NCBI RefSeq assembly: GCF_000478275.1
Contig: NZ_ASJB01000028.1
Span: 310,001-374,000 of the forward strand
Length of the DNA: 64,000 bases
DNA from: Amycolatopsis orientalis DSM 40040 = KCTC 9412
GTDB taxonomy: Bacteria > Actinomycetota > Actinomycetes > Mycobacteriales > Pseudonocardiaceae
Direction of reading: 5' to 3'
Shown here in pieces: positions 1-64,000 of this stretch. Under the pieces are notes generated by a model. The model was not told the DNA's origin, ran no database searches, and worked only from the letters and a program-made list of their open reading frames with translations. Made by a program: the position numbers and the translations under genes. Within the stretch, counting starts at the first letter, position 1; the number at the start of each line of letters is the position of its first letter.

Positions 1-1017
1 GATCTGCCCGGTGGTCCCGTCGACCGCGACGGCGTCGACCTGGGTCGGCCAGCTCCGTTCGACCTCCGTCACCTGCCAGGGAGTCCCCGGCTTGGCCGGC
101 AGCCCGATCTCCACGGAAGCCGCGTCGATCCCGGCGGCGCGGGCCGAGGCCAGCACCGCGTCCACGCTCTCGGGCCGGGCGGGGGCGGGTGCGGCCGGAG
201 CGTCCCCGTGTCCAGCGTGCCCGGTGTGCCCCGCGTGCTCGCCGCTCCCCGTCACCTTCAGTGCCGGGGTGGCCCAGCCGAGGGATTCACGCAGCGTCGA
301 GACGTTCTCGCCCGCGTACGCCGACCACGTCAGCCCCGTCGCGGAGAGGAACACCGCGCCGAGCAGTACCCACAGACCGATCGTGCCGTGCCTGCGCACC
401 GACTTCCCGCGGGCGGACTCGGTTTTCGCGGCCTTCTCCGCCTTCTCGGTCCGGCGGGCACGGCGACGGCTCACCCATAACACGAGGCCGCCCAGCGCGA
501 CCACCCAGAGCCAGGACGCGGCCAGTTCGCTGTAGAGCCGTCCCGGTTCGCCGAGCAGCAGGTTGCGGTGCAGCTGGTCGAGGACGGTCCGGAACGGCAA
601 GGCGCCGCTGCTGCCGTACGCGACGAGGTCCCCGCGCACCTGGGCGGTGGCGGGGTCGACGAAGATCGCGCGCCGTTCGGACTCACCGAGTCCTGCTTCG
701 TTGAACAGCACCCGGGTCGTGTCGCCCGGCTCGGCGCCGGGCCGGACGGCGGCCAGTTCGCCGCCGGGGTTGGCCGCTTGCGCCGCCTTGACCTGGTCGG
801 CGAGCGAGGCCTGCTTCAGGCCGACGGGCGCCTGAAGCTGGTCGGAGTAGATCCACGACTCCATCTGGGGAGTCGCTGCGTACAGGACGCCGGTCAGCGC
901 CGCGACGAGCACGAACGGCCCGACGAGAACGCCGGCGTAGAAGTGGAGCCGGAGGAACAGCCCGCGCCAGCCGGATGTGCGTGGCGGGCTCGCGGCCTGC
1001 TCGGTTTGTGTTGCCAT
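1..1017 (-). CDS. PepSY domain membrane protein, 3' end beyond the window
   Basis: The ATG at 1017-1015 opens 339 codons without a stop to the window edge, so the C-terminus is missing. The N-terminus has the PepSY-TM pattern: a first membrane helix beginning LHFYAGVLVGPF, an extracytoplasmic stretch with a PepSY-like segment, a second helix near residue 175 (ASWLWVVALGGL), and a third with GLWVLLGAVFLSATGLTW. A histidine-rich loop (EHAGHTGHAGHGD) follows and suggests binding of copper or another metal. Such proteins are usually linked to metal reduction or transport, or to peptidase inhibition. Codon 180 is TTA (480-478), rare in this genome. The next upstream gene on this strand, the small membrane protein ending at 1133, may be functionally linked. 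The family is fairly sure; the substrate is unknown. Confidence 0.85.
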   Translation of the reverse strand, partial: MATQTEQAASPPRTSGWRGLFLRLHFYAGVLVGPFVLVAALTGVLYAATPQMESWIYSDQLQAPVGLKQASLADQVKAAQAANPGGELAAVRPGAEPGDTTRVLFNEAGLGESERRAIFVDPATAQVRGDLVAYGSSGALPFRTVLDQLHRNLLLGEPGRLYSELAASWLWVVALGGLVLWVSRRRARRTEKAEKAAKTESARGKSVRRHGTIGLWVLLGAVFLSATGLTWSAYAGENVSTLRESLGWATPALKVTGSGEHAGHTGHAGHGDAPAAPAPARPESVDAVLASARAAGIDAASVEIGLPAKPGTPWQVTEVERSWPTQVDAVAVDGTTGQI

Positions 1018-1090
1018 GAGGGAACTCCTGAGGCGTCGGTGGGGAGGCGTGCGCCTGCGCCGCGCGCCGGAACGGTCACGGCGCGCGTGC

Positions 1091-1123
1091 TGAACCCTGC
1101 CGGGACATCGGGTCCTGGCAGGG
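1091..1123. terminator. Possible hairpin between two minus-strand genes
   Basis: Inverted arms AACCCTGCC (1091-1099) and GGCAGGGTT (1115-1123) enclose a 15-base loop just past the stop of the membrane protein at 1133, and upstream of the PepSY gene. It could terminate the first gene or be a regulatory site. There is no U-run, so the call is tentative. Confidence 0.35.
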
Positions 1124-1132
1124 TTTCGGGGT

Positions 1133-1678
1133 TCAGGCGAACGACACCGGCGGACCGCGCCGGGAAAGCACGTCCCGCAGGAGCGCCTCACGCGCGGGAT
1201 GCTTCACCGCGAGCGGGACATGGAGCCGCAGCGGCGCCGTCGCGGGCCGCGGCGTGAGACGGCGCGGGAGCACCGCGGCGATCAACGCGGTCAGCGCGAA
1301 CAGCGCGTGCTCGGCGCACGCCAGCACCGTGACCACCACCAGGGTCGCGGCGGCGTGCGCGGCCGTCATGAGCAGGCCGCCACCCGGGGTACCGGCATGT
1401 TCGGAATGCGACTCCCAGGCCAGGTACGCGAGGGAGCCGTGCATCGCCAGCTGTCCGCCCGCCACCAGGCAGAAGAGGACGAACGGACCGCGCCTGCGCC
1501 CCGCGAAGGCGTAGGCCACCCAGCTCAGCAGGGCGACGAGCAGCACGACCACGCCGAGATCCGGGACGCGCCCGCCCGCGCTCAGGTGGGCCCCGGTCGC
1601 CAGGACGCCGGTCAGGACCCCCACGGCCACGCCCCGGAGGCGCCGGACCGGGCCTCGGGTCGGGGTGGGTGTGCGCAC
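1133..1678 (-). CDS. Small multi-helix membrane protein, unknown function
   Basis: 181 residues from a GTG start at 1678. The frame stays open upstream, but that part overlaps the divergent MFS gene and reads as low-complexity arginine/serine sequence. About four or five hydrophobic helices are visible: VAVGVLTGVLATG, LGVVVLLVALLSWVAYAF, FVLFCLVAGGQLAMHG, and a long C-terminal pair beginning LLMTAAHAAATLVVV. Histidines cluster in the loop after the third helix (ESHSEHAG). I recognise no named family. It sits just upstream of the PepSY protein on the same strand, which also has a histidine-rich loop, so a shared metal-related role is a reasonable guess. Confidence 0.7.
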   Translation of the reverse strand: MRTPTPTRGPVRRLRGVAVGVLTGVLATGAHLSAGGRVPDLGVVVLLVALLSWVAYAFAGRRRGPFVLFCLVAGGQLAMHGSLAYLAWESHSEHAGTPGGGLLMTAAHAAATLVVVTVLACAEHALFALTALIAAVLPRRLTPRPATAPLRLHVPLAVKHPAREALLRDVLSRRGPPVSFA

Positions 1679-1737
1679 GGAAGGCAGAGTAGAGCGCGAT
1701 CGCGCCTTCTGTCGCGTCTCACGGGAGAGGACCTGAA

Positions 1738-2943
1738 GTGAAATACGCGTTCGCCCGGCTCTGGACCGGCAACACCGCCTCCGGGCTGGCGACCTGGGCA
1801 CTGCCGTTCATCCTCGGGCTGGCGGTGCTCGAACGGTCGCTCTCGGCCGTCGACCTGGGCATCGTGCTGGCCACCCGGACGGCGGGGTTCCTCGTGGCCG
1901 TCCCGGTGGCCGGAGTCCTCGCCGACCGGCACTCCCGCCGTCAGGTCGTGCTCTGGGCCGGCCTCGTCGCGGGTCTGGCCACTCCCCTGATCGCGGCCGG
2001 GATGGGCCGGTCCGTTCCGCTGATGGCCACCGCGGCCGCCGTCGTCGGGATCGGCCAGGGCGCGTGCCGCCCGGCGTTCCAGGCCCTGACCGCCGAAGTG
2101 ATCGCCGAGGACCGGCGTCAGCGGGCCAACGCGGCGATGACCCTGGCCGTGCGGGTCACGACGCTGGTCGCGCCCGGTCTCACCGCGCTGCTCGCCGTCG
2201 TCGCCTCGACCCCGGTCCTCGTCATCGGCACCGCCGTGCTGTGGCTGGCCGCGGCGCTGATCCCGCCCCGCGGCACCTTCACGCCGGTCCCTGCCGCCAC
2301 CAAGAGCCGCTTCGTCGGCGATTTCGCCGACGGGCTCCGTGAGGCTCGCCGTCACCCCTGGTTCCTGGCCGGGCTCGGCGCGCTGACGGCCGTGATCGCG
2401 ACCGGCTACTCGGCCACTGGTGTCGTGCTGCCCCTGGTCAGCCGCGACCGGTACGACACCGAAGCCGTCCTGGCCGGCGGGCTGACCGCGTACACGGTCG
2501 GCGCGCTCGTGGGCGCCGTCGTCATCGCGCGCTGGCGACCGCGGCGGCAGGGCTGGGCGGCGCTGATCGGGCTCGGCTGCTACGGCTTCGCGCCACTGAG
2601 CCTGCTGCTGCCGGTGCACCCGGCGTTCGTCATCGCCGCGTACGCCGTCGCGGGGCTGGGCATCGAACTGTTCAACGTCCCGTGGTTCACCGCGACCCAG
2701 CGGGAGGTCGAGCCGGGGAAGCTCGCCCGGGTGTCCTCTTTGGACTTCCTGTTCTCCTACGGCCTGGCCCCCGCCGGACTGGCGTTCATCGCGCCCGCGA
2801 TCGGCGAGTTCGGCGCGGTACCGGTGCTGGCGGTGTGCACGGTGGTCTGTTTCGCCGCACCGGCCGCCGCGGCACTCGTTCCGTCGTCGCGTGACTTCCG
2901 GGTGACACGGGTTCCCGCCGCACCGGTCAACGGCCGGTCGTGA
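1738..2943 (+). CDS. MFS transporter
   Basis: 401 residues starting at a GTG, with GGGAGAGG about nine bases upstream. It shows the twelve-helix major facilitator pattern, with the typical first-half motif as GVLADRHSRRQVV near residues 60-72. The sequence resembles drug or siderophore exporters of the EntS/MFS_3 type. The promoter region is shared with the divergent membrane-protein gene. The substrate cannot be read from sequence. The last codon overlaps the start of a promoter-like block (2940-2995) that also occurs upstream of the aldo/keto reductase region. Confidence 0.9.
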   Translation: MKYAFARLWTGNTASGLATWALPFILGLAVLERSLSAVDLGIVLATRTAGFLVAVPVAGVLADRHSRRQVVLWAGLVAGLATPLIAAGMGRSVPLMATAAAVVGIGQGACRPAFQALTAEVIAEDRRQRANAAMTLAVRVTTLVAPGLTALLAVVASTPVLVIGTAVLWLAAALIPPRGTFTPVPAATKSRFVGDFADGLREARRHPWFLAGLGALTAVIATGYSATGVVLPLVSRDRYDTEAVLAGGLTAYTVGALVGAVVIARWRPRRQGWAALIGLGCYGFAPLSLLLPVHPAFVIAAYAVAGLGIELFNVPWFTATQREVEPGKLARVSSLDFLFSYGLAPAGLAFIAPAIGEFGAVPVLAVCTVVCFAAPAAAALVPSSRDFRVTRVPAAPVNGRS

Positions 2944-2995
2944 CGTACAGGAATGACGTCATCCGACGGTCGCCGCGGTCAGCGCCGGATTCCTA
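2940..2995 (+). promoter_or_regulatory. Promoter-like block, copy 1 of 2
   Basis: Four elements have the same spacing here and in the copy at 8888-8943: GTGACGTACA (offset 0), ATGACGTC (13), TCCGACGG (22) and TCCTA (51). The ATGACGTCAT at 2953-2962 is a perfect palindrome. The constant spacing suggests a regulator site followed by a -10-like TCCTA. It now faces only a fragment of an ohr gene. Confidence 0.5.
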
Positions 2996-2999
2996 AGGC

Positions 3000-3163
3000 C
3001 TTCGGCGGCTCCGGCGACGGCACGAACCCCGGGCAACTGTTCGCCGCCGGCTGGGCGTCGTGCTTCGTCGGCGCCGTTCGCCGGGTCGCGGGCGTCAAGA
3101 AGGTGAAGGTGGACGACGCGGGGGAACATCGAGGTCACGCTGGACGCGACGGTCGCGTGAGGT
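3000..3163 (+). pseudogene. Remnant of an organic hydroperoxide resistance (Ohr/OsmC) gene
   Basis: The reading frame gives AFGGSGDGTNPGQLFAAGWA, then SCFVGAVRRVAG and KKVKVDDA. This closely matches the segment around the first catalytic cysteine of Ohr/OsmC peroxidases (usual form NPEQLFAAGYAACF). One frameshift later the Ohr-like phrase NIEVTLDATVA appears, then a stop. The N-terminal strand region and the second half with the other catalytic cysteine are absent. Intact Ohr is about 140 residues and only about 50 remain, so this is a decayed, non-functional fragment. The open frame beginning at 2953 is mostly promoter block plus this fragment. Confidence 0.75.
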
Positions 3164-3169
3164 GCCCGG

Positions 3170-3215
3170 CTCGTGAGTGGTAAAGACGGTTCTAACCGTC
3201 TTTACCACTCACGAG
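3170..3215. repeat. 46-bp perfect palindrome, copy 1
   Basis: Two perfect 22-bp arms (3170-3191 and 3194-3215) flank a 2-bp centre, CT. The left arm starts CTCGTGAGTGGTAAAGAC. A second copy at 28975-29020 differs by one A/T change in each arm, so pairing is kept. Here it covers the last seven codons and the stop of the LuxR gene on the minus strand, and could act as its terminator. Confidence 0.9.
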
Positions 3216-5903
3216 ACCCAGGGCTCCCTTGAGTTCCGCCCTCGAACTCACGCCCAGCTTCGGGAAGATCCGGTGCAGATGCGTGCCGACCGTCCGGTGG
3301 GACAGGTAGAGCCGCTGCCCGATCTCCCGGTTCGTCAGCCCTTCCGCGGCCAGGTGCACGATGCTCAGCTCGTGCGGGGTCAGCTTCTCGCGCGCGTCGG
3401 GGCCGCGGTTGGGGCTGGACTCCCCCGCGCTTCGCAGCTCACGGCGCGCGCGTTCGGCCCACGCGGTCATGCCGAGCGCGTCGAACGTCTCCCGCGCGGT
3501 GCGCAGATGCGCCCGCGAGTCCACCGCGCGCCGCTGCCGCCGCAGCCACTCGCCGTAGGCCAGGTGCAGCCGCCCGCGTTCGGCGGGCCAGCCGTCCAGC
3601 TCCGCCCCCAGCGCGGTCGCGAACAGTTCGTCGCTCGGTTCGAGGACGGCACGGGCGTACCGCAAGCCGATGTGCAGGGCGGGCGCCGGGGTGATCAGGG
3701 CGAGCCGTTCCATCTCCGCGACGATCTCGCGCAGGGCCTCGACCTGTCCTGCCCGGATCGCGACCTCGGTGAGCTCCGCGACGAAGTAGACGCGCAGTGC
3801 CGGCTGGCAGGCGGGATCGGCGGGATCGAAGAGGCGCCGCAGGTCGGCGAACGCGTCGTCGAAGCGGCCCTCGCTCGACGCGGCGATCCCCCTGGCGAGC
3901 CGCACGGTCGCCAGTACCGGCCGGGCACCGGCGGCGAGCGCGGTCCGTTCGGCCTCGTCGGCCAGCGTTCTGGCCTGTTTGTGCTCGCCCCGCAGCGCGG
4001 CGATCTCGGCCTGGACCGCGGTGGCGAAGCCGTACATGAACGGCTGCCCGGTCTCCCTGGCGAATTTGGCCGCTTCCGCCGCGACCGGCACGGCCCCGGC
4101 GAGATCCCCGAGCCGGACCCTGCTCCACGCCTGGACCGCCAAGGCCCGCGGCAGCAGCCCGAGCCTGCCTTGCGCCCGCAGTCCGGGTGCCGCGGCCGCG
4201 GAGAACCGGGCGGCCAGATCGACCGCGCCGACCTGCAGGGCCGCACTGCCGAGAAAGCGGTCGACCTCGGGGTCGGCACCGGTCCCGGCGGCGAGCGCAC
4301 GCAGCCCGGCGAGCACCTCCCCGGCCCGCTCGAACGGCGCCACGTAGGCGGCGACCGCGACCAGGCGCGGGTCCGAGTTCTCCACCGGGAGACGGTCCGC
4401 GACGGCCAGCAGGGTCCGCCGGGTGTCGGCGCCGGGTTCGGTCCAGAAGCACCGCATGGCGGCACCCCACAGCACGCGCATCGCCGGATCCGGCTGCCCG
4501 TCCTGCGCGACCGACTCGGCCAGCCGGGCCAGTTCCGCGATCCGCGAGCGGTCCTCGCGGACGCCGTCCTCGAACCCGCTGAGCAACCAGCTCGCCGTCG
4601 CCCGTTGCCGGGGCGTGAGTTCTCCGGCGCGGGCCTCCAGGACGAGCCGTTCCGCCGTCTCACGGCCGCCGGATTCCACGGCCAGCTCGGCCGCGCGCAG
4701 CAACCGGTCCGCCCGGCGCTCCGGATCGACGCTCATCAGGGCCGCTCGCTCCAGCGCGGCGACGGCGGCCGTCGCTCCGCCGCGGTGCCGCGCGCGGTCG
4801 GCGGCGTTCTCCAGTTCCCGTGCGACGTCTTCGTCGGCGCCGGTCGCGGCGGCGGCCAGGTGCCAGGCACGGCGATCCGGCTGCTCGCGGAAGACCTCGG
4901 CGAGGCTCAGGTGCGCGCGCCGCCGTTCCTCGGCCGGTACCGAAGCGGGAATGGCCGAGCGCATCAGCGGATGCCGGAACGAGACAGCGCTGGCTTCGAA
5001 GTCGATCAGGCGGGCCTCGGCGGCGGGTGCCAGCGCCGACGGCTCGACGTCCTCGCCCAGTAGCGCGCCCGCCGCCGCGAGTGTCCCGGCGAGCGAGCCG
5101 GTCTCGCTGAGCGCGGCGACCAGCAAGGTCGTGCGGGCGGGCTCGGGCAGGGCGGTGAACCGGGCACCGAACGTGCGCTCGAGCCGCTGGGTCAGCGGCA
5201 GCACGGGATCCGATGCCCTGGTCACGGCCGACGGCAACTCGGTCAGGGCCAGTGGATTGCCGTCGGCTTCGGCGAGGATCCGGGAGCGGACCGGCGAGGC
5301 GAGCCCGGGGGCGACGGAGTCGAGCAGCTCCGCCGCCACCTCTCCGGGGAGGCGTTCCAGGTCCATTGAGGACAGTCCCGCGTCACACAGGGGCGACGGC
5401 ACCCCGTCCCGGACGGTCGCGATCAGGACGATCGGTTCCGTCTCGATCCGCCTCGCCACGAACGCGAGCACGTCGGCGCTCTCGCGGTCCATCCAATGGA
5501 CGTCGTCGGCGACGATCAGCAGCGGTTTGGCCGCCGCCTCCTCCGAAAGCAGCGTCAGCGCGGCGAGCCCGGCGAGGTACGCGTTCGGCTCGGCCGCTTC
5601 GGCCAGCCCCAGCGCCGCCCAGAGCGCGGAACGCAGCGGCGCGGGCAGGGTGTCGGCACCGGCCCGGACTGGATGGAGCAGCTGGTGGAGAGCGGCGTAC
5701 GGGAAGTTCCGTTCGGCCTCGACACCGGTCGCGCGCAGCACGCGCACTCCCCCGAGCGTCGCCGCGGCGACGACCTCCGCGACGAGAGCCGACTTCCCGG
5801 CGCCGGGTTCGCCCTGGATGAGCACACCGCCGCAGCCCGCGGCGGGACCGTCGACGAGCTCACTCAGGTCCTTCAGCTCGGCATCCCGTCCGAAAAGCGG
5901 CAT
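3192..5903 (-). CDS. LuxR-family transcriptional regulator, LAL type
   Basis: 903 residues in the classic large ATP-binding LuxR (LAL) arrangement. An N-terminal AAA-type ATPase has Walker A GEPGAGKS at residues 31-38 and a Walker B region LLIVADDVHWMD near 130. A long helical, TPR-like middle follows, and a LuxR/GerE helix-turn-helix lies at about 841-895 (LTPHELSIVHLAAEGLTNREI). Such regulators activate catabolic or secondary-metabolism operons in response to a small ligand. The last seven residues (LVSGKDG) and the TAG stop come from the palindromic element at 3170-3215, so the C-terminal tail is probably an acquired end. It transcribes away from the tannase-like remnant. Confidence 0.95.
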   Translation of the reverse strand: MPLFGRDAELKDLSELVDGPAAGCGGVLIQGEPGAGKSALVAEVVAAATLGGVRVLRATGVEAERNFPYAALHQLLHPVRAGADTLPAPLRSALWAALGLAEAAEPNAYLAGLAALTLLSEEAAAKPLLIVADDVHWMDRESADVLAFVARRIETEPIVLIATVRDGVPSPLCDAGLSSMDLERLPGEVAAELLDSVAPGLASPVRSRILAEADGNPLALTELPSAVTRASDPVLPLTQRLERTFGARFTALPEPARTTLLVAALSETGSLAGTLAAAGALLGEDVEPSALAPAAEARLIDFEASAVSFRHPLMRSAIPASVPAEERRRAHLSLAEVFREQPDRRAWHLAAAATGADEDVARELENAADRARHRGGATAAVAALERAALMSVDPERRADRLLRAAELAVESGGRETAERLVLEARAGELTPRQRATASWLLSGFEDGVREDRSRIAELARLAESVAQDGQPDPAMRVLWGAAMRCFWTEPGADTRRTLLAVADRLPVENSDPRLVAVAAYVAPFERAGEVLAGLRALAAGTGADPEVDRFLGSAALQVGAVDLAARFSAAAAPGLRAQGRLGLLPRALAVQAWSRVRLGDLAGAVPVAAEAAKFARETGQPFMYGFATAVQAEIAALRGEHKQARTLADEAERTALAAGARPVLATVRLARGIAASSEGRFDDAFADLRRLFDPADPACQPALRVYFVAELTEVAIRAGQVEALREIVAEMERLALITPAPALHIGLRYARAVLEPSDELFATALGAELDGWPAERGRLHLAYGEWLRRQRRAVDSRAHLRTARETFDALGMTAWAERARRELRSAGESSPNRGPDAREKLTPHELSIVHLAAEGLTNREIGQRLYLSHRTVGTHLHRIFPKLGVSSRAELKGALGLVSGKDG

Positions 5904-6039
5904 GGTGGCGCATTCCTCCCCCGGCCATGGGCGGCCGCCCGTCCGACGATACCCAAACGGTCCGATCTGGACCGGTGATGGTGGCGGCGTCCACAGGATG
6001 TAGACGGCGTGTCAACACGACCGGCCTAGCTTCGGGAAA

Positions 6040-6281
6040 GTGATGAGACGCAAGAAGTTGTTCCTGGCGGCGGCACCGCTGGCCGCCCGGTGCTGTTCCG
6101 CCAGTCGGTGCGGGAATACGACGACGTCATCGGGACGTCGGACCCGGATCTGTCGGACTTCCGCCGGGCGGCACGCTGCGGTACCGCCACGTACCGCGGT
6201 CACGGTGATCCCGCGGTGGCGTCGAGCTATCGCTGCACCGGCCGCCCCCACCGGTACGACGGGCACTTCCTCATACTGTGA
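6040..6281 (+). pseudogene. Remnant of a tannase/feruloyl esterase-like gene
   Basis: An ATG-led frame encodes a signal-peptide-like start (MRRKKLFLAAAPLAA). After a frameshift the sequence reads REYDDVIGTSDPDLSDFRRA and then ATYRGHGDPAVASSYRCT before a TGA. The first phrase matches the conserved YDDxxGTxDPDLSxFRxAGG stretch of tannase/feruloyl esterase proteins, and the second resembles their extreme C-terminus. The family is normally about 500 residues, so most of the protein, including the catalytic core, has been deleted. Recognition is by memory of family motifs, hence moderate confidence. Confidence 0.55.
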
Positions 6282-6564
6282 GAAGTTCCGGCGTTCCCTT
6301 TGCCATACCCCTCAAAAGTACGGTATTGACGACAGTGGACATCGCGACCGGCCGAATCGGACACGTCCGCGCCGCCCTGGTCCACGGCGCCTGAAACCCT
6401 TGCACCGCAACGAAACCACCGGCCCGTCCGGCAGGACCGGCCGCCATATCGCGCTGCGCTCAGCCCGGCCGATATGACCCAAATGGTATGTACCAGTCGC
6501 GTGATCCGCCTCGTACGGTCGGGATCGACTCTCCCTCCCCGCCCGTTTCGAGGAAAGCGTTGAC
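6282..6564. other. Gene-free stretch upstream of the protease
   Basis: This is what remains of the 5904-6564 gap after the tannase-like remnant. No open frame with family resemblance and no strong inverted repeat was seen. It presumably holds the promoter of the protease at 6565. Confidence 0.4.
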
Positions 6565-7905
6565 ATGAACAGAAAGATCCTCGCCGCCACAGCCGCGGCC
6601 ATCACCGGGGCAGGCTTGATCACCGCCATCGCCCTCACGCCCAGCGCGAGCGCCGGTCAGCAAGCCTCCGCCGGCGACCAGGCCCAGTCCGAAATGCTGG
6701 CCGCGATGTCCCGCGATCTGAAGATCAGCCCCGAACAGGCCAAGATCCGGCTCGCGAGCGAGCAGCGCGCCGCGATCGCCGACAACACGCTGAAGAAGCA
6801 GCTCGGCATGTCGTACGCCGGGTCGTGGCTGGACGCCACCGGGACCGCGCTGACCGTGGCCGTCACCGACGCCGCCCAGGCCGACCTGGTGCGCGCCGCG
6901 GGCGCCACCCCGAAGACCGTCGCCCGCAGCGCCGCCGATCTCGACGCGGCGAAACTGCGGCTGGACGCCAAGTCCACCAAGGCACCGAAGACCGTGCCCG
7001 GCTGGTACACCGACGTCGTCACCAACTCGATCGTCGTACTGGCCAACGCCGGTGGCGAGGCCGCCGCGAAGGCGTGGGCCGCGGAGTCCGGTGTGCAGGC
7101 CGATCTGGTGCGCGTCGAGACCAGCACGGAGAAGCCGCGGGCGCTGATCGACATCATCGGCGGCAACGCCTACACCTTCGGCTCGGGCCGCTGCTCCATC
7201 GGTTTCCCGGTCGAGGGCGGATTCGTGACCGCCGGCCACTGTGGCACCACGGGCACGCGGACCTCGAACCCCAGCGGGACCGTCGCCGGCTCCAGCTTCC
7301 CCGGCAACGACTACGCCTGGGTCCGCGCCGACGCCGGCAACACCCCGCGCGCGCTGGTCAACCGCTACCCCGGCACCGTGCCGGTGGCCGGTTCGACCGA
7401 GGCCGCGGTGAACTCGTCGGTCTGCCGTTCCGGCTCCACCACGGGCTGGCACTGCGGCACGATCCTGCAGAAGAACACCTCGGTCACCTACCCCGAGGGC
7501 ACCATCACCGGCCTGACCCGGACCAACGTCTGCGCCGAACCCGGTGACTCGGGCGGTTCGTGGATCACCGGCGACCAGGCGCAGGGCGTCACCTCGGGTG
7601 GCTCCGGCAACTGCACCTCCGGCGGCACCATCTACTTCCAGCCGGTCAACGAGATCCTGGGCGTCTACAACCTGCGCCTGATGGTCACCGGCACCCCGCC
7701 GTCCAGCACGACCACCACGCCGACCACCACCCCGACCAGCCCGACGACCTCGAACCCGCCGGGCGGCACCTGGGCGCCGTACACCTACTACGGCTCCGGC
7801 GCGACCGCCACCTACGGCGGCAGCACCTACCGGGTCATCCAGCCGCACACCTCCATGCCCGGCTGGGAACCGCCGAACGTGCCGGCGCTTTGGGAACTCG
7901 CCTGA
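6565..7905 (+). CDS. Secreted serine protease (S1, streptogrisin-like) with C-terminal CBM5/12-type module
   Basis: 446 residues: signal peptide (about 1-30), alpha-lytic-type propeptide (about 40-197), and a mature chymotrypsin-fold protease starting near IIGGNAYTFGSG (198). The catalytic triad is visible as His225 (TAGHCG), Asp249 (GNDYAW) and Ser329 (EPGDSGGSW). Paired cysteines at 210/226 and in the later CRSG/WHCG segments match streptogrisins. A Thr/Ser/Pro linker (about 377-402) leads to a 44-residue aromatic module (WAPYTYYGSGATATYGGSTY) like the chitin-binding CBM5/12 domain, as in streptogrisin C. It is predicted to be exported, self-processed and held on chitin or cell-wall glycan. 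A perfect hairpin terminator follows at 7912. Confidence 0.93.
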   Translation: MNRKILAATAAAITGAGLITAIALTPSASAGQQASAGDQAQSEMLAAMSRDLKISPEQAKIRLASEQRAAIADNTLKKQLGMSYAGSWLDATGTALTVAVTDAAQADLVRAAGATPKTVARSAADLDAAKLRLDAKSTKAPKTVPGWYTDVVTNSIVVLANAGGEAAAKAWAAESGVQADLVRVETSTEKPRALIDIIGGNAYTFGSGRCSIGFPVEGGFVTAGHCGTTGTRTSNPSGTVAGSSFPGNDYAWVRADAGNTPRALVNRYPGTVPVAGSTEAAVNSSVCRSGSTTGWHCGTILQKNTSVTYPEGTITGLTRTNVCAEPGDSGGSWITGDQAQGVTSGGSGNCTSGGTIYFQPVNEILGVYNLRLMVTGTPPSSTTTTPTTTPTSPTTSNPPGGTWAPYTYYGSGATATYGGSTYRVIQPHTSMPGWEPPNVPALWELA

Positions 7906-8543
7906 CCTGGACCGCCCCCGGCGAACGCACCTCGCCGGGGGCGGCTCCTCCCCCTGACGACGGCGCACTGACGGCGGATCTGGAGTCCCTCGTCCCCCGT
8001 GCCCGCGACGGCGATCCCGCCGCGACCCGGGAGCTGATGGGCATCGTCGAGCCGGTCGTCGCAAGCTATTGCCGGAGCCGGATGGAGGGGACGGACGCGC
8101 GCGTGATCGGCGCGGAGGACGTCGCACAGGAGACCTGTCTCGCGGTGCTCACCGCGCTTCCCACCGCCAGGACCACCGGTCGCTCGTTTCTCACCGCCGT
8201 CCTCGGGATCGCCGCCCGGAAGGTCGCCGCTGCCTTCCGGAGGCGGGCACGGGACCGCTCGGAACCCACCCCGGACGTACCCGACCGCGCGACGCCCGAG
8301 CCCAACGAACCCGAACGGCAGGCCCTCGCCGCCGACGGCCACGACCGGCTGACCCGCCTGATGAGCACCCTTCCCGGACTTCAGCAGGAGATCCTCCGGC
8401 TGCGGATCACCGTCGGCATGTCGGCGCCCGAAACAGGTGCGGTCCTGCGGGTCAGCCCTGGACTGGTCCGGGTCGCCCAGCATCGCGCCCTGCACCGGCT
8501 CCGCGCGATCCTGAGCGAGGGCGACCCGGGAACAGCCCCGTGA
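7890..8543 (+). CDS. RNA polymerase sigma factor, ShbA-like
   Basis: The sequence from LESLVPRARDGDPAATREL to the C-terminus has sigma-70 region 2 (DVAQETCLAVLTALP) and region 4 (LPGLQQEILRLRITVGMSAPETGAVLRVS, then VRVAQHRALHRLR). The order and wording resemble ShbA, the Streptomyces sigma factor that drives the principal sigma gene hrdB. The start is uncertain. ShbA-like similarity extends upstream of the first ATG (8037), but the only earlier in-frame start codon is TTG 7890, inside the end of the protease gene and before a terminator hairpin. With the ATG start (GGGAG four bases upstream) the protein would lose the first part of region 2. Confidence 0.8.
   Translation: MGTRLTWTAPGERTSPGAAPPPDDGALTADLESLVPRARDGDPAATRELMGIVEPVVASYCRSRMEGTDARVIGAEDVAQETCLAVLTALPTARTTGRSFLTAVLGIAARKVAAAFRRRARDRSEPTPDVPDRATPEPNEPERQALAADGHDRLTRLMSTLPGLQQEILRLRITVGMSAPETGAVLRVSPGLVRVAQHRALHRLRAILSEGDPGTAP
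7912..7944 (+). terminator. Hairpin terminator after the protease gene
   Basis: Perfect 13-bp arms CCGCCCCCGGCGA (7912-7924) and TCGCCGGGGGCGG (7932-7944) with a 7-base loop lie seven bases past the protease stop. The hairpin falls inside the upstream part of the sigma-factor frame. Confidence 0.75.
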
Positions 8544-8550
8544 TCGGCGT

Positions 8551-8796
8551 TCAGCGCTGGATACAGTCGAGCCCCAGCCCGAACGTGGTGAGTACGTACT
8601 GACAGACGTGCGTCGCGTGCACTTCGTCGGTTTCCAGGCAGCCCACCGGAATGCCCAGCAGATCGACGGCGCACGAGGCGTAGAACAGATTCGGGCTTCC
8701 CGGCACCGGGTCCGCGACGGCGGGCGAAGCGGCGACGGCACCCGCCGACACCATGAGCGCGACCGTGGCCGCCAAAGCGGCGATACGAGTCTTCAT
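8551..8796 (-). CDS. Small secreted cysteine-containing protein
   Basis: 81 residues starting MKTRIAALAATVALMVSAG, a clear Sec signal peptide with likely cleavage after AVA or VADP. The mature part is about 50 residues with four cysteines (YASCAVDLLG, VGCLET, HVCQY, LDCIQ), which could form two disulfides. No named family was recognised. It converges on the sigma-factor gene with only seven bases between them. The AGGAGAG just upstream of the ATG supports the start. Confidence 0.8.
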   Translation of the reverse strand: MKTRIAALAATVALMVSAGAVAASPAVADPVPGSPNLFYASCAVDLLGIPVGCLETDEVHATHVCQYVLTTFGLGLDCIQR

Positions 8797-8887
8797 CGTT
8801 CTCTCCTTCTCTTCGGCCCCCGCCTGACGCCATCGGTATTCCCCGCTTGATGTGGCTTCACCTGGCGATCACCGGAAAGTGTCACGG

Positions 8888-8943
8888 GTGACGTACACCG
8901 ATGACGTCGTCCGACGGGCGCGGCGGCCCGGCAGGCCCTCCTA
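8888..8943 (+). promoter_or_regulatory. Promoter-like block, copy 2 of 2
   Basis: It carries GTGACGTACA, ATGACGTC, TCCGACGG and TCCTA at offsets 0, 13, 22 and 51, the same as the block at 2940. The TCCTAG is 11 bases upstream of an ATG at 8954. With the DUF6130 remnant dead, this block is the most likely promoter for the aldo/keto reductase at 9186. Confidence 0.55.
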
Positions 8944-8953
8944 GCGTGACCTC

Positions 8954-9167
8954 ATGCCCGTTCTTGGGAAGCTCGCCCTGACCGCCGCCTTCGCTGGTCA
9001 TCGACGCGGCGTGGCACAGGGCGGACGGCAGCGGCGAGCCCCTCATCATCCAGGCCCTGCCGCCGGGTCCGCACAAGGTGTGGATCGGGCTCGCCGATCC
9101 GACCCACAAGATCCTCGACCAGAAGACGGTGAACTTCGTCGTCCCTGTCCACAGTGGACACCACTGA
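8954..9167 (+). pseudogene. Remnant of a small exported DUF6130-like protein gene
   Basis: It starts with ATG and a hydrophobic, signal-like MPVLGKLALTAAFA, then changes frame to VIDAAWHRADGSGEPLIIQA and PPGPHKVWIGLADPTHKILD before ending in HSGHH and TGA. The second part matches the C-terminal half of DUF6130 proteins (PPGPHKVxIxLADPTHxxLD). The middle is deleted and the two halves are out of frame, so no intact product is expected. The remnant keeps its original start and stop, and sits directly between a promoter-like block and the reductase gene. Confidence 0.65.
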
Positions 9168-9185
9168 AAGCCTGGAGTTCCTTCC

Positions 9186-10277
9186 ATGACACTGGATCAG
9201 TACTATCTGCTCGGCCGGTCCGGCCTGCGCGTCAGCCGGATCGCGCTCGGGACGATGAACTTCGGCACCGGCGGTTTCCATGCCGCGTACGGGAAGACCG
9301 AGGACGAGGTCCGCCCGATCTTCCGCAGGTACCTGGAAGCGGGCGGGAACTTCATCGACACCGCGGACTTCTACACCGCGGGCGAGAGCGAAACGATCCT
9401 CGGCAGGCTCATCGCCGAGGCGAAGGTGCGCGACCGGGTCGTGCTCACCACCAAGTACACCAACAGCGTCGACCCCGGCGATCCGAACGCGGGCGGCAAC
9501 GGGCGGAAGCATCTGATCCGGGCCTTGGAGGCGTCGCTGCGGCGGCTGGGCACCGACCACGTCGACCTGTTCCTGCTGCACACCTGGGACCGCATAACGC
9601 CGCCGGAAGAGGTGATGCGCACCTTCGACGACCTGGTGCGCGCGGGAAAGATCCGCTACGCCGGACTTTCCGACGTGCCCGCCTGGTACGCCGCGCGAGC
9701 ACAGACCTTCGCCGAAGCGCACGCGCTGACCCCCGCGGTCAACCTCCAGCTGCCCTACTCTCTCGTGGAGCGGACGATCGAGACCGAACACGTCCCGATG
9801 GGCAGGCATCTCGGGCTCGGTATCACCGCGTGGAGCCCCTTGGCGGGCGGTTTTCTCACCGGCAAGTACCGCCGGACCGGCGAGACGCCGTCCGGCGAGG
9901 GCAGGCTGAGCGACCCGGGGAACCCCGGGAAATCCTGGACGGACCGGGACTGGGCGCTGCTGAAACCGCTGGAAGAGGTCGCCGGCAAGCTCGGCGTCAC
10001 GATGGCCCAGGTCGCGATCAACTGGGTCGCGACCCAGCCGGGCATCGCGGCCGCGATCGTCGGGGCCGGCAGCGCGGATCAGCTCGGCAAGAGCATGGCC
10101 GCTCTGGACTTCGAGCTGCCGCCGGAGCTGCGCGCGCTCCTCGACGAGGCGAGTGCCGTGCCGCCGGAGTCGGTGTACCGGATGTTCACTCCCGAGTACC
10201 AGAACTGGGTGATCAGTCCTGGGGTGCGGGTCGGGGACAAGCCGCAGGGCTACGCGCCCGCTGTGCGGAACTGGTGA
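9186..10277 (+). CDS. Aldo/keto reductase
   Basis: 363 residues. The catalytic tetrad of NAD(P)H-dependent aldo/keto reductases is visible: Asp58 and Tyr63 (FIDTADFY), Lys90 (VLTTKYTNS) and His132 (LFLLHTWD). The C-terminal cofactor segment reads AAIVGAGSADQL. It is the usual length for the group that includes YajO/Tas-like and voltage-channel-beta-like reductases. It would reduce an aldehyde, ketone or sugar carbonyl in the cytoplasm; the substrate cannot be assigned. CTGGAG lies shortly upstream of the ATG. It lies downstream of the DUF6130 remnant and was probably its operon partner. Confidence 0.93.
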   Translation: MTLDQYYLLGRSGLRVSRIALGTMNFGTGGFHAAYGKTEDEVRPIFRRYLEAGGNFIDTADFYTAGESETILGRLIAEAKVRDRVVLTTKYTNSVDPGDPNAGGNGRKHLIRALEASLRRLGTDHVDLFLLHTWDRITPPEEVMRTFDDLVRAGKIRYAGLSDVPAWYAARAQTFAEAHALTPAVNLQLPYSLVERTIETEHVPMGRHLGLGITAWSPLAGGFLTGKYRRTGETPSGEGRLSDPGNPGKSWTDRDWALLKPLEEVAGKLGVTMAQVAINWVATQPGIAAAIVGAGSADQLGKSMAALDFELPPELRALLDEASAVPPESVYRMFTPEYQNWVISPGVRVGDKPQGYAPAVRNW

Positions 10278-10282
10278 TCGTC

Positions 10283-11434
10283 GCCGTTTTGCGGCAACGG
10301 CACTGGGCTGCGGCTCAAACGCCTTCGACGATGCGGAAGTCGCGTTCGACGCCGTCGGACAGGGCGATCAGCGCCTGCTGGTAGGCCTCGCTCGCGTGAG
10401 CCGCGACGGCCTGTTCGAAGCTGTCGAACTCGATCAGGATGACGCGCTCGGCGACGCCGTCGTCGTGGGCGACGACCTGCCCGCCGCCGACGAGAACCCG
10501 TCCACCTGCGGCCTTGACGGCCGGAGCGGCAAGCTTGTTGTAGGCGGCCAGCTTCTCGGGGTCGGAAATGGTGCGGTAGACGCTGACCCAGTAGCCCTTG
10601 GCCACGAGAACCTCCAGTGTTCGGAAAGCGCGCGTCCGGGAATGCGCGCTTGGCGCCGGATTCATCGGCGTGAGCGAGCGTACCCGGTGAAGATCATCGG
10701 GGTGGGTTGCGGGAAGGTGCCGGTCCGCGACGGGCTTCGAGGGCTGGGTTCGGTCGTTGTTGGGATTGGCCGGTTGGACTTGGCGCGAGCTGACGGCCGT
10801 GGTCGTTTTGCGGCAACGGAGCCCGGCTGCACCTGAGCGATCCTGGTTTCCGCTCACCGCGGGCGCAACGTCGAGGACAGGCTGTCTGGCCACACTGCGG
10901 GGCTGGGGGCCGTCGCCGTTTCGCGGCAACGGCCCTCGGTCAACCGGACGCCACAGCGCACCGTCTTGAACAACCCGATAAGTCTTGCCGCCCCGGCGCG
11001 GGGCTAACGGTCGTAGCCGTTTTCCGGCAACAGACCCGGCTGCACTTGCGGCGCCCCTGGCTTCGCTCACCGCAGACGCAACGCCGAGGACAGGCCATCA
11101 AGCCACGCTGCGGGCTGGCGACTGTCGCCATTTTGCGGCAATAGCCCAGACGGACAGTCACCCCAGACACAACGCCTCGGAGCCGCGGGCACAGGCCAAA
11201 CCGACGGCCGTCGCCGTTTCGCGGCAACAGACCCCGGCCCCCGCCTGGGGCACCCCTGGTCTCCACTCACCGCAGCCACAACACCGAAGACGAGCCATCA
11301 AGCCACGCTGCGGCACTGACCGCCGTCGCCATTTCGCGGCAATGGCCCCAGACGACCGGTCACCACAGACACAACGCCTCGGAGCCACGGGCACAGTCCA
11401 AAACCGACGGCCGTCGCCATTCCGCGGCAACAAA
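10283..11434. repeat. Cluster of eight related short hairpins
   Basis: Eight 19-bp units follow the pattern stem GCCGTT or GCCATT, loop of seven (TTGCGGC/TCGCGGC type), stem AACGGC or AATGGC. They start at 10283, 10802, 10915, 11016, 11127, 11213, 11328 and 11416. The stem changes together in some copies (GCCGTT/AACGGC against GCCATT/AATGGC). Longer conserved text between hairpins (for example CCATCAAGCCACGCTGCGG and ACACAACGCCTCGGAGCC) shows a compound unit of about 205 bp, roughly two and a half copies of it. The first copy lies on the far side of the DUF1330 gene. This accounts for nearly all of the gene-free 10.6-11.5 kb. Confidence 0.85.
10315..10605 (-). CDS. DUF1330 family protein
   Basis: 96 residues from a GTG at 10605, with GGAGG seven bases upstream. 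The longer upstream frame is hairpin-repeat sequence and not coding. The sequence VAKGYWVSVYRTISDPEKLAAYNKLA, with GGRVLVGGG and ERVILIEFDSFEQAVAAH, is typical of DUF1330, a small dimeric alpha/beta barrel (dabb-like) fold with no firmly assigned reaction. It sits alone inside the hairpin-repeat cluster. Confidence 0.88.
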   Translation of the reverse strand: MAKGYWVSVYRTISDPEKLAAYNKLAAPAVKAAGGRVLVGGGQVVAHDDGVAERVILIEFDSFEQAVAAHASEAYQQALIALSDGVERDFRIVEGV

Positions 11435-11584
11435 CCAAAGCCAGTGCCCCAGCCCTCGGCCACGAACCCCACACCGCCCAAGCCGCGCGGTATAGGCCGT
11501 TATACAAAACCAGCAACACCCACCCAGTCACAGATCACCCGTAGCCACCACGACAGCCCCAGCCGAGCCCACCCCGAAAACGCG
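11435..11584. other. Gene-free tail of the repeat region
   Basis: The bases are cytosine/adenine-rich (CCACACCGCCC, CAGCAACACCCACCC) without a recognisable hairpin unit. Frames through it are open on both strands because of composition only. A short AT-rich patch, TATAGGCCGTTATAC, lies at 11491-11505. Confidence 0.4.
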
Positions 11585-12592
11585 TCAGGCCCGCAAATGG
11601 GCCCGATCCGGCGCAACAGCGTGCTGAAGCGGCTGCCCAAGCACGAACCGCCGCAGCTCCCGCGCGACGAGTTCACCCATCCGCGCACGCTCCGCACCTA
11701 GAGCCCCCGCCAGATGCGGGGTGAGCACCACGTTCGGCAATGTGTAGAGCGGCGAGTCCGGCGCGGGCGGCTCTGGCCAGGTGACGTCGAGGATCGCCGT
11801 GAGGTCCGGCCGCTCACCCAGCACGGGGATGACCGACGGCTCGTCGACCACGGCGCCGCGGGCGGTGTTGATCAGGGTCGCGCCGACGCTCATCCCGGCC
11901 ACGAGCTTCCCGTTCACCAGTCCCTCGGTCTCCGGCAGCAGTGGCGCGTGCAGGCTGACCACCGCACAGGTGCCGAACAGCTCGTCGAGATCCACCAGCC
12001 GCACACCGAGATCGGCGGCGGCCGCGGCGTCGACGACGGGGTCGCTCGCCAGCACCTCGACGTCGAAACTCCGCAGGTGGGAGGCGACGAGAGCACCGAT
12101 CTCGCCGAGGCCGAGCAAGCCGACCTTGGATCGGTACGCCCCGGCGACCCTCGGATCACCCGGGTAGGCCCGCCGTTCGCGGATCTCGCGGGAGATCCGG
12201 TGCACCTGTTTCAGTCCCAAGAGGATCTGGGCCAGGGTGAACTCGGCGACGGGGACGGCGTTCGCGGCCGCCGCGGACACGATCGGGATCCCGCGCGCCC
12301 AGAACTCGGGCGTGGTCAGGGGCCGGACCGATCCGGCGGCGACGAGCACCGCGCGCAGGTCCGGCGCGTGTCCCAGCAGGCCGGCGTCGAGGACGGGCGC
12401 GCCCCAGCCCGAGAGCAGGATTTCGACGCCGTCCAGGGCCTCCGGACGGTCCGCCAGCCGCTCGCGGGTGAGCGGCTCACGCAGGTCCACCAGCGCCCCG
12501 ATCTCCGCCAGGACGGCCTCGGGGTAAACGTCGTCACGGCGGCGTTCCTCCATCACGAGGAGCGCCGTCGGCCGGTGTTGCAGTTCCGTCAT
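11585..12592 (-). CDS. D-isomer specific 2-hydroxyacid dehydrogenase
   Basis: 335 residues from the ATG at 12592, preceded by GAGGTAGGG. The C-terminal NAD domain carries LGLGEIGALVASHLRSFDVEV (a GxGxxG Rossmann motif). The signature LINTARGAVVDE precedes the catalytic acid region, and the closing VVLTPHLAGA holds the catalytic histidine. It reduces or oxidises a 2-keto/2-hydroxy acid with NAD(H). It is transcribed away from the sugar-uptake locus that starts at 12772 and may act on its degradation products. The exact substrate is unknown. Confidence 0.9.
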   Translation of the reverse strand: MTELQHRPTALLVMEERRRDDVYPEAVLAEIGALVDLREPLTRERLADRPEALDGVEILLSGWGAPVLDAGLLGHAPDLRAVLVAAGSVRPLTTPEFWARGIPIVSAAAANAVPVAEFTLAQILLGLKQVHRISREIRERRAYPGDPRVAGAYRSKVGLLGLGEIGALVASHLRSFDVEVLASDPVVDAAAAADLGVRLVDLDELFGTCAVVSLHAPLLPETEGLVNGKLVAGMSVGATLINTARGAVVDEPSVIPVLGERPDLTAILDVTWPEPPAPDSPLYTLPNVVLTPHLAGALGAERARMGELVARELRRFVLGQPLQHAVAPDRAHLRA

Positions 12593-12698
12593 CCCTACCT
12601 CCGCGGCGACCATACATCGGATGCTTAGACCGGTCCACGGGCGGTGAGTGCCACGCAGGGGCAAACCCGGCCGATTGAAATTCGTAATCATCGGACCA

Positions 12699-12728
12699 TT
12701 GACCCCGGGTCCGGAAAGCGCTTACCGT
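12699..12728 (+). promoter_or_regulatory. Promoter with LacI-type operator for the glycan locus
   Basis: A -35-like TTGACC (12699-12704), an 18-bp spacer and a -10-like TACCGT (12723-12728) overlap GGAAAGCGCTTACC (12713-12726). That site has the central AGCGCT of LacI-family operators. It is the likely target of the LacI regulator encoded at 18769 in the same locus. Confidence 0.55.
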
Positions 12729-12771
12729 CCCTGCGGATAGACAGCGTGGTCCACAGTGAACAGGAGAAGCG

Positions 12772-14100
12772 ATGCGGAAATCGCGGTGGATCGGCGTGGG
12801 ACTCACGGTCTCAGCGCTGGTCCTTTCGGGCTGCTCGGCAGGCCCCGCCGGAACGAACGTCGCGCAGGACACCAAGGCGCCACTGGAACTGTGGACCCGG
12901 ACGACCCCCGGCGGCGCCGGTGAGCAGGCCACGAAACGGCTCGCGGAAGCCTTCGAGAAGGCCACCGGGTTCAAGGTCCAGGTCACCGCGATCTTCGACG
13001 ACTTCGAGACGAAGCTGGCCCAGCGCGCCGCCCAGCGCGACCTGCCGGACATCGTGATGAACGACGTCACGCAGGTCGGCACGTTGAAGAGCCAGGGCCT
13101 CGTCCGCGAGGTCGAGCAGGGCAAGATCAAGCACGCCTCGGAGCTGACCGAGCAGGCGCTGAAGTCCAACCAGACCCCGGACGGCAAGCTGTACGGCCTG
13201 CCCTACAGCGCGCAGGCCTCGGCGCTGCTGATCCGCAGGGACTGGCGCGAAAAGCTCGGCAAGAGCGTGCCGCAAAGCTGGCCCGAACTCGTCGACCTCG
13301 CCAAGGCCTTCACCACCGGCGACCCCGACGGCAACGGCAAGAACGACACCGCGGGCCTGAACGCGACGCTGTCGACCAAGCGGGGCTACGCCTCCTGGTA
13401 CTTCTCCAACTTCCTGTGGGCCGCGGGCGGCGACTTCATCACCGAGGCCGGTGGCGGCAAGTACAAGCCGTCGATGAGCACCCCCGAATCGCTGGCCGCG
13501 GTGCAGTGGTTCCGCGACCTCGGCTGCAAGGACAACGTGATCCAGCCCGGTTCGGTCACCATGCCGACCCCGGCGACCAACGAGACCTTCGAAGCGGGCA
13601 AGGCCGGGATGTACGTCGTCGGCCCGTACCTGCTGCCGCGGTTCGACAAGGCGCTCGGCAAGGACAAGTACGAGGTCGTCCCGATGCCGAAGGGCGCCAA
13701 GAACGCCGACGTCCTGGCTGAGGGGCTGTCGATCTACATGATGGCCGGTTCGCCGAACCAGGCCGGGCAGGACGCCTTCGGTGACTTCGCGATCTCGGCC
13801 GACGGCCAGAAGATCGGCATGGAGGGCGACACCGCCTTCATCGTCCAGCTCCCGGTGAACAAGAACGTCGACATCACGCAGGTCCGCCCGGACCCGCGTT
13901 GGAAGACCTACGCCGAGATCTACGCCAAGTCCGGCCACTACGCGCCGTCCATCCCGAACTGGACGCCCGTCCGCCAGGACACCGCCGACACGGTCAGCGC
14001 GCTCATCGCCGACTGCAAGCTAGACCTCAAGGCCGAACTGGCCAAACTCGACACCAAGCTCACCGCGACCTTGCAGCAACAGGGGATCAGCGCGTCATGA
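12772..14100 (+). CDS. Sugar ABC transporter substrate-binding lipoprotein
   Basis: 442 residues with a lipoprotein signal (SALVLSGCSAG, lipidated Cys21). The rest fits the family 1 extracellular solute-binding fold (ELWTRTTPGGAGEQATKRLA near the N-terminus, a VVGPYLLPRF segment later). It captures an oligosaccharide outside the membrane and passes it to the two permeases encoded next. Its stop overlaps the next start (ATGA at 14097). The neighbouring fucosidase and PL6 lyase suggest a fucose- or uronate-containing oligosaccharide; this is inference. Confidence 0.93.
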   Translation: MRKSRWIGVGLTVSALVLSGCSAGPAGTNVAQDTKAPLELWTRTTPGGAGEQATKRLAEAFEKATGFKVQVTAIFDDFETKLAQRAAQRDLPDIVMNDVTQVGTLKSQGLVREVEQGKIKHASELTEQALKSNQTPDGKLYGLPYSAQASALLIRRDWREKLGKSVPQSWPELVDLAKAFTTGDPDGNGKNDTAGLNATLSTKRGYASWYFSNFLWAAGGDFITEAGGGKYKPSMSTPESLAAVQWFRDLGCKDNVIQPGSVTMPTPATNETFEAGKAGMYVVGPYLLPRFDKALGKDKYEVVPMPKGAKNADVLAEGLSIYMMAGSPNQAGQDAFGDFAISADGQKIGMEGDTAFIVQLPVNKNVDITQVRPDPRWKTYAEIYAKSGHYAPSIPNWTPVRQDTADTVSALIADCKLDLKAELAKLDTKLTATLQQQGISAS

Positions 14101-15053
14101 CCGTAGATCACGCCAAGCCGGCGGCCGTCGGCGCGGACCGTCCCGCCACCCGGCGGGCGCCCGCGCCGAAGGCCCGCGGGCGCAGCGACCGCGACGGGAA
14201 ATGGTGGACGCCGTGGCTGTTCCTGGCCCCCGCCCTGATCCTGTTCGTGTACTTCAAGTTCATCCCGATGATCACCGCGGTGACGATGTCCTTCCAGGAC
14301 GTCCAGCCGTATCTGGGCAACCAGTGGGTCGGTGGGCAGAACTACGGCACCGTCCTCGGTGACGAGGCGTTCCACTCCGCCATCTGGCACACCGTGATCA
14401 TCGCGGTCGGGCAGACGGTCGGGTCGATGGTCATCGGCCTCGCGCTCGCACTGCTGATGGAGGGCCAGAGCAAGCGGCTGAAGTTCCTGCGCTCGGCGGC
14501 GTTCCTGCCGGTGGTGGTACCGATCGCGGTGGTCGCCGAACTCTGGCGGATCATGTACCACCCGACCGAGGACGGGATGCTGAACTCCATCCTCGGCCTG
14601 GTCGGGCTGGGACCGTCGGGCTTCATCAACGATCCCGACACGTCGATGGTCTCGGTGATCATCACCGGCATCTGGCGTGGCGCGCCGTACGACATGATGA
14701 TCTTCCTGGCGGGCCTGGCCGGGATCGACCGCGGTCTCTACGAAGCGGCCACTGTGGACGGTGCCTCCCGCTGGCGCAAGATCCTCCACGTGACGCTGCC
14801 GGGCCTGCGGTCGGTGTTCTCGATCCTGTTCGTCCTCGCGGCGATCCGCGGTCTGCGGGTGTTCACCGAGGTGTTCCTGCTGACCAACGGCGGGCCGAAC
14901 GGCTCGACCGAGGTGGCGATGACCCTGATCTACAAACTCGGCCTGGAACAGAACCGGCTGGGCGTCGGCGCGGCGGGAGCGGTCCTGCTGTTCCTCGCGA
15001 CGCTCGTGCTGACCCTGTTCGTCCAGGTGCTCCGACGGAGGCGAGACGCATGA
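14097..15053 (+). CDS. Sugar ABC transporter permease (MalF type)
   Basis: 318 residues. The start is the ATG overlapping the binding-protein stop; the open frame further upstream is a shadow. A hydrophilic N-terminus of about 35 residues precedes six membrane helices, the first being PWLFLAPALILFVYFKFIP. The ATPase-docking EAA loop is EAATVDGASRWRKILHVTLPG. It pairs with the permease at 15050. No ATPase gene is in the locus. Confidence 0.93.
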   Translation: MTVDHAKPAAVGADRPATRRAPAPKARGRSDRDGKWWTPWLFLAPALILFVYFKFIPMITAVTMSFQDVQPYLGNQWVGGQNYGTVLGDEAFHSAIWHTVIIAVGQTVGSMVIGLALALLMEGQSKRLKFLRSAAFLPVVVPIAVVAELWRIMYHPTEDGMLNSILGLVGLGPSGFINDPDTSMVSVIITGIWRGAPYDMMIFLAGLAGIDRGLYEAATVDGASRWRKILHVTLPGLRSVFSILFVLAAIRGLRVFTEVFLLTNGGPNGSTEVAMTLIYKLGLEQNRLGVGAAGAVLLFLATLVLTLFVQVLRRRRDA

Positions 15054-15916
15054 CCGCGGCCAACGATTCGGCACTCGGCCTCGACGCCGTCAAGTCGCCG
15101 GGCGGACGGATCCTGAAGTTCGTCCTGTACGCCCTGCTGCTCCTGGTGTTCGCCGGACCGCTGCTGGCGCTGCTGGTCAGCGCGTTCAACGACGTCTCCG
15201 ATCCGACGGCGCTGAGCGTCGTCCCGTCGAGCCCCACCCTGGACAACTTCGGCATCGCCTTCGACCTCGGCGTCGGGAAGTACCTGCTCAACTCGTTCCT
15301 GGTGGTCGGTTTCGGCCTGCTGCTGCAGGTCATCGTCTCGGTGCTGGCCGGATACGCGTTGGCGCGCAAGAAGTTCCGGTTCATGACCTTCGTGCTGGTC
15401 GCGATCCTGGCGACGCTGATGCTGCCGGAGGAGATCCTCGCGATCCCGCTCTCGCTGATCCTGTCGGATCTTCCGGTGGTGCATTTCAACCTGATCGGCA
15501 GCCTCGCGGGCATGATCGTGCCGCTGGGCGCGTGGGCCTTCTCGATCCTGGTGATGACCGAGTTCATGAAGGACGTCCCGCGTGAACTCGAAGAGGCCGC
15601 CCGGATCGACGGCGCCGGAGATCTGCGGATCTTCGCGCAGATCATCCTGCCGATGTGCAAACCCGCGCTCGGCGTGATCGGCGTCTTCGGCTTCACCATG
15701 ATCTGGGATCAGTACCTGCTGCCGCTGCTGGTGTCGACCGACGCGTCGACCTACACCCTGCCGCTGGCCCTGCGGACACTGCGGATCGACACGAACGTCA
15801 CGCCGGGCGTGATCATGGCCGCGTCGCTGCTGGCGCTGCTCCCGTCGGTCGCCGCGTTCCTGTTCTTCCAGCGTTCGTTCGTCCGCGGGCTCGCCTCGGG
15901 CGCGCTCAAGGGCTGA
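15050..15916 (+). CDS. Sugar ABC transporter permease (MalG type)
   Basis: 288 residues overlapping the preceding permease by four bases. It begins with a cytoplasmic segment and the helix FVLYALLLLVFAGPLLALLV. The EAA loop EEAARIDGAGDLRIFAQIIL is present, and the C-terminus FFQRSFVRGLASGALKG is typical of MalG-type subunits. It forms the membrane channel with the product of 14097. Confidence 0.93.
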   Translation: MTAANDSALGLDAVKSPGGRILKFVLYALLLLVFAGPLLALLVSAFNDVSDPTALSVVPSSPTLDNFGIAFDLGVGKYLLNSFLVVGFGLLLQVIVSVLAGYALARKKFRFMTFVLVAILATLMLPEEILAIPLSLILSDLPVVHFNLIGSLAGMIVPLGAWAFSILVMTEFMKDVPRELEEAARIDGAGDLRIFAQIILPMCKPALGVIGVFGFTMIWDQYLLPLLVSTDASTYTLPLALRTLRIDTNVTPGVIMAASLLALLPSVAAFLFFQRSFVRGLASGALKG

Positions 15917-15943
15917 CCGAGACAATCAAGGAGCGATACTGAA

Positions 15944-17245
15944 GTGAGTTCCACCGCCTGGTTCACCCACGACCGGTTCGGGATGTTCGTCCACTGGGGA
16001 CTGTATTCGCTGGCCGCCCGGCACGAATGGGTGCAGAACCGCGAAGAACTGACCGACGAGCAGTACCGCGTCTACTTCGACCACTTCGAACCGGACAAGT
16101 ACGACCCGCGTTCCTGGGCGCGGGCCGCGAAGACCGCGGGCATGACCTACGTCGTGCTCACCACCAAGCACCACGACGGTTTCTGCCTGTGGGACAGCGA
16201 TCTCACCGACTTCAAGGTGACGAACACGCCGTATGGCAAGGATCTGCTCGGCCCGTTCGTCGACGCCTGCCATGAAGAAGGCTTGAAGGTCGGCTTCTAC
16301 CATTCGCTGATCGACTGGCACCACCCGGCTTTCCCCGTCGACGGCACCCATCCCCGCCGTGACGACGCGGAGTACATCGCCGCGCACCAGTACGCCGACA
16401 TCGCCGAATACCGGCTCTATCTCCACGGTCAGGTCCGCGAGCTGCTCACCCGCTTCGGCACGATCGACTACCTGTTCTTCGACTTCTCGTACCAGGGCCG
16501 CAAGGAATGGTGGGGCGGCAAGGGACCGGACGACTGGGACTCCCCCGGCCTGCTCGCGCTGGTCCGCGAACTGCAGCCCGGCATCCTGGTCAACGACCGC
16601 ACCGGCATCCCCGGCGACTTCATCACCCCGGAGCAGTACCAGCCGTCCGGGCCGATGACCCGCGACGGCGTCCCGGTGGTGTGGGAGGCATGCCAGACCC
16701 TCAACGGCAGCTGGGGTTACGACCGCGACAACCTCGACTACAAGAGCCCCGAACTGCTCATCCGGATGCTGGTCGACGGCGTGTCCAAGGACGGCAACCT
16801 GCTGCTCAACGTCGGGCCGAACGGCCGGGGCGAGATCGACCCGCGAGCGCTCGAAGTGCTCGCGGAACTCGGCCGCTGGATGGACCGGCACGAACGCTCC
16901 ATCCGCGGCTGCGGCCCGTCGGAGTTCACCGCGCCCGCGGACTGCCGCTACACCCAGCGCGGGGACCGGCTCTACCTGCATCTCTTCAGCTGGCCGATGA
17001 ACCACGTCCACCTGCCCGGGATGGCCGGGCGGGTGCGCTACGCCCAGTTGCTCGACGACGCCTCGGAAATCCGGCAGGTGCACACCGATCCCGGCCAGAC
17101 CGCGCAGAACACCCAGATGGGCGGGCAGCCGGAAGGCACGCTCACCCTCAAACTCCCCATCCGGAAACCGGACACCCCGGTGCCGGTGATCGAACTGTTC
17201 CTGAGCACACAAAGCCCCGCCGCCGAAACCCTCCCCACCGATTGA
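15944..17245 (+). CDS. Alpha-L-fucosidase, GH29
   Basis: 433 residues from a GTG with AAGGAG upstream. The GH29 pattern is clear: N-terminal WFTHDRFGMFVHWGLYSLAA, then YVVLTTKHHDGFCLWDS, and the nucleophile region IDYLFFDFSYQGRKEWW. Later come NLLLNVGPNGRGEIDP and a short beta domain. There is no signal peptide, so it acts inside the cell on imported oligosaccharides, releasing L-fucose or a related alpha-linked sugar. It lies 27 bases after the permease, in operon order. Confidence 0.93.
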   Translation: MSSTAWFTHDRFGMFVHWGLYSLAARHEWVQNREELTDEQYRVYFDHFEPDKYDPRSWARAAKTAGMTYVVLTTKHHDGFCLWDSDLTDFKVTNTPYGKDLLGPFVDACHEEGLKVGFYHSLIDWHHPAFPVDGTHPRRDDAEYIAAHQYADIAEYRLYLHGQVRELLTRFGTIDYLFFDFSYQGRKEWWGGKGPDDWDSPGLLALVRELQPGILVNDRTGIPGDFITPEQYQPSGPMTRDGVPVVWEACQTLNGSWGYDRDNLDYKSPELLIRMLVDGVSKDGNLLLNVGPNGRGEIDPRALEVLAELGRWMDRHERSIRGCGPSEFTAPADCRYTQRGDRLYLHLFSWPMNHVHLPGMAGRVRYAQLLDDASEIRQVHTDPGQTAQNTQMGGQPEGTLTLKLPIRKPDTPVPVIELFLSTQSPAAETLPTD

Positions 17246-17258
17246 GCACGGAGGCATC

Positions 17259-18701
17259 ATGGATCGCAGAAGGTTCCTCAGCGGCGCCACCCTCGGCGCC
17301 GCGCTGATCACCGTCCCCTGGGTCACCGCGGGCACGGCGTCGGCCACCCCGCAAGGGCTGTGCGCCCTCACCGTCAGTTCGCTGACCGAACTGCAGAACG
17401 CGATCGACCAGGCGGGCCCCGGTGCCGTCATCACCGTGAACGACGGCGCGTACACCGTACCGACGGGCAACCCGATCAGCATCAAGGGCAGGCGCGGCAC
17501 GAAGGATCAGCCGATCACGATCGTCGCCCAGTCCCGAGGCGGGGTGACGTTCAACGGCGAGCAGAGCTTCGTCTTCGACGACTCCACCGGCGTCACGCTC
17601 AGCGGGTTCAATTTCCGGCAGAGCACCACGCTGGAGATCCCGGCGAACTGTTCGCGGATCCGCCTGACCCGCAACGACTTCCAGCTGGCCGACATCGAAG
17701 GCCTGCACTGGGTGATGGTCCGCGCCGACTACAGCAAGGTCGACCGCAACCACTTCCACCACAAGACGACGCTCGGCGTCATGCTCTGCATCGAGGGCGC
17801 GGACGAAGACAAGATGGCGGTGGGCGTCCACGTCGTGCGGAACTACTTCTCCGACCACACCTTCGCCGGCGACAACGGCGGCGAGCCGATCCGGCTCGGC
17901 GTCAGCCCGCGCGCGCTGAGCACCGCCGGCGCCACGGTGGAGTACAACCTGTTCGAACGCGCGAACGGCGACCCGGAGGCGATCTCGATCAAGTCGTCGG
18001 GCAACTTCATCCGCAACAACACCATCCGGAACAGCCTGGGCGGCATCGTGCTGCGCCACGGGAACAAGACCGTCGTCGAATCCAACTTCATCCTCGGCGG
18101 CAAGGAAGGCATCCGGATCTACGGCAACGACCACAAGATCCTCAACAACTACGTCGCCGGGGTGTCCGGCACCGCGCTGGTCGTCGGCAGCGGCACCGTT
18201 CGGGACCACTTCCCGGGTGAGTCCAAGGAATCCCGGCGCGGCAACGACGCGGCCGACCGCGTGCTCATCGCGCACAACACGCTGCTGAACAACAGCGGCA
18301 CGCTCGCCGGCGAGACCAAGCGGACGATCGAACCGCGTGACTGCACGATCTCGGACAACATCTTCGTCGGCGGCAACGGCGACCTGGTCGCGATGAGCAC
18401 CACGGGCAACTTCACCTGGTCGGGCAACATCCTGTGGGGTTCGGGCGGGGACGGCAACATCCCGGCGGGCACCTTCCGCCGCGTCGACCCGAAGCTCGTG
18501 CAGGGCGGCGACGGCATCTCGCGGCTCGCCGCGGGCAGCCCGGCGATCGACGCGGCGACGCTGAGCACCGCGCCGACCACCTTGGACCTCGACGGCCAAG
18601 CCCGCGGCAGCCTGCGCGACGTCGGGGCGGACGAGTACTCGACGGCCGCCATCGCCAACCGGCCGCTCACCACCGCGGACGTCGGACCCGGCGCTCCGTA
18701 G
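17259..18701 (+). CDS. Secreted polysaccharide lyase, PL6 (alginate lyase/chondroitinase B-like)
   Basis: 480 residues with a Tat-type signal (MDRRRFLSGATLGAAL; RRRFL), then a right-handed parallel beta-helix built from short repeats such as TVVESNFILGGKEGIRIYGN. The PL6 active-site pair appears at the expected spacing: Lys245 in AISIKSSGNF and Arg266 in GGIVLRHGNK. The family cleaves alginate or dermatan-type uronic acid polymers by beta-elimination. Exported folded enzyme here would make oligosaccharides for the adjacent uptake system. A strong hairpin follows the stop. Family call is firm; the polymer is not known. Confidence 0.9.
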   Translation: MDRRRFLSGATLGAALITVPWVTAGTASATPQGLCALTVSSLTELQNAIDQAGPGAVITVNDGAYTVPTGNPISIKGRRGTKDQPITIVAQSRGGVTFNGEQSFVFDDSTGVTLSGFNFRQSTTLEIPANCSRIRLTRNDFQLADIEGLHWVMVRADYSKVDRNHFHHKTTLGVMLCIEGADEDKMAVGVHVVRNYFSDHTFAGDNGGEPIRLGVSPRALSTAGATVEYNLFERANGDPEAISIKSSGNFIRNNTIRNSLGGIVLRHGNKTVVESNFILGGKEGIRIYGNDHKILNNYVAGVSGTALVVGSGTVRDHFPGESKESRRGNDAADRVLIAHNTLLNNSGTLAGETKRTIEPRDCTISDNIFVGGNGDLVAMSTTGNFTWSGNILWGSGGDGNIPAGTFRRVDPKLVQGGDGISRLAAGSPAIDAATLSTAPTTLDLDGQARGSLRDVGADEYSTAAIANRPLTTADVGPGAP

Positions 18702-18708
18702 CGAAACC

Positions 18709-18746
18709 GGGCTCACACCGGCGGCCGTCCCCGCCGGTGTGAGCCC
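18709..18746 (+). terminator. Hairpin between the PL6 gene and the LacI gene
   Basis: Perfect 16-bp arms GGGCTCACACCGGCGG (18709-18724) and CCGCCGGTGTGAGCCC (18731-18746) with a 6-base loop follow directly on the PL6 stop. It likely ends or attenuates the upstream operon before the regulator genes. Confidence 0.75.
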
Positions 18747-18768
18747 GCCGCACCCCCGAGGAGGAACC

Positions 18769-19809
18769 ATGGCGCAGCGCGCCGCGGGGTCGGCCACCTT
18801 GGCCGACGTCGCCCGTGAGGCGGGAGTGTCGCTCGCGACCGCGTCGAGGGCGCTCAACGGCGGGACCAGACAGGTCAGCGGCAACCTGCGCGAATCGGTG
18901 CTGCGGGCCGCGGAACGGCTGCGGTACACCGCGAACGTGCCCGCGCAGGCGATGGCGCGCGGCCGCGGCAACGTCGTGGGGCTGCTGGTGCACGACATCG
19001 TCGACCCGTACTTCTCCTCGATCGCTTCCGGGGTCATGCGCGTGGCCGCCCGGCACGGGCTGACAGTCACCATCGCGAGCACGGAAAACCGGCCGGAGAA
19101 GGAACTCGAATACGTCACGACGTTGCGCGGGCAACGGGCGCGGGCGGTCATCCTGGCCGGTTCGCGCAACGAGGACAGTGCCCTGCAACAGAATCTGACC
19201 AAGGAGCTCAAGGCGTTCGAAGCCGCCGACGGCCGCGTGGTGGTGATCGGGCAGCGGAAACTGCCGTTCGACACGGTCATGCTGGAGAACCGGCCGGGAG
19301 CCGCCGCCCTCGGCGAACAACTCGCCGGGCTCGGACACCGCGACTTCCGCGTGCTCGCCGGGCCGCCGGGACTGCTGACCTCGCGCGATCGCGTCCTGGG
19401 CTTCCGCGACGGACTCGCCCGCCACGGCGTCTCCCTTCCCGAAACCCAGGTCCTGCACGCGGAATTCACCCGCGACGGCGGCTACGCGGCGATGGTGCGG
19501 GCGCTCGAAGGCGGGTTCAGCCGGGGCTGCGTCTTCGCGGTCAACGACGTGATGGCCGTCGGCGCGATGGCCGCCTGCCGCGACCGCGGGGTGGAGGTGC
19601 CGTCGCCCATCGCGATCGCGGGGTTCGATGACATCATCACCTTGCGCGACATCAGGCCTTCACTGTCCACCGTGCGCGTCCCGATCGAGACGATGGGGGA
19701 ACAGGCGCTCGACTTCGTCCTCGCCGACCGCGCGGGCAGCCCGCGCGTCAAGCCGGTCACCGGCGAGGTCGTGCTGCGGGAAAGTACACAACTGCTGGAG
19801 GAACGATGA
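18769..19809 (+). CDS. LacI-family transcriptional regulator of the glycan locus
   Basis: 346 residues from the ATG behind GAGGAGGAACC; an in-frame GTG 30 bases upstream lies in the terminator region. The N-terminal helix-turn-helix reads TLADVAREAGVSLATASRALNGG, and a periplasmic-binding-like sensor domain follows (VVGLLVHDIVDPYFSSIASG to AIAGFDDIITLRDIRPSLSTV). It is probably the repressor binding the AGCGCT site at 12713, with a sugar from the imported glycan as inducer. It overlaps the next gene by four bases. Confidence 0.92.
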   Translation: MAQRAAGSATLADVAREAGVSLATASRALNGGTRQVSGNLRESVLRAAERLRYTANVPAQAMARGRGNVVGLLVHDIVDPYFSSIASGVMRVAARHGLTVTIASTENRPEKELEYVTTLRGQRARAVILAGSRNEDSALQQNLTKELKAFEAADGRVVVIGQRKLPFDTVMLENRPGAAALGEQLAGLGHRDFRVLAGPPGLLTSRDRVLGFRDGLARHGVSLPETQVLHAEFTRDGGYAAMVRALEGGFSRGCVFAVNDVMAVGAMAACRDRGVEVPSPIAIAGFDDIITLRDIRPSLSTVRVPIETMGEQALDFVLADRAGSPRVKPVTGEVVLRESTQLLEER

Positions 19810-20567
19810 TCCGCCCTGGACTGTGTTCGGTGACGCTGCGGCGGCTGGACGCCGACGAGGTCGCCCGCCGTGCCGCGGAAGCGGGTCTGCGGGTGATCGA
19901 GTGGGGCGCCGACGTCCATGTGCGCCCCGGCGACGACTGGGCCGCCGACCGCGCGCTGGAAGCCATGGCACGGCACGGGCTGACCTGCGATTCCTATGGC
20001 TCCTACTTCCGCGCCACCCCGGTGGAGGCCGGGAAGTTCGGGGACATCGCCGCCACCGCGGTCCGGCTCGGCGCCACCAGGATCCGGGTGTGGGCGGGCA
20101 AAGCGGGCTCGGCGGACGTCGACCCCGAGGAACGGGAGCAGATCGTCACCGGTCTCCGCGAGGCCGCCGACGTCGCGAACGAACACGGTCTCGAAGTGGC
20201 GCTGGAGTTCCACGGCGGGACGCTGACCGACACCGCCGAGTCGACAGTGCGGCTGCTCGAAGAAGCCGGCCGCGACAACCTCGGCACCTACTGGCAACCG
20301 CCGCAGGACCTGCCGGACGAACCGGCGCTGGCGGGACTCGAACTCGTCCTCGACCGGGTCCGCGCGGTGCACGTGTTCTCGTGGTGGCCCAGTAACGAGC
20401 GGCATCCACTGACCGCCAGGGCGGAGTTGTGGACGCGGGCGTTCGCGCTGCTCGCGAAGACCGGGCGGCCGCTCGACGCGCTGCTGGAGTTCGTCCCGGA
20501 CAACGATCCCGCCCTGATCCCGGGCGAGGCCGACTCCCTCCGCAAGCTGATCGAGGCGGGCGCGTGA
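19806..20567 (+). CDS. Sugar phosphate isomerase/epimerase family TIM barrel
   Basis: 253 residues of the xylose-isomerase-like/AP-endonuclease 2 barrel: PGLCSVTLRRLDADEVARRA with VIEWGADVHV, then GATRIRVWAGKAGS, VALEFHGGTLTDTAEST and AVHVFSWWP. The Glu and His residues on these strands would bind the metal ion. It likely isomerises or epimerises the monosaccharide freed by the locus enzymes. It overlaps both neighbours by four bases (ATGA and GTGA), so it is translationally coupled. Confidence 0.85.
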   Translation: MIRPGLCSVTLRRLDADEVARRAAEAGLRVIEWGADVHVRPGDDWAADRALEAMARHGLTCDSYGSYFRATPVEAGKFGDIAATAVRLGATRIRVWAGKAGSADVDPEEREQIVTGLREAADVANEHGLEVALEFHGGTLTDTAESTVRLLEEAGRDNLGTYWQPPQDLPDEPALAGLELVLDRVRAVHVFSWWPSNERHPLTARAELWTRAFALLAKTGRPLDALLEFVPDNDPALIPGEADSLRKLIEAGA

Positions 20568-21196
20568 GGTTCACCGAAGCCGACCGCCTGCTGTTCGCCG
20601 GCGACTCGATCACCGATTCCGGCCGCGACCGCGAGGATCCCGCGTCGCTGGGCAAGGGGTACGTCCGGCAGATCGCCGACCGCCTCGGCGAGGGCCCGGA
20701 GGTGCTCAACAAAGGCCTCAACGGCAACCGGATCTACGATCTGGAGGCCCGCTGGACCACCGACGTCCTCGCGTTACGGCCCACCGTGCTGACCGTGAAG
20801 ATCGGCATCAACGACACCTGGCGGACGTTCGACCGCGGCCTGCCGAGCCCGGTCGGAAAGTTCCGCGCCGCCTACTCCCGGCTGCTGGCCGATGCGCGGC
20901 AGCACCTCCCGGCGGAGCTGTACGTCATCACGCCGTTCCTGCTGCCGGTCGAGCCGGAACAGCACGAATGGCTCGACGACCTGGCTCCCCGGATCGAGGT
21001 CGCGGTCGACGTGGCGACGGAGTTCGGCGCGCGCCTGGTGCGCGCGGACCTGTTCATGCCCAGGGCGGCGGAAGAACACGGGGCCGCGACGCTGGCGCCG
21101 GACGGCGTCCACCCCAGCCCACTCGGTCACCGCCTGCTCGCCGAGGCGTGGCTCGCCACGGCCGGTGCTCCGGTCGAAGGGGCCCCGCTCTCCTAG
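20564..21196 (+). CDS. SGNH/GDSL hydrolase (esterase or deacetylase)
   Basis: 210 residues from the GTG that overlaps the previous stop. All SGNH blocks are present: FAGDSITDSGRDRED (nucleophile Ser), a Gly block KGLNGNRIYD, Asn in KIGINDTWR, and the Asp/His pair in LAPDGVHPSPLGH. There is no signal peptide, so it would remove acyl or acetyl groups from imported sugars inside the cell. Codon 71 is TTA (20774-20776), rare in this sequence, which hints at dependence on the bldA-type leucine tRNA. Confidence 0.9.
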   Translation: MRFTEADRLLFAGDSITDSGRDREDPASLGKGYVRQIADRLGEGPEVLNKGLNGNRIYDLEARWTTDVLALRPTVLTVKIGINDTWRTFDRGLPSPVGKFRAAYSRLLADARQHLPAELYVITPFLLPVEPEQHEWLDDLAPRIEVAVDVATEFGARLVRADLFMPRAAEEHGAATLAPDGVHPSPLGHRLLAEAWLATAGAPVEGAPLS

Positions 21197-21266
21197 CGGA
21201 TACAGTTGCCCTGGTGAACCTGAATGCCATCGGATCCGTGTGCACTCCAGGAGATCAGGGGGCGGC

Positions 21267-22580
21267 GTGACACGTGAAGGTGAGCTCGTCGCCGGCCGGT
21301 ACCGGCTGGAGCGCAAGGTCGGCCGGGGCGCGATGGGCGTGGTGTGGCAGGCGCGGGACGAACGGCTCGGCCGGACGGTCGCGGTCAAGCAACTGCTGCC
21401 GGGCACCGTGCCGGACGACGCCCCGTTCCGCTCGATCGTGCGCGCGATGCGGGAGGCGCGGGTCGCCGCGAAGCTCAAGCACCCGCACGCCGTCACCGTG
21501 TACGACGTCGCCGAGCAGGACGGGACGCCGTTCCTGATCATGGAGTTCCTGCCGTCGCGGCCGCTCACGGACCTGCTCGCGGACGACGGCCCGCTCCCGG
21601 CGGGGCGGGTGGCGGAACTCGGCGCGCAGATCGCGTCGGCGCTGGCCGCCGCCCACGCGGACGGGATCCTGCACCGCGACGTCACCCCCAACAACGTCCT
21701 GATCACCGAGGACGGGCAGGCGAAGATCGCCGACTTCGGGCTGTCCCACGCCGCGGGCGAGGGGACCATGACCGGCGGCGGGCTCGTCGTCGGTACTCCG
21801 GCGTTCCTCTCCCCCGAGGTCGCCGACGGTGCGGAACCCGGCTATCCGTCGGACGTGTTCTCCCTCGGCTCGACGCTCTACACCGCGCTCGAAGGCGCGC
21901 CGCCGTTCGGCACCGACGGCAACCAGATCGCGCTCCTCAAACGGGTCGCCCGCGGCGAGATCACCGCGCCGCGCAACTCCGGCCCGCTCACCGACGTCCT
22001 GCTGCGGCTGCTCCGGCACGCGCCCGGCGAGCGGCCGGACATGGCCGAGGCGGAGCGGATGCTGACCGCGGTCGCCGAGGGCCGTCCTGCGGTTCTCGCC
22101 GGTACGAAACGACTTCCCGCGCCGACCGGCCCTTCGAAGCTGCCGCTCGCCATCGGTGGTGGTGTGGCGGTGGCCGGTGCTGTCTTGGCGGGAATCCTGC
22201 TGTTCGACGGCGGCCCGGCCGAGAAACCCGTGGCGGCGCCGCCCGTGCCCGGGCAGAGCACCAGCGTCGAGCGGCCGGTGTGCGAGGCGCGCTACGAGGT
22301 GACCAATCGCTGGCCCGGCGGCTCGGAGATCCGGGTGTCGGTGCGGAACGCGAAGGACACCCGGCTCACCGGCTGGGAGGTCAGCTGGACCATGCCGCCC
22401 GGCACCCGCATCGCCAATCTGTGGAACGGTTCCCTGGCACAGGACGGAGACCGCGTGCGGGTGTCCGAACTGGACTGGAACGCGGTCCTGCCCGCCGGCG
22501 GGACGACCACCTTCGGTTTCATCGCGACCACCGACGACGGGGGCGGGAGTCCGCCGGTCGCTCAGTGCCGCAGCTCCTAG
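21267..22580 (+). CDS. Membrane Ser/Thr protein kinase with extracellular CBM2 domain
   Basis: 437 residues from the GTG at 21267; the longer open frame upstream is a shadow of the esterase gene. The kinase domain (about 10-270) is complete: glycine loop KVGRGAMGVVW, Lys41, catalytic Asp138 and Asn143 (LHRDVTPNNV), and DFG at 156-158. One helix (about 291-313) crosses the membrane. The outside part (339-434) is a family 2 carbohydrate-binding module: Cys339 and Cys434 can bridge, and Trp349, Trp370, Trp374, Trp386 and Trp404 are in CBM2-like positions (RLTGWEVSW, LWNGSL). CBM2 binds cellulose or chitin, so the kinase may sense polysaccharide at the surface. Confidence 0.93.
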   Translation: MTREGELVAGRYRLERKVGRGAMGVVWQARDERLGRTVAVKQLLPGTVPDDAPFRSIVRAMREARVAAKLKHPHAVTVYDVAEQDGTPFLIMEFLPSRPLTDLLADDGPLPAGRVAELGAQIASALAAAHADGILHRDVTPNNVLITEDGQAKIADFGLSHAAGEGTMTGGGLVVGTPAFLSPEVADGAEPGYPSDVFSLGSTLYTALEGAPPFGTDGNQIALLKRVARGEITAPRNSGPLTDVLLRLLRHAPGERPDMAEAERMLTAVAEGRPAVLAGTKRLPAPTGPSKLPLAIGGGVAVAGAVLAGILLFDGGPAEKPVAAPPVPGQSTSVERPVCEARYEVTNRWPGGSEIRVSVRNAKDTRLTGWEVSWTMPPGTRIANLWNGSLAQDGDRVRVSELDWNAVLPAGGTTTFGFIATTDDGGGSPPVAQCRSS

Positions 22581-22586
22581 GACGGG

Positions 22587-22663
22587 CTGAAGGGGACTTT
22601 CCCCTCATCTCACGCGGTGAAGGGCGCTTTCCTCGCATCGCATGCGGGGAAAGCGCCCTTCAG
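22587..22663. repeat. Compound palindromic repeat, copy A
   Basis: The main inverted repeat TGAAGGGCGCTTTCC ... GGAAAGCGCCCTTCA spans 22618-22662, with a related half-unit (TGAAGGGGACTTTCCCC) before it. It lies exactly between the convergent kinase and LacI genes. Related elements occur at 49519 and 60502. A bidirectional terminator role is likely. Confidence 0.85.
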
Positions 22664-22676
22664 CTCCACCGGGCAC

Positions 22677-23696
22677 CTAACGGGCGGTCGATTCCCGCGC
22701 GTTCAGCCGAACGGGGACCTCGATCCGGCGCGGCCCGTCGTCCGGCGCCACCCCCTCGATGAGGTCCATCAGTGCGGTGGCCGCACGGGAGCCCACTTCG
22801 CGGGGATGCACGAACATCCCGGTCACCTGCGGCGAAGTGAGCCGGAGCGAGCCGCTGTCCACCGCGCTGCAGATGCCGAGTTCGGCGGGCACCGTGAGCC
22901 GCCGCCGGCGTGCCTCGTGGAGGACGCCGAGCGCGAGGTTCTCCGACGTCGTGAAGACGGCGTCCGGGCACACCGGCCGGTCGAGCAGTCTGCCCAGTGC
23001 CGCCGCGGTGCCTTCGGTGGTCGGTGGTTCGTCGATCTCGGCGACCACCGGCTCCAGGCCCCGCTCCCGAACCCAGCCGGTGTATCCCGCGACGAGGTCG
23101 GCCGCGTAGGAACGGCCGGTGTCGGTGGTGATCATCGCCGGTCGCTCATATCCGTTTGCAGCCAGGTGATCCAGCATCAGCCGGGCGGCCGCGACCAGGT
23201 CGTTGTCGACGACGACCGGGACGGGACACGGCGCCGCCAGCGGGCGGCCGGTGGTGACCAGCGGCCGGTCGCGGCACCAGCCGGTGGCGAAGAACGGCTC
23301 GTCACCGCGGGGATCGACGAGGATCGCGCCGTCGACGGCGAAGGCGTTCAGCCGGTCGAGGTCCGCGTCGGCCGGTGTCAGCAACAGCCCGTAAGAGCGT
23401 TTCGACGCGGCTTCGGCCGCGCCGTTGAGGACCTCGAGGAAGTAGTCCGAATTGGGCACGAGGGCACAGGCACTGCTCGCGTCGACCGAGTTCGCGAGCT
23501 GGATCGCCAGGGTCCGGCTGCGCCGGGTGACCAGCTGCCGCGCGTGGACGCTGGCCTGGTAGCCGAGGTCGGCCGCCGCCCGCGCGACGCGGCGCCGGGT
23601 GTCCTCGGAGATCCGGCCCTGGCCGTTGAGCACATGGGACACGGTCGTGATCGACACCCCCGCCGCGGCGGCGACGTCACGGATGGTCGGCGACAC
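22677..23696 (-). CDS. LacI-family transcriptional regulator
   Basis: 339 residues from a GTG immediately after the stop of the flavoprotein gene. The N-terminal helix-turn-helix is TIRDVAAAAGVSITTVSHVLNGQG, followed by the hinge and a sugar-binding-like sensor domain (LLLTPADADLDRLNAFAVDG, LICSAVDSGSLRLTSPQV). It is the second gene of a two-gene unit whose promoter contains a 42-bp palindrome with a LacI-style core, so it probably represses its own operon. Confidence 0.92.
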   Translation of the reverse strand: MSPTIRDVAAAAGVSITTVSHVLNGQGRISEDTRRRVARAAADLGYQASVHARQLVTRRSRTLAIQLANSVDASSACALVPNSDYFLEVLNGAAEAASKRSYGLLLTPADADLDRLNAFAVDGAILVDPRGDEPFFATGWCRDRPLVTTGRPLAAPCPVPVVVDNDLVAAARLMLDHLAANGYERPAMITTDTGRSYAADLVAGYTGWVRERGLEPVVAEIDEPPTTEGTAAALGRLLDRPVCPDAVFTTSENLALGVLHEARRRRLTVPAELGICSAVDSGSLRLTSPQVTGMFVHPREVGSRAATALMDLIEGVAPDDGPRRIEVPVRLNARESTAR

Positions 23697-24341
23697 TCAG
23701 GCCTCCACGGGCGGTCCCCAGACGCGGTTCGGCCGGTCGGTGTCCAGCCGGTAGTCGGTGACATGGGCGGCGCCCAGCCTACGGCCGAGATCCGCCGCCG
23801 CCTCCAGCGGCCGCGCGGGATCCCGTTCCACCTCGCCCCGGCTGTTGCCGACGCCGACCACGATCCCGGCGAGGTCCTGACGCAGGTACCGGGTCAGTTC
23901 CTGGAACTGGGCTTCCAGGCCGAGCGTCGCGCCGCGATAGCTCTCCTCACACGAGATCACCACCGCCGCGCGTTTGTTCATCAACCCGGGCACGACCTCG
24001 CCGGTATGCGGCGAACTGCCCGAGGTGTAACAGAAAAGCCGGTCGAAGAACGTTTTGAGCCGCCCGGTCATGCCGTACCAGTGCAGCGGCGTCGCGTACA
24101 CGATCGCGTCCGCCGGGAGGACGTGGTCGAACAACAGCCGCTCGTAGCCGTCCCCGATCCCACACGAACGATCGCTCAGACGGCAGCTGCGGCAATCCCC
24201 CAGCGGCGCTTCGACGAAGTCGGCGAGGTAGACGAAGTCGATCGTGTGGCCCACCTCCTCCGCGCCCTTGGCCAGCGCTTGGGCGAGGGCCCAGGAATTG
24301 CCTTCACGACGCGGGCTCGAACTGAGCACCAGGATCTTCAC
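23697..24341 (-). CDS. NAD(P)H-dependent flavin oxidoreductase (flavodoxin fold)
   Basis: 214 residues from the GTG at 24341 behind GGGGAGAT. The upstream open frame is palindrome sequence. The N-terminus VKILVLSSSPRREGNSWALA is the FMN-phosphate loop of NADPH-dependent FMN reductases. A cysteine-containing loop (GDCRSCRLSDRSC) and the substrate loop YATPLHWYGMTGRLKTFFDR follow, as in iron-sulfur flavoprotein/WrbA-like reductases. It would reduce quinones or other small molecules. It is co-transcribed with the LacI regulator downstream. Confidence 0.88.
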   Translation of the reverse strand: MKILVLSSSPRREGNSWALAQALAKGAEEVGHTIDFVYLADFVEAPLGDCRSCRLSDRSCGIGDGYERLLFDHVLPADAIVYATPLHWYGMTGRLKTFFDRLFCYTSGSSPHTGEVVPGLMNKRAAVVISCEESYRGATLGLEAQFQELTRYLRQDLAGIVVGVGNSRGEVERDPARPLEAAADLGRRLGAAHVTDYRLDTDRPNRVWGPPVEA

Positions 24342-24349
24342 TCGGATCT

Positions 24350-24391
24350 CCCCGGAGAGACTGCAAAAACGCTTTTGCAGTCTCTCCGGGG
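24350..24391. promoter_or_regulatory. 42-bp perfect palindrome with LacI-operator-like core
   Basis: 19-bp perfect arms (24350-24368, starting CCCCGGAGAGACTGC, and 24373-24391) surround ACGC. The core TGCAAAAACGCTTTTGCA looks like a LacI operator. It sits in the leader of the flavoprotein-LacI unit, nine bases before the GTG, so it could block transcription and also hide the ribosome site in RNA. Confidence 0.75.
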
Positions 24392-24431
24392 CGGTTTCCC
24401 CTGTCAAGCGACCCAGGTCAGGTGACCAGGG

Positions 24432-25136
24432 TCAGGAGACCTTGGCGGCCGCCGCCAGGATGACCTCCGCGACGACGTCCGGCCGCGAGACCGACACGGC
24501 GTGCGAGGCGTCGACCCGGGTGACCTCCGAACCGGCACGCTCGCTCATGAACTCCTGCGCGGCGGCGGGGATGGCGTGGTCCTGCCCGGCGACCAGCGCC
24601 CAAGACGGCACGGTCTTCCACGCCGGCTCGCCGTCGAACGGGGTCGCCAGCGCGCGCTCGGTGACCGGGCGCTGGGTGACCGCCATGACCGCGGCGGTCT
24701 CGGCGGGGACGTCGGCCGCGAACACGTCCGAGAAGTTCTCGGGCTTGATCGACAGCTCACCCTGGGCGGCGAGGACGTTCGTGGTGTCCGGGCCGAGCTT
24801 GCTGCCCTCGAACCGGCCGGACAGCTCGAACACGCTCTCCCCCGCCTCCGGCTGGAAGGCGGCGATGTAGACGAGCGCCTTCACGTTCGGCGCGGTGGCG
24901 GCCGCGCGGCTGATCACCACGCCGCCGTAGGAATGCCCGGCCAGCACCACGGGGCCGGACACCCCGTTGACTACATCGGCGACGTAGTCCGCGTCGGACT
25001 CGATCCCGCGCAGCGGGTTCGACGCCGCGAGCACCTGATAGCCCTGCTCACGCAGCTTCGGGACGACACCGTTCCAGCTGGACGAGTCGGCGAAAGCACC
25101 GTGGACCAGGACGATGGTGGGCTTCTGGACGCTCAT
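24432..25136 (-). CDS. Alpha/beta hydrolase (EstC-like esterase)
   Basis: 234 residues from the ATG at 25136, with GAAGGAG upstream. The fold markers are the oxyanion region VLVHGAFADSSSW, nucleophile Ser69 in AGHSYGG, and a late acid/His pair near GQDHAIP and DASHAVSVSRPD. This matches the small cytoplasmic esterases related to EstC and plant hydroxynitrile lyases. It diverges from a TetR gene, which probably represses it. The natural ester is unknown. Confidence 0.9.
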   Translation of the reverse strand: MSVQKPTIVLVHGAFADSSSWNGVVPKLREQGYQVLAASNPLRGIESDADYVADVVNGVSGPVVLAGHSYGGVVISRAAATAPNVKALVYIAAFQPEAGESVFELSGRFEGSKLGPDTTNVLAAQGELSIKPENFSDVFAADVPAETAAVMAVTQRPVTERALATPFDGEPAWKTVPSWALVAGQDHAIPAAAQEFMSERAGSEVTRVDASHAVSVSRPDVVAEVILAAAAKVS

Positions 25137-25155
25137 GGTGGCTCCTTCAGAGCTA

Positions 25156-25253
25156 GAGAGAACGATCGGTCTTTCTGCCTGAACAATGCTCGATCCGGAG
25201 GCCTTCCGCAACGTGACGAAGGCGACCTCGCGGAATGACCGTTCTTTCTCTAA
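25156..25253. promoter_or_regulatory. Two putative TetR sites between divergent genes
   Basis: AGAGAGAACGATCGGTC (about 25155-25171, plus strand) and AGAGAAAGAACGGTC (about 25237-25251, minus strand) share GAACG(A/G)TC preceded by an AGAGA run. They flank the divergent starts of the esterase and TetR genes. They are imperfect, so the call is tentative. Confidence 0.35.
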
Positions 25254-25262
25254 GGTTGGGGA

Positions 25263-25823
25263 ATGCCGACTGTCGACCGGGGCGTACACCCGAAGGTCCG
25301 GCTGCTCGAGACCGCTTCGCGGCTGTTCTACGCCGAGGGCATCCACGCCGTCGGGGTGGAGCGCCTGGTCTCCGAGGCGGCCGTGACCAGGGCGACCTTC
25401 TACCGCCACTACCCCACCAAGGACGACCTCGTCGCCGCGTACCTGAGCATGACGAGCGAGCGGATCCGCGAAGGCGTCCACGCCGTGACCCAGGGCAAAC
25501 CCGCCCGCGAAGCGCTACTCGCCGCGCTGGGCATCATCGGCGACCGGACGCTGGACGACGACTTCCGCGGCTGCCAGTTCCTCAACGCCGCCGCCGAATA
25601 CCCCGACCCCGCGCACCAGGTCCGCCAGGTGATCGACGACCACCGTGAGTGGTTCTTCGGCGCGCTCCGGGACCTCGCCCGCGACGCGGGACATGCCGAT
25701 CCCGACCACGCCGCCCGCACCCTCGTCCTTCTCCGCGACGGCGCGCTGCACGGCGGGCACCTCGACGACGCCGGGACCGTCCGCGACACCTTGCGCCGTG
25801 CCGTGACCGACGTCGTCGGCTGA
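25263..25823 (+). CDS. TetR-family transcriptional regulator
   Basis: 186 residues. The N-terminal helix-turn-helix reads RLLETASRLFYAEGIHAVGV followed by VSEAAVTRATFYRHYPTKDD. The C-terminal helical domain (GCQFLNAAAEYPDP) resembles the TetR group that senses small electrophiles or drugs. It is divergent from the esterase gene and is its likely repressor. Confidence 0.9.
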   Translation: MPTVDRGVHPKVRLLETASRLFYAEGIHAVGVERLVSEAAVTRATFYRHYPTKDDLVAAYLSMTSERIREGVHAVTQGKPAREALLAALGIIGDRTLDDDFRGCQFLNAAAEYPDPAHQVRQVIDDHREWFFGALRDLARDAGHADPDHAARTLVLLRDGALHGGHLDDAGTVRDTLRRAVTDVVG

Positions 25824-25947
25824 CTTCTGCCCCTGTCCATGTCCTGTCCGATGTCGTCGTCACCGGCAGGACATTGCGTCTTCTCGACGGTCGTAACAAG
25901 TGCTACCTTCGCGAAAGGGGGCACGGCCGGACCGAGGAGCGGCGACG

Positions 25948-27534
25948 ATGAGGCTTTCTCCCAGCGCGCACGCCGACCCGTTCTGCCGCGACCGGCTGCC
26001 TCCCGAAGACCACTGGCCCGTGCTCGAGTTCGAACTTCCGGAACTGCGCTATCCCGACAGGCTGAACGCCGCCACAGCGCTGCTCGACGAGACCGTCGCG
26101 CGTTTCGGCCCGGACCGGCCTTGCCTGCTGTCACCGGCCGAAACGTGGACCTACGGCGAAGTCCTCGCCCGTGCCAACCGCGTCGCCCACGTCCTGACCG
26201 CCGACTTCGGGGTGGTGCCCGGAAACCGGGTGCTGCTGCGCGGCACCAACACGCCGTGGCTCGCGGCGGCGTGGCTGGCGGTGCTCAAGGCGGGCGCGGT
26301 GGCCGTCACGACCATGCCGATGCTGCGGCGTGCCGAACTCGACAAGATCGTGGACCGCGCGCGGCCCACGATCGCCCTCTGCGACGAACGCCTGCTGGAC
26401 GAACTCCCGCCCGGCCTGCCTGTCGTGTCCTACGGAACGGACCTCGCCGCCCGCGCGGCACGGCATCCGGCGACGTTCGCCGACGTCCGGACCGCGGCCG
26501 ACGACGTCGCCCTGCTCGCCTTCACCTCGGGTACGACGGGATCACCGAAGGCGACGATGCACTTCCACCGCGATCTGCTCGCGATCGCCGACACGTTCTC
26601 GCGGCACGTCGTGCGGCCGGTGTCCGGCGATCTCTTCAGCGGCACGCCACCGCTGGCCTTCACCTTCGGACTCGGCGGGCTGCTGGTGTTCCCGTTGCGC
26701 GCGGGAGCGGCGACGCTCCTGATCGAACGCGCGACGCCGGCGGAACTCGCCGCCCTCGTCGCCGAGAAGGACGTCACCGTCCTGTTCACCGCGCCGACCG
26801 CGTACCGGGCGATCCTGAACTCCGGCGACGGGCGGCTCCTGGCCGGGGTGCGCCGCGCGGTCTCGGCGGGCGAGTCGCTGCCCGCCGCCGTGGCCGAGCG
26901 GTTCCGGGAGACCGTCGGAAGGCCGCTCATCGACGGCCTCGGCAGCACGGAGATGCTGCACGTCTTCATCTCCGCGGCGGACGAGGCGGCCCGGCCCGGC
27001 GCGACCGGGAAGGTGGTGCCCGGCTACCGGGCCGCCGTCCTGGACATCGACGGCACACCGGTTCCCGACGGCACACCCGGCTTCCTCGCGGTGCGCGGCC
27101 CCACCGGCTGCCGCTACCTGGATGACCCGCGCCAGCGCGACTACGTGCGCGACGGCTGGAACATCACGGGCGACACCTACCTCCGTGACGCCGACGGCTA
27201 CTTCAGGTTCGTCGCGCGGAGCGACGACATGATCATCTCGTCCGGCTACAACATCGCCGCCCCCGAAGTCGAGGAGGTCCTCCTCACCCACCCCGACGTG
27301 GCCGAATGCGCGGTGGTGGGGACGCCGGACCCGGACCGCGGTTCGGTCGTGACCGCCTTCGTCGTGCTCCGGCCGGGGATCCCGGCGGGCCCCGCCGTCG
27401 CCCGCGCGCTGCAGGACCACGCGAAGGCGACCGCGGCGCCGTACAAGTACCCGCGGCGCGTCCGGTTCATCGACGCGTTGCCGCGTAACGCGAGCGGGAA
27501 GCTGCAGCGGTATCTGTTGCGGTCCTCCGCCTGA
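25948..27534 (+). CDS. AMP-dependent acyl-CoA synthetase (2-aminobenzoate/benzoate-CoA ligase-like)
   Basis: 528 residues from the ATG behind AGGAGCGGCGACG. The adenylate-forming motifs are present: phosphate loop AFTSGTTGSPKATMHFH (about 191-207), LIDGLGSTEMLHVF, DGWNITGDTYLRDADGYF, and the C-terminal Lys in PRNASGKLQRY. Wording around DLFSGTPPLAFTFGLGGLLVFPL resembles aryl-CoA ligases acting on benzoate or 2-aminobenzoate. It activates a carboxylic acid as acyl-AMP and then as CoA thioester. No other aromatic degradation genes are adjacent, so the substrate is open. Confidence 0.9.
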   Translation: MRLSPSAHADPFCRDRLPPEDHWPVLEFELPELRYPDRLNAATALLDETVARFGPDRPCLLSPAETWTYGEVLARANRVAHVLTADFGVVPGNRVLLRGTNTPWLAAAWLAVLKAGAVAVTTMPMLRRAELDKIVDRARPTIALCDERLLDELPPGLPVVSYGTDLAARAARHPATFADVRTAADDVALLAFTSGTTGSPKATMHFHRDLLAIADTFSRHVVRPVSGDLFSGTPPLAFTFGLGGLLVFPLRAGAATLLIERATPAELAALVAEKDVTVLFTAPTAYRAILNSGDGRLLAGVRRAVSAGESLPAAVAERFRETVGRPLIDGLGSTEMLHVFISAADEAARPGATGKVVPGYRAAVLDIDGTPVPDGTPGFLAVRGPTGCRYLDDPRQRDYVRDGWNITGDTYLRDADGYFRFVARSDDMIISSGYNIAAPEVEEVLLTHPDVAECAVVGTPDPDRGSVVTAFVVLRPGIPAGPAVARALQDHAKATAAPYKYPRRVRFIDALPRNASGKLQRYLLRSSA

Positions 27535-27565
27535 GCCCTTTCAGCGGATACCGCGGCGCTGATCG

Positions 27566-28951
27566 TCAGTCCTCGTTCCCGCGCCGTCCGAGCGCGTGGA
27601 ACAGCGCCGTGGCGAGGACGAGGCCTTCGCGGGCGATACCGGCGAGCAGATGCTCGTCGGGCGCGTGCTGGAGGCAACCCGGATAGGAATGCGGCACCCA
27701 CAGGGTCGGCAGGCCGAGGATGTCGGTGAACACGTGATTCGGCAGACCGCCGCCGAAACTGGGCAGGATCGCGACCGGTCGGCCGGAGACCTCGTCGAGC
27801 ACGCCCTTCGCCCAGCCCACCCAGGGGTCGTCGACCGGCGTGCGGCTGGCCCGGAAACTGCCTTCCGCGGTGACGTCGACCATCGAAAAGCCGTGTGCGG
27901 CAAGGTGTTTCGTGACCTCGTCCGCCACCGCGCCGACGTCGGTGCCCGCGACGTACCGGAGTTGCAGCATCGCGCGGGCGCGGCCGGGGATGGCGTTGAC
28001 GGGCCGGTCGATGTCCGCGGCCCCCAGCGAGAGGACTTCGAGCGTGTTCCAGCCGTACAGCCGCTCGGCCACGGTCAGCCTGGTGTCGCCCCAGCCGTCG
28101 TCCGGCACCGGATCCCCGGGCCCGTTCGCGATCTCGAGGCCGGCGAGGGCTTCGCGGACGCTTTCGGGAAGTTCGGGCGGCAGGAGCCCCGGCACCTGGA
28201 TGCGGCCATGGCCGTCGACGAGACAGGCGATCGCGCCGGCGAGGGTGGTGGCGGGATTGCGCAGCACGCCACCCCAGTTCCCCGAGTGGTAGGCGTCGGG
28301 GCGCAGATCGACGTCGAGGGTGAGGTGGACACTGCCGCGCGCGCCGAGGAACACCGTCGGCGTCGCGGCGTCCAGGCGGGGGCCGTCGGAGGCGATGAGG
28401 AGGTCCGCGCGCAGCGCGTCCCTTTGCGCCGCCACGAATTCGTCGAGCCCCGGGGAGCCGATCTCCTCGCCGGTCTCGAACAGGAACTTGAGGTTGAAGC
28501 CGAGGGAACCCTGTTCCGCCAAGAGGAACCTCAGCGCGGTCAGGTTGATCAGGTGCTGTCCCTTGTTGTCCGCCGCACCGCGGCCGTACCAGCGCTCGCC
28601 GTCGGCGGTCAGCGTCCACGGGTCCCGGCCTTCGCTCCACCTGCCCTCGTGCCCGTCGACGACGTCGGCGTGCCCGTAGCACAGGAGGGTCGGCAGCTCC
28701 GGGGATTCGATCCGGGTGCCGATCAGGAAGGGGCCGCCCGCCGGGTCGGGATTGGGATGGGTCGTCACCGAGCAGCCGAGCGTGGTCAGCGCCGGGGTCA
28801 GCACGTCGTCAAGGTATGCCTTGATGGCAACGCGGCCGTCCGGATGGTCGCTCACGGTCTGATACCGCACCAGCTCGGCCAGCTCGGCGAAGAAGGCCCC
28901 CGAGTCGACGTGTTCCCGGGCCTTCGAAACCAGTTCTGCGGGGACTGCCAC
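27566..28951 (-). CDS. M20-family metallopeptidase
   Basis: 461 residues. The two-zinc aminoacylase/carboxypeptidase pattern is visible: LLCYGHADVVDG (His, bridging Asp region), the general-base/zinc pair in LFETGEEIGSPG, a dimerisation lid (SVHLTLDVDLRPDAYHSGNWGG), and a final zinc His in VWVPHSYPG. The length fits CPG2/dipeptidase-like exo- or dipeptidases. There is no signal peptide. It converges on the CoA ligase and diverges from the GH2 gene across the 46-bp palindrome. Confidence 0.92.
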   Translation of the reverse strand: MAVPAELVSKAREHVDSGAFFAELAELVRYQTVSDHPDGRVAIKAYLDDVLTPALTTLGCSVTTHPNPDPAGGPFLIGTRIESPELPTLLCYGHADVVDGHEGRWSEGRDPWTLTADGERWYGRGAADNKGQHLINLTALRFLLAEQGSLGFNLKFLFETGEEIGSPGLDEFVAAQRDALRADLLIASDGPRLDAATPTVFLGARGSVHLTLDVDLRPDAYHSGNWGGVLRNPATTLAGAIACLVDGHGRIQVPGLLPPELPESVREALAGLEIANGPGDPVPDDGWGDTRLTVAERLYGWNTLEVLSLGAADIDRPVNAIPGRARAMLQLRYVAGTDVGAVADEVTKHLAAHGFSMVDVTAEGSFRASRTPVDDPWVGWAKGVLDEVSGRPVAILPSFGGGLPNHVFTDILGLPTLWVPHSYPGCLQHAPDEHLLAGIAREGLVLATALFHALGRRGNED

Positions 28952-28974
28952 GTGTTCTCCCGAGTCGCTCGCCG

Positions 28975-29020
28975 CTCGTGAGTGGTAATGACGGTTCTAA
29001 CCGTCATTACCACTCACGAG
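28975..29020. repeat. 46-bp perfect palindrome, copy 2
   Basis: Arms 28975-28996 and 28999-29020 are perfect 22-bp complements around CT. Compared with copy 1 at 3170 one A has become T in the left arm (GGTAATGAC) and the matching T has become A in the right, preserving pairing. This copy lies between two divergent gene starts, where a terminator would not be expected. Confidence 0.9.
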
Positions 29021-29033
29021 CCGTTTGCCGCTT

Positions 29034-29045
29034 TACAACGTTGTA
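29034..29045. promoter_or_regulatory. LacI-type operator upstream of the GH2 gene
   Basis: TACAACGTTGTA is a perfect 12-bp palindrome with the CG centre of LacI-family operators. Related half-sites follow at once (ATCAACGATGTAAA, 29045-29058), and GTTGTCAACGTTGTC overlaps the first codons of the gene. No LacI gene is adjacent on this side. Confidence 0.5.
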
Positions 29046-29138
29046 TCAACGATGTAAAAAGGCCCTGACGGCTTGCCGTGGCCCGCCTCACACCGGTTCC
29101 CCCGGCCGCGGCTGTCCCCGGAGAAGGGTGTCGAGCAG

Positions 29139-31661
29139 ATGTTGTCAACGTTGTCACCTCATCGCCCCCGAGGCAGATCCCGCGGTGCCACCCGGTTTCG
29201 GAAGTCACTGGCCACCGCGGTCGCGGTGGCCTCCGCCCTGGCGGTGACGTCGGGGGCCGCGACGGCGGCGGAGAGCGGCTGGAAAATGGGCAAGCCGCGC
29301 CTGACCACCCCGTGGACGAACCAGGTGTCCCCCTCCAACGCGTTGCCCGAATACCCGCGACCCCAGCTGGTGCGCGAGAACTGGCAGAACCTCAACGGGC
29401 TCTGGGAGTTCGCCGGCGCCGCTCCCGGCGAGGTCCCGCCGTTCGGCGAGCGACTCGCCGAACGGATCCTGGTCCCCTACCCCACCGAATCGGCGCTTTC
29501 CGGGATCCAGCGGCACGAGGACCACATGTGGTACCGGCGCACGTTCACCGTGCCGAAGAACTGGCATGTCGGCAAAGACAACACCCTCCGGATCAACTTC
29601 GGCGCCGTGGACTACAAGGCGAAGGTCTACGTCAACGGCAAGGAGGTGGCCGCGCACCAGGGTGGCTACGGCGCGTTCTCCGCGGACGTGACGCCGGCGC
29701 TGAAGCCACAGGGAGAGCAGGAGATCATCGTCGGCGTCGAGGATCGCGCCGACGCGACCTGGCAGCCCGTCGGCAAGCAGCGCCTGGTCCCCGACCGCGG
29801 GATCTTCTACGAAGGCGCCTCCGGCATCTGGCAGACGGTGTGGATGGAGCCGGTCGCGGCCCGGCACATCGGCTCGCTCGGCATGGTCCCCGACCTCGAA
29901 TCGTCCGCGCTCAAGCTCACCGTCGACACCGGCGGGAGCGCCGGGCTGACCGTCGAGGCCGTGGTCCGTGACGGCAAGAAGGTGGTCAGCCACACCAAGG
30001 CGCCCGCTGCCGGGACGATCTCGCTGCCGGTGCCCCAGACGAAGCTCTGGTCGCCGGACTCCCCCTTCCTCTACGACCTCGACGTCGAACTGAAGGACGG
30101 CCGCCGCACCGTGGACAGGGTGTCGTCCTACTTCGGCATGCGGGAATTCGGCACCACGAAGGGGGCCGACGGCAAACTCCGGTTCACCCTCAACGGCAGG
30201 ATCCTCTTCCTGCAGTCCACTTTGGACCAGGGTTACTGGCCGGACGGCATCTACACCGCGCCGACCGACGCCGCGTTGCGCTTCGACCTCGAACAGCACA
30301 AGGTCCTCGGGTTCAACACCGTCCGCAAGCACATCAAGACCGAACCCGATCGCTGGTACCACCACGCCGACAGGCTCGGCCTGCTCGTCTGGCAGGACAT
30401 GCCGTCGATGCGCACCGGTGGCCGCCCGCCCGTCGACGCCCAGCGGCAGTTCAAGGCCGAGTTGACGGAACTGGTGGAGCAGAAGAAGAACTGGACCTCG
30501 ATCGTGGGCTATGTGCCGTTCAACGAGGGCTGGGCGGAGTGGTCGCGCGAGGAGACCGGGAAGATCGCCGACAGCGTCAAGGCCCAGGACCCGACCAGGC
30601 TGGTCAACGCGCACAGCGGGGTCAACTGCTGCGATTCCCTCGGCGACTCCGGCAAGGGTGACGTCCTCGACTGGCACGCCTACCCCGGCCCCGCGAAGCC
30701 GATGCCCGACGCCAAGCGGATCTCGATCGACGGCGAACACGGCGGCTACGGTCTCGAGGTCAAGGACCACATGTGGTTCGGCGAGGGCCACGCCTACGAG
30801 ATGGTGAAGGACCAGGCGACCTTGAACAGCCGCTACGTCCAGAATCAGCGTGACGTTCTCGCGTCCGCTCAGAGCTGCGGCATCAGCGGCTCGATCTACA
30901 CGCAGATCACCGACGTCGAGCACGAGGTCAACGGCTTCTTCACCTACGACAGGCAGGTGAAGAAGATGGACTTCGCGCAGGTGCGCGCGGTCAACCAGGC
31001 GATCATCTCGGGCGCCGACGGCAGCGGCTCGGGCGCGCCGGACCCCGGGCCCGGCACCCCGGGCCTCGACGGCGTGCACGCGTACAAGTTCGACGAGGGA
31101 ACCGGTTCCCGTGCCGCGGACTCGGTCGGCGACGCGGACGCGACGCTGACCAACGCGCACTGGGTGGACGGCGCGCTGGCCTTCACGGGTAACGGGCAGG
31201 CCGACACCGGAGCGAATCTCGTCGACACGGCGGGCAGTTATTCGGTTTCGGCGCGGGCGAAACTGGACGAGGCGGGCGGAGCGTTCCAGACAGTCGTCAG
31301 CCAGGACACCGGCCGCGACAGCGCGTTCTTCCTGCAGTACTCCGGGCAGGACCAGCGGTGGGCGATGAGCTTCGTCGGTCTCCGCGCCCTGTCGCCGGAG
31401 AAGCCGGAAGCCGGTCGCTGGTACCACCTGACCGGCGTCCGCGACGCCAAGGCCGGCACGTTGTCGCTGTACGTCGACGGCGTGAAGGTCGCATCGCAGA
31501 ACGCCTGTTCCGCCGCGCGCAGCACCGGCCACACGGTGATCGGCCGCGGCCAGTACGGCGGTCAGCAGGTCGACTTCCTGCGCGGGGCGGTGGACGACGT
31601 CCGGCTCTACGACCGGCCGCTGTCCGACGCCGAGGTCGCGACGCTCGCGAAGCGGGACTGA
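29139..31661 (+). CDS. Secreted glycoside hydrolase family 2 enzyme with LamG-like C-terminal domain
   Basis: 840 residues from ATG 29139. A cationic, hydrophobic signal peptide ends near TSGAATAAES (about 45). The GH2 layout follows: sugar-binding jelly-roll (about 75-240), immunoglobulin-like domain (about 245-340), and TIM barrel with acid/base Glu463 (PFNEGWAEW) and probable nucleophile Glu533 (IDGEHGGYG). A Gly/Pro linker leads to a concanavalin/LamG-like domain (about 655-835, HAYKFDEGTGSRAADSVG). It probably acts as a beta-galactosidase or related exo-enzyme outside the cell, with the LamG part binding glycan. Likely controlled by the palindromes just upstream. Confidence 0.92.
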   Translation: MLSTLSPHRPRGRSRGATRFRKSLATAVAVASALAVTSGAATAAESGWKMGKPRLTTPWTNQVSPSNALPEYPRPQLVRENWQNLNGLWEFAGAAPGEVPPFGERLAERILVPYPTESALSGIQRHEDHMWYRRTFTVPKNWHVGKDNTLRINFGAVDYKAKVYVNGKEVAAHQGGYGAFSADVTPALKPQGEQEIIVGVEDRADATWQPVGKQRLVPDRGIFYEGASGIWQTVWMEPVAARHIGSLGMVPDLESSALKLTVDTGGSAGLTVEAVVRDGKKVVSHTKAPAAGTISLPVPQTKLWSPDSPFLYDLDVELKDGRRTVDRVSSYFGMREFGTTKGADGKLRFTLNGRILFLQSTLDQGYWPDGIYTAPTDAALRFDLEQHKVLGFNTVRKHIKTEPDRWYHHADRLGLLVWQDMPSMRTGGRPPVDAQRQFKAELTELVEQKKNWTSIVGYVPFNEGWAEWSREETGKIADSVKAQDPTRLVNAHSGVNCCDSLGDSGKGDVLDWHAYPGPAKPMPDAKRISIDGEHGGYGLEVKDHMWFGEGHAYEMVKDQATLNSRYVQNQRDVLASAQSCGISGSIYTQITDVEHEVNGFFTYDRQVKKMDFAQVRAVNQAIISGADGSGSGAPDPGPGTPGLDGVHAYKFDEGTGSRAADSVGDADATLTNAHWVDGALAFTGNGQADTGANLVDTAGSYSVSARAKLDEAGGAFQTVVSQDTGRDSAFFLQYSGQDQRWAMSFVGLRALSPEKPEAGRWYHLTGVRDAKAGTLSLYVDGVKVASQNACSAARSTGHTVIGRGQYGGQQVDFLRGAVDDVRLYDRPLSDAEVATLAKRD

Positions 31662-31670
31662 GCGGTGAGC

Positions 31671-31698
31671 GCGGCGCCGGGAATGGTCCCGGCGCCGC
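31671..31698 (+). terminator. Hairpin terminator after the GH2 gene
   Basis: Perfect 12-bp arms GCGGCGCCGGGA (31671-31682) and TCCCGGCGCCGC (31687-31698) around ATGG lie ten bases past the stop. Confidence 0.7.
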
Positions 31699-31816
31699 GT
31701 GCGGTCACCCCTCGCATCTCCACCGGTCTGGCCGGTGTGACCGGACCGGTTCCGCCGCGGCCGGGCCCCCGCAAATTGGTCGGACTTCCTACTTTAGGAT
31801 GTCCACGGGAGGCTTC

Positions 31817-32857
31817 ATGAACGACGTCCTGTTCTTCGTCCACAGTGGAATCGGCCGGATCACCCTGAACCGGCCGCGTGCGCTCAACTCGCTGAACCAC
31901 GGCATGGTCCGCGCGATCGCCGGACAGCTCGAGGCCTGGCGTTCCGATCCGGCGGTCCACGCCGTGCTGATCGACGGAGCCGGGGAACGCGGGCTCTGCG
32001 CGGGCGGCGACATCCGCGCCATCCACGAGGACGCCAAGGCGGGCGGGACAGCCTCGTTGCGGTTCTGGGCCGACGAATACCGTCTGAACGCGCTGATCTC
32101 GCGTTACCCCAAGCCGTACCTGGCGCTCATGGACGGTCTCGTGATGGGCGGCGGGGTCGGCGTCTCCGCGCACGGCAGCCACCGGATCGTCACCGAACGC
32201 TCCCGGATCGCCATGCCCGAGGTCGGCATCGGCTTCGTCCCCGACGTCGGCGGCACGTACCTGCTGTCCCGCACGCCCGGGCAACTCGGCACGCATATCG
32301 CCCTCACGGCCGGGTCGATCGGCGGATCCGACGCGATCCACTGTGGACTCGCCGATCATTTCCTGCCCAGTGCCCGGATTTCCGAGCTGCCCGACGCGCT
32401 CGCGTCCCACGGGCCGGACGCCGCACTGGAGCTGCTCACCGAACCCGCGCCGCCGAGCGATCTCGCCGCGGACGCCGCGTGGATCGACCACTGTTACGCG
32501 GCGGACACGGTCGAGGAGATCCTCACCCGGCTCCACTCCGCGGGCAGCGCGGCGGCCACCGCCGCCAAGGAGATCGAGGCCAAGTCACCGACGGCGGTGA
32601 AGGTGACCCTGCGCGCGCTCCGCACCGCGGCGACGCTGCCCGATCTGGAATCCGTGCTGGCGCAGGAATACCGCGTCTCGTACCACCTGCTGCGCACGGC
32701 CGAGTTCGCCGAGGGGATCCGCGCGCAGATCATCGACAAGGACCGTTCCCCGCGCTGGTCCCCGGCGACCTTGTCCGAAGTGGACGACACGCTGGTCGGC
32801 TCCTGCTTCGCCGATCTCGGCGACGACGAACCGGGACTTTTCATTCCTGGCCGGTGA
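31817..32857 (+). CDS. 3-hydroxyisobutyryl-CoA hydrolase-like enoyl-CoA hydratase family protein
   Basis: 346 residues from ATG 31817 with GGGAGG just upstream; an ATG at 31799 is in frame but lacks a ribosome site. The crotonase fold motifs are ITLNRPRALNSLNHGMV, GERGLCAGGDIRAIHEDA (oxyanion hole) and SRIAMPEVGIGFVPDVGGTYLLSR. The extended C-terminus and these catalytic-loop residues fit the valine-pathway thioesterase subgroup rather than hydratases. Its 3' end overlaps the convergent SWIM gene by 17 bases. Confidence 0.88.
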   Translation: MNDVLFFVHSGIGRITLNRPRALNSLNHGMVRAIAGQLEAWRSDPAVHAVLIDGAGERGLCAGGDIRAIHEDAKAGGTASLRFWADEYRLNALISRYPKPYLALMDGLVMGGGVGVSAHGSHRIVTERSRIAMPEVGIGFVPDVGGTYLLSRTPGQLGTHIALTAGSIGGSDAIHCGLADHFLPSARISELPDALASHGPDAALELLTEPAPPSDLAADAAWIDHCYAADTVEEILTRLHSAGSAAATAAKEIEAKSPTAVKVTLRALRTAATLPDLESVLAQEYRVSYHLLRTAEFAEGIRAQIIDKDRSPRWSPATLSEVDDTLVGSCFADLGDDEPGLFIPGR

Positions 32858-33554
32858 GCGTCCGGTACAGCGGCCGCAGCAGTTCGGTGACCGAGGTCCC
32901 GTCCACCGTCGCCGCGAGCGGCGGCACCTCCCCGAGCAGCCCCAGCGCCGCCCCGGCCTGAGGTCGTCGCGCGCTCACCCGCGTGACGTCGCCCGCCGGG
33001 CCCCAGCCGAAGAAGTCGTCCATGACCTCGGCGAGGCCCGGTGCTTCCGCGTCGGTGGACGGGGCCGTGACCCGCGCGCCCGCCTGCCGTCCGAGGTCTT
33101 CGAGCAGGGTGGCCTGGTCACGGCCGCGGAGCGCGAAGATCGTGAACGGATCGGTGTCGTTCTGCTCCGCCAGCGCCATCAGAGCGGCGATCAGGTGGTC
33201 GCACGGGACACGGGTGCCGGGGCACGTGCAGTCGAGCGACAGTTCCCGAGCCCCCTCGGGGAACAGCGGCACCTGCTCCGCGAAGAAGAAGCGTTCGATA
33301 TCGTCCGGGACCCGACCGTCGAGCAGGGCCACAGTCGTGTCCTCGTCTTCCGCGAAGGCCGCGGTCACCGCTGTCCACACCTGCTTGCCGAAGGTCGGGA
33401 GTCCGATGCGGACCTCGTAGAACCGTTGCCGGGTCACGCGTATCCGGGCGACGGCGGCGGCGGGCCCGACCGTGAGCGTGTCGACGCGGCAGGGCGGGAC
33501 GAGTCCTTTGTGGACGCCGAGTTCGTCTAGGGCGCGACGGAACCGGTCAGTCAT
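32841..33554 (-). CDS. SWIM zinc-finger protein, partner of a SNF2 helicase
   Basis: 237 residues. The SWIM pattern CxC...CxH is LDCTCPGTRVPCDHLIAAL (about residues 108-126), preceded by a strand-rich segment (RFYEVRIGLPTFGKQVW). SWIM domains chelate zinc and bind DNA or protein. The start overlaps the helicase stop by eight bases, so the two are co-translated. SWIM/SNF2 gene pairs are common in actinobacteria, with a presumed role in DNA remodelling or repair that has not been pinned down. Confidence 0.9.
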   Translation of the reverse strand: MTDRFRRALDELGVHKGLVPPCRVDTLTVGPAAAVARIRVTRQRFYEVRIGLPTFGKQVWTAVTAAFAEDEDTTVALLDGRVPDDIERFFFAEQVPLFPEGARELSLDCTCPGTRVPCDHLIAALMALAEQNDTDPFTIFALRGRDQATLLEDLGRQAGARVTAPSTDAEAPGLAEVMDDFFGWGPAGDVTRVSARRPQAGAALGLLGEVPPLAATVDGTSVTELLRPLYRTLTGQE

Positions 33555-36500
33555 CGGCCGCCTCCTGTCCCAAGGTGAAGACTTCCCGCAGCGAATCGGC
33601 GGACAGTCCGGTGAGCCAGTCCTCCCCGTCGGTGACGACGAGTCCGGCCAATGACTCCTTCTTGGTGATGACGGCGTCGATCCGTTCCTCGATGGTGCCG
33701 GGGCAGACGAACTTCCGCACCTGGACGCTCCGCCGCTGGCCGATGCGGAAGGCGCGGTCGGTGGCCTGCTCCTCGACCGCCGGATTCCACCACCGGTCCA
33801 GATGCAGGACGTGGGTGGCGGCGGTGAGGGTCAGGCCCGCTCCCCCGGTCCTCAGCGACGCCATCAGGATCGACGGCCCGGTGCCGGACTGGAAATGCTC
33901 GACGATCGAATCCCTGCGCCGCTGGGACAATCCGCCGTGCAGGTAGGCGATCTTCGCGTTGAGCCTGGCCGACAGATGCGGCACGAGCAGATGCCCGAAC
34001 TCGGCGTACTGCGTGAAGCACAGCACGCGGTCACCCGAATCCAGGATCTCGGCGAGGAGTTCTTCGAGCCGGGTGACCTTGCCGGAGCGGTCCCCGAGCG
34101 GTGACCCGTCGTGCAGCAGATGCGCGGGATGGTTGCAGATCTGCTTGAGCTTGGTGATCGCGGCGAGGATGTTGCCGCGCCGTTTCACCCCGGCACTGTC
34201 GGTGATCTTGGTCATCATCTCGTCCACGGTCGCGCGGTAGAGCGTCACCTGTTCGCGGGTGAGGCGGTATTCCTGGACGATCTCGATCTTCTCGGGCAGG
34301 TCGGCGAGCACGGTGGGATCGGTTTTGAGCCGCCGCAACAGGAACGGTCGGGTCAGCCGGCGCAGTTCGGTGGCCGCGGCCGCGTCGCCCCGGCGTTCGA
34401 TGGCCACCTCGAACCGCTCGCGGAACTCCTGCCTGCTCCCGAGCACGCCGGGGTTGAGCAGATCCGACAGGGACCAGAGATCGGCGAGCCGGTTCTCCAC
34501 CGGTGTCCCGGTCAGGGCGACCCGGTGGCCCGCCGGGATCCGGCGCAGCGCCCGCGCCGGACCGGTGTTCTGGTTCTTGACCGCCTGCGCCTCGTCGAGA
34601 ACGAGCCGGTGCCACCGGGTGCCCGCGAGTTCGTCGGCGTCCCGGGCGGCGGTCGAGTAGGTGGTGACGACGAGATCGGCGGCGGCGACACGCGCGGCCA
34701 GCCGGGCACCGTGCTCCCGGGACGCCCCGTGGTGCACGGTGACCCGCAGGTCAGGGGCGAACTTCGCCGCTTCCCGCTGCCATGTCCCGAGCAATGACAT
34801 CGGGCAGACCAACAGCGTCGGGCCGACGTCGGCGCGCGCCCGCTCGATCGCTTCGAGCGCGAGAAGCTGGACGGTCTTGCCGAGGCCCATGTCGTCGGCG
34901 AGGCAGGCGCCGAGGCCGAGGGAAGCCATGAACGCGAGCCAGGCGACGCCCCGGTTCTGGTACGGCCGCAGGGTCGCCAGGAACGTCGGCGGCGGTTCGA
35001 CCGGTTCGACGACCCGGTGCACGCGCCCGGTGAGGAAGTCGTCGATCCAGCCGTCGGTCGTCACCTCCGTGACCGGCAGCGGTGCGTCGTCGAACCCGTG
35101 GAGCAGCGCCAGCATCTCCGCCGGGGTCGGCAGGGGCGGCTTGTCACGGCCCGGGTCGCGGCGCAGGTATTCGAGGCCGGCACGCAGCAGTTCCGGATCG
35201 ACGCTCACCCACCGCCCGCGCAGCCGCACCAGCGACGACTTCGCGGCGGCGAGCCCGGCCAGTTCCTCGTCCGTCAGCGCGTCCTCCCCAACGGCGAGCG
35301 ACCAGCGGTACGAGGCGAGCTGGTCACGGCCGAGGCGGTGCACCGCGGCCTGGTCGACGGGCGCGCCGCGGACGGAGAGCTTGAGCGCGAGCTTCCGCCT
35401 GCCGCCCCAGCTCGCCGGGAGCTGGACGTCGAAGCCGGCCGCGACCAGCTTTTCGGCACCACCGTCGAGGAACTCCACGGTTTCGGCGACGGTGAGGTCG
35501 TAGAGGCCCGGTTTCTCGGCCTGGACCGCCGGGCCGAGCATCGGCAGCACCGCCGCGGCCCGGTCCAGTTCGGCGGCAAAAAGGCCTTCCGGGTCGGTGA
35601 ACTTCGCGCCCGCCTTGCCGGACCAGACATCTTCGGCCGGGAGCAGGAGGCTGGGATCGGCCGTGGAGCGCAACAAGAACCGCAGCTGCCATTTGGTGCC
35701 GTCACCGGTCTGGTCGTCGGGGTCGTCGACCGGTCCGTACAGCGTGGGGACCTCGTCGAGCCGGAGGCAGACGGTGCCCTCGGTGAGGTCGGTGTCGCCG
35801 ACGGCGTCCCAGGCCGCGATGCCCTCGGCGACGATCCCCATCCGGCCCGGCGCTTGGCTGACCCGGTCGTCCGCGCTGGTCAGCGCGTGGAGCCACGATC
35901 CGAACGGCCCCTCGCGGCCGTCGCTTTCCGTGGCGTGCCCCGCGGCGGCCAGCCGCTCGCGGACGGCGGCGTCGACCAGGGTGCGGAGGGCGTCGGTGAC
36001 GAGCGCCGCCGGCTCCGCTCCGGGATGTTCGGCCCGGCCGACCGGCGGGGTCGCCGCGATCAGGGTCCGGAGCGCGACCGCGTCGCCGCCCCTGGCCACC
36101 GGCCGCCAGCGTGCTCGCGCCACGAGCTCGGTGCGCACGAGGGTGGGCAGCACCCGGCCTCGGCGCACCAGGTCGTCCGCCAGCCGGACGACGGCGCGGA
36201 GATGCCGGACGGAAGAGCCGTAGCCGACCGTCTCGGCCAGGTCTTCCAGCTCCGAGGGGTCGATCAGGAGCGCCGGCACCGACCAGGGTTCCAGTGTCAG
36301 TTCCCGTTGCGGGCGGCCACGGACGCCGAGCTCGGGTGAGGCGACCGGGCCGCCGGGCCGCGACGGCAGCAGCAGGACGGCCGACGCCGGCTTGCCGGGG
36401 TGCAGGGCGGTCAGATCCGCGACCGACGCGGCGAACGGATGCGGCCGGGCCGCGTTCGACGGCCGCATCGACGTCGTCGCCGGGCGGTCGCCGTGTTCGC

Positions 36501-36558
36501 CCCAGAGCACGATCCCCCGGCCAGGGGACCACAAACCGTGCACGACGAGTGGCGGCAT
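33547..36558 (-). CDS. SNF2-family DEAD/DEAH helicase
   Basis: 1003 residues from ATG 36558 behind GGAAGGGGGAGC. The N-terminal half is a bacterial SNF2-associated region. The ATPase core starts about halfway: LADDMGLGKTVQLLALEA (motif I), LVCPMSLLGTWQREA (Ia), VLDEAQAVKN (II), ALTGTPVENRLADLW (III), then the second RecA domain with VLCFTQYAEFGHLLVPHL, ILMASLRTGGAGLTLTAATHVLHLD and ATDRAFRIGQRRSVQV (V-VI). It is a double-stranded-DNA translocase rather than a strand-separating helicase. It forms an operon with the SWIM gene. Confidence 0.95.
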   Translation of the reverse strand: MPPLVVHGLWSPGRGIVLWGEHGDRPATTSMRPSNAARPHPFAASVADLTALHPGKPASAVLLLPSRPGGPVASPELGVRGRPQRELTLEPWSVPALLIDPSELEDLAETVGYGSSVRHLRAVVRLADDLVRRGRVLPTLVRTELVARARWRPVARGGDAVALRTLIAATPPVGRAEHPGAEPAALVTDALRTLVDAAVRERLAAAGHATESDGREGPFGSWLHALTSADDRVSQAPGRMGIVAEGIAAWDAVGDTDLTEGTVCLRLDEVPTLYGPVDDPDDQTGDGTKWQLRFLLRSTADPSLLLPAEDVWSGKAGAKFTDPEGLFAAELDRAAAVLPMLGPAVQAEKPGLYDLTVAETVEFLDGGAEKLVAAGFDVQLPASWGGRRKLALKLSVRGAPVDQAAVHRLGRDQLASYRWSLAVGEDALTDEELAGLAAAKSSLVRLRGRWVSVDPELLRAGLEYLRRDPGRDKPPLPTPAEMLALLHGFDDAPLPVTEVTTDGWIDDFLTGRVHRVVEPVEPPPTFLATLRPYQNRGVAWLAFMASLGLGACLADDMGLGKTVQLLALEAIERARADVGPTLLVCPMSLLGTWQREAAKFAPDLRVTVHHGASREHGARLAARVAAADLVVTTYSTAARDADELAGTRWHRLVLDEAQAVKNQNTGPARALRRIPAGHRVALTGTPVENRLADLWSLSDLLNPGVLGSRQEFRERFEVAIERRGDAAAATELRRLTRPFLLRRLKTDPTVLADLPEKIEIVQEYRLTREQVTLYRATVDEMMTKITDSAGVKRRGNILAAITKLKQICNHPAHLLHDGSPLGDRSGKVTRLEELLAEILDSGDRVLCFTQYAEFGHLLVPHLSARLNAKIAYLHGGLSQRRRDSIVEHFQSGTGPSILMASLRTGGAGLTLTAATHVLHLDRWWNPAVEEQATDRAFRIGQRRSVQVRKFVCPGTIEERIDAVITKKESLAGLVVTDGEDWLTGLSADSLREVFTLGQEAADD

Positions 36559-36644
36559 GCTCCCCCTTCCACGATATGGTCCCTCCAGCATGCCCGTGGC
36601 CGATCAGCGTCCGGTCAGCGCCTCACCCCGATAGGCTTCCTCCG

Positions 36645-37271
36645 GTGGGCGCATCCGTACTGAACGCGATCGATCCGCGCGAGGCGCTGACGATCCTCGG
36701 CTGTTCGAAGGGCAAGAACCGGGGCGGTGACGCGTCCGGCGGGACCGGCACGGTCTGGTCCGAGACGATGCTTCGCGCGCGGGCCGGGGTCCTGGCGAGG
36801 TCCCGGGTCGACGACGGTGGGCTGCGGCCCGCGTGGCTCCGCTACACCGGGCATTTCTACCGGAACGTGGGCCCCGCGCTGGGCGAGGCCGTCGAGAACG
36901 GGCGGACGCTGATCCTCAGCGGCGGCTACGGCATCCTGCGCGCCGACGAGCCGATCTCGTACTACGACCGGAAACTCAAGCTCGGCGACTGGCCCTCCGG
37001 CGTACTGGAAGACGCCGTCCTCGGGGAAGCCCGCCGGATCAGCGCGACGAAGGTGGTCACGTTCGTGTCCGCCAGTGCCGACTACGCGAAGCTGATCCGG
37101 CGCATCCCCTGGGGCGGAACGGAGTTCTCCGCCGTCCTGGTGACGATGGACTTCCACGGAGGCGGTGCGCAGATCGAGGTGCCGCGGCGGCTGGCCCGGG
37201 CCTTCAGCGCGTGGTGGCGCCGCTCGCCGTCGGACTACCCGCCGGGCATGGTCACCGAAGTACTCGGGTGA
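36645..37271 (+). CDS. YaaA/DUF6884-like protein
   Basis: 208 residues from a GTG at 36645; the long frame before it is antisense to the helicase. Visible phrases are ALTILGCSKGKNRGGD, the central WLRYTGHFYRNVG, and LILSGGYGILRADEPISYYDRKL. The last resembles the SGxYGllxxxDxIxxYD motif of YaaA and DUF6884 proteins, some of which limit DNA damage under peroxide stress. It diverges from the helicase gene, which would fit a DNA-protection context, but the link is inference. Confidence 0.65.
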   Translation: MGASVLNAIDPREALTILGCSKGKNRGGDASGGTGTVWSETMLRARAGVLARSRVDDGGLRPAWLRYTGHFYRNVGPALGEAVENGRTLILSGGYGILRADEPISYYDRKLKLGDWPSGVLEDAVLGEARRISATKVVTFVSASADYAKLIRRIPWGGTEFSAVLVTMDFHGGGAQIEVPRRLARAFSAWWRRSPSDYPPGMVTEVLG

Positions 37272-37277
37272 ACGCCG

Positions 37278-37706
37278 TCACGGCCACTCGGCTTCGGACA
37301 ACAGGCGCGCCGCACGGAGGAACGCCCCACGGTCGCCCGCGGGCAGCCGTCCGAGCAAACGTTCTTCCTGCGCCTGGATCTTCGACTGGGCCGACCTTCG
37401 CGCGGCGCGGCCCGCGTCGGTGATCCCCAGCAGCCGTACGCGGCGGTCCTTCGGATCCGGCTCGCGGGTGATCAGGCCGTCGTCCTGGAGCGTGTCGAGG
37501 GTGCCGATGATCCGGGTCTTGTCCGCGCCGATCGCCTTGGCGAGCGCGGCCTGCGTGCGGACCGGCCCGTCGTCGAGCGCGCTCAGCACCACGTAACCCC
37601 ACATCGTCAGCCCGTGCTCGGCCAGCACCGGCTGCTCGGCGTTCATCAGCCGTCGCATCAGCCCGCCGAGCATCGCCGCGAGATCCGGCCTCCTCTGCTC
37701 CGCCAT
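37278..37706 (-). CDS. MarR-family transcriptional regulator
   Basis: 142 residues from the ATG at 37706. A winged-helix core is evident: MWGYVVLSALDDGPVRTQAA, LAKAIGADKTRIIGTLDTL, then the wing GLITREPDPKDRRVRLLGIT. It likely acts as a dimer binding inverted repeats near its own start; GCATAT-N7-ATATGC at 37756-37774 is a candidate. Divergent from the DinB-like gene. Confidence 0.9.
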   Translation of the reverse strand: MAEQRRPDLAAMLGGLMRRLMNAEQPVLAEHGLTMWGYVVLSALDDGPVRTQAALAKAIGADKTRIIGTLDTLQDDGLITREPDPKDRRVRLLGITDAGRAARRSAQSKIQAQEERLLGRLPAGDRGAFLRAARLLSEAEWP

Positions 37707-37740
37707 GCGCAGACCATACCGACCGGTGTCGCGGAACCGG

Positions 37741-37774
37741 TTGACGAACTCGTACGCATATGTAGATGATATGC
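37741..37774 (+). promoter_or_regulatory. Promoter and inverted repeat between MarR and DinB-like genes
   Basis: TTGACG (37741-37746) and TAGATG (37763-37768) are spaced 16 bases apart. They overlap the inverted repeat GCATAT (37756-37761) / ATATGC (37769-37774). The ATG at 37777 is only a few bases past the -10, so the message may be leaderless. Confidence 0.5.
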
Positions 37775-37776
37775 GC

Positions 37777-38385
37777 ATGCCTATCGATGAACTCCGCATC
37801 CTCGACGCCATCGTGACCCGGACGAGCCTGGACCTCGTCGCGAAGATCACTCCCCCCGACCTGACGAAGCCGACCCCGTGCAGCGCCTGGACCCTGCACG
37901 GCCTGCTGGCGCACATGGCGACGCAGCACCACGGTTTCGCGGCCGCGGCCGAGGGGGAAGGCGGTCTCGAACACTGGCGCCTGATCCCGCTGGGCGACGA
38001 CCCCATCGCCACCTACCGCGCGTCGGTCAAGCGGGTGCTGAACGCCTTCGTCCCCCACGACCTCACCGACCGGAGGTTCCTGCTTCCCGAGTTCTCCACC
38101 GAAGTCACCTTCACCGCCGAACAGGCGCTGGGGTTCCATTTTGTGGACTACCTGGTGCATTCGTGGGACGTGGCGAAGACCCTGGGCCTGCCGGTCGAGT
38201 TCCAGCAGGAGGTGCTCGACGCCGGACTGAGGTTCGCCAAGTCGATCCCCGACGGGAAGAACCGCAAGGCGCCGGGCGCCGCCTTCGGCCCGGCCGTCGC
38301 GGCGACCGGACCGTCCGATTTGGACACGATCGTCGCACTGCTGGGCCGTTCGCCGTCATGGCCGGATCAGGTGGCCGCGGCGTGA
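37777..38385 (+). CDS. TIGR03086/DinB-like metal-binding protein
   Basis: 202 residues, with start chosen at 37777; an in-frame ATG at 37771 is also possible. The helical bundle with DLTKPTPCSAWTLHGLLAHMATQHHGFAA and later FHFVDYLVHSWDVAKTLGLP is typical of mycothiol-dependent maleylpyruvate isomerase/TIGR03086 proteins, with three His metal ligands among those segments. Members are mycothiol-dependent enzymes or small-molecule detoxifiers; the reaction here is unknown. The divergent MarR protein is its likely regulator. Confidence 0.85.
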   Translation: MPIDELRILDAIVTRTSLDLVAKITPPDLTKPTPCSAWTLHGLLAHMATQHHGFAAAAEGEGGLEHWRLIPLGDDPIATYRASVKRVLNAFVPHDLTDRRFLLPEFSTEVTFTAEQALGFHFVDYLVHSWDVAKTLGLPVEFQQEVLDAGLRFAKSIPDGKNRKAPGAAFGPAVAATGPSDLDTIVALLGRSPSWPDQVAAA

Positions 38386-39239
38386 CGCACAGCCTCGAGG
38401 ATCCGGGCGGTGACCAACTCCGGTTTCTCGAGGGACAACCCATGTGTGGTCTTGGGAACGACTTCGACTTCGATGTGCGGATTCAGCGAGCCGAGCCGGG
38501 CCGCCACCTCGCGGGCACGGTGGATGACACTGCGTTCGGCGACGATGATCCGGGTGGGTACGTCGATCGCCGACAATTCCTCGTCGCTGAACAGGTGCAT
38601 CTCGGGTAGCCGCTGTTTGTACTTGAGCGCGGCGAACAGCAGGGGTCGCACGGTGTGCCGCACGTCCGGATCGCCGGACGCCACCAGCCGGAGCAGCCAC
38701 CGGGGCAGGAACCAGAGGAAGATCTCCCGGAAGCTCCACCAGATGAAGCTGCGGCCGATCGTGCCGAATCCCGCGGCCTCGATGGTGACGACACCGGCGA
38801 TCCGGCCGGTCGTCCGGGAAGCCAGGTTCAGCGCCAGCCAGCCGCCCCGCGAAACGCCCGCCAGGTGGACCTTTTCGTGACCGGTTCCCGCAAGGACCCC
38901 CTCGACGACCTCGGCGAGCCAGTCCGCGCAGTCCTCTGTGGACTCAATGGGGGCGGTCTGGATCGACCGCCCCGGCTCGCCGATCGAGTCGACGGCGTGG
39001 ATCCGGTGCCGGGCGGCGAGTTCGGCGATATGCGGATACCAGGACAGCGAGGTGCCCATTCCGCCGGAAAGCAGCACGATCGGCGGACCGTCCTCCGGAC
39101 CGCAACTCCGGACCCGGGTCGGGCCGAATCTCGTCTCGATGTCCCGTTCCTCGGCGGGCACCGGCCACTTCCGCAAGATCGCGTCATAGGTCGCGAAGAA
39201 GCGCTCCTCGGCCTTCTTGTCGGTGAACTCCCCCGGCAT
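38367..39239 (-). CDS. Alpha/beta hydrolase
   Basis: 290 residues. It has IVLLSGGMGTSLSWYPHIAE (oxyanion loop), nucleophile Ser in LAGVSRGGWLALNLAS, and a C-terminal acid/His pair around PTRIIVAERSVI and PKTTHGLSLEKPE. There is no export signal. A 22-bp perfect palindrome lies 19 bases upstream of its start and a TetR gene is divergent, so repression by that regulator is likely. The substrate is unknown. The last 19 bases overlap the convergent DinB-like gene. Confidence 0.9.
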   Translation of the reverse strand: MPGEFTDKKAEERFFATYDAILRKWPVPAEERDIETRFGPTRVRSCGPEDGPPIVLLSGGMGTSLSWYPHIAELAARHRIHAVDSIGEPGRSIQTAPIESTEDCADWLAEVVEGVLAGTGHEKVHLAGVSRGGWLALNLASRTTGRIAGVVTIEAAGFGTIGRSFIWWSFREIFLWFLPRWLLRLVASGDPDVRHTVRPLLFAALKYKQRLPEMHLFSDEELSAIDVPTRIIVAERSVIHRAREVAARLGSLNPHIEVEVVPKTTHGLSLEKPELVTARILEAVRHAAAT

Positions 39240-39257
39240 CGGACCTCCTCGAAGTTT

Positions 39258-39279
39258 TTATGGTGCACTTGCACCATAA
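39258..39279. promoter_or_regulatory. 22-bp TetR operator
   Basis: TTATGGTGCA-CT-TGCACCATAA has perfect 10-bp arms and lies midway between the divergent hydrolase and TetR starts. It is the clear operator candidate for the regulator at 39330. Confidence 0.75.
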
Positions 39280-39329
39280 CAGCGGGTGGCCGTTCCTGCC
39301 AGCCCTCGCCGGCATGGCAGAGTGATCGC

Positions 39330-39935
39330 GTGCCGAAACGTGTCGACCACCAAGCGCGCAGGCGCGAAATCGCGGAGGCCCTCTTCCGGATCGCCGCCGC
39401 CCAAGGCCTGCAGGCGGTCACCCTGCGTGCGGTGGCCGCGGACGCGGGCATCTCGATGAACCTGGTCCAGTACTACTTCCCCACCAAGGAGGAGATGCTG
39501 CGGTTCGCCTGGCAGCGGGTCGTCGAGCTGACCGGCGAGATCGCCGGGAAGACCATCGGCGAGGCGATGAAGACGGGGGACGAACGCACCGTCGTGCGCG
39601 CCTACCTGACCGCCGTCCTGCCGGACGGCGAGCGACGCCGCATGCTGGCCGCGGTCCAGATCGCGTACTTCGCCGTCGACGTCACGCGCGGGAGCCAAGC
39701 TCCCGATCAGGAACCACTTCTGCCCCACCTGGTCCACGCGATCGCCGGCCTGCTCAAGGCGGCCCAGGAGAAAGGTGCCGTCCCGGTCCGCCTCGACCCC
39801 CTGCTCGAGGCGGACGCGCTCGCGACGATGTCCGCCGGTCTGGTCACGGGGATCATGGTCGGCGCCTACACGGCCGAGCGCGCGGCAGAGATCGTCGACT
39901 ACCGGCTCGACGGAGTGTTCACCGGCGTTCGATGA
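39330..39935 (+). CDS. TetR-family transcriptional regulator
   Basis: 201 residues from a GTG. The helix-turn-helix is ALFRIAAAQGLQAVTLRAVA followed by AGISMNLVQYYFPTKEEML. The C-terminal helices (ALATMSAGLVTGIMVGAYTAERA) form a ligand pocket. It is the presumed repressor of the divergent hydrolase through the palindrome at 39258. The longer upstream frame is antisense to the hydrolase. It overlaps the next, convergent TetR gene by 17 bases. Confidence 0.9.
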   Translation: MPKRVDHQARRREIAEALFRIAAAQGLQAVTLRAVAADAGISMNLVQYYFPTKEEMLRFAWQRVVELTGEIAGKTIGEAMKTGDERTVVRAYLTAVLPDGERRRMLAAVQIAYFAVDVTRGSQAPDQEPLLPHLVHAIAGLLKAAQEKGAVPVRLDPLLEADALATMSAGLVTGIMVGAYTAERAAEIVDYRLDGVFTGVR

Positions 39936-40638
39936 GCGCCTCGATGCCGTCGAGGATGCGGCCGAGGCCGAACTCGACGTCGGCTTCCTCCATGCCCTCC
40001 TCGCCGTACGCCTCACCGGAAATCACGGCGGCGACGCGCGCATAGCCCCGCCCTTCGAGGCGCGGGCTGAGGAACGCGCTCAGCGCCCGGACCTGATCAG
40101 GCGGGCTCGCGTTCACGTCCCGGAGCAAGGAAGCCGTACTGCGAACCCAGCCGTCGACCAGTACGGCGCAGCCGGTCACGTCCTGGGCACTCAGCCCCGA
40201 GTCCGCCATCCCCGCGAGGAAGTTCTCCAGCCACCCGAGCAGATTCGGCGTACTCGGCGCCCTCCGCACCGGCAGGTCGATCAGCCACGGATGGCGGCGG
40301 CAGCGTTCGAGGAGCGCCCGCGCCCAGGCGGTGACCGCGGCGCGCCAGTCGCCGGACGGCGGCTCCGGCGGCGGCCCCCAAGCCGCCTCGGCCACCAGGA
40401 CGAGCAGTTCCTCCTTGGAGCTCAGGTAGCGGTAAAGCGCGTTCGCGGTGATACCGAGTCGCTTGGCGATCGACGGCATGGACAGTGCGGCGTAGCCCTC
40501 CGCGTCCGCCTGGGCGATGGCCGCGTCGACGATCTGCTCGAGGCTGTATCCCGGCTTCGGCCCACGCCGGGGCGCCGGGGCGTGACCCCACGCCAGCGCG
40601 GTGCCCGGCGGCAGCAACTCGATCTCCACGTCGTCCAT
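39919..40638 (-). CDS. TetR-family transcriptional regulator
   Basis: 239 residues from the ATG at 40638. A proline-rich N-terminal tail (PAPRRGPKPGYSLEQI) precedes the helix-turn-helix IAQADAEGYAALSMPSIAKR with LGITANALYRYLSSKEEL. The C-terminal domain has the TetR_C (tetracycline-repressor-like) wording LLGWLENFLAGMADSGLSAQD. It diverges from the carotenoid oxygenase. Two 11-bp direct repeats, GGCATACAC(T/A)G, at about 40669 and 40685 lie between the starts and may be its sites. Confidence 0.9.
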   Translation of the reverse strand: MDDVEIELLPPGTALAWGHAPAPRRGPKPGYSLEQIVDAAIAQADAEGYAALSMPSIAKRLGITANALYRYLSSKEELLVLVAEAAWGPPPEPPSGDWRAAVTAWARALLERCRRHPWLIDLPVRRAPSTPNLLGWLENFLAGMADSGLSAQDVTGCAVLVDGWVRSTASLLRDVNASPPDQVRALSAFLSPRLEGRGYARVAAVISGEAYGEEGMEEADVEFGLGRILDGIEALIERR

Positions 40639-40721
40639 GGCCGCATTGTTGCACCCAAAACAGGTAAAGGCATACACTGTTCATGGCATACACAGTTACT
40701 TGACGAGTTGGGGGATCGACC

Positions 40722-42188
40722 ATGACCGAACCGACCAGGCGGAACGTGCTCCGCGGGGCGGCCGCGCTGGCCATCGGCGGAGTCGCCGCGACGGCCGGCA
40801 GCAGGGGGACCGCGTTCGCCGCACCGGCACCGGCGACGCCGCGGTACCCCTTCGTCGAAGGTGCTTTCACACCGGTGAAAGAGGAGGTGACCGCGTTCGG
40901 CCTGCCCGTCACGGGCCGCATCCCGAAGGACCTCTGCGGGCGATACCTGCGCACCGGGCCGAACGTGCTCGGACTCGAAGACCCGCGCGCCCACCACTGG
41001 ATGCTGGGCGAGGGGATGGTGCACGGCGTCCGGCTGCGCGACGGGAAGGCCGAGTGGTACCGCAACCGGTGGGTGCGTTCGTCCGGTGTCGCGGCGAAAC
41101 TCGGCGAACGGTACCCGTGGCCGGTGCCCGCCGAAGACTTCGCGCCGAACACGCATGTGATCAGCCACCACGGCCGCATCCTCACCCTGCAGGAGTCCGG
41201 CGCACCGCCGTACGAACTCGACGGCGAGCTGAACACGTTGGGGCCGTTCGACTTCGGCGGTTCGCTCGAGGGCTCCTACACCGCGCACACCAAGTTCGAC
41301 GCCCGCGCCGACGAACTGCACGCGGTGACCTATCACCCGACGTGGGATCACGTACGGCACCTGATGGTCGACCGGACCGGCCGCGTCGTGCGGACCACCC
41401 GGATCCCGGTCACCGACAGTCCGATGATGCACGACTTCGGGCTCACCGAGAACTACGTGGTCGTCTTCGACGTGCCGGTCACCTTCGACCCGCGGCCGGG
41501 CAAGGTCGTTCCCTACAAATGGAACACGGCCCATCCCGCCAGGGTGGGGGTGATGAAACGCGACGGCGGCCCGGTCCGCTGGTTCCCCGTCGACCCGGTG
41601 TTCTACTCGCACACCCTCAACGCCTACGAGCAGGGTTCGACGGTGGTGATCGACCTGACCACGATGCCGGCACCCTTCGAGGTGGCGGGCAACCAGGGCT
41701 TCGGCGGCCCGTCGGCGTCCGGTCCGCCGGTGCTGGAGCGCTGGACGATCGACCTGGCGCGCGGCCGGGTGCGGCGCCGTGTCCTCGACGACCGGCCGCA
41801 GGAGTTCCCGCGCGTCAACGAAAGCCTGGTGTCGCGGCGGCACCGGTACGGCTACTCGGCTTCGCCCGGTGAGCTCTTCGACGTCTATCTGGACAAGCCC
41901 GCCGGTTCCTTCGGCAACGCCCTGATCAAGCACGACCTGTACAACGGGCGCTCGGAAGTGCACCGCTTCGGCAAGGGCGCCGACGCGAGCGAAGCGGTCT
42001 TCGTGCCGTCGTCACACAGCCGGGCCGAGGACGACGGTTATGCCCTCGCCTATGTGAACAACCCCGACCGGAACGCCTCGGATCTGGTGATCCTCTCGGC
42101 CCAGGATTTCACCGCGAAACCGCTGGCGCGCGTCCACCTGCCGAGGCCCGTGCCGCTGGGCTTCCACGGCAGCTGGGTGGCCGACTGA
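40722..42188 (+). CDS. Carotenoid oxygenase with Tat-like signal
   Basis: 488 residues. The N-terminus TEPTRRNVLRGAAALAIGGVA followed by GTAFAAP is a twin-arginine-style export signal. The beta-propeller of carotenoid cleavage oxygenases follows: RYLRTGPNVLG, HHWMLGEGMVHGVRLRDG, and iron-ligand histidines in FAPNTHVISHHGR, TYHPTWDHVRH, MHDFGLTENY and the C-terminal LGFHGSW. It cleaves a double bond in a carotenoid or a stilbene/lignin-derived aromatic with O2. The exported location is unusual for this family. It ends at a strong bidirectional hairpin. Confidence 0.9.
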   Translation: MTEPTRRNVLRGAAALAIGGVAATAGSRGTAFAAPAPATPRYPFVEGAFTPVKEEVTAFGLPVTGRIPKDLCGRYLRTGPNVLGLEDPRAHHWMLGEGMVHGVRLRDGKAEWYRNRWVRSSGVAAKLGERYPWPVPAEDFAPNTHVISHHGRILTLQESGAPPYELDGELNTLGPFDFGGSLEGSYTAHTKFDARADELHAVTYHPTWDHVRHLMVDRTGRVVRTTRIPVTDSPMMHDFGLTENYVVVFDVPVTFDPRPGKVVPYKWNTAHPARVGVMKRDGGPVRWFPVDPVFYSHTLNAYEQGSTVVIDLTTMPAPFEVAGNQGFGGPSASGPPVLERWTIDLARGRVRRRVLDDRPQEFPRVNESLVSRRHRYGYSASPGELFDVYLDKPAGSFGNALIKHDLYNGRSEVHRFGKGADASEAVFVPSSHSRAEDDGYALAYVNNPDRNASDLVILSAQDFTAKPLARVHLPRPVPLGFHGSWVAD

Positions 42189-42192
42189 CGAT

Positions 42193-42232
42193 CGGCGTGG
42201 TCACCGGCGTACGCACGCCGGTGACCACGCCG
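42193..42232. terminator. Bidirectional hairpin terminator
   Basis: Perfect 18-bp arms (42193-42210, CGGCGTGGTCACCGGCGT, and 42215-42232) with a 4-base loop fill the gap between the convergent carotenoid oxygenase and DUF5682-like genes. Confidence 0.85.
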
Positions 42233-42237
42233 TCGGG

Positions 42238-44994
42238 TCACACCCCGGTCAGCACCTCCTCCAGCGCGGCGGCGGAATCCGGGTACCGCTCGATCAGGTC
42301 CAAGCCTCCGGACACGGTGCTCCCCCACGGCTCGTCACAGCCCAGCAAGCTCGCGACGGCGTCGCAGGCCGCCGGATGCGCGGCGAGGAGCGCGAGGCCG
42401 CTCCCGCCCGCTTTCCTCGGTGCCGCGGGGAGTTCCGGCTGGGTCTTCCATGGCGGGACCCATTCGTCGAGCGCCGCCAGACGGCCAGGGAAGAGCCGTC
42501 CCGCCTCGCGGACGAGCAGCGGCACGAGTTCCGCGCCCCGCGACCGCAGTGTGGTGATCAACGTCGGCAGCCAGGGAAGCAGCAACCTGTCCGGGAGTTC
42601 GGCGAAGGCGCTCGACACCGCCTCGACGACGAAGTCGGCCAGCCCCGGCGCCGGTTCCAGCGCGTGGACGAACCCGCTGAGATACTTCGGATAGGCGGGC
42701 AGCACCAAGGGATTGGCCAGCAGCCCGGCGCAGCGCTCACGCAGTTCCGCGCGCGACAGCCTGCCGAGCTGGACCTGGGCCGCCCACAACAGCGCCACCT
42801 TCGACGGCTCCCGCGGATGCGAACCGGCGATCGCCAGCTCCAGCTGCGTGCGGTCGCAGCCCAGCGACAGGGCGAGCGCCTCCATGCTGAACAGGAAGCC
42901 GAGCATCGCGGCGACCTGCTCGACCCCCGCCTCCTCGTCGGCGAAGGCCACCGGCAGCAGGGTGCAGTAGTGCGCGTACCCCGTCCTGACGAACTCCTCG
43001 ATCCACCGGGGCAGGACCGGTTCACTGGTCCGGTAGTGCGCCAAGAGGCGGCGCACCCGCCGCAGCACTTCCGGCGCGCCGTCGACAGTGCGTTCCGTCG
43101 CCAGCACCTCCAGCGCGCGGGTGCCCAGCTCTCCCGCCAGCCGGGCGCTGCGAAGATAGAGCGTCGCGTCCTCGACGGCACCGAGCACCTTCGCCGCGGT
43201 GGCCCGCGGGTGGTAGGCGGCGCGCCGGAGCCGCTGCTCCAGCACCTGCTCGATGCTGACGCCCTCGTAACCCAGCTCGATGAGGGCTCGCTGATGGGTG
43301 CCCAGCGCCAGATCCCACGATTCCTGGATCGGCCGCTCCCCGAGCCGCCGCTCCCCCATGATCGGGCGGGCCGCGCCCTGGGGCATCAGGTACCGCAGCA
43401 TCCACAGCAGATCGGAGCAGGGCTCCAGCTCCGGCCGCGAGGCGATGTCGAGCAGCGCCCGCTGCACGCCTCGTTGCTGCAGCTTGAGGTTCAGCGGTTC
43501 CAGCCTGTCGTGCACGTCGCGCGCCAGCGGCGGGAGCGCGTCGTACCCGACCTGCCCGATCCGGTCGCCGCCCATCATGATCTCGACGAGACGGCGCACG
43601 TCGCGCCTGCCGGGTACGACGTCCTTCTCGATGCAGGTGACCGCCGCGTCCTGGAAGTCGTACGGCGTCGGCTTCGCCCGGTCGCGCAGGCCCGCCAGCA
43701 GGATCGACGTCTCGAACACCGCGATGGCGTCCGCCGTCGAGGACAGGTATCCGTTGCGGCGCGCCGCGCGCACGATCTCGACCGACCAGCCCAGCAACTC
43801 GGCCTCGTCCAGCTTGTCCAGGACCGGTGGCCGCCGCAGGAATCCGGACAGGTGATCCGAGGGCGCCGGATCCTGCGCGGGCGAGGGCAGCTCCACGGTC
43901 TTCTTCCGCTTCGGTCCGCCCACCTGACCGTCGAGCTGGAACTGCTTCACCCGGGTGCGCTTGAGGTTCTTCGCCCACTCGGTCGCGGCGATCGACACCG
44001 AACCCCCTGCCAGGCCGAACTGCGCCTCGATCGACGCGTGGCTCGACGGGATCAGGCCGTACTGCCAGGTGCTCGCGCTGCGCGGGCTGATCACGAACCC
44101 GTCCGCGCCCTCGGCACCGAACTCCGCGACCCGGCTGGCCGCGTGGAAAGCGCCACAGACGTACAGGCAGTCGGCGGGATCGGCGCCCGACGCGGCCAAG
44201 TGCTCGCGCATGCGGGTCCACATGTAGCGCTCGCGGTCCTCGTCGACACGCACCTGGCGGGTGTCGCCGGGTGCGAGCCGCCGGAACAGGCTGCCGATCA
44301 GGAACATGACCTGGCGGTAGGTGTCGTGGTCGCTGTCCCCGAGTGGCAGTTCGACGTACTGGTGCCACCACTCCGACCAGTGCCGCACCCGTCCGTGCCG
44401 CAGCAGGTGATCCTCGAGTTCGGCGAACCGTGGCCGCAGGTCGCCGATCTCGACACCGACCGCGTCACCGTGTAGTGCGGCCTCCTCCTCGGCGGGTGCC
44501 GCGTCCGGCTCCGCGGGCGGTTCGCGTTCGTCCCACTGGAAGACGTGGTCGGCCGACCGGTCGACGAGGACGAGCTCGACACCCGGGGTGTCCAGCGCGT
44601 AGGCGATCGCCTGGTACTCGGCGGAAGCCTCGGTGATCGGCGCGACAACCGACAGCGGAGCCCACTCGGCGGGGAAGCCCTTCACCTCGGTCGCGAACGC
44701 CTGCACCGCCACGGGAAGACGGCAGTTGCGCAGCTCGGTCAGCAACGGGGCCATGTCCTCGCACAGTTCGAGGTAGACGACCTTCGGCTGCTTCTCCCGC
44801 AGCCGCCGTGCCATCGCCACGGCCGAAGCCGGGGAATGGTGGCAGACCGGGAAGATCTCCAAGGGCTCCCGCACGGCCCTGTCGACGTCGTCGACGAGGC
44901 CGAGCAGGATGCCCTCCAGCGCGCCCGGCCCGTCGGCGAAGGCGGCCGCGGCCTCCTGCAACTGGCCGCGTAGCGCCTCGAAGGCGCCGCTCAC
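42238..44994 (-). CDS. DUF5682-like large protein, last gene of the MoxR/VWA/SWIM operon
   Basis: 918 residues from a GTG overlapping the AAA+ stop (GTGA). The N-terminal third begins PLEIFPVCHHSPASAVAMAR and VVYLELCEDMAPLLTELRN, with a later LYVCGAFHAASRVAEFG. The spaced His, Glu and His segments recall the TraB/ChaN/erythromycin-esterase-like superfamily, and the wording fits DUF5682. The C-terminal two thirds are helical, possibly repeat-like (LGTRALEVLATERTVDGA). There are no membrane helices. Its position after a MoxR ATPase and VWA gene suggests it is the effector or client of that machine. Reaction unknown. Confidence 0.8.
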   Translation of the reverse strand: MSGAFEALRGQLQEAAAAFADGPGALEGILLGLVDDVDRAVREPLEIFPVCHHSPASAVAMARRLREKQPKVVYLELCEDMAPLLTELRNCRLPVAVQAFATEVKGFPAEWAPLSVVAPITEASAEYQAIAYALDTPGVELVLVDRSADHVFQWDEREPPAEPDAAPAEEEAALHGDAVGVEIGDLRPRFAELEDHLLRHGRVRHWSEWWHQYVELPLGDSDHDTYRQVMFLIGSLFRRLAPGDTRQVRVDEDRERYMWTRMREHLAASGADPADCLYVCGAFHAASRVAEFGAEGADGFVISPRSASTWQYGLIPSSHASIEAQFGLAGGSVSIAATEWAKNLKRTRVKQFQLDGQVGGPKRKKTVELPSPAQDPAPSDHLSGFLRRPPVLDKLDEAELLGWSVEIVRAARRNGYLSSTADAIAVFETSILLAGLRDRAKPTPYDFQDAAVTCIEKDVVPGRRDVRRLVEIMMGGDRIGQVGYDALPPLARDVHDRLEPLNLKLQQRGVQRALLDIASRPELEPCSDLLWMLRYLMPQGAARPIMGERRLGERPIQESWDLALGTHQRALIELGYEGVSIEQVLEQRLRRAAYHPRATAAKVLGAVEDATLYLRSARLAGELGTRALEVLATERTVDGAPEVLRRVRRLLAHYRTSEPVLPRWIEEFVRTGYAHYCTLLPVAFADEEAGVEQVAAMLGFLFSMEALALSLGCDRTQLELAIAGSHPREPSKVALLWAAQVQLGRLSRAELRERCAGLLANPLVLPAYPKYLSGFVHALEPAPGLADFVVEAVSSAFAELPDRLLLPWLPTLITTLRSRGAELVPLLVREAGRLFPGRLAALDEWVPPWKTQPELPAAPRKAGGSGLALLAAHPAACDAVASLLGCDEPWGSTVSGGLDLIERYPDSAAALEEVLTGV

Positions 44995-46103
44995 GAGAGG
45001 GTGGCGATCGCGTCGCGGCCGCCGTCGAGGAACTCCGGCCAATCCCCGCCTTCGTCCTTGCTGCGCGGCTCGACCACGCCGTGCAGGTACTTGTTGAGAA
45101 TCGCCAGATCCTCCGGCTCACGACGGGCGAGCGAGCCGACCAGCGACGACGCGAGCGTCCGGGCGGTCAAGGCCCGCTCGCCGAAGAAGTTGCTGTGCAG
45201 CACCGCGTCTTCGAGTACGCCGATCTGTTCGGCGGTGGACAGCGCGGACTCCAGCTTCTCGTCGTCGCTGCCCGCCGAGGCCGCCGCGGCGCGCAGGTCG
45301 CCGAAGCTGCGCAGCAGCACGTCGAGCAGCGTCGGCGGCACATCCAGCTCGATCTGATGGCGGCGCAGGAGTTCCTCGGTGCGGAACCGGACGATCTCCG
45401 CCTCGCTCTTCTTGTTCGTCACCACCGGGATGCGGACGAAGTTGAACCGGCGCTTGAGCGCGGAGGACAGATCGTTGACGCCGCGGTCGCGGCTGTTGGC
45501 GGTGGCGATCACGGAGAAGCCGGGCTTGGCGAAGACGATGCCGTCACTGTCCAGTTCCGGCACCGAGATGTACTTCTCGGACAGGATCGAGATCAGCGCG
45601 TCCTGCACGTCGCTGGTGGACCTGGTCAGCTCCTCGAAGCGGCCGATCGATCCGGCCTCCATCGCGGTCATGATCGGCGACGGGATCATCGACTCGCGGG
45701 ATTGTCCCTTCGCGATGACCATCGACACGTTCCACGAGTACTTGATGTGGTCTTCGGTGGTCCCCGCCGTGCCCTGCACGACGAGCGTCGAGTTGCGGGA
45801 GATCGCCGCGGCCAGCAGTTCGGCGAGCCAGCTCTTGCCGGTGCCGGGGTCGCCGATCAGCAGCAGCCCGCGGTCGGAGGCGAGCGTGACGATGGCGCGT
45901 TCGACGATGCTCCGGTCGCCGAACCATTTCTGCGAGATCTCGCGGTCGAGGCCGTCGGCGCGCTCGGCGCCGAGGACGAACAACCGCACCATCTTCGGGG
46001 ACAGACGCCAGGCGAACGGTTTGGGGCTGTCGTCGATCGACTCCAGCCAGTCCAGCTCTTCGGCGTACTTGAGTTCGGCGGGGGCGCGCAGGACGTCGGA
46101 CAT
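44991..46103 (-). CDS. MoxR-type AAA+ ATPase
   Basis: 370 residues. Walker A LLIGDPGTGKS lies at 81-91. A presensor/hairpin region GTTEDHIKYSWNVS follows, then a Walker-B-like MEAGSIGRFEELTRS, sensor 1 VIATANSRDRGVNDL, and an arginine-finger region ALKRRFNFVRIP. This is the MoxR branch of AAA+ proteins, which work with VWA proteins as chaperones or metal-insertion machines. It is preceded by the VWA gene (19 bases apart) and overlaps the DUF5682-like gene. Confidence 0.93.
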   Translation of the reverse strand: MSDVLRAPAELKYAEELDWLESIDDSPKPFAWRLSPKMVRLFVLGAERADGLDREISQKWFGDRSIVERAIVTLASDRGLLLIGDPGTGKSWLAELLAAAISRNSTLVVQGTAGTTEDHIKYSWNVSMVIAKGQSRESMIPSPIMTAMEAGSIGRFEELTRSTSDVQDALISILSEKYISVPELDSDGIVFAKPGFSVIATANSRDRGVNDLSSALKRRFNFVRIPVVTNKKSEAEIVRFRTEELLRRHQIELDVPPTLLDVLLRSFGDLRAAAASAGSDDEKLESALSTAEQIGVLEDAVLHSNFFGERALTARTLASSLVGSLARREPEDLAILNKYLHGVVEPRSKDEGGDWPEFLDGGRDAIATLS

Positions 46104-46122
46104 GTCTTGCCTTTCGGGAAGT

Positions 46123-47493
46123 TCAGGAGGTGAGGAAGGTCTTGAGTTCGTGGACGAGCTTGGTGATGTGGCCGGAGATCACCGGCGTGCCCAGATCCTT
46201 GAAGCGCTCGCGGAACCACGGGTTCACGCTGCCGCGGCCGGCACTGGTGACCGAGCCGACCGGGATGAACTTCGCCCCGGACCGGTGGATCGCGGCCATG
46301 TTCTCGAAAAGCTGCTCGACGCGGGTCTCGTAGAAGTCGGAGATCCACACCACCACGGTGTTGGCGGGTTCGGCGATCTTCGGCCGGGTCAGCTCCATCG
46401 CGACCATGCCGTCGTTGCCACCGCCGAGATTGGTGCGCAGCAGGGTTTCGAACGGATCGTGCACCCATGGCGTGAGGTCGAGCGCCTGGGTGTCGTAGGC
46501 GATCAGATGAACGTCCACTTTGGGCAGTCCGGCGAAGATCGAGGCCAGCACGGCGCAGTTGACCATCGAGTCGACCATGGAACCGGACTGGTCGACGACC
46601 GCGATGAGCCGCTGTGGCGTGGTCTTCTTCGCGGTCTGCTTGTAATACAGGCGATCGACGTAGAGCCGCTCCTCTTCCGGGCTCCAGTTGGTGAGGTTCT
46701 TCCAGATGGTGCGATCGAGGTCGAGATTGCGGAACACGCGTTTGGGCGGGACCGACCGGTCCACCTTGCCCGTCGACGCCTTCTCGACCTGGGTGCGCAG
46801 GACCTCCGCGATCTCGTCGACGTAGCGGCGGATCAGCGATTTGGCGTTGGCCAGCGCCACCCCGGACAGATTGTCCTTGTCCCGCAACAACTGTTCGATC
46901 AGTGACATACTCGGGGTCAGCTTCGCCGCGAGCGCGGGATCCGCGAGCACCTCGCGCAGGCGCATCCGTTTGACGAGGTCGGCCTCGATCGAACCGAGTT
47001 CCGGGCCGATCGCCGGAAGCAGCGTGCTCAGATCGGGAGTCCCGCCCCCGCCGGTGCCGCCGAGCCCGGTCGGGGTCCCGCCGGGACGGCCACCGCGCAG
47101 TTCACCCGGACGGCAGCCCAGCGCGCGTTCGAGCCAGCCCGCGTCGGCCTGCCAGCGGGACAGCTGCCCCGCCGTCACCGTGGCGGGTGCCGCGGCGAAG
47201 ACGTTGAGCAGCACCTTCGACACCAGCGCCGCACGCCGTACTTCCGCGGCCTTGTCCCGGCCTTCCCCGGCTTCGGGGACCATCAGCCCGTCGAATTCGG
47301 CGGCGAGGCCGGGATGGCGCTGGACGATCGAGTCGACGGCGACGTTCGGGTCCAGCACCGCGGAAGGCAGGCCGATGTCCTCGACCACGGCCATGCCCGC
47401 CGATTCGAGGGTGGCCTGCTCGTTGGTGTCGAAGAGCCGGGCGAGCAGCCGCCAGTACAGGACCTGGCGGCGGTTGTCCTCGGGTTCGGTCAT
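46123..47493 (-). CDS. VWA domain protein, partner of the MoxR ATPase
   Basis: 456 residues from the ATG at 47493, overlapping the preceding gene by four bases. The N-terminal half is helical (YWRLLARLFDTNEQATLES; a Gly-rich stretch near 155). The C-terminal VWA domain has the metal-ion-dependent adhesion site: LIAVVDQSGSMVDSMV (DxSxS), the later Thr in RTNLGGGND, and WISDFYETRVEQLF. It is probably the adaptor that couples the MoxR ATPase to its target. Confidence 0.92.
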   Translation of the reverse strand: MTEPEDNRRQVLYWRLLARLFDTNEQATLESAGMAVVEDIGLPSAVLDPNVAVDSIVQRHPGLAAEFDGLMVPEAGEGRDKAAEVRRAALVSKVLLNVFAAAPATVTAGQLSRWQADAGWLERALGCRPGELRGGRPGGTPTGLGGTGGGGTPDLSTLLPAIGPELGSIEADLVKRMRLREVLADPALAAKLTPSMSLIEQLLRDKDNLSGVALANAKSLIRRYVDEIAEVLRTQVEKASTGKVDRSVPPKRVFRNLDLDRTIWKNLTNWSPEEERLYVDRLYYKQTAKKTTPQRLIAVVDQSGSMVDSMVNCAVLASIFAGLPKVDVHLIAYDTQALDLTPWVHDPFETLLRTNLGGGNDGMVAMELTRPKIAEPANTVVVWISDFYETRVEQLFENMAAIHRSGAKFIPVGSVTSAGRGSVNPWFRERFKDLGTPVISGHITKLVHELKTFLTS

Positions 47494-48875
47494 TTCCGCA
47501 ACAGCCTTCCGGCGCGTTCCCGCAGTACGGCCGCGGCGTCGGTGGCCGCCTTCTCGGCTTTCACCCCGGCCTTGTCCGTGGTGCCGCCCGCCCACGCTCC
47601 CGCGTGCACGGCCGTCGTCTTCTTGCGCACGGTGGTCTCGACGGCGAGCGGCTGGAGCCGGAAGCCACCGTCGTCCCAGCGGATCAGGCCGACACACGCG
47701 CCGGAACCCGCGACCGCTTTCGGGGTCAGTGGACCGGCGGCGGGGATTCGATCGGTGTCGACGGCCAGGCGGTTCCCGGCGAACACGAAGGTGAGCGCGT
47801 CTTCGTCGCCCTCGGTGGTGTAGCCCTCCAGGAAGACCGGAACGGCGATGCGCGCCGGATGCCGGTCCAGTGGCGCGACCACCGGCGCGGTGGCGGTGGA
47901 CAGGGCGACCCGCGCGGTGGCGAAAGCGTCCGCCGCCTCACCGGGCCGGGCCTGCTCGTCCCCCCACAGAAGATCGCCTTCCGCGGTGACCGACATGTCG
48001 ACGATGTCCATCGAGCGGCCCTCGCTGACCGCCGCGAGCAGGGACAGCCGCGGGCGCAGCAGCTGCCAGATCCCCGCACCGATGACCGTGTCCGGTTTCG
48101 GCGCCGTCACACTCGCACGCACGAGCCGCGCCGCGCCGCCGTCTTCCGGTTCGAACACCGCGTGGACCTGCGCTTGTGCGGCTGTCGCGTGTTCGAGCAG
48201 GTCGACCCCGAGCGGGAGGAGGCGGCCCGTCACCGTGCCGGCGACAGGCGTCGCCGCGACGCCGGGCACTGTCAGCAGCATTCCGCGTGACCAGAGATCA
48301 CCCCAGCGCCGGACCGGGACGCGGTCCAGCGCAGCTCCAGGACAGGACGCGGCGAGTTCGGCCGCGAAGCCGTCGAGCAGGACGGCCGGGCGGCGCAGGC
48401 CGGGTTCGGCGAGCAGCGCGGAAATCACCGGTGCCGAGGCCGAAACGAGGTCGTGCTCGAGACCCCGCCATCCGGCGCGGGCCAGATCGGAGAGCCAGGA
48501 CCGGGCGGCCGCCAGCAGATTCGGTGACCCGGCCTCCCCGGTGCCCGGGACGACCTCCTCGCCGGACGGGCGCCCGGTGGCCTCGGCGAGCCGGGTGAGC
48601 AGCGCGTCGTGCACCGAGCCGAACACGGCGATCCTCGCCGCGGCAAGGGAAACGAAGTGTTCCTCCCCCGCGGCCCCGGCGGCGGCCTTCTCGGCGGCCT
48701 CGGCGACCCGCGCGGCCAGCGGCGAACCCGCGACGGCGTCGGCCAGTTCGGTCAGCCCGGCGACGTTCTGTGGCCGCGACAAGCCGCCCACCAGCACGTG
48801 ATCGAAGGCGTCGACCGCCGCCAAAGCCTCGTCCAGCCCGGCGACGGGATCGGTGAGCAGATCGATCCGCATCAT
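47490..48875 (-). CDS. Unrecognised protein in the SWIM/VWA/MoxR operon
   Basis: 461 residues from the first of two adjacent ATG codons (48875; the second at 48872 is equally possible), overlapping the SWIM stop. I do not recognise a family. The first half is alanine-rich and helical (LAARVAEAAEKAAAGAAGEE). The second half has strand-like segments (AQVHAVFEPEDGG, DALTFVFAGNRLAVDTDRIP, CVGLIRWDDGGFRLQPL). The end is a basic helix, ATDAAAVLRERAGRLLRK. No signal or membrane helix is seen. Tight overlaps on both sides make it an integral part of the operon. Confidence 0.85.
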   Translation of the reverse strand: MMRIDLLTDPVAGLDEALAAVDAFDHVLVGGLSRPQNVAGLTELADAVAGSPLAARVAEAAEKAAAGAAGEEHFVSLAAARIAVFGSVHDALLTRLAEATGRPSGEEVVPGTGEAGSPNLLAAARSWLSDLARAGWRGLEHDLVSASAPVISALLAEPGLRRPAVLLDGFAAELAASCPGAALDRVPVRRWGDLWSRGMLLTVPGVAATPVAGTVTGRLLPLGVDLLEHATAAQAQVHAVFEPEDGGAARLVRASVTAPKPDTVIGAGIWQLLRPRLSLLAAVSEGRSMDIVDMSVTAEGDLLWGDEQARPGEAADAFATARVALSTATAPVVAPLDRHPARIAVPVFLEGYTTEGDEDALTFVFAGNRLAVDTDRIPAAGPLTPKAVAGSGACVGLIRWDDGGFRLQPLAVETTVRKKTTAVHAGAWAGGTTDKAGVKAEKAATDAAAVLRERAGRLLRK

Positions 48876-49375
48876 CCCACCGCCCTGGTCGGCGGGAACC
48901 ACTGCAGCTCCGGCACCGGCGCCGTCGAGGGCTCGAACTCCAGATACGCCAGATGCCGCAGGAACTGGCTGAACACCGACGCGGCGGCGGTGCTGTCCCC
49001 CTGCGACGGACGTGCGGCGATCATGACCTGCGAAACGGCCTGCGCCGTCAGCTCCTCGGCCGCGACCTCCACCCGCAGGTACCGCGCGACCCGTTCGACG
49101 CCGTACTGCAGCGCCGCTTCGTTGAGCAACGCGAGGATATGGTTGCAGAACATGCCCCTCGCGCCACCGCAGGGACGATTGTTGTTGGTACTACAGGCGA
49201 ATTCGTACGTACCGGCGGCGACCGACGAGACGTACACCCGCCCGATGTCCGATCCGCTGGACACCACGCCCTGCACCCGTCCGTCGGCCAGTTCGACGAA
49301 CGGGACCTTCGCGAGCTTGCGCGGGCGGGCCGGTGGCAGCACCCTGGCCGTACTCGCTCTTTCCCAGTCTGACAA
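48872..49375 (-). CDS. SWIM-type zinc-binding protein, first gene of the five-gene operon
   Basis: 167 residues. A SWIM-like metal site is visible as YEFACSTNNNRPCGGARG followed by MFCNHILALLNEA, i.e. Cys, Cys, Cys, His with an unusually long Gly/Asn-rich middle. Around it are basic and strand-rich segments (RPRKLAKVPFVEL; IGRVYVSSVAAGTY). It leads the operon and overlaps the next gene. SWIM domains bind nucleic acid or protein, so it may be the target-recognition part of the complex; that is inference. Confidence 0.85.
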   Translation of the reverse strand: MSDWERASTARVLPPARPRKLAKVPFVELADGRVQGVVSSGSDIGRVYVSSVAAGTYEFACSTNNNRPCGGARGMFCNHILALLNEAALQYGVERVARYLRVEVAAEELTAQAVSQVMIAARPSQGDSTAAASVFSQFLRHLAYLEFEPSTAPVPELQWFPPTRAVG

Positions 49376-49518
49376 CGCATCTTCTCCTTGCGGGCGCCTC
49401 GGTGGGGACTGGGAAGAACCTAGCGGGAGGCACCGACAATTCCGATCAGGTCCGCCGCGAGCCCTCCTGAGGTGCGCGCTCGCGCCCGGCGGCGGGGGCA
49501 GCTGCGGGGTGGCGTGGG

Positions 49519-49595
49519 CTGAAGGGGCCCTTCACCGCATCGCATGCGGCGAAAGCGCCCTTCACCGCATCGCATGCGGCGAAGGGCCCCTTCAG
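49519..49595. repeat. Compound palindromic repeat, copy B
   Basis: The outer arms CTGAAGGGGCCCTTC and GAAGGGCCCCTTCAG enclose two CCGCATCGCATGCGG units separated by CGAAAGCGCCCTTCA. It shares its modular design with copies A (22587) and C (60502). It lies in the gap between the SWIM gene start (49375) and the GH1 stop (49634). Confidence 0.85.
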
Positions 49596-49633
49596 CCCCC
49601 CGCGGTCAGGACCACAGGGCCCACATCACGGGA

Positions 49634-51010
49634 TCAGGGGGTGCGGTGCGCCGCGATGTGGTCGCGGTACCAGTGGTAGCTGGCCCGCGGGGTGCGCCGC
49701 TGGGTCGGATAGTCGACGTGCACCAGCCCGAATCGGTGCTTGTACCCATGCGCCCACTCGAAGTTGTCCAGCAGGGACCAGCAGAAGTACCCGCGCAGGT
49801 CGACCCCAGCCGCCACGGCCGCCCGGGCCGCTTCGACATGCTCGCGCAGGAAGGCGATGCGCTGGTCGTCGGCCACCAAACCCCGCTCGTCGGCGAGGTC
49901 CGGGTACACGCAGCCGTTCTCGGTGACGTACATCGGAGGCAGCCCCGGATATTCGTCGCGCAGGCCGACCAGGGCGTCGGTCAGGCCGTCGGGCTCGACG
50001 GGCCAGCCCATCCCCGTCCGCGGCACGTCGGGCAGGCGGGTCGTGTCCACCCCGATGTCGGCCGCCGTGCGCCGGGCCGGGTCCGGCTCGCGGTGCGGCG
50101 CGTCGGCGACGTGGAGCCGGTAGTAGTAGTTGACCCCCAGGTAGTCGAGCGGCTGCCCGATCGTCTCCAGGTCTCCGTCGCGGCGGAAGGAGAAGTCCGA
50201 GACGCCGTCGAACATCGCGGTGAGCCCGGGCGCGTACCGGCCGCCGAACAGCGGGTCCGTGAACTGGCGGCGCAGCAGCGTGTCCTGCCGGGCGGTCGCG
50301 GCGATGTCCGCCGCCGACGGGGACACCGGCACCGCGGGCGACTGGTTGAGCACGATCCCGAACCGGTGCCCGGGCCTCGCCTGCGCCCGCATCGCCCGTG
50401 TCGCCAGACCGTGGCCGAGCAGCAGGTGATGGGCCGCGGCGAGGGCGCCGTGCCCCTCCCGCGCACCAGGCGCGTGCCGTCCTTCGCCGTAACCCGCGAT
50501 CGCACACGGGTACGGCTCGTTCAGTGTCGTCCACTGGTCGACGACGTCGCCGAGTTCGTCGTGCACCAGCGCCGCGTACTCGGCGAACCGCTCGGCGGTG
50601 TCGCGCGCACGCCAGCCGCCTTCGTCCTCCAACGCCTGTGGCAGGTCCCAGTGGTACAGCGTCAGGAACGGCTCGATCCCCCGCGCCCGCAACGCTTCCA
50701 CGACGCGCCGGTAGAAGTCGATCCCCCGCCGTTCGACGCGGCCGCGCCCGGACGGCTGGATCCGGGGCCAGGACACCGAAAACCGGTAGGAGTCGACGCC
50801 GAGGCCGGTGAGCAGGGCGAGATCACGCGGCCAGTGGTGGTAGTGGTCCGCCGCCGGTTCGCCGGTGTCGCCGCCCGCCACCGCACCGGGCACGGTCGCG
50901 AAAGTGTCCCAAATGGACGGTCCGCGTCCATCGGATCGGGTGGCGCCCTCGATCTGGAACGCCGAGGTGGCGACGCCCCAGCGGAAGCCGGGCGGGAAGG
51001 TGGATGTCAC
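49634..51010 (-). CDS. GH1 beta-glucosidase
   Basis: 458 residues from a GTG at 51010 with GGAG seven bases upstream. GH1 signatures: N-terminal PPGFRWGVATSAFQIEGA, acid/base Glu165 in TTLNEPYP, nucleophile Glu364 in MYVTENGC, and FCWSLLDNFEWAHGY near the end. There is no signal peptide, so it hydrolyses imported cellobiose or related beta-glucosides in the cytoplasm. It is the last gene after binding protein and two permeases, the same order as the ceb-bglC operons of Streptomyces. Confidence 0.94.
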   Translation of the reverse strand: MTSTFPPGFRWGVATSAFQIEGATRSDGRGPSIWDTFATVPGAVAGGDTGEPAADHYHHWPRDLALLTGLGVDSYRFSVSWPRIQPSGRGRVERRGIDFYRRVVEALRARGIEPFLTLYHWDLPQALEDEGGWRARDTAERFAEYAALVHDELGDVVDQWTTLNEPYPCAIAGYGEGRHAPGAREGHGALAAAHHLLLGHGLATRAMRAQARPGHRFGIVLNQSPAVPVSPSAADIAATARQDTLLRRQFTDPLFGGRYAPGLTAMFDGVSDFSFRRDGDLETIGQPLDYLGVNYYYRLHVADAPHREPDPARRTAADIGVDTTRLPDVPRTGMGWPVEPDGLTDALVGLRDEYPGLPPMYVTENGCVYPDLADERGLVADDQRIAFLREHVEAARAAVAAGVDLRGYFCWSLLDNFEWAHGYKHRFGLVHVDYPTQRRTPRASYHWYRDHIAAHRTP

Positions 51011-51027
51011 GGTCAACTCCGGGAGGG

Positions 51028-51912
51028 TCAGCCCTTGAGCGCGCCCTGCATGATGCCGCCGACGATCTGGCGGCCGAACAGCAGGAACACGACGAGGACG
51101 GGGATGGTGCCGATGGTCGCGGCGGTGAGCACAAGGGTGTAGTCGGTGGTGTAGCCGCTGGCCAAAGTGGACAGTGCGGTTTGGACGGTCGGGTTCTCCG
51201 GCACCAGCACCACCAGTGGCCAGAAGAAGTCGTTCCACGCCTGCATGAAGGTGAACAGGCCGAGTACCGCCGCGGCCGGGCGGGCGGTGGGCAGGGCCAC
51301 GTGCCAGAACAGCCGCAACGATCCGCAGCCGTCCATCCGCCCGGCCTCCAGCAGTTCCAGCGGCAGCGCCCGTTCGAAGTACTGGCGCATGAAGAACACG
51401 CCGAACGCGGTGACCAGGCCGGGCACGATCACCGCCTCCAGCCGCCCGGCCCAGCCGAAATCGGCCATCATCATGTAGAGCGGGACGACGCCCAGTTCGG
51501 TCGGGATCGCCTGGGTGGCGACCACGAGCAGCAGCAGCGCGGTCCGTCCCCGGAAGCGCATCTTGGCGAAGGCGAACCCGGCGAGCGTCGAGAACAGCAC
51601 CACCGAAACGGTGATGGTGCCCGCGACGATGAGCGAGTTCCCCAGTGCCAGCGCGAAATCCGTCTCGTCGAAGACGCGGGCGATGTTCTCGAACAGATGC
51701 CCGCCGGGTACCAGGACCGGCGGCACGCTGCCGACGGCCTCCGGGGTCTGCGACGAGACGACGAGCGACCAGTACACCGGGAAGGCGGAACCGGCCAGGA
51801 TCGCGATCAGCGCGGCGTAGGTCCACGGGCTCGCGACCCGCCGCACGAGCCGCCGGGCCCGCCCTGGCGGGACCGGCGGCGCGGGCGCGGCGGGGGTCAG
51901 CACGGAGGTCAT
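51028..51912 (-). CDS. Sugar ABC transporter permease (MalG/CebG type)
   Basis: 294 residues from ATG 51912, directly after GGAGCGAA. Six helices, beginning YAALIAILAGSAFPVYWSLVV, with EAA loop LEAGRMDGCGSLRLFWHVALP and the C-terminus LLFGRQIVGGIMQGALKG. It partners the product of 51921. Confidence 0.93.
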   Translation of the reverse strand: MTSVLTPAAPAPPVPPGRARRLVRRVASPWTYAALIAILAGSAFPVYWSLVVSSQTPEAVGSVPPVLVPGGHLFENIARVFDETDFALALGNSLIVAGTITVSVVLFSTLAGFAFAKMRFRGRTALLLLVVATQAIPTELGVVPLYMMMADFGWAGRLEAVIVPGLVTAFGVFFMRQYFERALPLELLEAGRMDGCGSLRLFWHVALPTARPAAAVLGLFTFMQAWNDFFWPLVVLVPENPTVQTALSTLASGYTTDYTLVLTAATIGTIPVLVVFLLFGRQIVGGIMQGALKG

Positions 51913-51920
51913 TTCGCTCC

Positions 51921-52853
51921 TCAGTCCGTTTGGATGCGCCGGGTCACCAGGTACGACACGCCCGCGACGAGCATCGTCGCGACCGCCAGCACCAGCGCGA
52001 TCGCCGAGCTGTAGCCGAAGTCGTACTTGGTGAAACCCTGCTCGTAGAGGTAGAGCGCGGCCGTCTGGAACTGCCGGTCGGAGCCACCGGTCGCGGCGGC
52101 GGTGCCGGGGTTGAACAGCAGCGGCTCGGCGAGCAGCCGCATGTTCCCGGTCGTCGCGATCACCGTCGAGAAGATGATCTGCGGCCGCAGCAACGGCACG
52201 GTGATCCGCCAGAACTGCTGCCACCCGCGGGCGCCGTCGAGGGTGGCGGCCTCGTACAGGGCCGACGGGATCGCCTGCATCGACGCGAGGAAGATCAGCG
52301 CGTGGTAGCCGGTCCAGCGCCACACCACCATCGCCGCGATGGCGGTGTGCGAGCTGGCGGTGCCCGCCTGCCAGTCGATCTGGCCGGCACCGAACCAGCC
52401 GAGCACCCAGTTGACGAGGCCGAAGTCCCGGCCGAACAGCTGCGCGAAGATGATCGTCACCGCCGCCACCGAGGTGATGTTCGGCAGGATCATCCCCATC
52501 CGGAACAGCGTCCGCCCGCGCAGCCGGCGGTTGAGCAGGTGCGCGATGCCGAGCGCGAACAGGATCTGCGGGATCGTGGTCAGCAGCCACAGGCTGACCG
52601 TGTTCCCCATCGCGTTCCAGAAGTACGGGTCGTGGAACAGCAACTGTTCGTAGTTCCCGAAACCGATGAACGTGGCGCCCTCGGCGTCGAGCAGGTTGCG
52701 CTGCTGCAGCGAAACGAACGCCGTGTAGAGCAGCGGGAACAGCCCGAAGACCCCGAAGATCAGGAAGTACGGGCTGATGAAGCCGAACGGCGACAGCTTG
52801 ACGTCCCAGTTGTGCCGCCGGTCGGCGAAGCTCAGCGTCTTTCCCGCCATCAC
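51921..52853 (-). CDS. Sugar ABC transporter permease (MalF/CebF type)
   Basis: 310 residues overlapping the binding-protein stop by four bases (ATGA). Six helices, the first FGFISPYFLIFGVFGLFPLLY. The EAA loop is YEAATLDGARGWQQFWRITV. With the product of 51028 it forms the membrane channel. No ATPase is encoded nearby. Confidence 0.93.
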   Translation of the reverse strand: MMAGKTLSFADRRHNWDVKLSPFGFISPYFLIFGVFGLFPLLYTAFVSLQQRNLLDAEGATFIGFGNYEQLLFHDPYFWNAMGNTVSLWLLTTIPQILFALGIAHLLNRRLRGRTLFRMGMILPNITSVAAVTIIFAQLFGRDFGLVNWVLGWFGAGQIDWQAGTASSHTAIAAMVVWRWTGYHALIFLASMQAIPSALYEAATLDGARGWQQFWRITVPLLRPQIIFSTVIATTGNMRLLAEPLLFNPGTAAATGGSDRQFQTAALYLYEQGFTKYDFGYSSAIALVLAVATMLVAGVSYLVTRRIQTD

Positions 52854-54130
52854 TTGATCTTCGCGACGTCACCGACCAGCTGCTGCCACGCCGCCGCGCC
52901 GTCCTGCTTGCCCTGCTCGACGCGCTGCATCGCGCTGCCGAACTCCGTCTGCACGTCACCGGCCTTCGGGCCCTGGTACTGCGGCTTCAGCTTCTTCGCC
53001 GCGTCGGTGAAGAGCTTGCCGACCGGTGCGCCCGAGAAGAACGGGTTCGTGTAGCCGGTGATCTTCGGATCGTCGTAGAGCGACGGCGTCGAGGGAAGCA
53101 GGCCCTGGCTGGTGAAGACCTTCGCCTGCTGTTCGGGCGCGGTCAGCCACGCGGCGAGTTCGGCGGCCTCCTTGGTGTGCTTGCCCTGCTTGGGGACGGT
53201 CAGGTACGAGCCGCCCCAGTTGCCGCCCCCGCCGGGCACGGTCGCGACGTCCCATTTACCCGCCGTGTCCGGCGCCTGGTCCTTGATCTTGGTCATCATC
53301 CAGGCGGGGCAGGTGACGGTGGCGAACTGGCCCTGGGTGAAGCCGGTGTTCCAGGTCGGCGTGCTGTAGAGCAGCCCGGCGCTCAGGTTCGCCTTGACGG
53401 CGTCGACGACAAGGTCCCAGCCCTGCCGCAGCGCCTGGTTGCCCTCCAAGACGATCTTGTCGCTCTGGTCGTAGTACCCGACCGGCGCCTGGCCGACGAT
53501 CGCGTTGAGCACGGTCGGGCCACCGTCCATCCACTTGACCCCGTTCGGCGCCTTGGCCTGGAACCGCTTCCCGGTGTCGAAGAACGCCTGCCAGGTCGGC
53601 CAGAGCGCGGAGACGGCGTCGCGATCGGCGGGCAGTCCGGCGTTCTGGAGCAGGTCGCGGCGGTAACAGATGGCCAGGCCGCCGACGTCGGTGCCGTAAC
53701 CGATCTGCTGTCCGCCCTTGGCCAGCGACGCCGACCATTTCCAGTCCAGCCAGCGATCCTTGAGCTTGTCGCCGCCGACGGTGTTGAGGTCGACGAACTT
53801 GTCCGGCGTGGCCTTGAACTGCGCGACGTATCCAGTGTCGACCGCCTCGATGTCCGCGGCTCCCCCGCCGGTGGCGAGATGCGCGGCGATGTTCTTGTGG
53901 TGGTCGGAATAGGCCGCGGTCCGTTCGGTGATCTCGATGTCCGGATGCGCCGCCTGGTACTCCTTGAGCAGCTCGCTGTAGCCGAAGTTGCCGAACAGGC
54001 CGAGGCTGAGCTTGATCTTGCCGCCGCCGGCGCCGTCGTCACCGCAGGCGCTCAGCGCGGTGACCGCGGCCAGGGTGACGCACACCCCGGCGAGCAGGCG
54101 GGTACGGCGGTTCCTCGTTTTCGGGCGCAT
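52850..54130 (-). CDS. Sugar ABC transporter substrate-binding lipoprotein (CebE-like)
   Basis: 426 residues from ATG 54130 behind CGGAGATCTC. An arginine-rich signal (RNRRTRLLAGVCVTLAAVTA) ends in a lipobox LSACGDD with Cys29. The family 1 extracellular solute-binding pattern follows (KLSLGLFGNFGYSELLKEYQ; WGGSYLTVPKQGKHTKEAAE). The operon context with GH1 and the CebR-like box upstream points to cellobiose or cello-oligosaccharides. Confidence 0.93.
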   Translation of the reverse strand: MRPKTRNRRTRLLAGVCVTLAAVTALSACGDDGAGGGKIKLSLGLFGNFGYSELLKEYQAAHPDIEITERTAAYSDHHKNIAAHLATGGGAADIEAVDTGYVAQFKATPDKFVDLNTVGGDKLKDRWLDWKWSASLAKGGQQIGYGTDVGGLAICYRRDLLQNAGLPADRDAVSALWPTWQAFFDTGKRFQAKAPNGVKWMDGGPTVLNAIVGQAPVGYYDQSDKIVLEGNQALRQGWDLVVDAVKANLSAGLLYSTPTWNTGFTQGQFATVTCPAWMMTKIKDQAPDTAGKWDVATVPGGGGNWGGSYLTVPKQGKHTKEAAELAAWLTAPEQQAKVFTSQGLLPSTPSLYDDPKITGYTNPFFSGAPVGKLFTDAAKKLKPQYQGPKAGDVQTEFGSAMQRVEQGKQDGAAAWQQLVGDVAKIK

Positions 54131-54206
54131 GAGATCTCCGTTGTTCTGCGGGGCGCACGGGGACACCGCGGCCGGGGACCGGCCGGGGCGGGAAACGTGG
54201 CACCCA

Positions 54207-54220
54207 TGAGAGCGCTCCCA
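54207..54220. promoter_or_regulatory. CebR/CelR-like operator
   Basis: TGAGAGCGCTCCCA differs at one base from the known CebR/CelR box TGGGAGCGCTCCCA that represses cellobiose genes in Streptomyces and Thermobifida. It lies upstream of the binding-protein gene. Confidence 0.7.
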
Positions 54221-54292
54221 ACGTTGAACAGTCAAGTAACGAACTTGTAACGGCACTGAGCGTTTTCGCTGTAGGAGATCATGTGCTAGAGA

Positions 54293-54306
54293 TGTAACCG
54301 GTTACA
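54293..54306. promoter_or_regulatory. LacI-type operator at the regulator promoter
   Basis: TGTAACCGGTTACA is a perfect 14-bp palindrome starting 29 bases upstream of the LacI gene at 54322. It is distinct from the CebR-like box 86 bases away and probably serves the regulator's own control. Further GTAAC half-sites occur at 54233-54252. Confidence 0.7.
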
Positions 54307-54321
54307 CGCCAGGAGGTCAGC

Positions 54322-55395
54322 ATGGTCACCGCCCGCGAGGTCGCCCAGCTCTGCGGGGTCTCCGTCGCCACCGTCTCGCGGGTTTTCAACCGCCCCACCA
54401 CGGTCAGCGCGCCGACCCGGGAACGCGTCGAACGCGTCGCCCGTGAGCTCGATTTCTCGCCGAACGAATCGGCGCGGGCGCTGTCGCGGCAGCGGTCGGC
54501 GATGATCGGGCTGGTCTGGGACACCGACCACCGCCGCCCCGGCTGGCGGCATCCGTTCCTGCAGGATCTGTTGCTGGGCCTCAAATCAGCGTTGAGTTCG
54601 CACGGCTACCACCTGCTGCTGCTCGCCACGAGCGACGACGCCCGCAACCGCACCGCCGGCGTCTCCCTCGCCGACCCGATCGCCTACGTCGGCATGACGC
54701 GCCGCCACCACCTGGCGGGACTGGTGCTGATCGACAGCGGCTCGGACGCCGAGGCGTTCACCGCGTTCGCCCAGTCCGGGCTGCCGTGCGTCGCGCTCGA
54801 CGTGGCCGTTTCGGGGCCGAAGGCCACGTACGTGACTTCGGACAACGCCGCCGGTGCGAGCGAAGCCGTCCGGCATCTCGCCGCGCTCGGGCACGAACGG
54901 ATCGCCACGCTCACCGGCCCGCACGGCAACGCGCCCGCCACCGCCCGCACCGAGGGCTATCTGCGGGGACTGGCGGACGCGGGCCTGCCGGTGCGCGACG
55001 ACTACGTGGTCACCGGCGACTTCTACCGCGGAAGCGGCTTCGCCGGGATGCGGCGGCTGCTCGCCCGCGAGAACCCGCCGACGGCGGTGTTCGCCGCCAG
55101 CGACGAAATGGCGATCGGCGCCCTGCTCGCCGCCCGCGCGGCCGGGCTACGGGTGCCTGACGACCTGGCCATCGTCGGCTTCGATGACATCGAGGTCGCG
55201 GCACTGGTCGACCCCGCGCTCACCACGGTCGCCCAGGACAAGGCGGAGTTCGGCACCGCGGCGGCCGGGGCGCTGCTGGGCATGATCGAGAACGCGGCGG
55301 CGCCGGAGCCGGTGCTGCTGCCCACCCGCCTGATCGTCCGCGACTCCTGCGGCGCTCCCCATCGTCAGGCGACGGCCGCCGGGCCCCTGCTCTGA
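54322..55395 (+). CDS. LacI-family transcriptional regulator
   Basis: 357 residues with AGGAGG upstream. Helix-turn-helix TAREVAQLCGVSVATVSRVF with NRPTTVSAPTRERVERVARE; sensor domain MIGLVWDTDHRRPGWRHPF through DDLAIVGFDDIEVAALVDPA. It is divergent from the cellobiose-type operon. Its sequence does not strike me as CebR itself, and its own operator has a different sequence, so it may control this operon jointly with a CebR-like protein encoded elsewhere. Confidence 0.92.
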   Translation: MVTAREVAQLCGVSVATVSRVFNRPTTVSAPTRERVERVARELDFSPNESARALSRQRSAMIGLVWDTDHRRPGWRHPFLQDLLLGLKSALSSHGYHLLLLATSDDARNRTAGVSLADPIAYVGMTRRHHLAGLVLIDSGSDAEAFTAFAQSGLPCVALDVAVSGPKATYVTSDNAAGASEAVRHLAALGHERIATLTGPHGNAPATARTEGYLRGLADAGLPVRDDYVVTGDFYRGSGFAGMRRLLARENPPTAVFAASDEMAIGALLAARAAGLRVPDDLAIVGFDDIEVAALVDPALTTVAQDKAEFGTAAAGALLGMIENAAAPEPVLLPTRLIVRDSCGAPHRQATAAGPLL

Positions 55396-56100
55396 TCACC
55401 TCCCGCGTTCGCCCAGCTGGGCGGCCAGATCGAGAAGATTCTCGGCGTGGAAGTCGAAGTGATCGGCCGGTGACGGCGGATCACCGACAGGCCTGGCGAC
55501 GTAGGCGGTGCGCAGCCCGACGCGCTGCGCACCCCGCAGGTCCCACGCGTGGGCGGCGACCATCAGCAGCCGATCCGGCGGGGCACCGGACACCTTGACG
55601 GCCAGTTCGTAGACCGCCGGATCCGGCTTGTAGGTCCGTGCCTCTTCGGCGGAGAGCGCCTGATGCCAGCGGAGACCCGCGTTGGCGTTGATCCGGAGCA
55701 GGGTTGACCGGCAGGCATTGGACAAGCCGATCAAGGGGTGGTGTTCCGCGAGCCGGGCCAGCCCTTCCACAGTGTCCGGCCAAGGCGGCAGCCGTTGTCC
55801 CGCCGTGGCGAGCGCTTTTCTGTCCTTTTGGGACAGCTCTCCTCGGGATGCTTCAGCGACCAGCCGGGCCGCTTCGCGGTCGAGGACGTCGCTGGCGGCG
55901 AAGGCCCGGTCGCCTCCGACGATGCGCCGCTGCTCGGTCGCGATATGGCCTTGCCACAGCGCGACCAGCTCGTCCGGTTCGGCTCGCGGGGCGACCTCTG
56001 CGATGGCGGCGCGGATCCCCGCCGGTTCGTCCACGAGCGTGCCGAGTACGTCGAACACCAAAGCGTCGATACCCATGGACGTCACGATAGTGAGGTCCAT
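55396..56100 (-). CDS. Haloacid dehalogenase, type II
   Basis: 234 residues from the ATG at 56100 (GGGGGGAG six bases upstream). The ATG at 56076 would give the more usual start MGIDALVFDVLGTLVDEP. HAD motifs: I DVLGTLVD (nucleophile Asp), II LIGLSNACRS, III Lys in YKPDPAVYELA, IV VAAHAWDLRGAQRVGLRTAYV. This is the L-2-haloacid dehalogenase subgroup. It hydrolyses 2-haloacids or related small substrates in the cytoplasm. It converges on the LacI gene with no spacer. Confidence 0.9.
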   Translation of the reverse strand: MDLTIVTSMGIDALVFDVLGTLVDEPAGIRAAIAEVAPRAEPDELVALWQGHIATEQRRIVGGDRAFAASDVLDREAARLVAEASRGELSQKDRKALATAGQRLPPWPDTVEGLARLAEHHPLIGLSNACRSTLLRINANAGLRWHQALSAEEARTYKPDPAVYELAVKVSGAPPDRLLMVAAHAWDLRGAQRVGLRTAYVARPVGDPPSPADHFDFHAENLLDLAAQLGERGR

Positions 56101-56136
56101 GGGTACTCCCCCCGCGTGAGGCCCCGGGCCGCCGTC

Positions 56137-58314
56137 CTACGGCTGGTCGAGGAGGTCCTCGATCTGGATGGGGATGTGCCGGACGCGGATGCCCGTGGCG
56201 TTGTGGACCGCGTTGGCGACCGCCGCCGCCATCCCGACGGTGCCGATCTCCCCCAGCCCCTTCGCGCCGACGGAGTTGTGCAGGGTGTCCGGGTACTCGA
56301 CGAAGTGGACACCGACCTCGGGGATGTCCGCGTTCACCGGGATCAGGTAGCCCGCGAGGTCACCGTTGGCGAAGCGTCCGTTGGCCTCGATCTCCAGCCC
56401 TTCGTGCAGGGCGGCCGACACACCCCAGATCATGCCGCCGATGATCTGGCTACGGGCCGCCGTCGGGTTGATGATCCGGCCCGCGTCGAACACGCCGAGC
56501 ATGCGGGACACCCGGATCTCGCGCGTCCACCTGTGCACGCGGACCTCGCAGAACTGGGCGCCGAACGAGCTGAACGAATGCTTGGTCAGCTCCTCGCCGG
56601 GGGCCGACGAACCGGTCACCGTGATCGACGGGCGGTTCAGGGCCCGCAGCAGCTCGCCGAAGGTCATCGTCCGGTCGCCCGCCAGAACCCGGCCGTCCGC
56701 ATAGGACACGTCCATCCCGTCGAACGGCGCGCCCGGGGCCGCCGCCAGGGTCAGCAGGTCGTCGATCGCCTTGGCGGCGGCGATCATGATGGCCGATCCC
56801 GCGCTCGCGGTGGCGGTCGAACCACCGGAGAGCCCGCCGGACGGCAGCGCCGAATCACCGAGCCGCGGCACGACCCTGTCCGGTGAGATGTCCAGCGATT
56901 CCGCGCCCACCAAGGAAAGTACGGTCAGCAGGCCGGTTCCCGGATCCGCACCGCTGGTCGCGACGACGGCCGTGTCGTCGGGCCGCAGGGTGATCTCGAT
57001 GGTGGCCGGGAACCGCAGAGCGGGGAACATCGCGGTGGCCGTGCCCAGCCCCACGAGCCAGTCGCCGTCGGTCCGCCCTCCGGGCGAGCGATCCGCCCAG
57101 CCGAACCGGGCCGCGCCGACGCGGAAGCATTCGTCGAGATGCTTGCTCGACCATTGCAGGTCTTTGCCGGGCGGCGCGGTGGAGTTGTTCCGCAGCCGCA
57201 GCTCGATCGGATCCATGCCCAGCGCGACCGCCAGCTCGTCGATCGCGCTCTCCAGCGCGAAGGATCCGGGCGCCTCACCGGGCGCCCGCATGAAGGTGGT
57301 CGGCGGGATGTGCAGCGGCACCATCTTCTGGCTGATGGCGAGATTCCGGGTGGCGTACCACTCCCGCGACGTGCCGTGCGAAGTCGGCTCGACGAACGAC
57401 CGGTCCGCCGCGGTGCTGCACCACGAGTCGTGCCGCAGCGCGTTGAGCGTGCCGTCATGGTCCGCGCCGAGGGCGATCTTCTGCACGGTCGCGGCCCGGC
57501 CCGCGGTCGCGGTGAAGACCTGCTCCCGGCTGAGCGCGGCCTTGACCGGCCGGTCGAGGACCCTCGCCGCCGCCGCGGCCAGGAACGCGGGCGCGGACGT
57601 ACGGGCCTTGCCGCCGAACGCGCCGCCCACGAACGGGTTCACGGCGTGCACCTCGGACGGTTTCAGGTCCAGTGCCCCGGCCAGCTCCGCCGCCTGCAGG
57701 TCGGATCCCTGGTTGCCGCTGTGGATCGTCAGGCCGTCGGGGCCCCAGACCGCGACCGCGGAATGCGGTTCCATCGCGGCGTGATGCTGGGTCGCCGTGG
57801 TGTACGTGGCCTCGACGACCACCGGGCTCGCCGCCAGCGCGTCCTCGATGGACTCGACGCCGGGGGCGAGTACCTCCAGCGACGGCGGCGCGCCGTCCCT
57901 CGCGGCGGGTGCGTCTTCGGCGGAGGCGAGGCCGTCTTCGAGTGACGTCAGCGCGGGCCTGGTCCGGTAGGAGACCTTGACGAGCATCGCCGCGTCGCGG
58001 GCCTGTTCGTAGGTCTCGGCGACCACGAAACCGATCGGCTGGCCGTAGCAGGCGACTTCCTTGTCCTGCAACGGAACCCACGTCTCGCCGAAGAACGGCG
58101 ACACCGGGGTGCGCAGCTCGAGCGGGTCGAACGGCGAATACACGCCGAGCACGCCCGGAGCGCTCTTCGCGTCCGTGACGTCCATGGCCTCGATCTCGCC
58201 GTGGGCGATCGTGCTGAGCACGACATAGCCGTGCGCCATCCCGGGGAAGGTGTGGTCCGCTCCGTACTCGGCCCGGCCGGTGACCTTCAGCGGCCCGTCC
58301 ACCCTGCTGGTCAT
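56137..58314 (-). CDS. Xanthine dehydrogenase-family molybdopterin-binding subunit
   Basis: 725 residues beginning TSRVDGPLKVTGRAEYGADH, the standard start of YagR/PaoC-type large subunits. Cofactor-binding stretches include AVNPFVGGAFGGKARTSAPAF and MRAPGEAPGSFALESAIDELA. The active-site glutamate region near the end is SVGAKGLGEIGTVGMAAAV. Together with the FAD and 2Fe-2S subunits it forms a molybdenum hydroxylase oxidising aldehydes or N-heterocycles. Its start overlaps the FAD-subunit stop by one base (TGATG). Confidence 0.93.
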   Translation of the reverse strand: MTSRVDGPLKVTGRAEYGADHTFPGMAHGYVVLSTIAHGEIEAMDVTDAKSAPGVLGVYSPFDPLELRTPVSPFFGETWVPLQDKEVACYGQPIGFVVAETYEQARDAAMLVKVSYRTRPALTSLEDGLASAEDAPAARDGAPPSLEVLAPGVESIEDALAASPVVVEATYTTATQHHAAMEPHSAVAVWGPDGLTIHSGNQGSDLQAAELAGALDLKPSEVHAVNPFVGGAFGGKARTSAPAFLAAAAARVLDRPVKAALSREQVFTATAGRAATVQKIALGADHDGTLNALRHDSWCSTAADRSFVEPTSHGTSREWYATRNLAISQKMVPLHIPPTTFMRAPGEAPGSFALESAIDELAVALGMDPIELRLRNNSTAPPGKDLQWSSKHLDECFRVGAARFGWADRSPGGRTDGDWLVGLGTATAMFPALRFPATIEITLRPDDTAVVATSGADPGTGLLTVLSLVGAESLDISPDRVVPRLGDSALPSGGLSGGSTATASAGSAIMIAAAKAIDDLLTLAAAPGAPFDGMDVSYADGRVLAGDRTMTFGELLRALNRPSITVTGSSAPGEELTKHSFSSFGAQFCEVRVHRWTREIRVSRMLGVFDAGRIINPTAARSQIIGGMIWGVSAALHEGLEIEANGRFANGDLAGYLIPVNADIPEVGVHFVEYPDTLHNSVGAKGLGEIGTVGMAAAVANAVHNATGIRVRHIPIQIEDLLDQP

Positions 58315-59273
58315 CAGCGGCTCCCCTCGGTCAGTTCGAGCAGTGCGCGGACGATCGTCCGGCGCAGCAACGGCACCTTGAACCCGTTCGCGGACAACGG
58401 CCTGGCGCCTTCACCGGCCCGCGCCGCGGCGGCTTCGAAGGCGGCGACGGTCGCGGGCGCGCCGCGCAGGGCCGCCTCGACCTCGGGCAGCCGCCACGGC
58501 ACGGTCCCGACGCCGCCGGCCGCGATCCTGGCGTCGACGACGCGCGAGTCCTCGACGTGCAGCGCGACCGCGGCCGAGCACAGCGCGAATTCGTAGGACT
58601 GGCGGTCCCGCACCTTGACGTAGGTGGAGTTCGCCGCCCACTCCAGCGGCGGAACCACGACCTCGGCGATCAGTTCACCGGGACGCAGGTCGTTCTCCAC
58701 GTCGGGGGTGTCCCCGGGCAGGCGGTAGAACGAGCCCAGCGCGACGGTGCGGCTCCCGGTGGCGCCGACCAGCCGGAGTTCCGCGTCGAGCGCGACCAGG
58801 GCGACCGCCACGTCGCTGGCGTGGGTCGCCGCGCACGAGTCGCTCGTACCCAGCACGGCGTGCATCCGGTTGGCGCCCGAGAGCGCCGGGCAGCCGCTGC
58901 CGGGCTCACGCCGGTTGCACGGCATGGCGACGTCGCGGAAGTACGTGCAGCGCGTGCGCTGCATCAGGTTCCCGCCGATACTGGCCATGTTCCGGATCTG
59001 CTGGGACGCGCTGAGCAGGAGCGCCCGGGAGATCACCGGATACACGCCGGGATGCCCGGCGATGTCGCTCATCCGTTCCAGCGCGCCGATCCGCAGCCCG
59101 TCGGCGGTGTCGATACCGCGTAACGGCACCTCGTTGATGTCCAGGACCCGCTGGGGTGCCAGGACATCGAGCTTCATCAGGTCGACAAGGGTCGTCCCGC
59201 CCGCCAGGAAGGTGCCCGGCGAGGCGACCGCGGCTTCGACGGTCGCGGGAGCGGTCAGCTCAAAGGGTCGCAT
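58314..59273 (-). CDS. Xanthine dehydrogenase-family FAD-binding subunit
   Basis: 319 residues. The FAD site is visible as [20 protein letters not shown] and [19 protein letters not shown] cysteine-containing insert ([20 protein letters not shown]) resembles the extra 4Fe-4S loop of YagS/PaoB-type subunits. It transfers electrons from the iron-sulfur subunit to FAD and then to O2 or another acceptor. It overlaps the upstream 2Fe-2S gene by 14 bases. Confidence 0.92.
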
Positions 59274-59712
59274 CGGTCCGCCTCGCCTGCTCGACCGCCG
59301 CGACGATGTTCGGATAGGCCGCGCACCGGCAGAGGTTGCCGGACATGAACTCCCGGACGTCGCGGACGTCCTGCTCGACGGCGGCGACCGCCGACATGAT
59401 CTGGCCGGAGGTGCAGAAACCGCACTGCAGGGCGTCCTGGTCGACGAAGGCCTGCTGCACCGGATGCAATTCGTCCCCTGTGGACAGTGCTTCGACGGTG
59501 GTCACCGGCTGTTTCACGGTGGCGGCCAGGGTGAGGCAGGCGAGCACCGGCCGTCCGGCGACGTGCACCGTGCAGGCGCCGCACTGCCCCCGGTCACAGC
59601 CCTTCTTGGGGCCCGTGATCGCGAGCCGCTCCCGCAGCGCGTCCAGCAGCGTCACACCGGGATCGACACTCAGGTGTTCCGTCCTGCCATTGACTTCTAG
59701 TGAGATGTCCAC
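59260..59712 (-). CDS. 2Fe-2S subunit of a molybdenum hydroxylase
   Basis: 150 residues. The plant-type cluster is [22 protein letters not shown]; the second cluster domain carries [12 protein letters not shown] and [13 protein letters not shown]. The N-terminus [19 protein letters not shown] is short and has no Tat signal, unlike the periplasmic PaoA of E. coli, so the enzyme is probably cytoplasmic. First gene of the three-gene operon; the divergent TetR gene lies 217 bases away. Confidence 0.93.
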
Positions 59713-59792
59713 TGGGTCCCTTCCGCGGATCGTCGCGGCCGGGTGGCCGGACGGCGTAGGTTTGTGGTGGGTGAGCCGGTCTCGGAATGAAC

Positions 59793-59843
59793 CGGATATT
59801 CATCCGCTTCGTTTTTCACGCTATCGGATCGCAATCCGCTTCG
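59793..59843. promoter_or_regulatory. Twin TetR-type operators
   Basis: CGGAT-ATTC-ATCCG (59793-59806) and CGGAT-CGCA-ATCCG (59825-59838), each followed by CTTCG, lie 32 bp apart, about three helical turns. They sit between the divergent molybdenum hydroxylase operon and the TetR gene at 59930. Confidence 0.7.
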
Positions 59844-59929
59844 CAACGCCGCTTTTCCTGGAGTCGCTCCAGGTCGCGCGGGTCCCTCGGCTACATTCAC
59901 GGTGAAGGGATCGGCGGACGGGAGAGACC

Positions 59930-60505
59930 ATGACGACGGGATCGGTCAGCCCCCGGCGTGCGGACACCCGGCGCAACCACGAGCGCATCCTCGCCACGGC
60001 GGCGAAGTCACTGGCCCGCTCGGGCGAGGTTTCGTTCAACGCCATCGCGAAGCAGGCCGAGGTCGGGGTCGGCACGGTGTACCGGCACTTCCCCACCCCG
60101 GAGGCCCTCATCCTGGCGGTCTACCGCCGCGAAGTGAGCCAGCTCGTCGACGTCGTGCCGAAGCTGCTCAAGGAGCACGCCCCGGAAGAGGCCTTCCGGG
60201 TCTGGACGACCGATCACCTGGCGCACTACATGATGACCAAGCGCGGCCTGGCCGACGCCCTGCGCACCGCGACGGCCTCACGCGGGCAGCTGCCCGCGAA
60301 CGCCTACGAGGCCATGGTCGGCGCGGTCGCCACCCTGCTGAAGGCCAACGTCGAGGCCGGCACCGTCCGCGCGGACCTGGCGCCCGAGACCGTGCTGCGC
60401 GGACTGGGCGGCCTGCTCTACCTCGATCCGGACGGCGAGTGGCGACGCGACGTCGCGAACCTCGTGGACCTGCTGTGGCACGGAATGGGCACCGGCAGGA
60501 GCTGA
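59930..60505 (+). CDS. TetR-family transcriptional regulator
   Basis: 191 residues behind GGGAGAG. N-terminus RRADTRRNHERILATAAKSL, then helix-turn-helix NAIAKQAEVGVGTVYRHFPT. The C-terminal domain (GLADALRTATASRGQLPANA) is that of the SCO/YcdC-like group common beside oxidoreductases. It is the likely repressor of the divergent molybdenum hydroxylase genes through the twin sites at 59793. Its stop codon is part of palindromic repeat copy C. Confidence 0.92.
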   Translation: MTTGSVSPRRADTRRNHERILATAAKSLARSGEVSFNAIAKQAEVGVGTVYRHFPTPEALILAVYRREVSQLVDVVPKLLKEHAPEEAFRVWTTDHLAHYMMTKRGLADALRTATASRGQLPANAYEAMVGAVATLLKANVEAGTVRADLAPETVLRGLGGLLYLDPDGEWRRDVANLVDLLWHGMGTGRS

Positions 60506-60578
60506 AGGGCGCTTTCCCCTCATCACATGCGGGGAAAGCGCCCTTCACCGCATGCGATGCGGGGAAAGCGCCCTTCAG
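60502..60578. repeat. Compound palindromic repeat, copy C
   Basis: CTGAAGGGCGCTTTCCCC at the left and GGGGAAAGCGCCCTTCAG at the right form 18-bp arms, with two inner related half-units. The element fills the gap between the convergent TetR and ABC-permease genes and supplies both stop codons (TGA at each end). Confidence 0.88.
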
Positions 60579-61336
60579 GAGACCTTGCGGCGGTAGGTGA
60601 CCGTGGCGAAGAAGTACGCGACGACGAGGATCCCGACGCACCAGGCGAGCGCGATCCAGATGTCGTCCCCGACCGGCTGCCGCGCGAACAGGGCGCGGAT
60701 GGCGTTCACGATCGACGTGACCGGCTGGTGCTCGGCGAACCAGCGCACCGGGCCGGGCATGGTGCCGGTGGGCACGAACGCCGAGCTGAGGAACGGCAGG
60801 AAGATCAGCGGGTAGGAGAACGCGCTCCCGCCTTCCGCCGTCTTCGCCGAAAGACCGGCGATCACCGCGATCCACGTCAGCGCCAAGGTGAACAGGAGCA
60901 GGATGCCGGTGACGGCGAGCCAGGCCGTCACTCCCGCGCTCGACCGGAAGCCCATGAGGAGCGCGACGCCCACGACGATCACGAGCGAGATCAGGTTGGC
61001 GACCATCGACGTCAGCACATGCGCCCACAGCACACCCGACCGGGCGATCGGCAGGGACTGGAAGCGCTCGAAGATCCCGCCCTTCATGTCGTTGAAGAGC
61101 CGCAGCGCGGTATAGGCGACGCCCGAGGCGACCGTGATCAGCAGGATGCCGGGCAGCATGTAGTTCACGTACGAACCCGACCCGGTGTTGATCGCGCCGC
61201 CGAACACGTAGACGAACATCAGCATCATGGCGACCGGCATGACCGCCGTCGTGATGATGGTGTCCGGGCTGCGGGTGATGTGACGCAGGGACCGTCCGGT
61301 CAGGACAGTGGTGTCGCCGAGGACATGAGTGGCCAT
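60575..61336 (-). CDS. ABC-2 type transporter permease (DrrB-like)
   Basis: 253 residues with six membrane helices and the ABC-2 pattern: N-terminal cytoplasmic RSLRHITRSPDTIITTAVMP, then FQSLPIARSGVLWAHVLTSM and a final TYRRKVS. The family resembles the DrrB daunorubicin-efflux permease. It pairs with the ATPase encoded 11 bases upstream. The exported compound is unknown. Confidence 0.92.
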   Translation of the reverse strand: MATHVLGDTTVLTGRSLRHITRSPDTIITTAVMPVAMMLMFVYVFGGAINTGSGSYVNYMLPGILLITVASGVAYTALRLFNDMKGGIFERFQSLPIARSGVLWAHVLTSMVANLISLVIVVGVALLMGFRSSAGVTAWLAVTGILLLFTLALTWIAVIAGLSAKTAEGGSAFSYPLIFLPFLSSAFVPTGTMPGPVRWFAEHQPVTSIVNAIRALFARQPVGDDIWIALAWCVGILVVAYFFATVTYRRKVS

Positions 61337-61347
61337 CGTCGTTTCCC

Positions 61348-62139
61348 TTACTTTTCCGTGCGGACGGCGCCGCTCTTGCGGCCGTCACCGACAATGGCGA
61401 AGAAGACGTCTTCGAGGGTCGGCTGTTTCTCGACGTATTCGACCTTGGCCGGCGGCAGGTGCCGCTTGAGTTCGGCGAGGGTGCCGTTCACGATGATCCG
61501 GCCTTCGTGCAGGATCGCGATCCGGTCGGCGAGCTGCTCGGCCTCCTCCAGATACTGCGTCGTGAGCAGCACCGTGGTGCCCCGTCCGGCGAGTTCCTTG
61601 ACCGCCTGCCACACCTCGACGCGCGCCTGGGGGTCGAGGCCGGTGGTCGGCTCGTCCAGGAAGATCACCGACGGGTTCCCGATGAGGCTCATGGCGATGT
61701 CCAGCCGCCGGCGCATGCCGCCGGAATAGGTCGACGCCTTCCGCGCGGCCGCGTCGGTCAGCGAGAACCGCTCCAGCAGTTCGTCGGCGATCTTGCCCGG
61801 CTGCTTCAGATGCCGCAGCTTGGCGACGAGCACGAGGTTCTCCCGGCCGCTGAGGATTTCGTCGACGGCGGCGAACTGGCCGGTGAGGCTGATGGACTCC
61901 CGCACGTCCGCCGCCTGGGTGGCGACGTCGAACCCGTTGATCCCCGCCGTTCCCGCGTCCGCCTTGAGCAAGGTGGACAGGATCCGCACGACGGTGGTCT
62001 TGCCCGCCCCGTTGGAGCCGAGCAGCGCGAAGATACTGCCCTTCTCCACGCCGAAGTCCACACCGCGCAGGACTTTCAGTGTCCCGTAGGACTTCTCCAG
62101 ACCCCGCACTTCGATCGCCCGGGCTTGCCGTGTCGTCAT
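61348..62139 (-). CDS. ABC transporter ATP-binding protein (DrrA-like)
   Basis: 263 residues from ATG 62139, overlapping the DUF1048 stop. Walker A LLGSNGAGKTTVVRIL, signature STYSGGMRRRLDIAMSL, Walker B VIFLDEPTTGLDPQARVEVW and switch histidine position as LLTTQYLEEAEQLADR (Gln in place of His, as in DrrA). The C-terminal extension (PPAKVEYVEKQPTLEDVF) is typical of drug-export ATPases. Confidence 0.94.
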   Translation of the reverse strand: MTTRQARAIEVRGLEKSYGTLKVLRGVDFGVEKGSIFALLGSNGAGKTTVVRILSTLLKADAGTAGINGFDVATQAADVRESISLTGQFAAVDEILSGRENLVLVAKLRHLKQPGKIADELLERFSLTDAAARKASTYSGGMRRRLDIAMSLIGNPSVIFLDEPTTGLDPQARVEVWQAVKELAGRGTTVLLTTQYLEEAEQLADRIAILHEGRIIVNGTLAELKRHLPPAKVEYVEKQPTLEDVFFAIVGDGRKSGAVRTEK

Positions 62140-62564
62140 CGGGTGCCCCCGTTCTCTTTCCCAGCGGCCCGGTCGATGGCCCCGATCAGCCGTTCCCGCT
62201 CCCGGGCGACGTAGCCGCCTTTCTCGTGGTTCCGGATCAGCGCGTCCACGAATTCCACCGGGTCGTTCCCGACGATCCGGCGGATCGGCGCCCCGTCCGC
62301 CGCGGCCCGCTCGAACAGGTCGGCGACCTCCTCGAACAGCGAAGTCGCACTCTCGCCGTCCGTCGGCCCGAAGTGCATCAGGTACCGCTCGATCCCGTCG
62401 ACTGCCGCCCGGTAGTCCGGCGGAAGCTGCTTCACGCGCGCCTTGTACTGACGCCATCGCCGCTTGTCCCCGATCACCTGCGAGAGGAACCTCGAGATGA
62501 AGTTGCCCGTTTCCGTGTCGGACGTAGTCACTTTCGGGGTGCCACCCGTGCCCGCTTCGTTCAT
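62136..62564 (-). CDS. DUF1048 family protein
   Basis: 142 residues from the ATG at 62564; ATG 62576 is an in-frame alternative. The body reads FISRFLSQVIGDKRRWRQYK, then LPPDYRAAVDGIERYLMHFG and DPVEFVDALIRNHEKGGYVA, the compact helical DUF1048 fold. Genes of this family commonly precede DrrAB-like exporters, usually with a PadR regulator; here no PadR gene is present on the right side before the cellulase. Function unknown. Confidence 0.85.
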   Translation of the reverse strand: MNEAGTGGTPKVTTSDTETGNFISRFLSQVIGDKRRWRQYKARVKQLPPDYRAAVDGIERYLMHFGPTDGESATSLFEEVADLFERAAADGAPIRRIVGNDPVEFVDALIRNHEKGGYVARERERLIGAIDRAAGKENGGTR

Positions 62565-62651
62565 GCCGCCCACCATCACCTGGCGTCCTGACACGGCGCT
62601 GACACGGCACTGACACCGCCCCGGCACAGTGCGGCGTAGACGGGCGAAATC

Positions 62652-62696
62652 TTGACCTTCGATGTGACGGGTGCCATAGTTGTCGAAGCGCTTCGA
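62652..62696 (+). promoter_or_regulatory. Promoter and LacI-type operator of the cellulase gene
   Basis: TTGACC (62652-62657), a 17-bp spacer and CATAGT (62675-62680) make a good promoter. TCGAAGCGCTTCGA (62683-62696), a perfect 14-bp palindrome with the AGCGCT core, begins three bases later, where a bound repressor would block initiation. Confidence 0.65.
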
Positions 62697-62792
62697 AACT
62701 GCCCCGCATCCCATCCGCGCGAAGTCGCTTTTCGCAGGAATCACGATGCCAGCCACAAGGCACATACCTCACCGAAAGTGAGTAAACGACCT

Positions 62793-63995
62793 ATGGGTTC
62801 GCGAGCAAGAAAGATCAGAGTCGCTCTCCTTGCCGCCGCCATGGCGGCCACCGGATCCTTCTCCGGCGTGGCAAGTCAGGCATCAGCCGAGACAAGAATG
62901 CAGCTCAACGCCGCCCAGATCGTGGCGGACATGGGCGCGGGCTGGAATCTGGGAAACCAGCTGGAAGCCAACTCGAACGGATATCCCAGCGAAACGGCCT
63001 GGGGCCAGCCCACGGTGACGCAAGCACTCATCGACAAGGTCAAAGCGGCCGGATTCAAAACGATTCGCATTCCGGTCTCCTATTTGAACAACATAGGACC
63101 AGGGCCGGACTTCACCATAAGCCCAGGCTGGCTGAACCGGATCCAGCAAGTCGTGAACTATGCCTACAACCGCGGCCTCTACGTGCTGATCAACATGCAC
63201 GGCGACGGCTACAAGACCATCAACGGCTCGTGGCTGATCTGCGATTCGTCCGCCCAGGCGGCGATCAAGGCCAAGTACCAGAAGGTCTGGCAGCAGATCG
63301 CGACCAGGTTCCAAGGCTATGACCAGCACCTGATCCTGGAATCGATGAACGAGGAGTTCGACGGGCAGTTCGGCCGCCCGACCCAGCCGTGTTACTCGAA
63401 CATCAACGCCTACAACCAGATCTTCGTCGACACGGTGCGCAAAGCAGGTGGGAACAACACCACGAGGTGGCTGCTCGTCCCCGGCTGGAACACCAACATC
63501 GACTACACCGCCGGGAACTACGGCTTCACGCTGCCGACCGACCAGTATCGGTCCCCTTCCATCCCCAGCACCGAACAGCGGATCATGATCTCCGTTCACT
63601 ACTACAGCCCGTGGGACTTCGCCGGGGAGGAAAGCGGCACCATCACACAGTGGGGCCGGGCGGCGACCAACCCGGCGAAGAAGTCCACCTGGGGGCAGGA
63701 GGACTACCTGGACTCCCAGCTGAAGCTGATGTACGACAAGTTCGTCACGCGCGGGTATCCGGTGGTCGTCGGCGAATACGGGTCGATCGACAAGTCGTCG
63801 TTCGATTCCTCCAACAACAGGTACCGCGCGGACTTCGCCCGCGCCATCGTGTCCACCTCGAAGAAGTACGGAGCGGTCTCCGTGTACTGGGACAACGGCG
63901 CGAACGGACGCTACGGCTTCGGCCTGTTCGACCGGCGCTCGTACGCGGTGACCCAGCAGGGCATCATCGACGCCGTCATGGCGGGACTTCGGTAG
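62793..63995 (+). CDS. Secreted GH5 cellulase (endoglucanase)
   Basis: 400 residues from ATG 62793; a GTG at 62778 is in frame and possible. Signal peptide KIRVALLAAAMAATGSFSGVA to about residue 33. GH5 signatures: GAGWNLGNQLEAN, TIRIPVSYLNN, VLINMHGDGYK, acid/base Glu187 in LESMNEEFDG, HYYSPWDF and nucleophile Glu328 in VVGEYGS. There is no carbohydrate-binding module. It hydrolyses beta-1,4-glucan outside the cell; products could be taken up by the cellobiose-type system at 49.6-54.1 kb. The region around 63000-63130 looks somewhat less GC-rich than its neighbours. The stop lies five bases before the window end. Confidence 0.94.
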   Translation: MGSRARKIRVALLAAAMAATGSFSGVASQASAETRMQLNAAQIVADMGAGWNLGNQLEANSNGYPSETAWGQPTVTQALIDKVKAAGFKTIRIPVSYLNNIGPGPDFTISPGWLNRIQQVVNYAYNRGLYVLINMHGDGYKTINGSWLICDSSAQAAIKAKYQKVWQQIATRFQGYDQHLILESMNEEFDGQFGRPTQPCYSNINAYNQIFVDTVRKAGGNNTTRWLLVPGWNTNIDYTAGNYGFTLPTDQYRSPSIPSTEQRIMISVHYYSPWDFAGEESGTITQWGRAATNPAKKSTWGQEDYLDSQLKLMYDKFVTRGYPVVVGEYGSIDKSSFDSSNNRYRADFARAIVSTSKKYGAVSVYWDNGANGRYGFGLFDRRSYAVTQQGIIDAVMAGLR

Positions 63996-64000
63996 CAGCA

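Follow-up and report, generated by a model that had tools for sequence, protein, structure and literature searches.

The RsgI-type anti-sigma factors of Clostridium thermocellum are membrane proteins whose carbohydrate-binding module (CBM) ectodomain reads insoluble polysaccharide. Among receptor Ser/Thr kinases, pairing of the kinase N-lobes activates PknB and PknD, ligands have been proposed to concentrate the PASTA kinases locally, and the signals that bacterial receptor kinases sense have not been fully clarified (PMC3601408). Streptosporangium roseum and Thermobispora bispora also have Ser/Thr kinases close to CelR sites (PMC3377646).

Here we describe a gene in a window of 64,000 nucleotides (the whole stretch of DNA analysed) from the 9.06 Mb genome of Amycolatopsis orientalis DSM 40040 = KCTC 9412, whose product probably serves as a solid-polysaccharide receptor, since relatives across one bacterial family keep its binding surface. 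The protein resembles PknA/PknB-type kinases in kinase fold and sequence and in its order of N-terminal kinase, one transmembrane (TM) helix and C-terminal outer domain, but it has a CBM2 in place of PASTA repeats and a Thr in place of Lys at HRD+2. It shares with RsgI-type proteins an outer CBM on a membrane protein, whereas the cytoplasmic part of RsgI is an anti-sigma factor rather than a kinase. Its CBM2 has the fold and aromatic face of the CBM2a modules of cellulases, xylanases and LPMOs (EngD, 3ndy; Cex, 1exg; ScLPMO10C, 6f7e), yet sits on a putative receptor kinase rather than a secreted enzyme. The S. roseum and T. bispora kinases are likewise actinobacterial Ser/Thr kinases associated with the use of cellulose, and a LacI regulator lies beside them; they differ in their link to a CelR site, which the CBM2 kinases do not have, and the available part of that paper mentions no CBM (PMC3377646). 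Among the matches listed from the open-access literature, no title or abstract opening described a kinase–CBM2 receptor, and the available part of PMC4898821 holds nothing on kinases.

Domain layout and selective constraint

The open reading frame given in the earlier note was recovered exactly, from its GTG start to the stop codon that ends at 22580 (Table 1). The Pkinase match of Pfam scores 152.7 bits against a cut-off of 31.7, and the CBM_2 match, at residues 339–424, scores 86.7 bits against a cut-off of 24 (E 1.5e-24); the latter ends at profile position 86 of 101 (span 1–86), though Cys434 is present. The Pfam search found no other extracellular family in the 437 residues. The NCBIfam model PknB_PASTA (NF033483) scored 227.6 bits, below its cut-off of 450, and no PASTA family appeared in the Pfam search, so the protein does not class with the PASTA kinases.

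Table 1. Features of the kinase–CBM2 gene and its upstream neighbours, in positions of the window
Feature	Position	Strand	Basis
Kinase–TM–CBM2 putative receptor gene, 437 aa, GTG start	21267..22580	+	ORF, Pfam, full-length relatives
Hanks-type Ser/Thr kinase domain, residues 12–262	21300..22052	+	PF00069 E 1.7e-44; PknA/PknB fold matches
Catalytic loop HRDVTPNN, residues 136–143; Thr140 at HRD+2	21672..21695 (Thr140 21684–21686)	+	Sequence, alignment
Single membrane helix, about residues 292–313	22140..22205	+	Hydropathy; low-confidence model helix 292–311
Extracellular linker (predicted), about residues 314–338	22206..22280	+	Low pLDDT; dN/dS 0.50
CBM2 (CBM2a-like), residues 339–434; C339/C434, W349, G352, W386, W404	22281..22568	+	Pfam, conservation, fold
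GDSL-type esterase, ends 70 bases before kinase start	20561..21196	+	PF13472 E 1.4e-22
GH29 fucosidase, chondroitinase-B-like beta-helix protein, LacI regulator, xylose-isomerase-like TIM barrel, upstream	15944..20567	+	Pfam

A single hydropathy peak (best 19-residue Kyte-Doolittle mean 2.31; next best elsewhere 1.0) bears out the one membrane helix read previously. Lys precedes this helix and Asp follows it, which is consistent with the kinase lying inside the cell and the CBM2 outside. In a model of the whole protein the helix falls within a low-confidence stretch, and pLDDT is below 50 for residues 311–334. Pairwise dN/dS, taken as the ratio of medians over 120 pairs from 16 close sequences including the window's own, was 0.18 for the kinase, 0.13 for the TM segment (292–311), 0.50 for the linker (312–336) and 0.19 for the CBM2. 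Both the kinase and the CBM2 are thus under constraint, and the tether between them is loose.

The binding face of the CBM2 and the active site of the kinase

Modelled alone, the C-terminal 102 residues gave a predicted fold with pLDDT 93.8 that matched the CBM2 of EngD (3ndy_E; Z 14.8, rmsd 1.8 Å over 100 residues), a cellulose-binding domain of Cellulomonas fimi (6qfs, Z 14.7; 1exg from Cex, Z 12.4) and ScLPMO10C (6f7e, Z 11.2), with chitinase and xylan-binding domains among the further matches. The nearest solved sequences were ScLPMO10C (6f7e, E 6.9e-16), EngD and Cex. Profile score and fold together assign the module to CBM2, and W349, W386 and W404 align with three Trp of the Cex CBM2a 1exg (W17, W54 and W72 by counting).

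We examined conservation in 121 ORFs with both kinase and CBM2 matches, drawn from a whole-protein search and representing 120 places, as one is a cut copy. C339, W349, W370, W374, W386 and C434 are invariant (121/121). Position 404 is Trp in 98, Tyr in 14, Phe in one and His in five, with a gap in three, so that an aromatic residue (W/Y/F) stands there in 113; alignments place Tyr and His at the equivalent position in the solved CBM2s EngD and ScLPMO10C also. G352, at W+3, is Gly in 119 and Ala in two, and never Arg. The cysteine pair and tryptophans that the earlier note had read in a CBM2-like module were therefore found in place, the cysteines bracketing the domain, and its proviso that the aromatic face be conserved in homologues was borne out. 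This conserved face speaks for retained carbohydrate binding; since the solved CBM2 relatives include both cellulose binders and chitin binders, conservation does not single out the glycan. Gaps at position 404 are confined to one small group (L073, L074 and L075), whose CBM2s may have changed their ligand or their binding.

Arg at W+3 is a mark of CBM2b, and the fold matches include 1e5b, the R262G mutant of a xylan binder. CBM2b modules are also without the stretch that bears the third exposed Trp (PMC9996879). That stretch is present here, as in CBM2a, and with Gly at W+3 the CBM2b or xylan type is ruled out on sequence.

The best fold matches of the whole protein were PknA (Z 33.6) and PknB (Z 31.2), and this search shows kinases only because one domain fills its list. 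A Pkinase score over cut-off, together with the VAIK Lys (K41), alpha-C Glu (E63), HRD (H136-R137-D138), catalytic Asn (N143) and DFG (D156-F157-G158), identifies a Hanks-type kinase. In 22 diverse members R11 and L34 never vary and D80 hardly does; these presumably correspond to the PknB interface residues R10, L33 and D76, and the fold matches include L33D and D76A mutants. The earlier reading of an intact kinase holds for the catalytic residues but is too strong overall, because the catalytic-loop Lys at HRD+2 of HRDxKxxN is replaced by Thr140.

This loss of the HRD+2 Lys in CBM2 kinases is newly noticed here. In the genus set, the position is Thr in 64 rows, Ser in 16 and Lys in four (84 rows, the window's protein counted twice). 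Among 122 CBM2-kinase rows, in which L171 repeats L152, there are 70 Thr, 23 Ser and 29 Lys, giving Thr or Ser in 93/122, against 1/140 readable rows of other kinases (150 rows: Lys in 139, Thr in one, and ten with no readable motif, nine of them pseudokinases). The substitution takes four steps on the kinase tree and, as 29/122 rows keep Lys, is not needed for the architecture. The one other kinase row with Thr, L186 from Streptomyces niphimycinicus, also has Gly for the HRD Arg (HGDVTPEN).

Lys at HRD+2 is usual but not universal, being found in 86% of human Ser/Thr kinases; tyrosine activity of human NEK10 requires HRD+2 Thr together with a residue other than Pro at APE-4 and is abolished by Pro there, and in NEK1 HRD+2 Thr alone brings no shift towards tyrosine (PMC6570481). 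Because the window kinase has Pro178 at APE-4, we do not predict a tyrosine kinase; we predict an active but altered Ser/Thr kinase, in which Thr140 may weaken or change catalysis. The combination of HRD+2 Thr with APE-4 Leu does occur, in 14 paralogues.

Spread of the fusion and its genomic company

At least one kinase–CBM2 fusion, counted from matches that reach the C-terminus, is present in 48/80 Amycolatopsis genomes. Elsewhere in the Pseudonocardiaceae, at least 51 further genomes in 10 other genera, of 271 genomes sampled, carry the fusion, which is thus found in at least 11 of the 46 genera sampled. This family count covers five scored candidates per genome among the matches listed, and asks for a match to residue 421 or beyond (G277 was judged from its sequence); of 20 examined stretches with shorter matches, one (L131) carries a CBM2. 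In 394 genomes of the class, with four candidates scored per genome at E 1e-68 or better, no fusion was found outside the family, the only one being the window's own. A scan of named genomes gave at least two fusions among the 80 loci listed, in Prauserella muralis and a Kutzneria sp., both in the family, and no plasmid had a place covering 80% of the query. The architecture is likely already present in protein databases. On a tree built from the kinase domains of 133 representatives, three changes account for the 35 CBM2 kinases, all of which fall in one starred group of 38 rows; the other rows of that group are two pseudokinase representatives and a kinase from another family of the class (L120). 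This suggests mostly one old fusion with later losses, and separate gains are also possible. We read the fusion as a family-wide putative receptor type that spans several genera and has paralogues, not a lone curiosity. Neighbouring kinase pairs without CBM2 occur at L132, L133, L134, L136, L137, L138, L140, L141 and L142; by eye, the end of one kinase in these pairs is a small domain in which an aromatic pattern repeats, and that of its partner is a Thr/Ser-rich tail.

Two CBM2 kinases are present in 15 of the loci L039–L078, lying head to tail in 14, usually HRDVT followed by HRDIS. In some species the active sites of the two kinases differ, one with HRD+2 Thr and APE-4 Leu (the NEK10-like kind) and the other with HRD+2 Ser and APE-4 Pro. 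In 9/14 head-to-tail pairs (L044, with the whole arrangement at 2880–8574, L046, L047, L049, L050, L051, L054, L060 and L065) the next gene is a membrane pseudokinase that lacks CBM2 but has an open reading frame and readable motifs, with HRG for HRD, GFG for DFG and Lys or Arg for the catalytic Asn; its VAIK Lys is lost in seven of nine and kept in L046 and L051. The pseudokinase is shorter in L061 and a broken remnant in L059, and none was found in the roughly 3 kb examined beyond the pair in L048, L057 and L066. Among the nine, pairwise dN/dS is 0.29, and in the one tested a kinase domain is still recognised by Pfam; the pseudokinase thus seems constrained where it is kept, yet some species can do without it. 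Families of pseudokinases have been described in actinobacteria, and the available part of the bacterial pseudokinase review that describes them mentions neither 'CBM' nor 'cellulose' (PMC12599244). These loci raise a tentative and rather doubtful picture of a solid-polysaccharide receptor system in the Pseudonocardiaceae, with CBM2 kinases mostly without the loop Lys, clustered in some species as two kinases with different active sites plus a CBM2-less membrane pseudokinase, and with altered phosphotransfer that might be tyrosine-directed or allosterically gated. As only 9/14 pairs have a full version, the pseudokinase is weakened as a fixed partner, which slightly lowers the standing of this picture.

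The surroundings of the window kinase partly match the earlier description of a window rich in glycan-degrading genes: a GH29 fucosidase, a chondroitinase-B-like protein, a LacI regulator and ABC transporter parts (a sugar-binding protein and a permease, upstream on the same strand) lie nearby, but there are no cellulases among the neighbours. Ten other loci of close relatives (of 15, each about 19 kb, read with a simple gene caller) carry GH29 in 9/10, LacI in 9/10 and the beta-helix protein in 10/10. This neighbourhood was found at 0/7 loci examined of the next paralogue group, where an HNH protein adjoins instead, and it therefore does not define the function.

We searched for the 14-bp palindrome of CelR-like sites. 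It was present in 0/121 kinase upstream regions (400 bases, up to two mismatches) and in 0/62 for control kinases, and in the locus of 5/7 other CBM2 genes of the same genome (three exact, two with one mismatch; the comparison covered seven of its 11 other CBM2 genes). With 0/121 we reject membership of a CelR/CebR regulon; as far as seen, the kinase lies outside a CelR-type regulon, which would make it a standing sensor or something else. Within the window, allowing up to three mismatches, the palindrome occurs only at 54207 and 61059. The CelR/CebR-like copy at 54207–54220, with one mismatch, lies close to where two genes begin, which by eye are a sugar-binding-protein-like gene on the − strand and a LacI-like regulator on the + strand; this is perhaps a sugar-uptake locus.

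GH6 was found in 48/48 fusion genomes of the genus versus 6/31 non-fusion genomes (Fisher p 2.9e-15), with weak hits in G058 and G072 set as absent and G062 dropped for having no rpoB match over threshold; the non-fusion figure becomes 8/32 when the two weak hits count as present and G062 is included. On the rpoB tree, this link comes down to about five independent changes, of which about two to three pairs agree and none oppose, and the sign test is not significant and cannot reach 0.05. Elsewhere in the family, among the matches listed, GH6 accompanies 32/51 fusion genomes versus 96/220 others (p 0.019), and in five genera that have the kinase GH6 is largely or entirely absent (present in 1/18 genomes). 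The GH6 link is lineage-bound, phylogenetically thin and modest outside the genus, and with so few independent changes we do not rely on it as support. The link to cellulose outside the protein itself is weak; the lack of a CelR-like site and of neighbouring cellulases, together with the lineage-bound GH6 link, disfavours a simple cellulose-regulon story.

A contact-receptor model and its alternatives

The domains and their order, the fold, the conservation of the binding face, the constraint on both domains and the spread through the family are directly supported. We favour, with moderate confidence, the reading of the protein as a PknA/PknB-like receptor kinase that crosses the membrane once and bears a type-A (flat-faced) CBM2a, a putative surface-polysaccharide receptor activated by clustering on the polymer. 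The kinase would lie in the cytoplasm, and the flexible linker would let the CBM2 reach the cell wall or extend past it, where its three-aromatic face would adsorb to an ordered beta-1,4-glycan, with cellulose the first candidate and chitin the second. An insoluble surface could then concentrate many receptors, so that N-lobes pair and the kinase domains switch on, as for PknB and PknD. The output would be phosphorylation of proteins, as a signal that the cell touches solid polysaccharide and not that soluble sugar is present. By analogy with the PASTA kinases, a CBM2a on a flexible tether fits such clustering.

Given the work on Streptomyces CslA, the best rival is that the ligand of the CBM2 belongs to the cell's own envelope, as a beta-glucan or chitin-like polymer made at hyphal tips, so that the kinase would monitor the wall and not food. 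The Streptomyces cellulose synthase CslA makes a tip beta-glucan, for which phosphorylation of T17 appears to be needed, and deletion of pknB leaves CslA hyperphosphorylated (PMC13432765), which we read as pointing to another kinase. A kinase with neither cellulase context nor a CelR-like site, held by some genera without GH6, would suit such a role. GlxA forms a complex with CslA (PMC13432765), but GlxA-type PF09118 is found in just 3/80 genomes of the genus, which weakens own-glucan sensing through CslA–GlxA, and presence in 48/80 genomes is oddly patchy for a core wall sensor. We consider own-glycan sensing unlikely, while giving it some weight. The module might instead be an anchor that holds the cell or kinase on polysaccharide while the kinase answers something else. 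Anchoring is the usual role of CBM2 in enzymes, and a linker that evolves fast and is modelled with low confidence is unlikely to transmit a conformational signal. Clustering, however, needs no rigid linker, and the protein offers no second extracellular family as the true sensor; a pure anchor therefore seems decidedly improbable.

Another reading concerns the output: the protein may not act mainly by ordinary Ser/Thr phosphorylation, but as a weak or pseudokinase-like scaffold, or with altered acceptor specificity, through the HRD+2 Thr. The strong skew towards Thr or Ser in CBM2 kinases, the part played by HRD+2 Thr in NEK10 and the membrane pseudokinase adjoining some paralogous pairs speak for it. 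The other catalytic residues are nevertheless kept, APE-4 is the Pro that abolishes tyrosine activity in NEK10, NEK1 was unmoved by HRD+2 Thr, and a share of the CBM2 kinases retains Lys; a non-standard output of this kind is in our view improbable, though not remote. A chance or misannotated fusion without function has next to no probability and is ruled out by the Pfam E-values, the recurrence in 121 ORFs and the purifying selection on both domains.

The contact-receptor reading bears on how bacteria detect a polymer that they cannot import, which has mostly been explained via soluble breakdown products. The outer domain points to a testable ligand and to exact residues to mutate, and the unexpected loss of the HRD+2 Lys offers a probe of whether a bacterial Hanks kinase can function, or change its acceptor, without that residue. 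If the reading is true, actinobacteria would owe a sense of contact to a kinase that touches solid polymer, and this kinase would provide a tool for engineered cellulose sensing.
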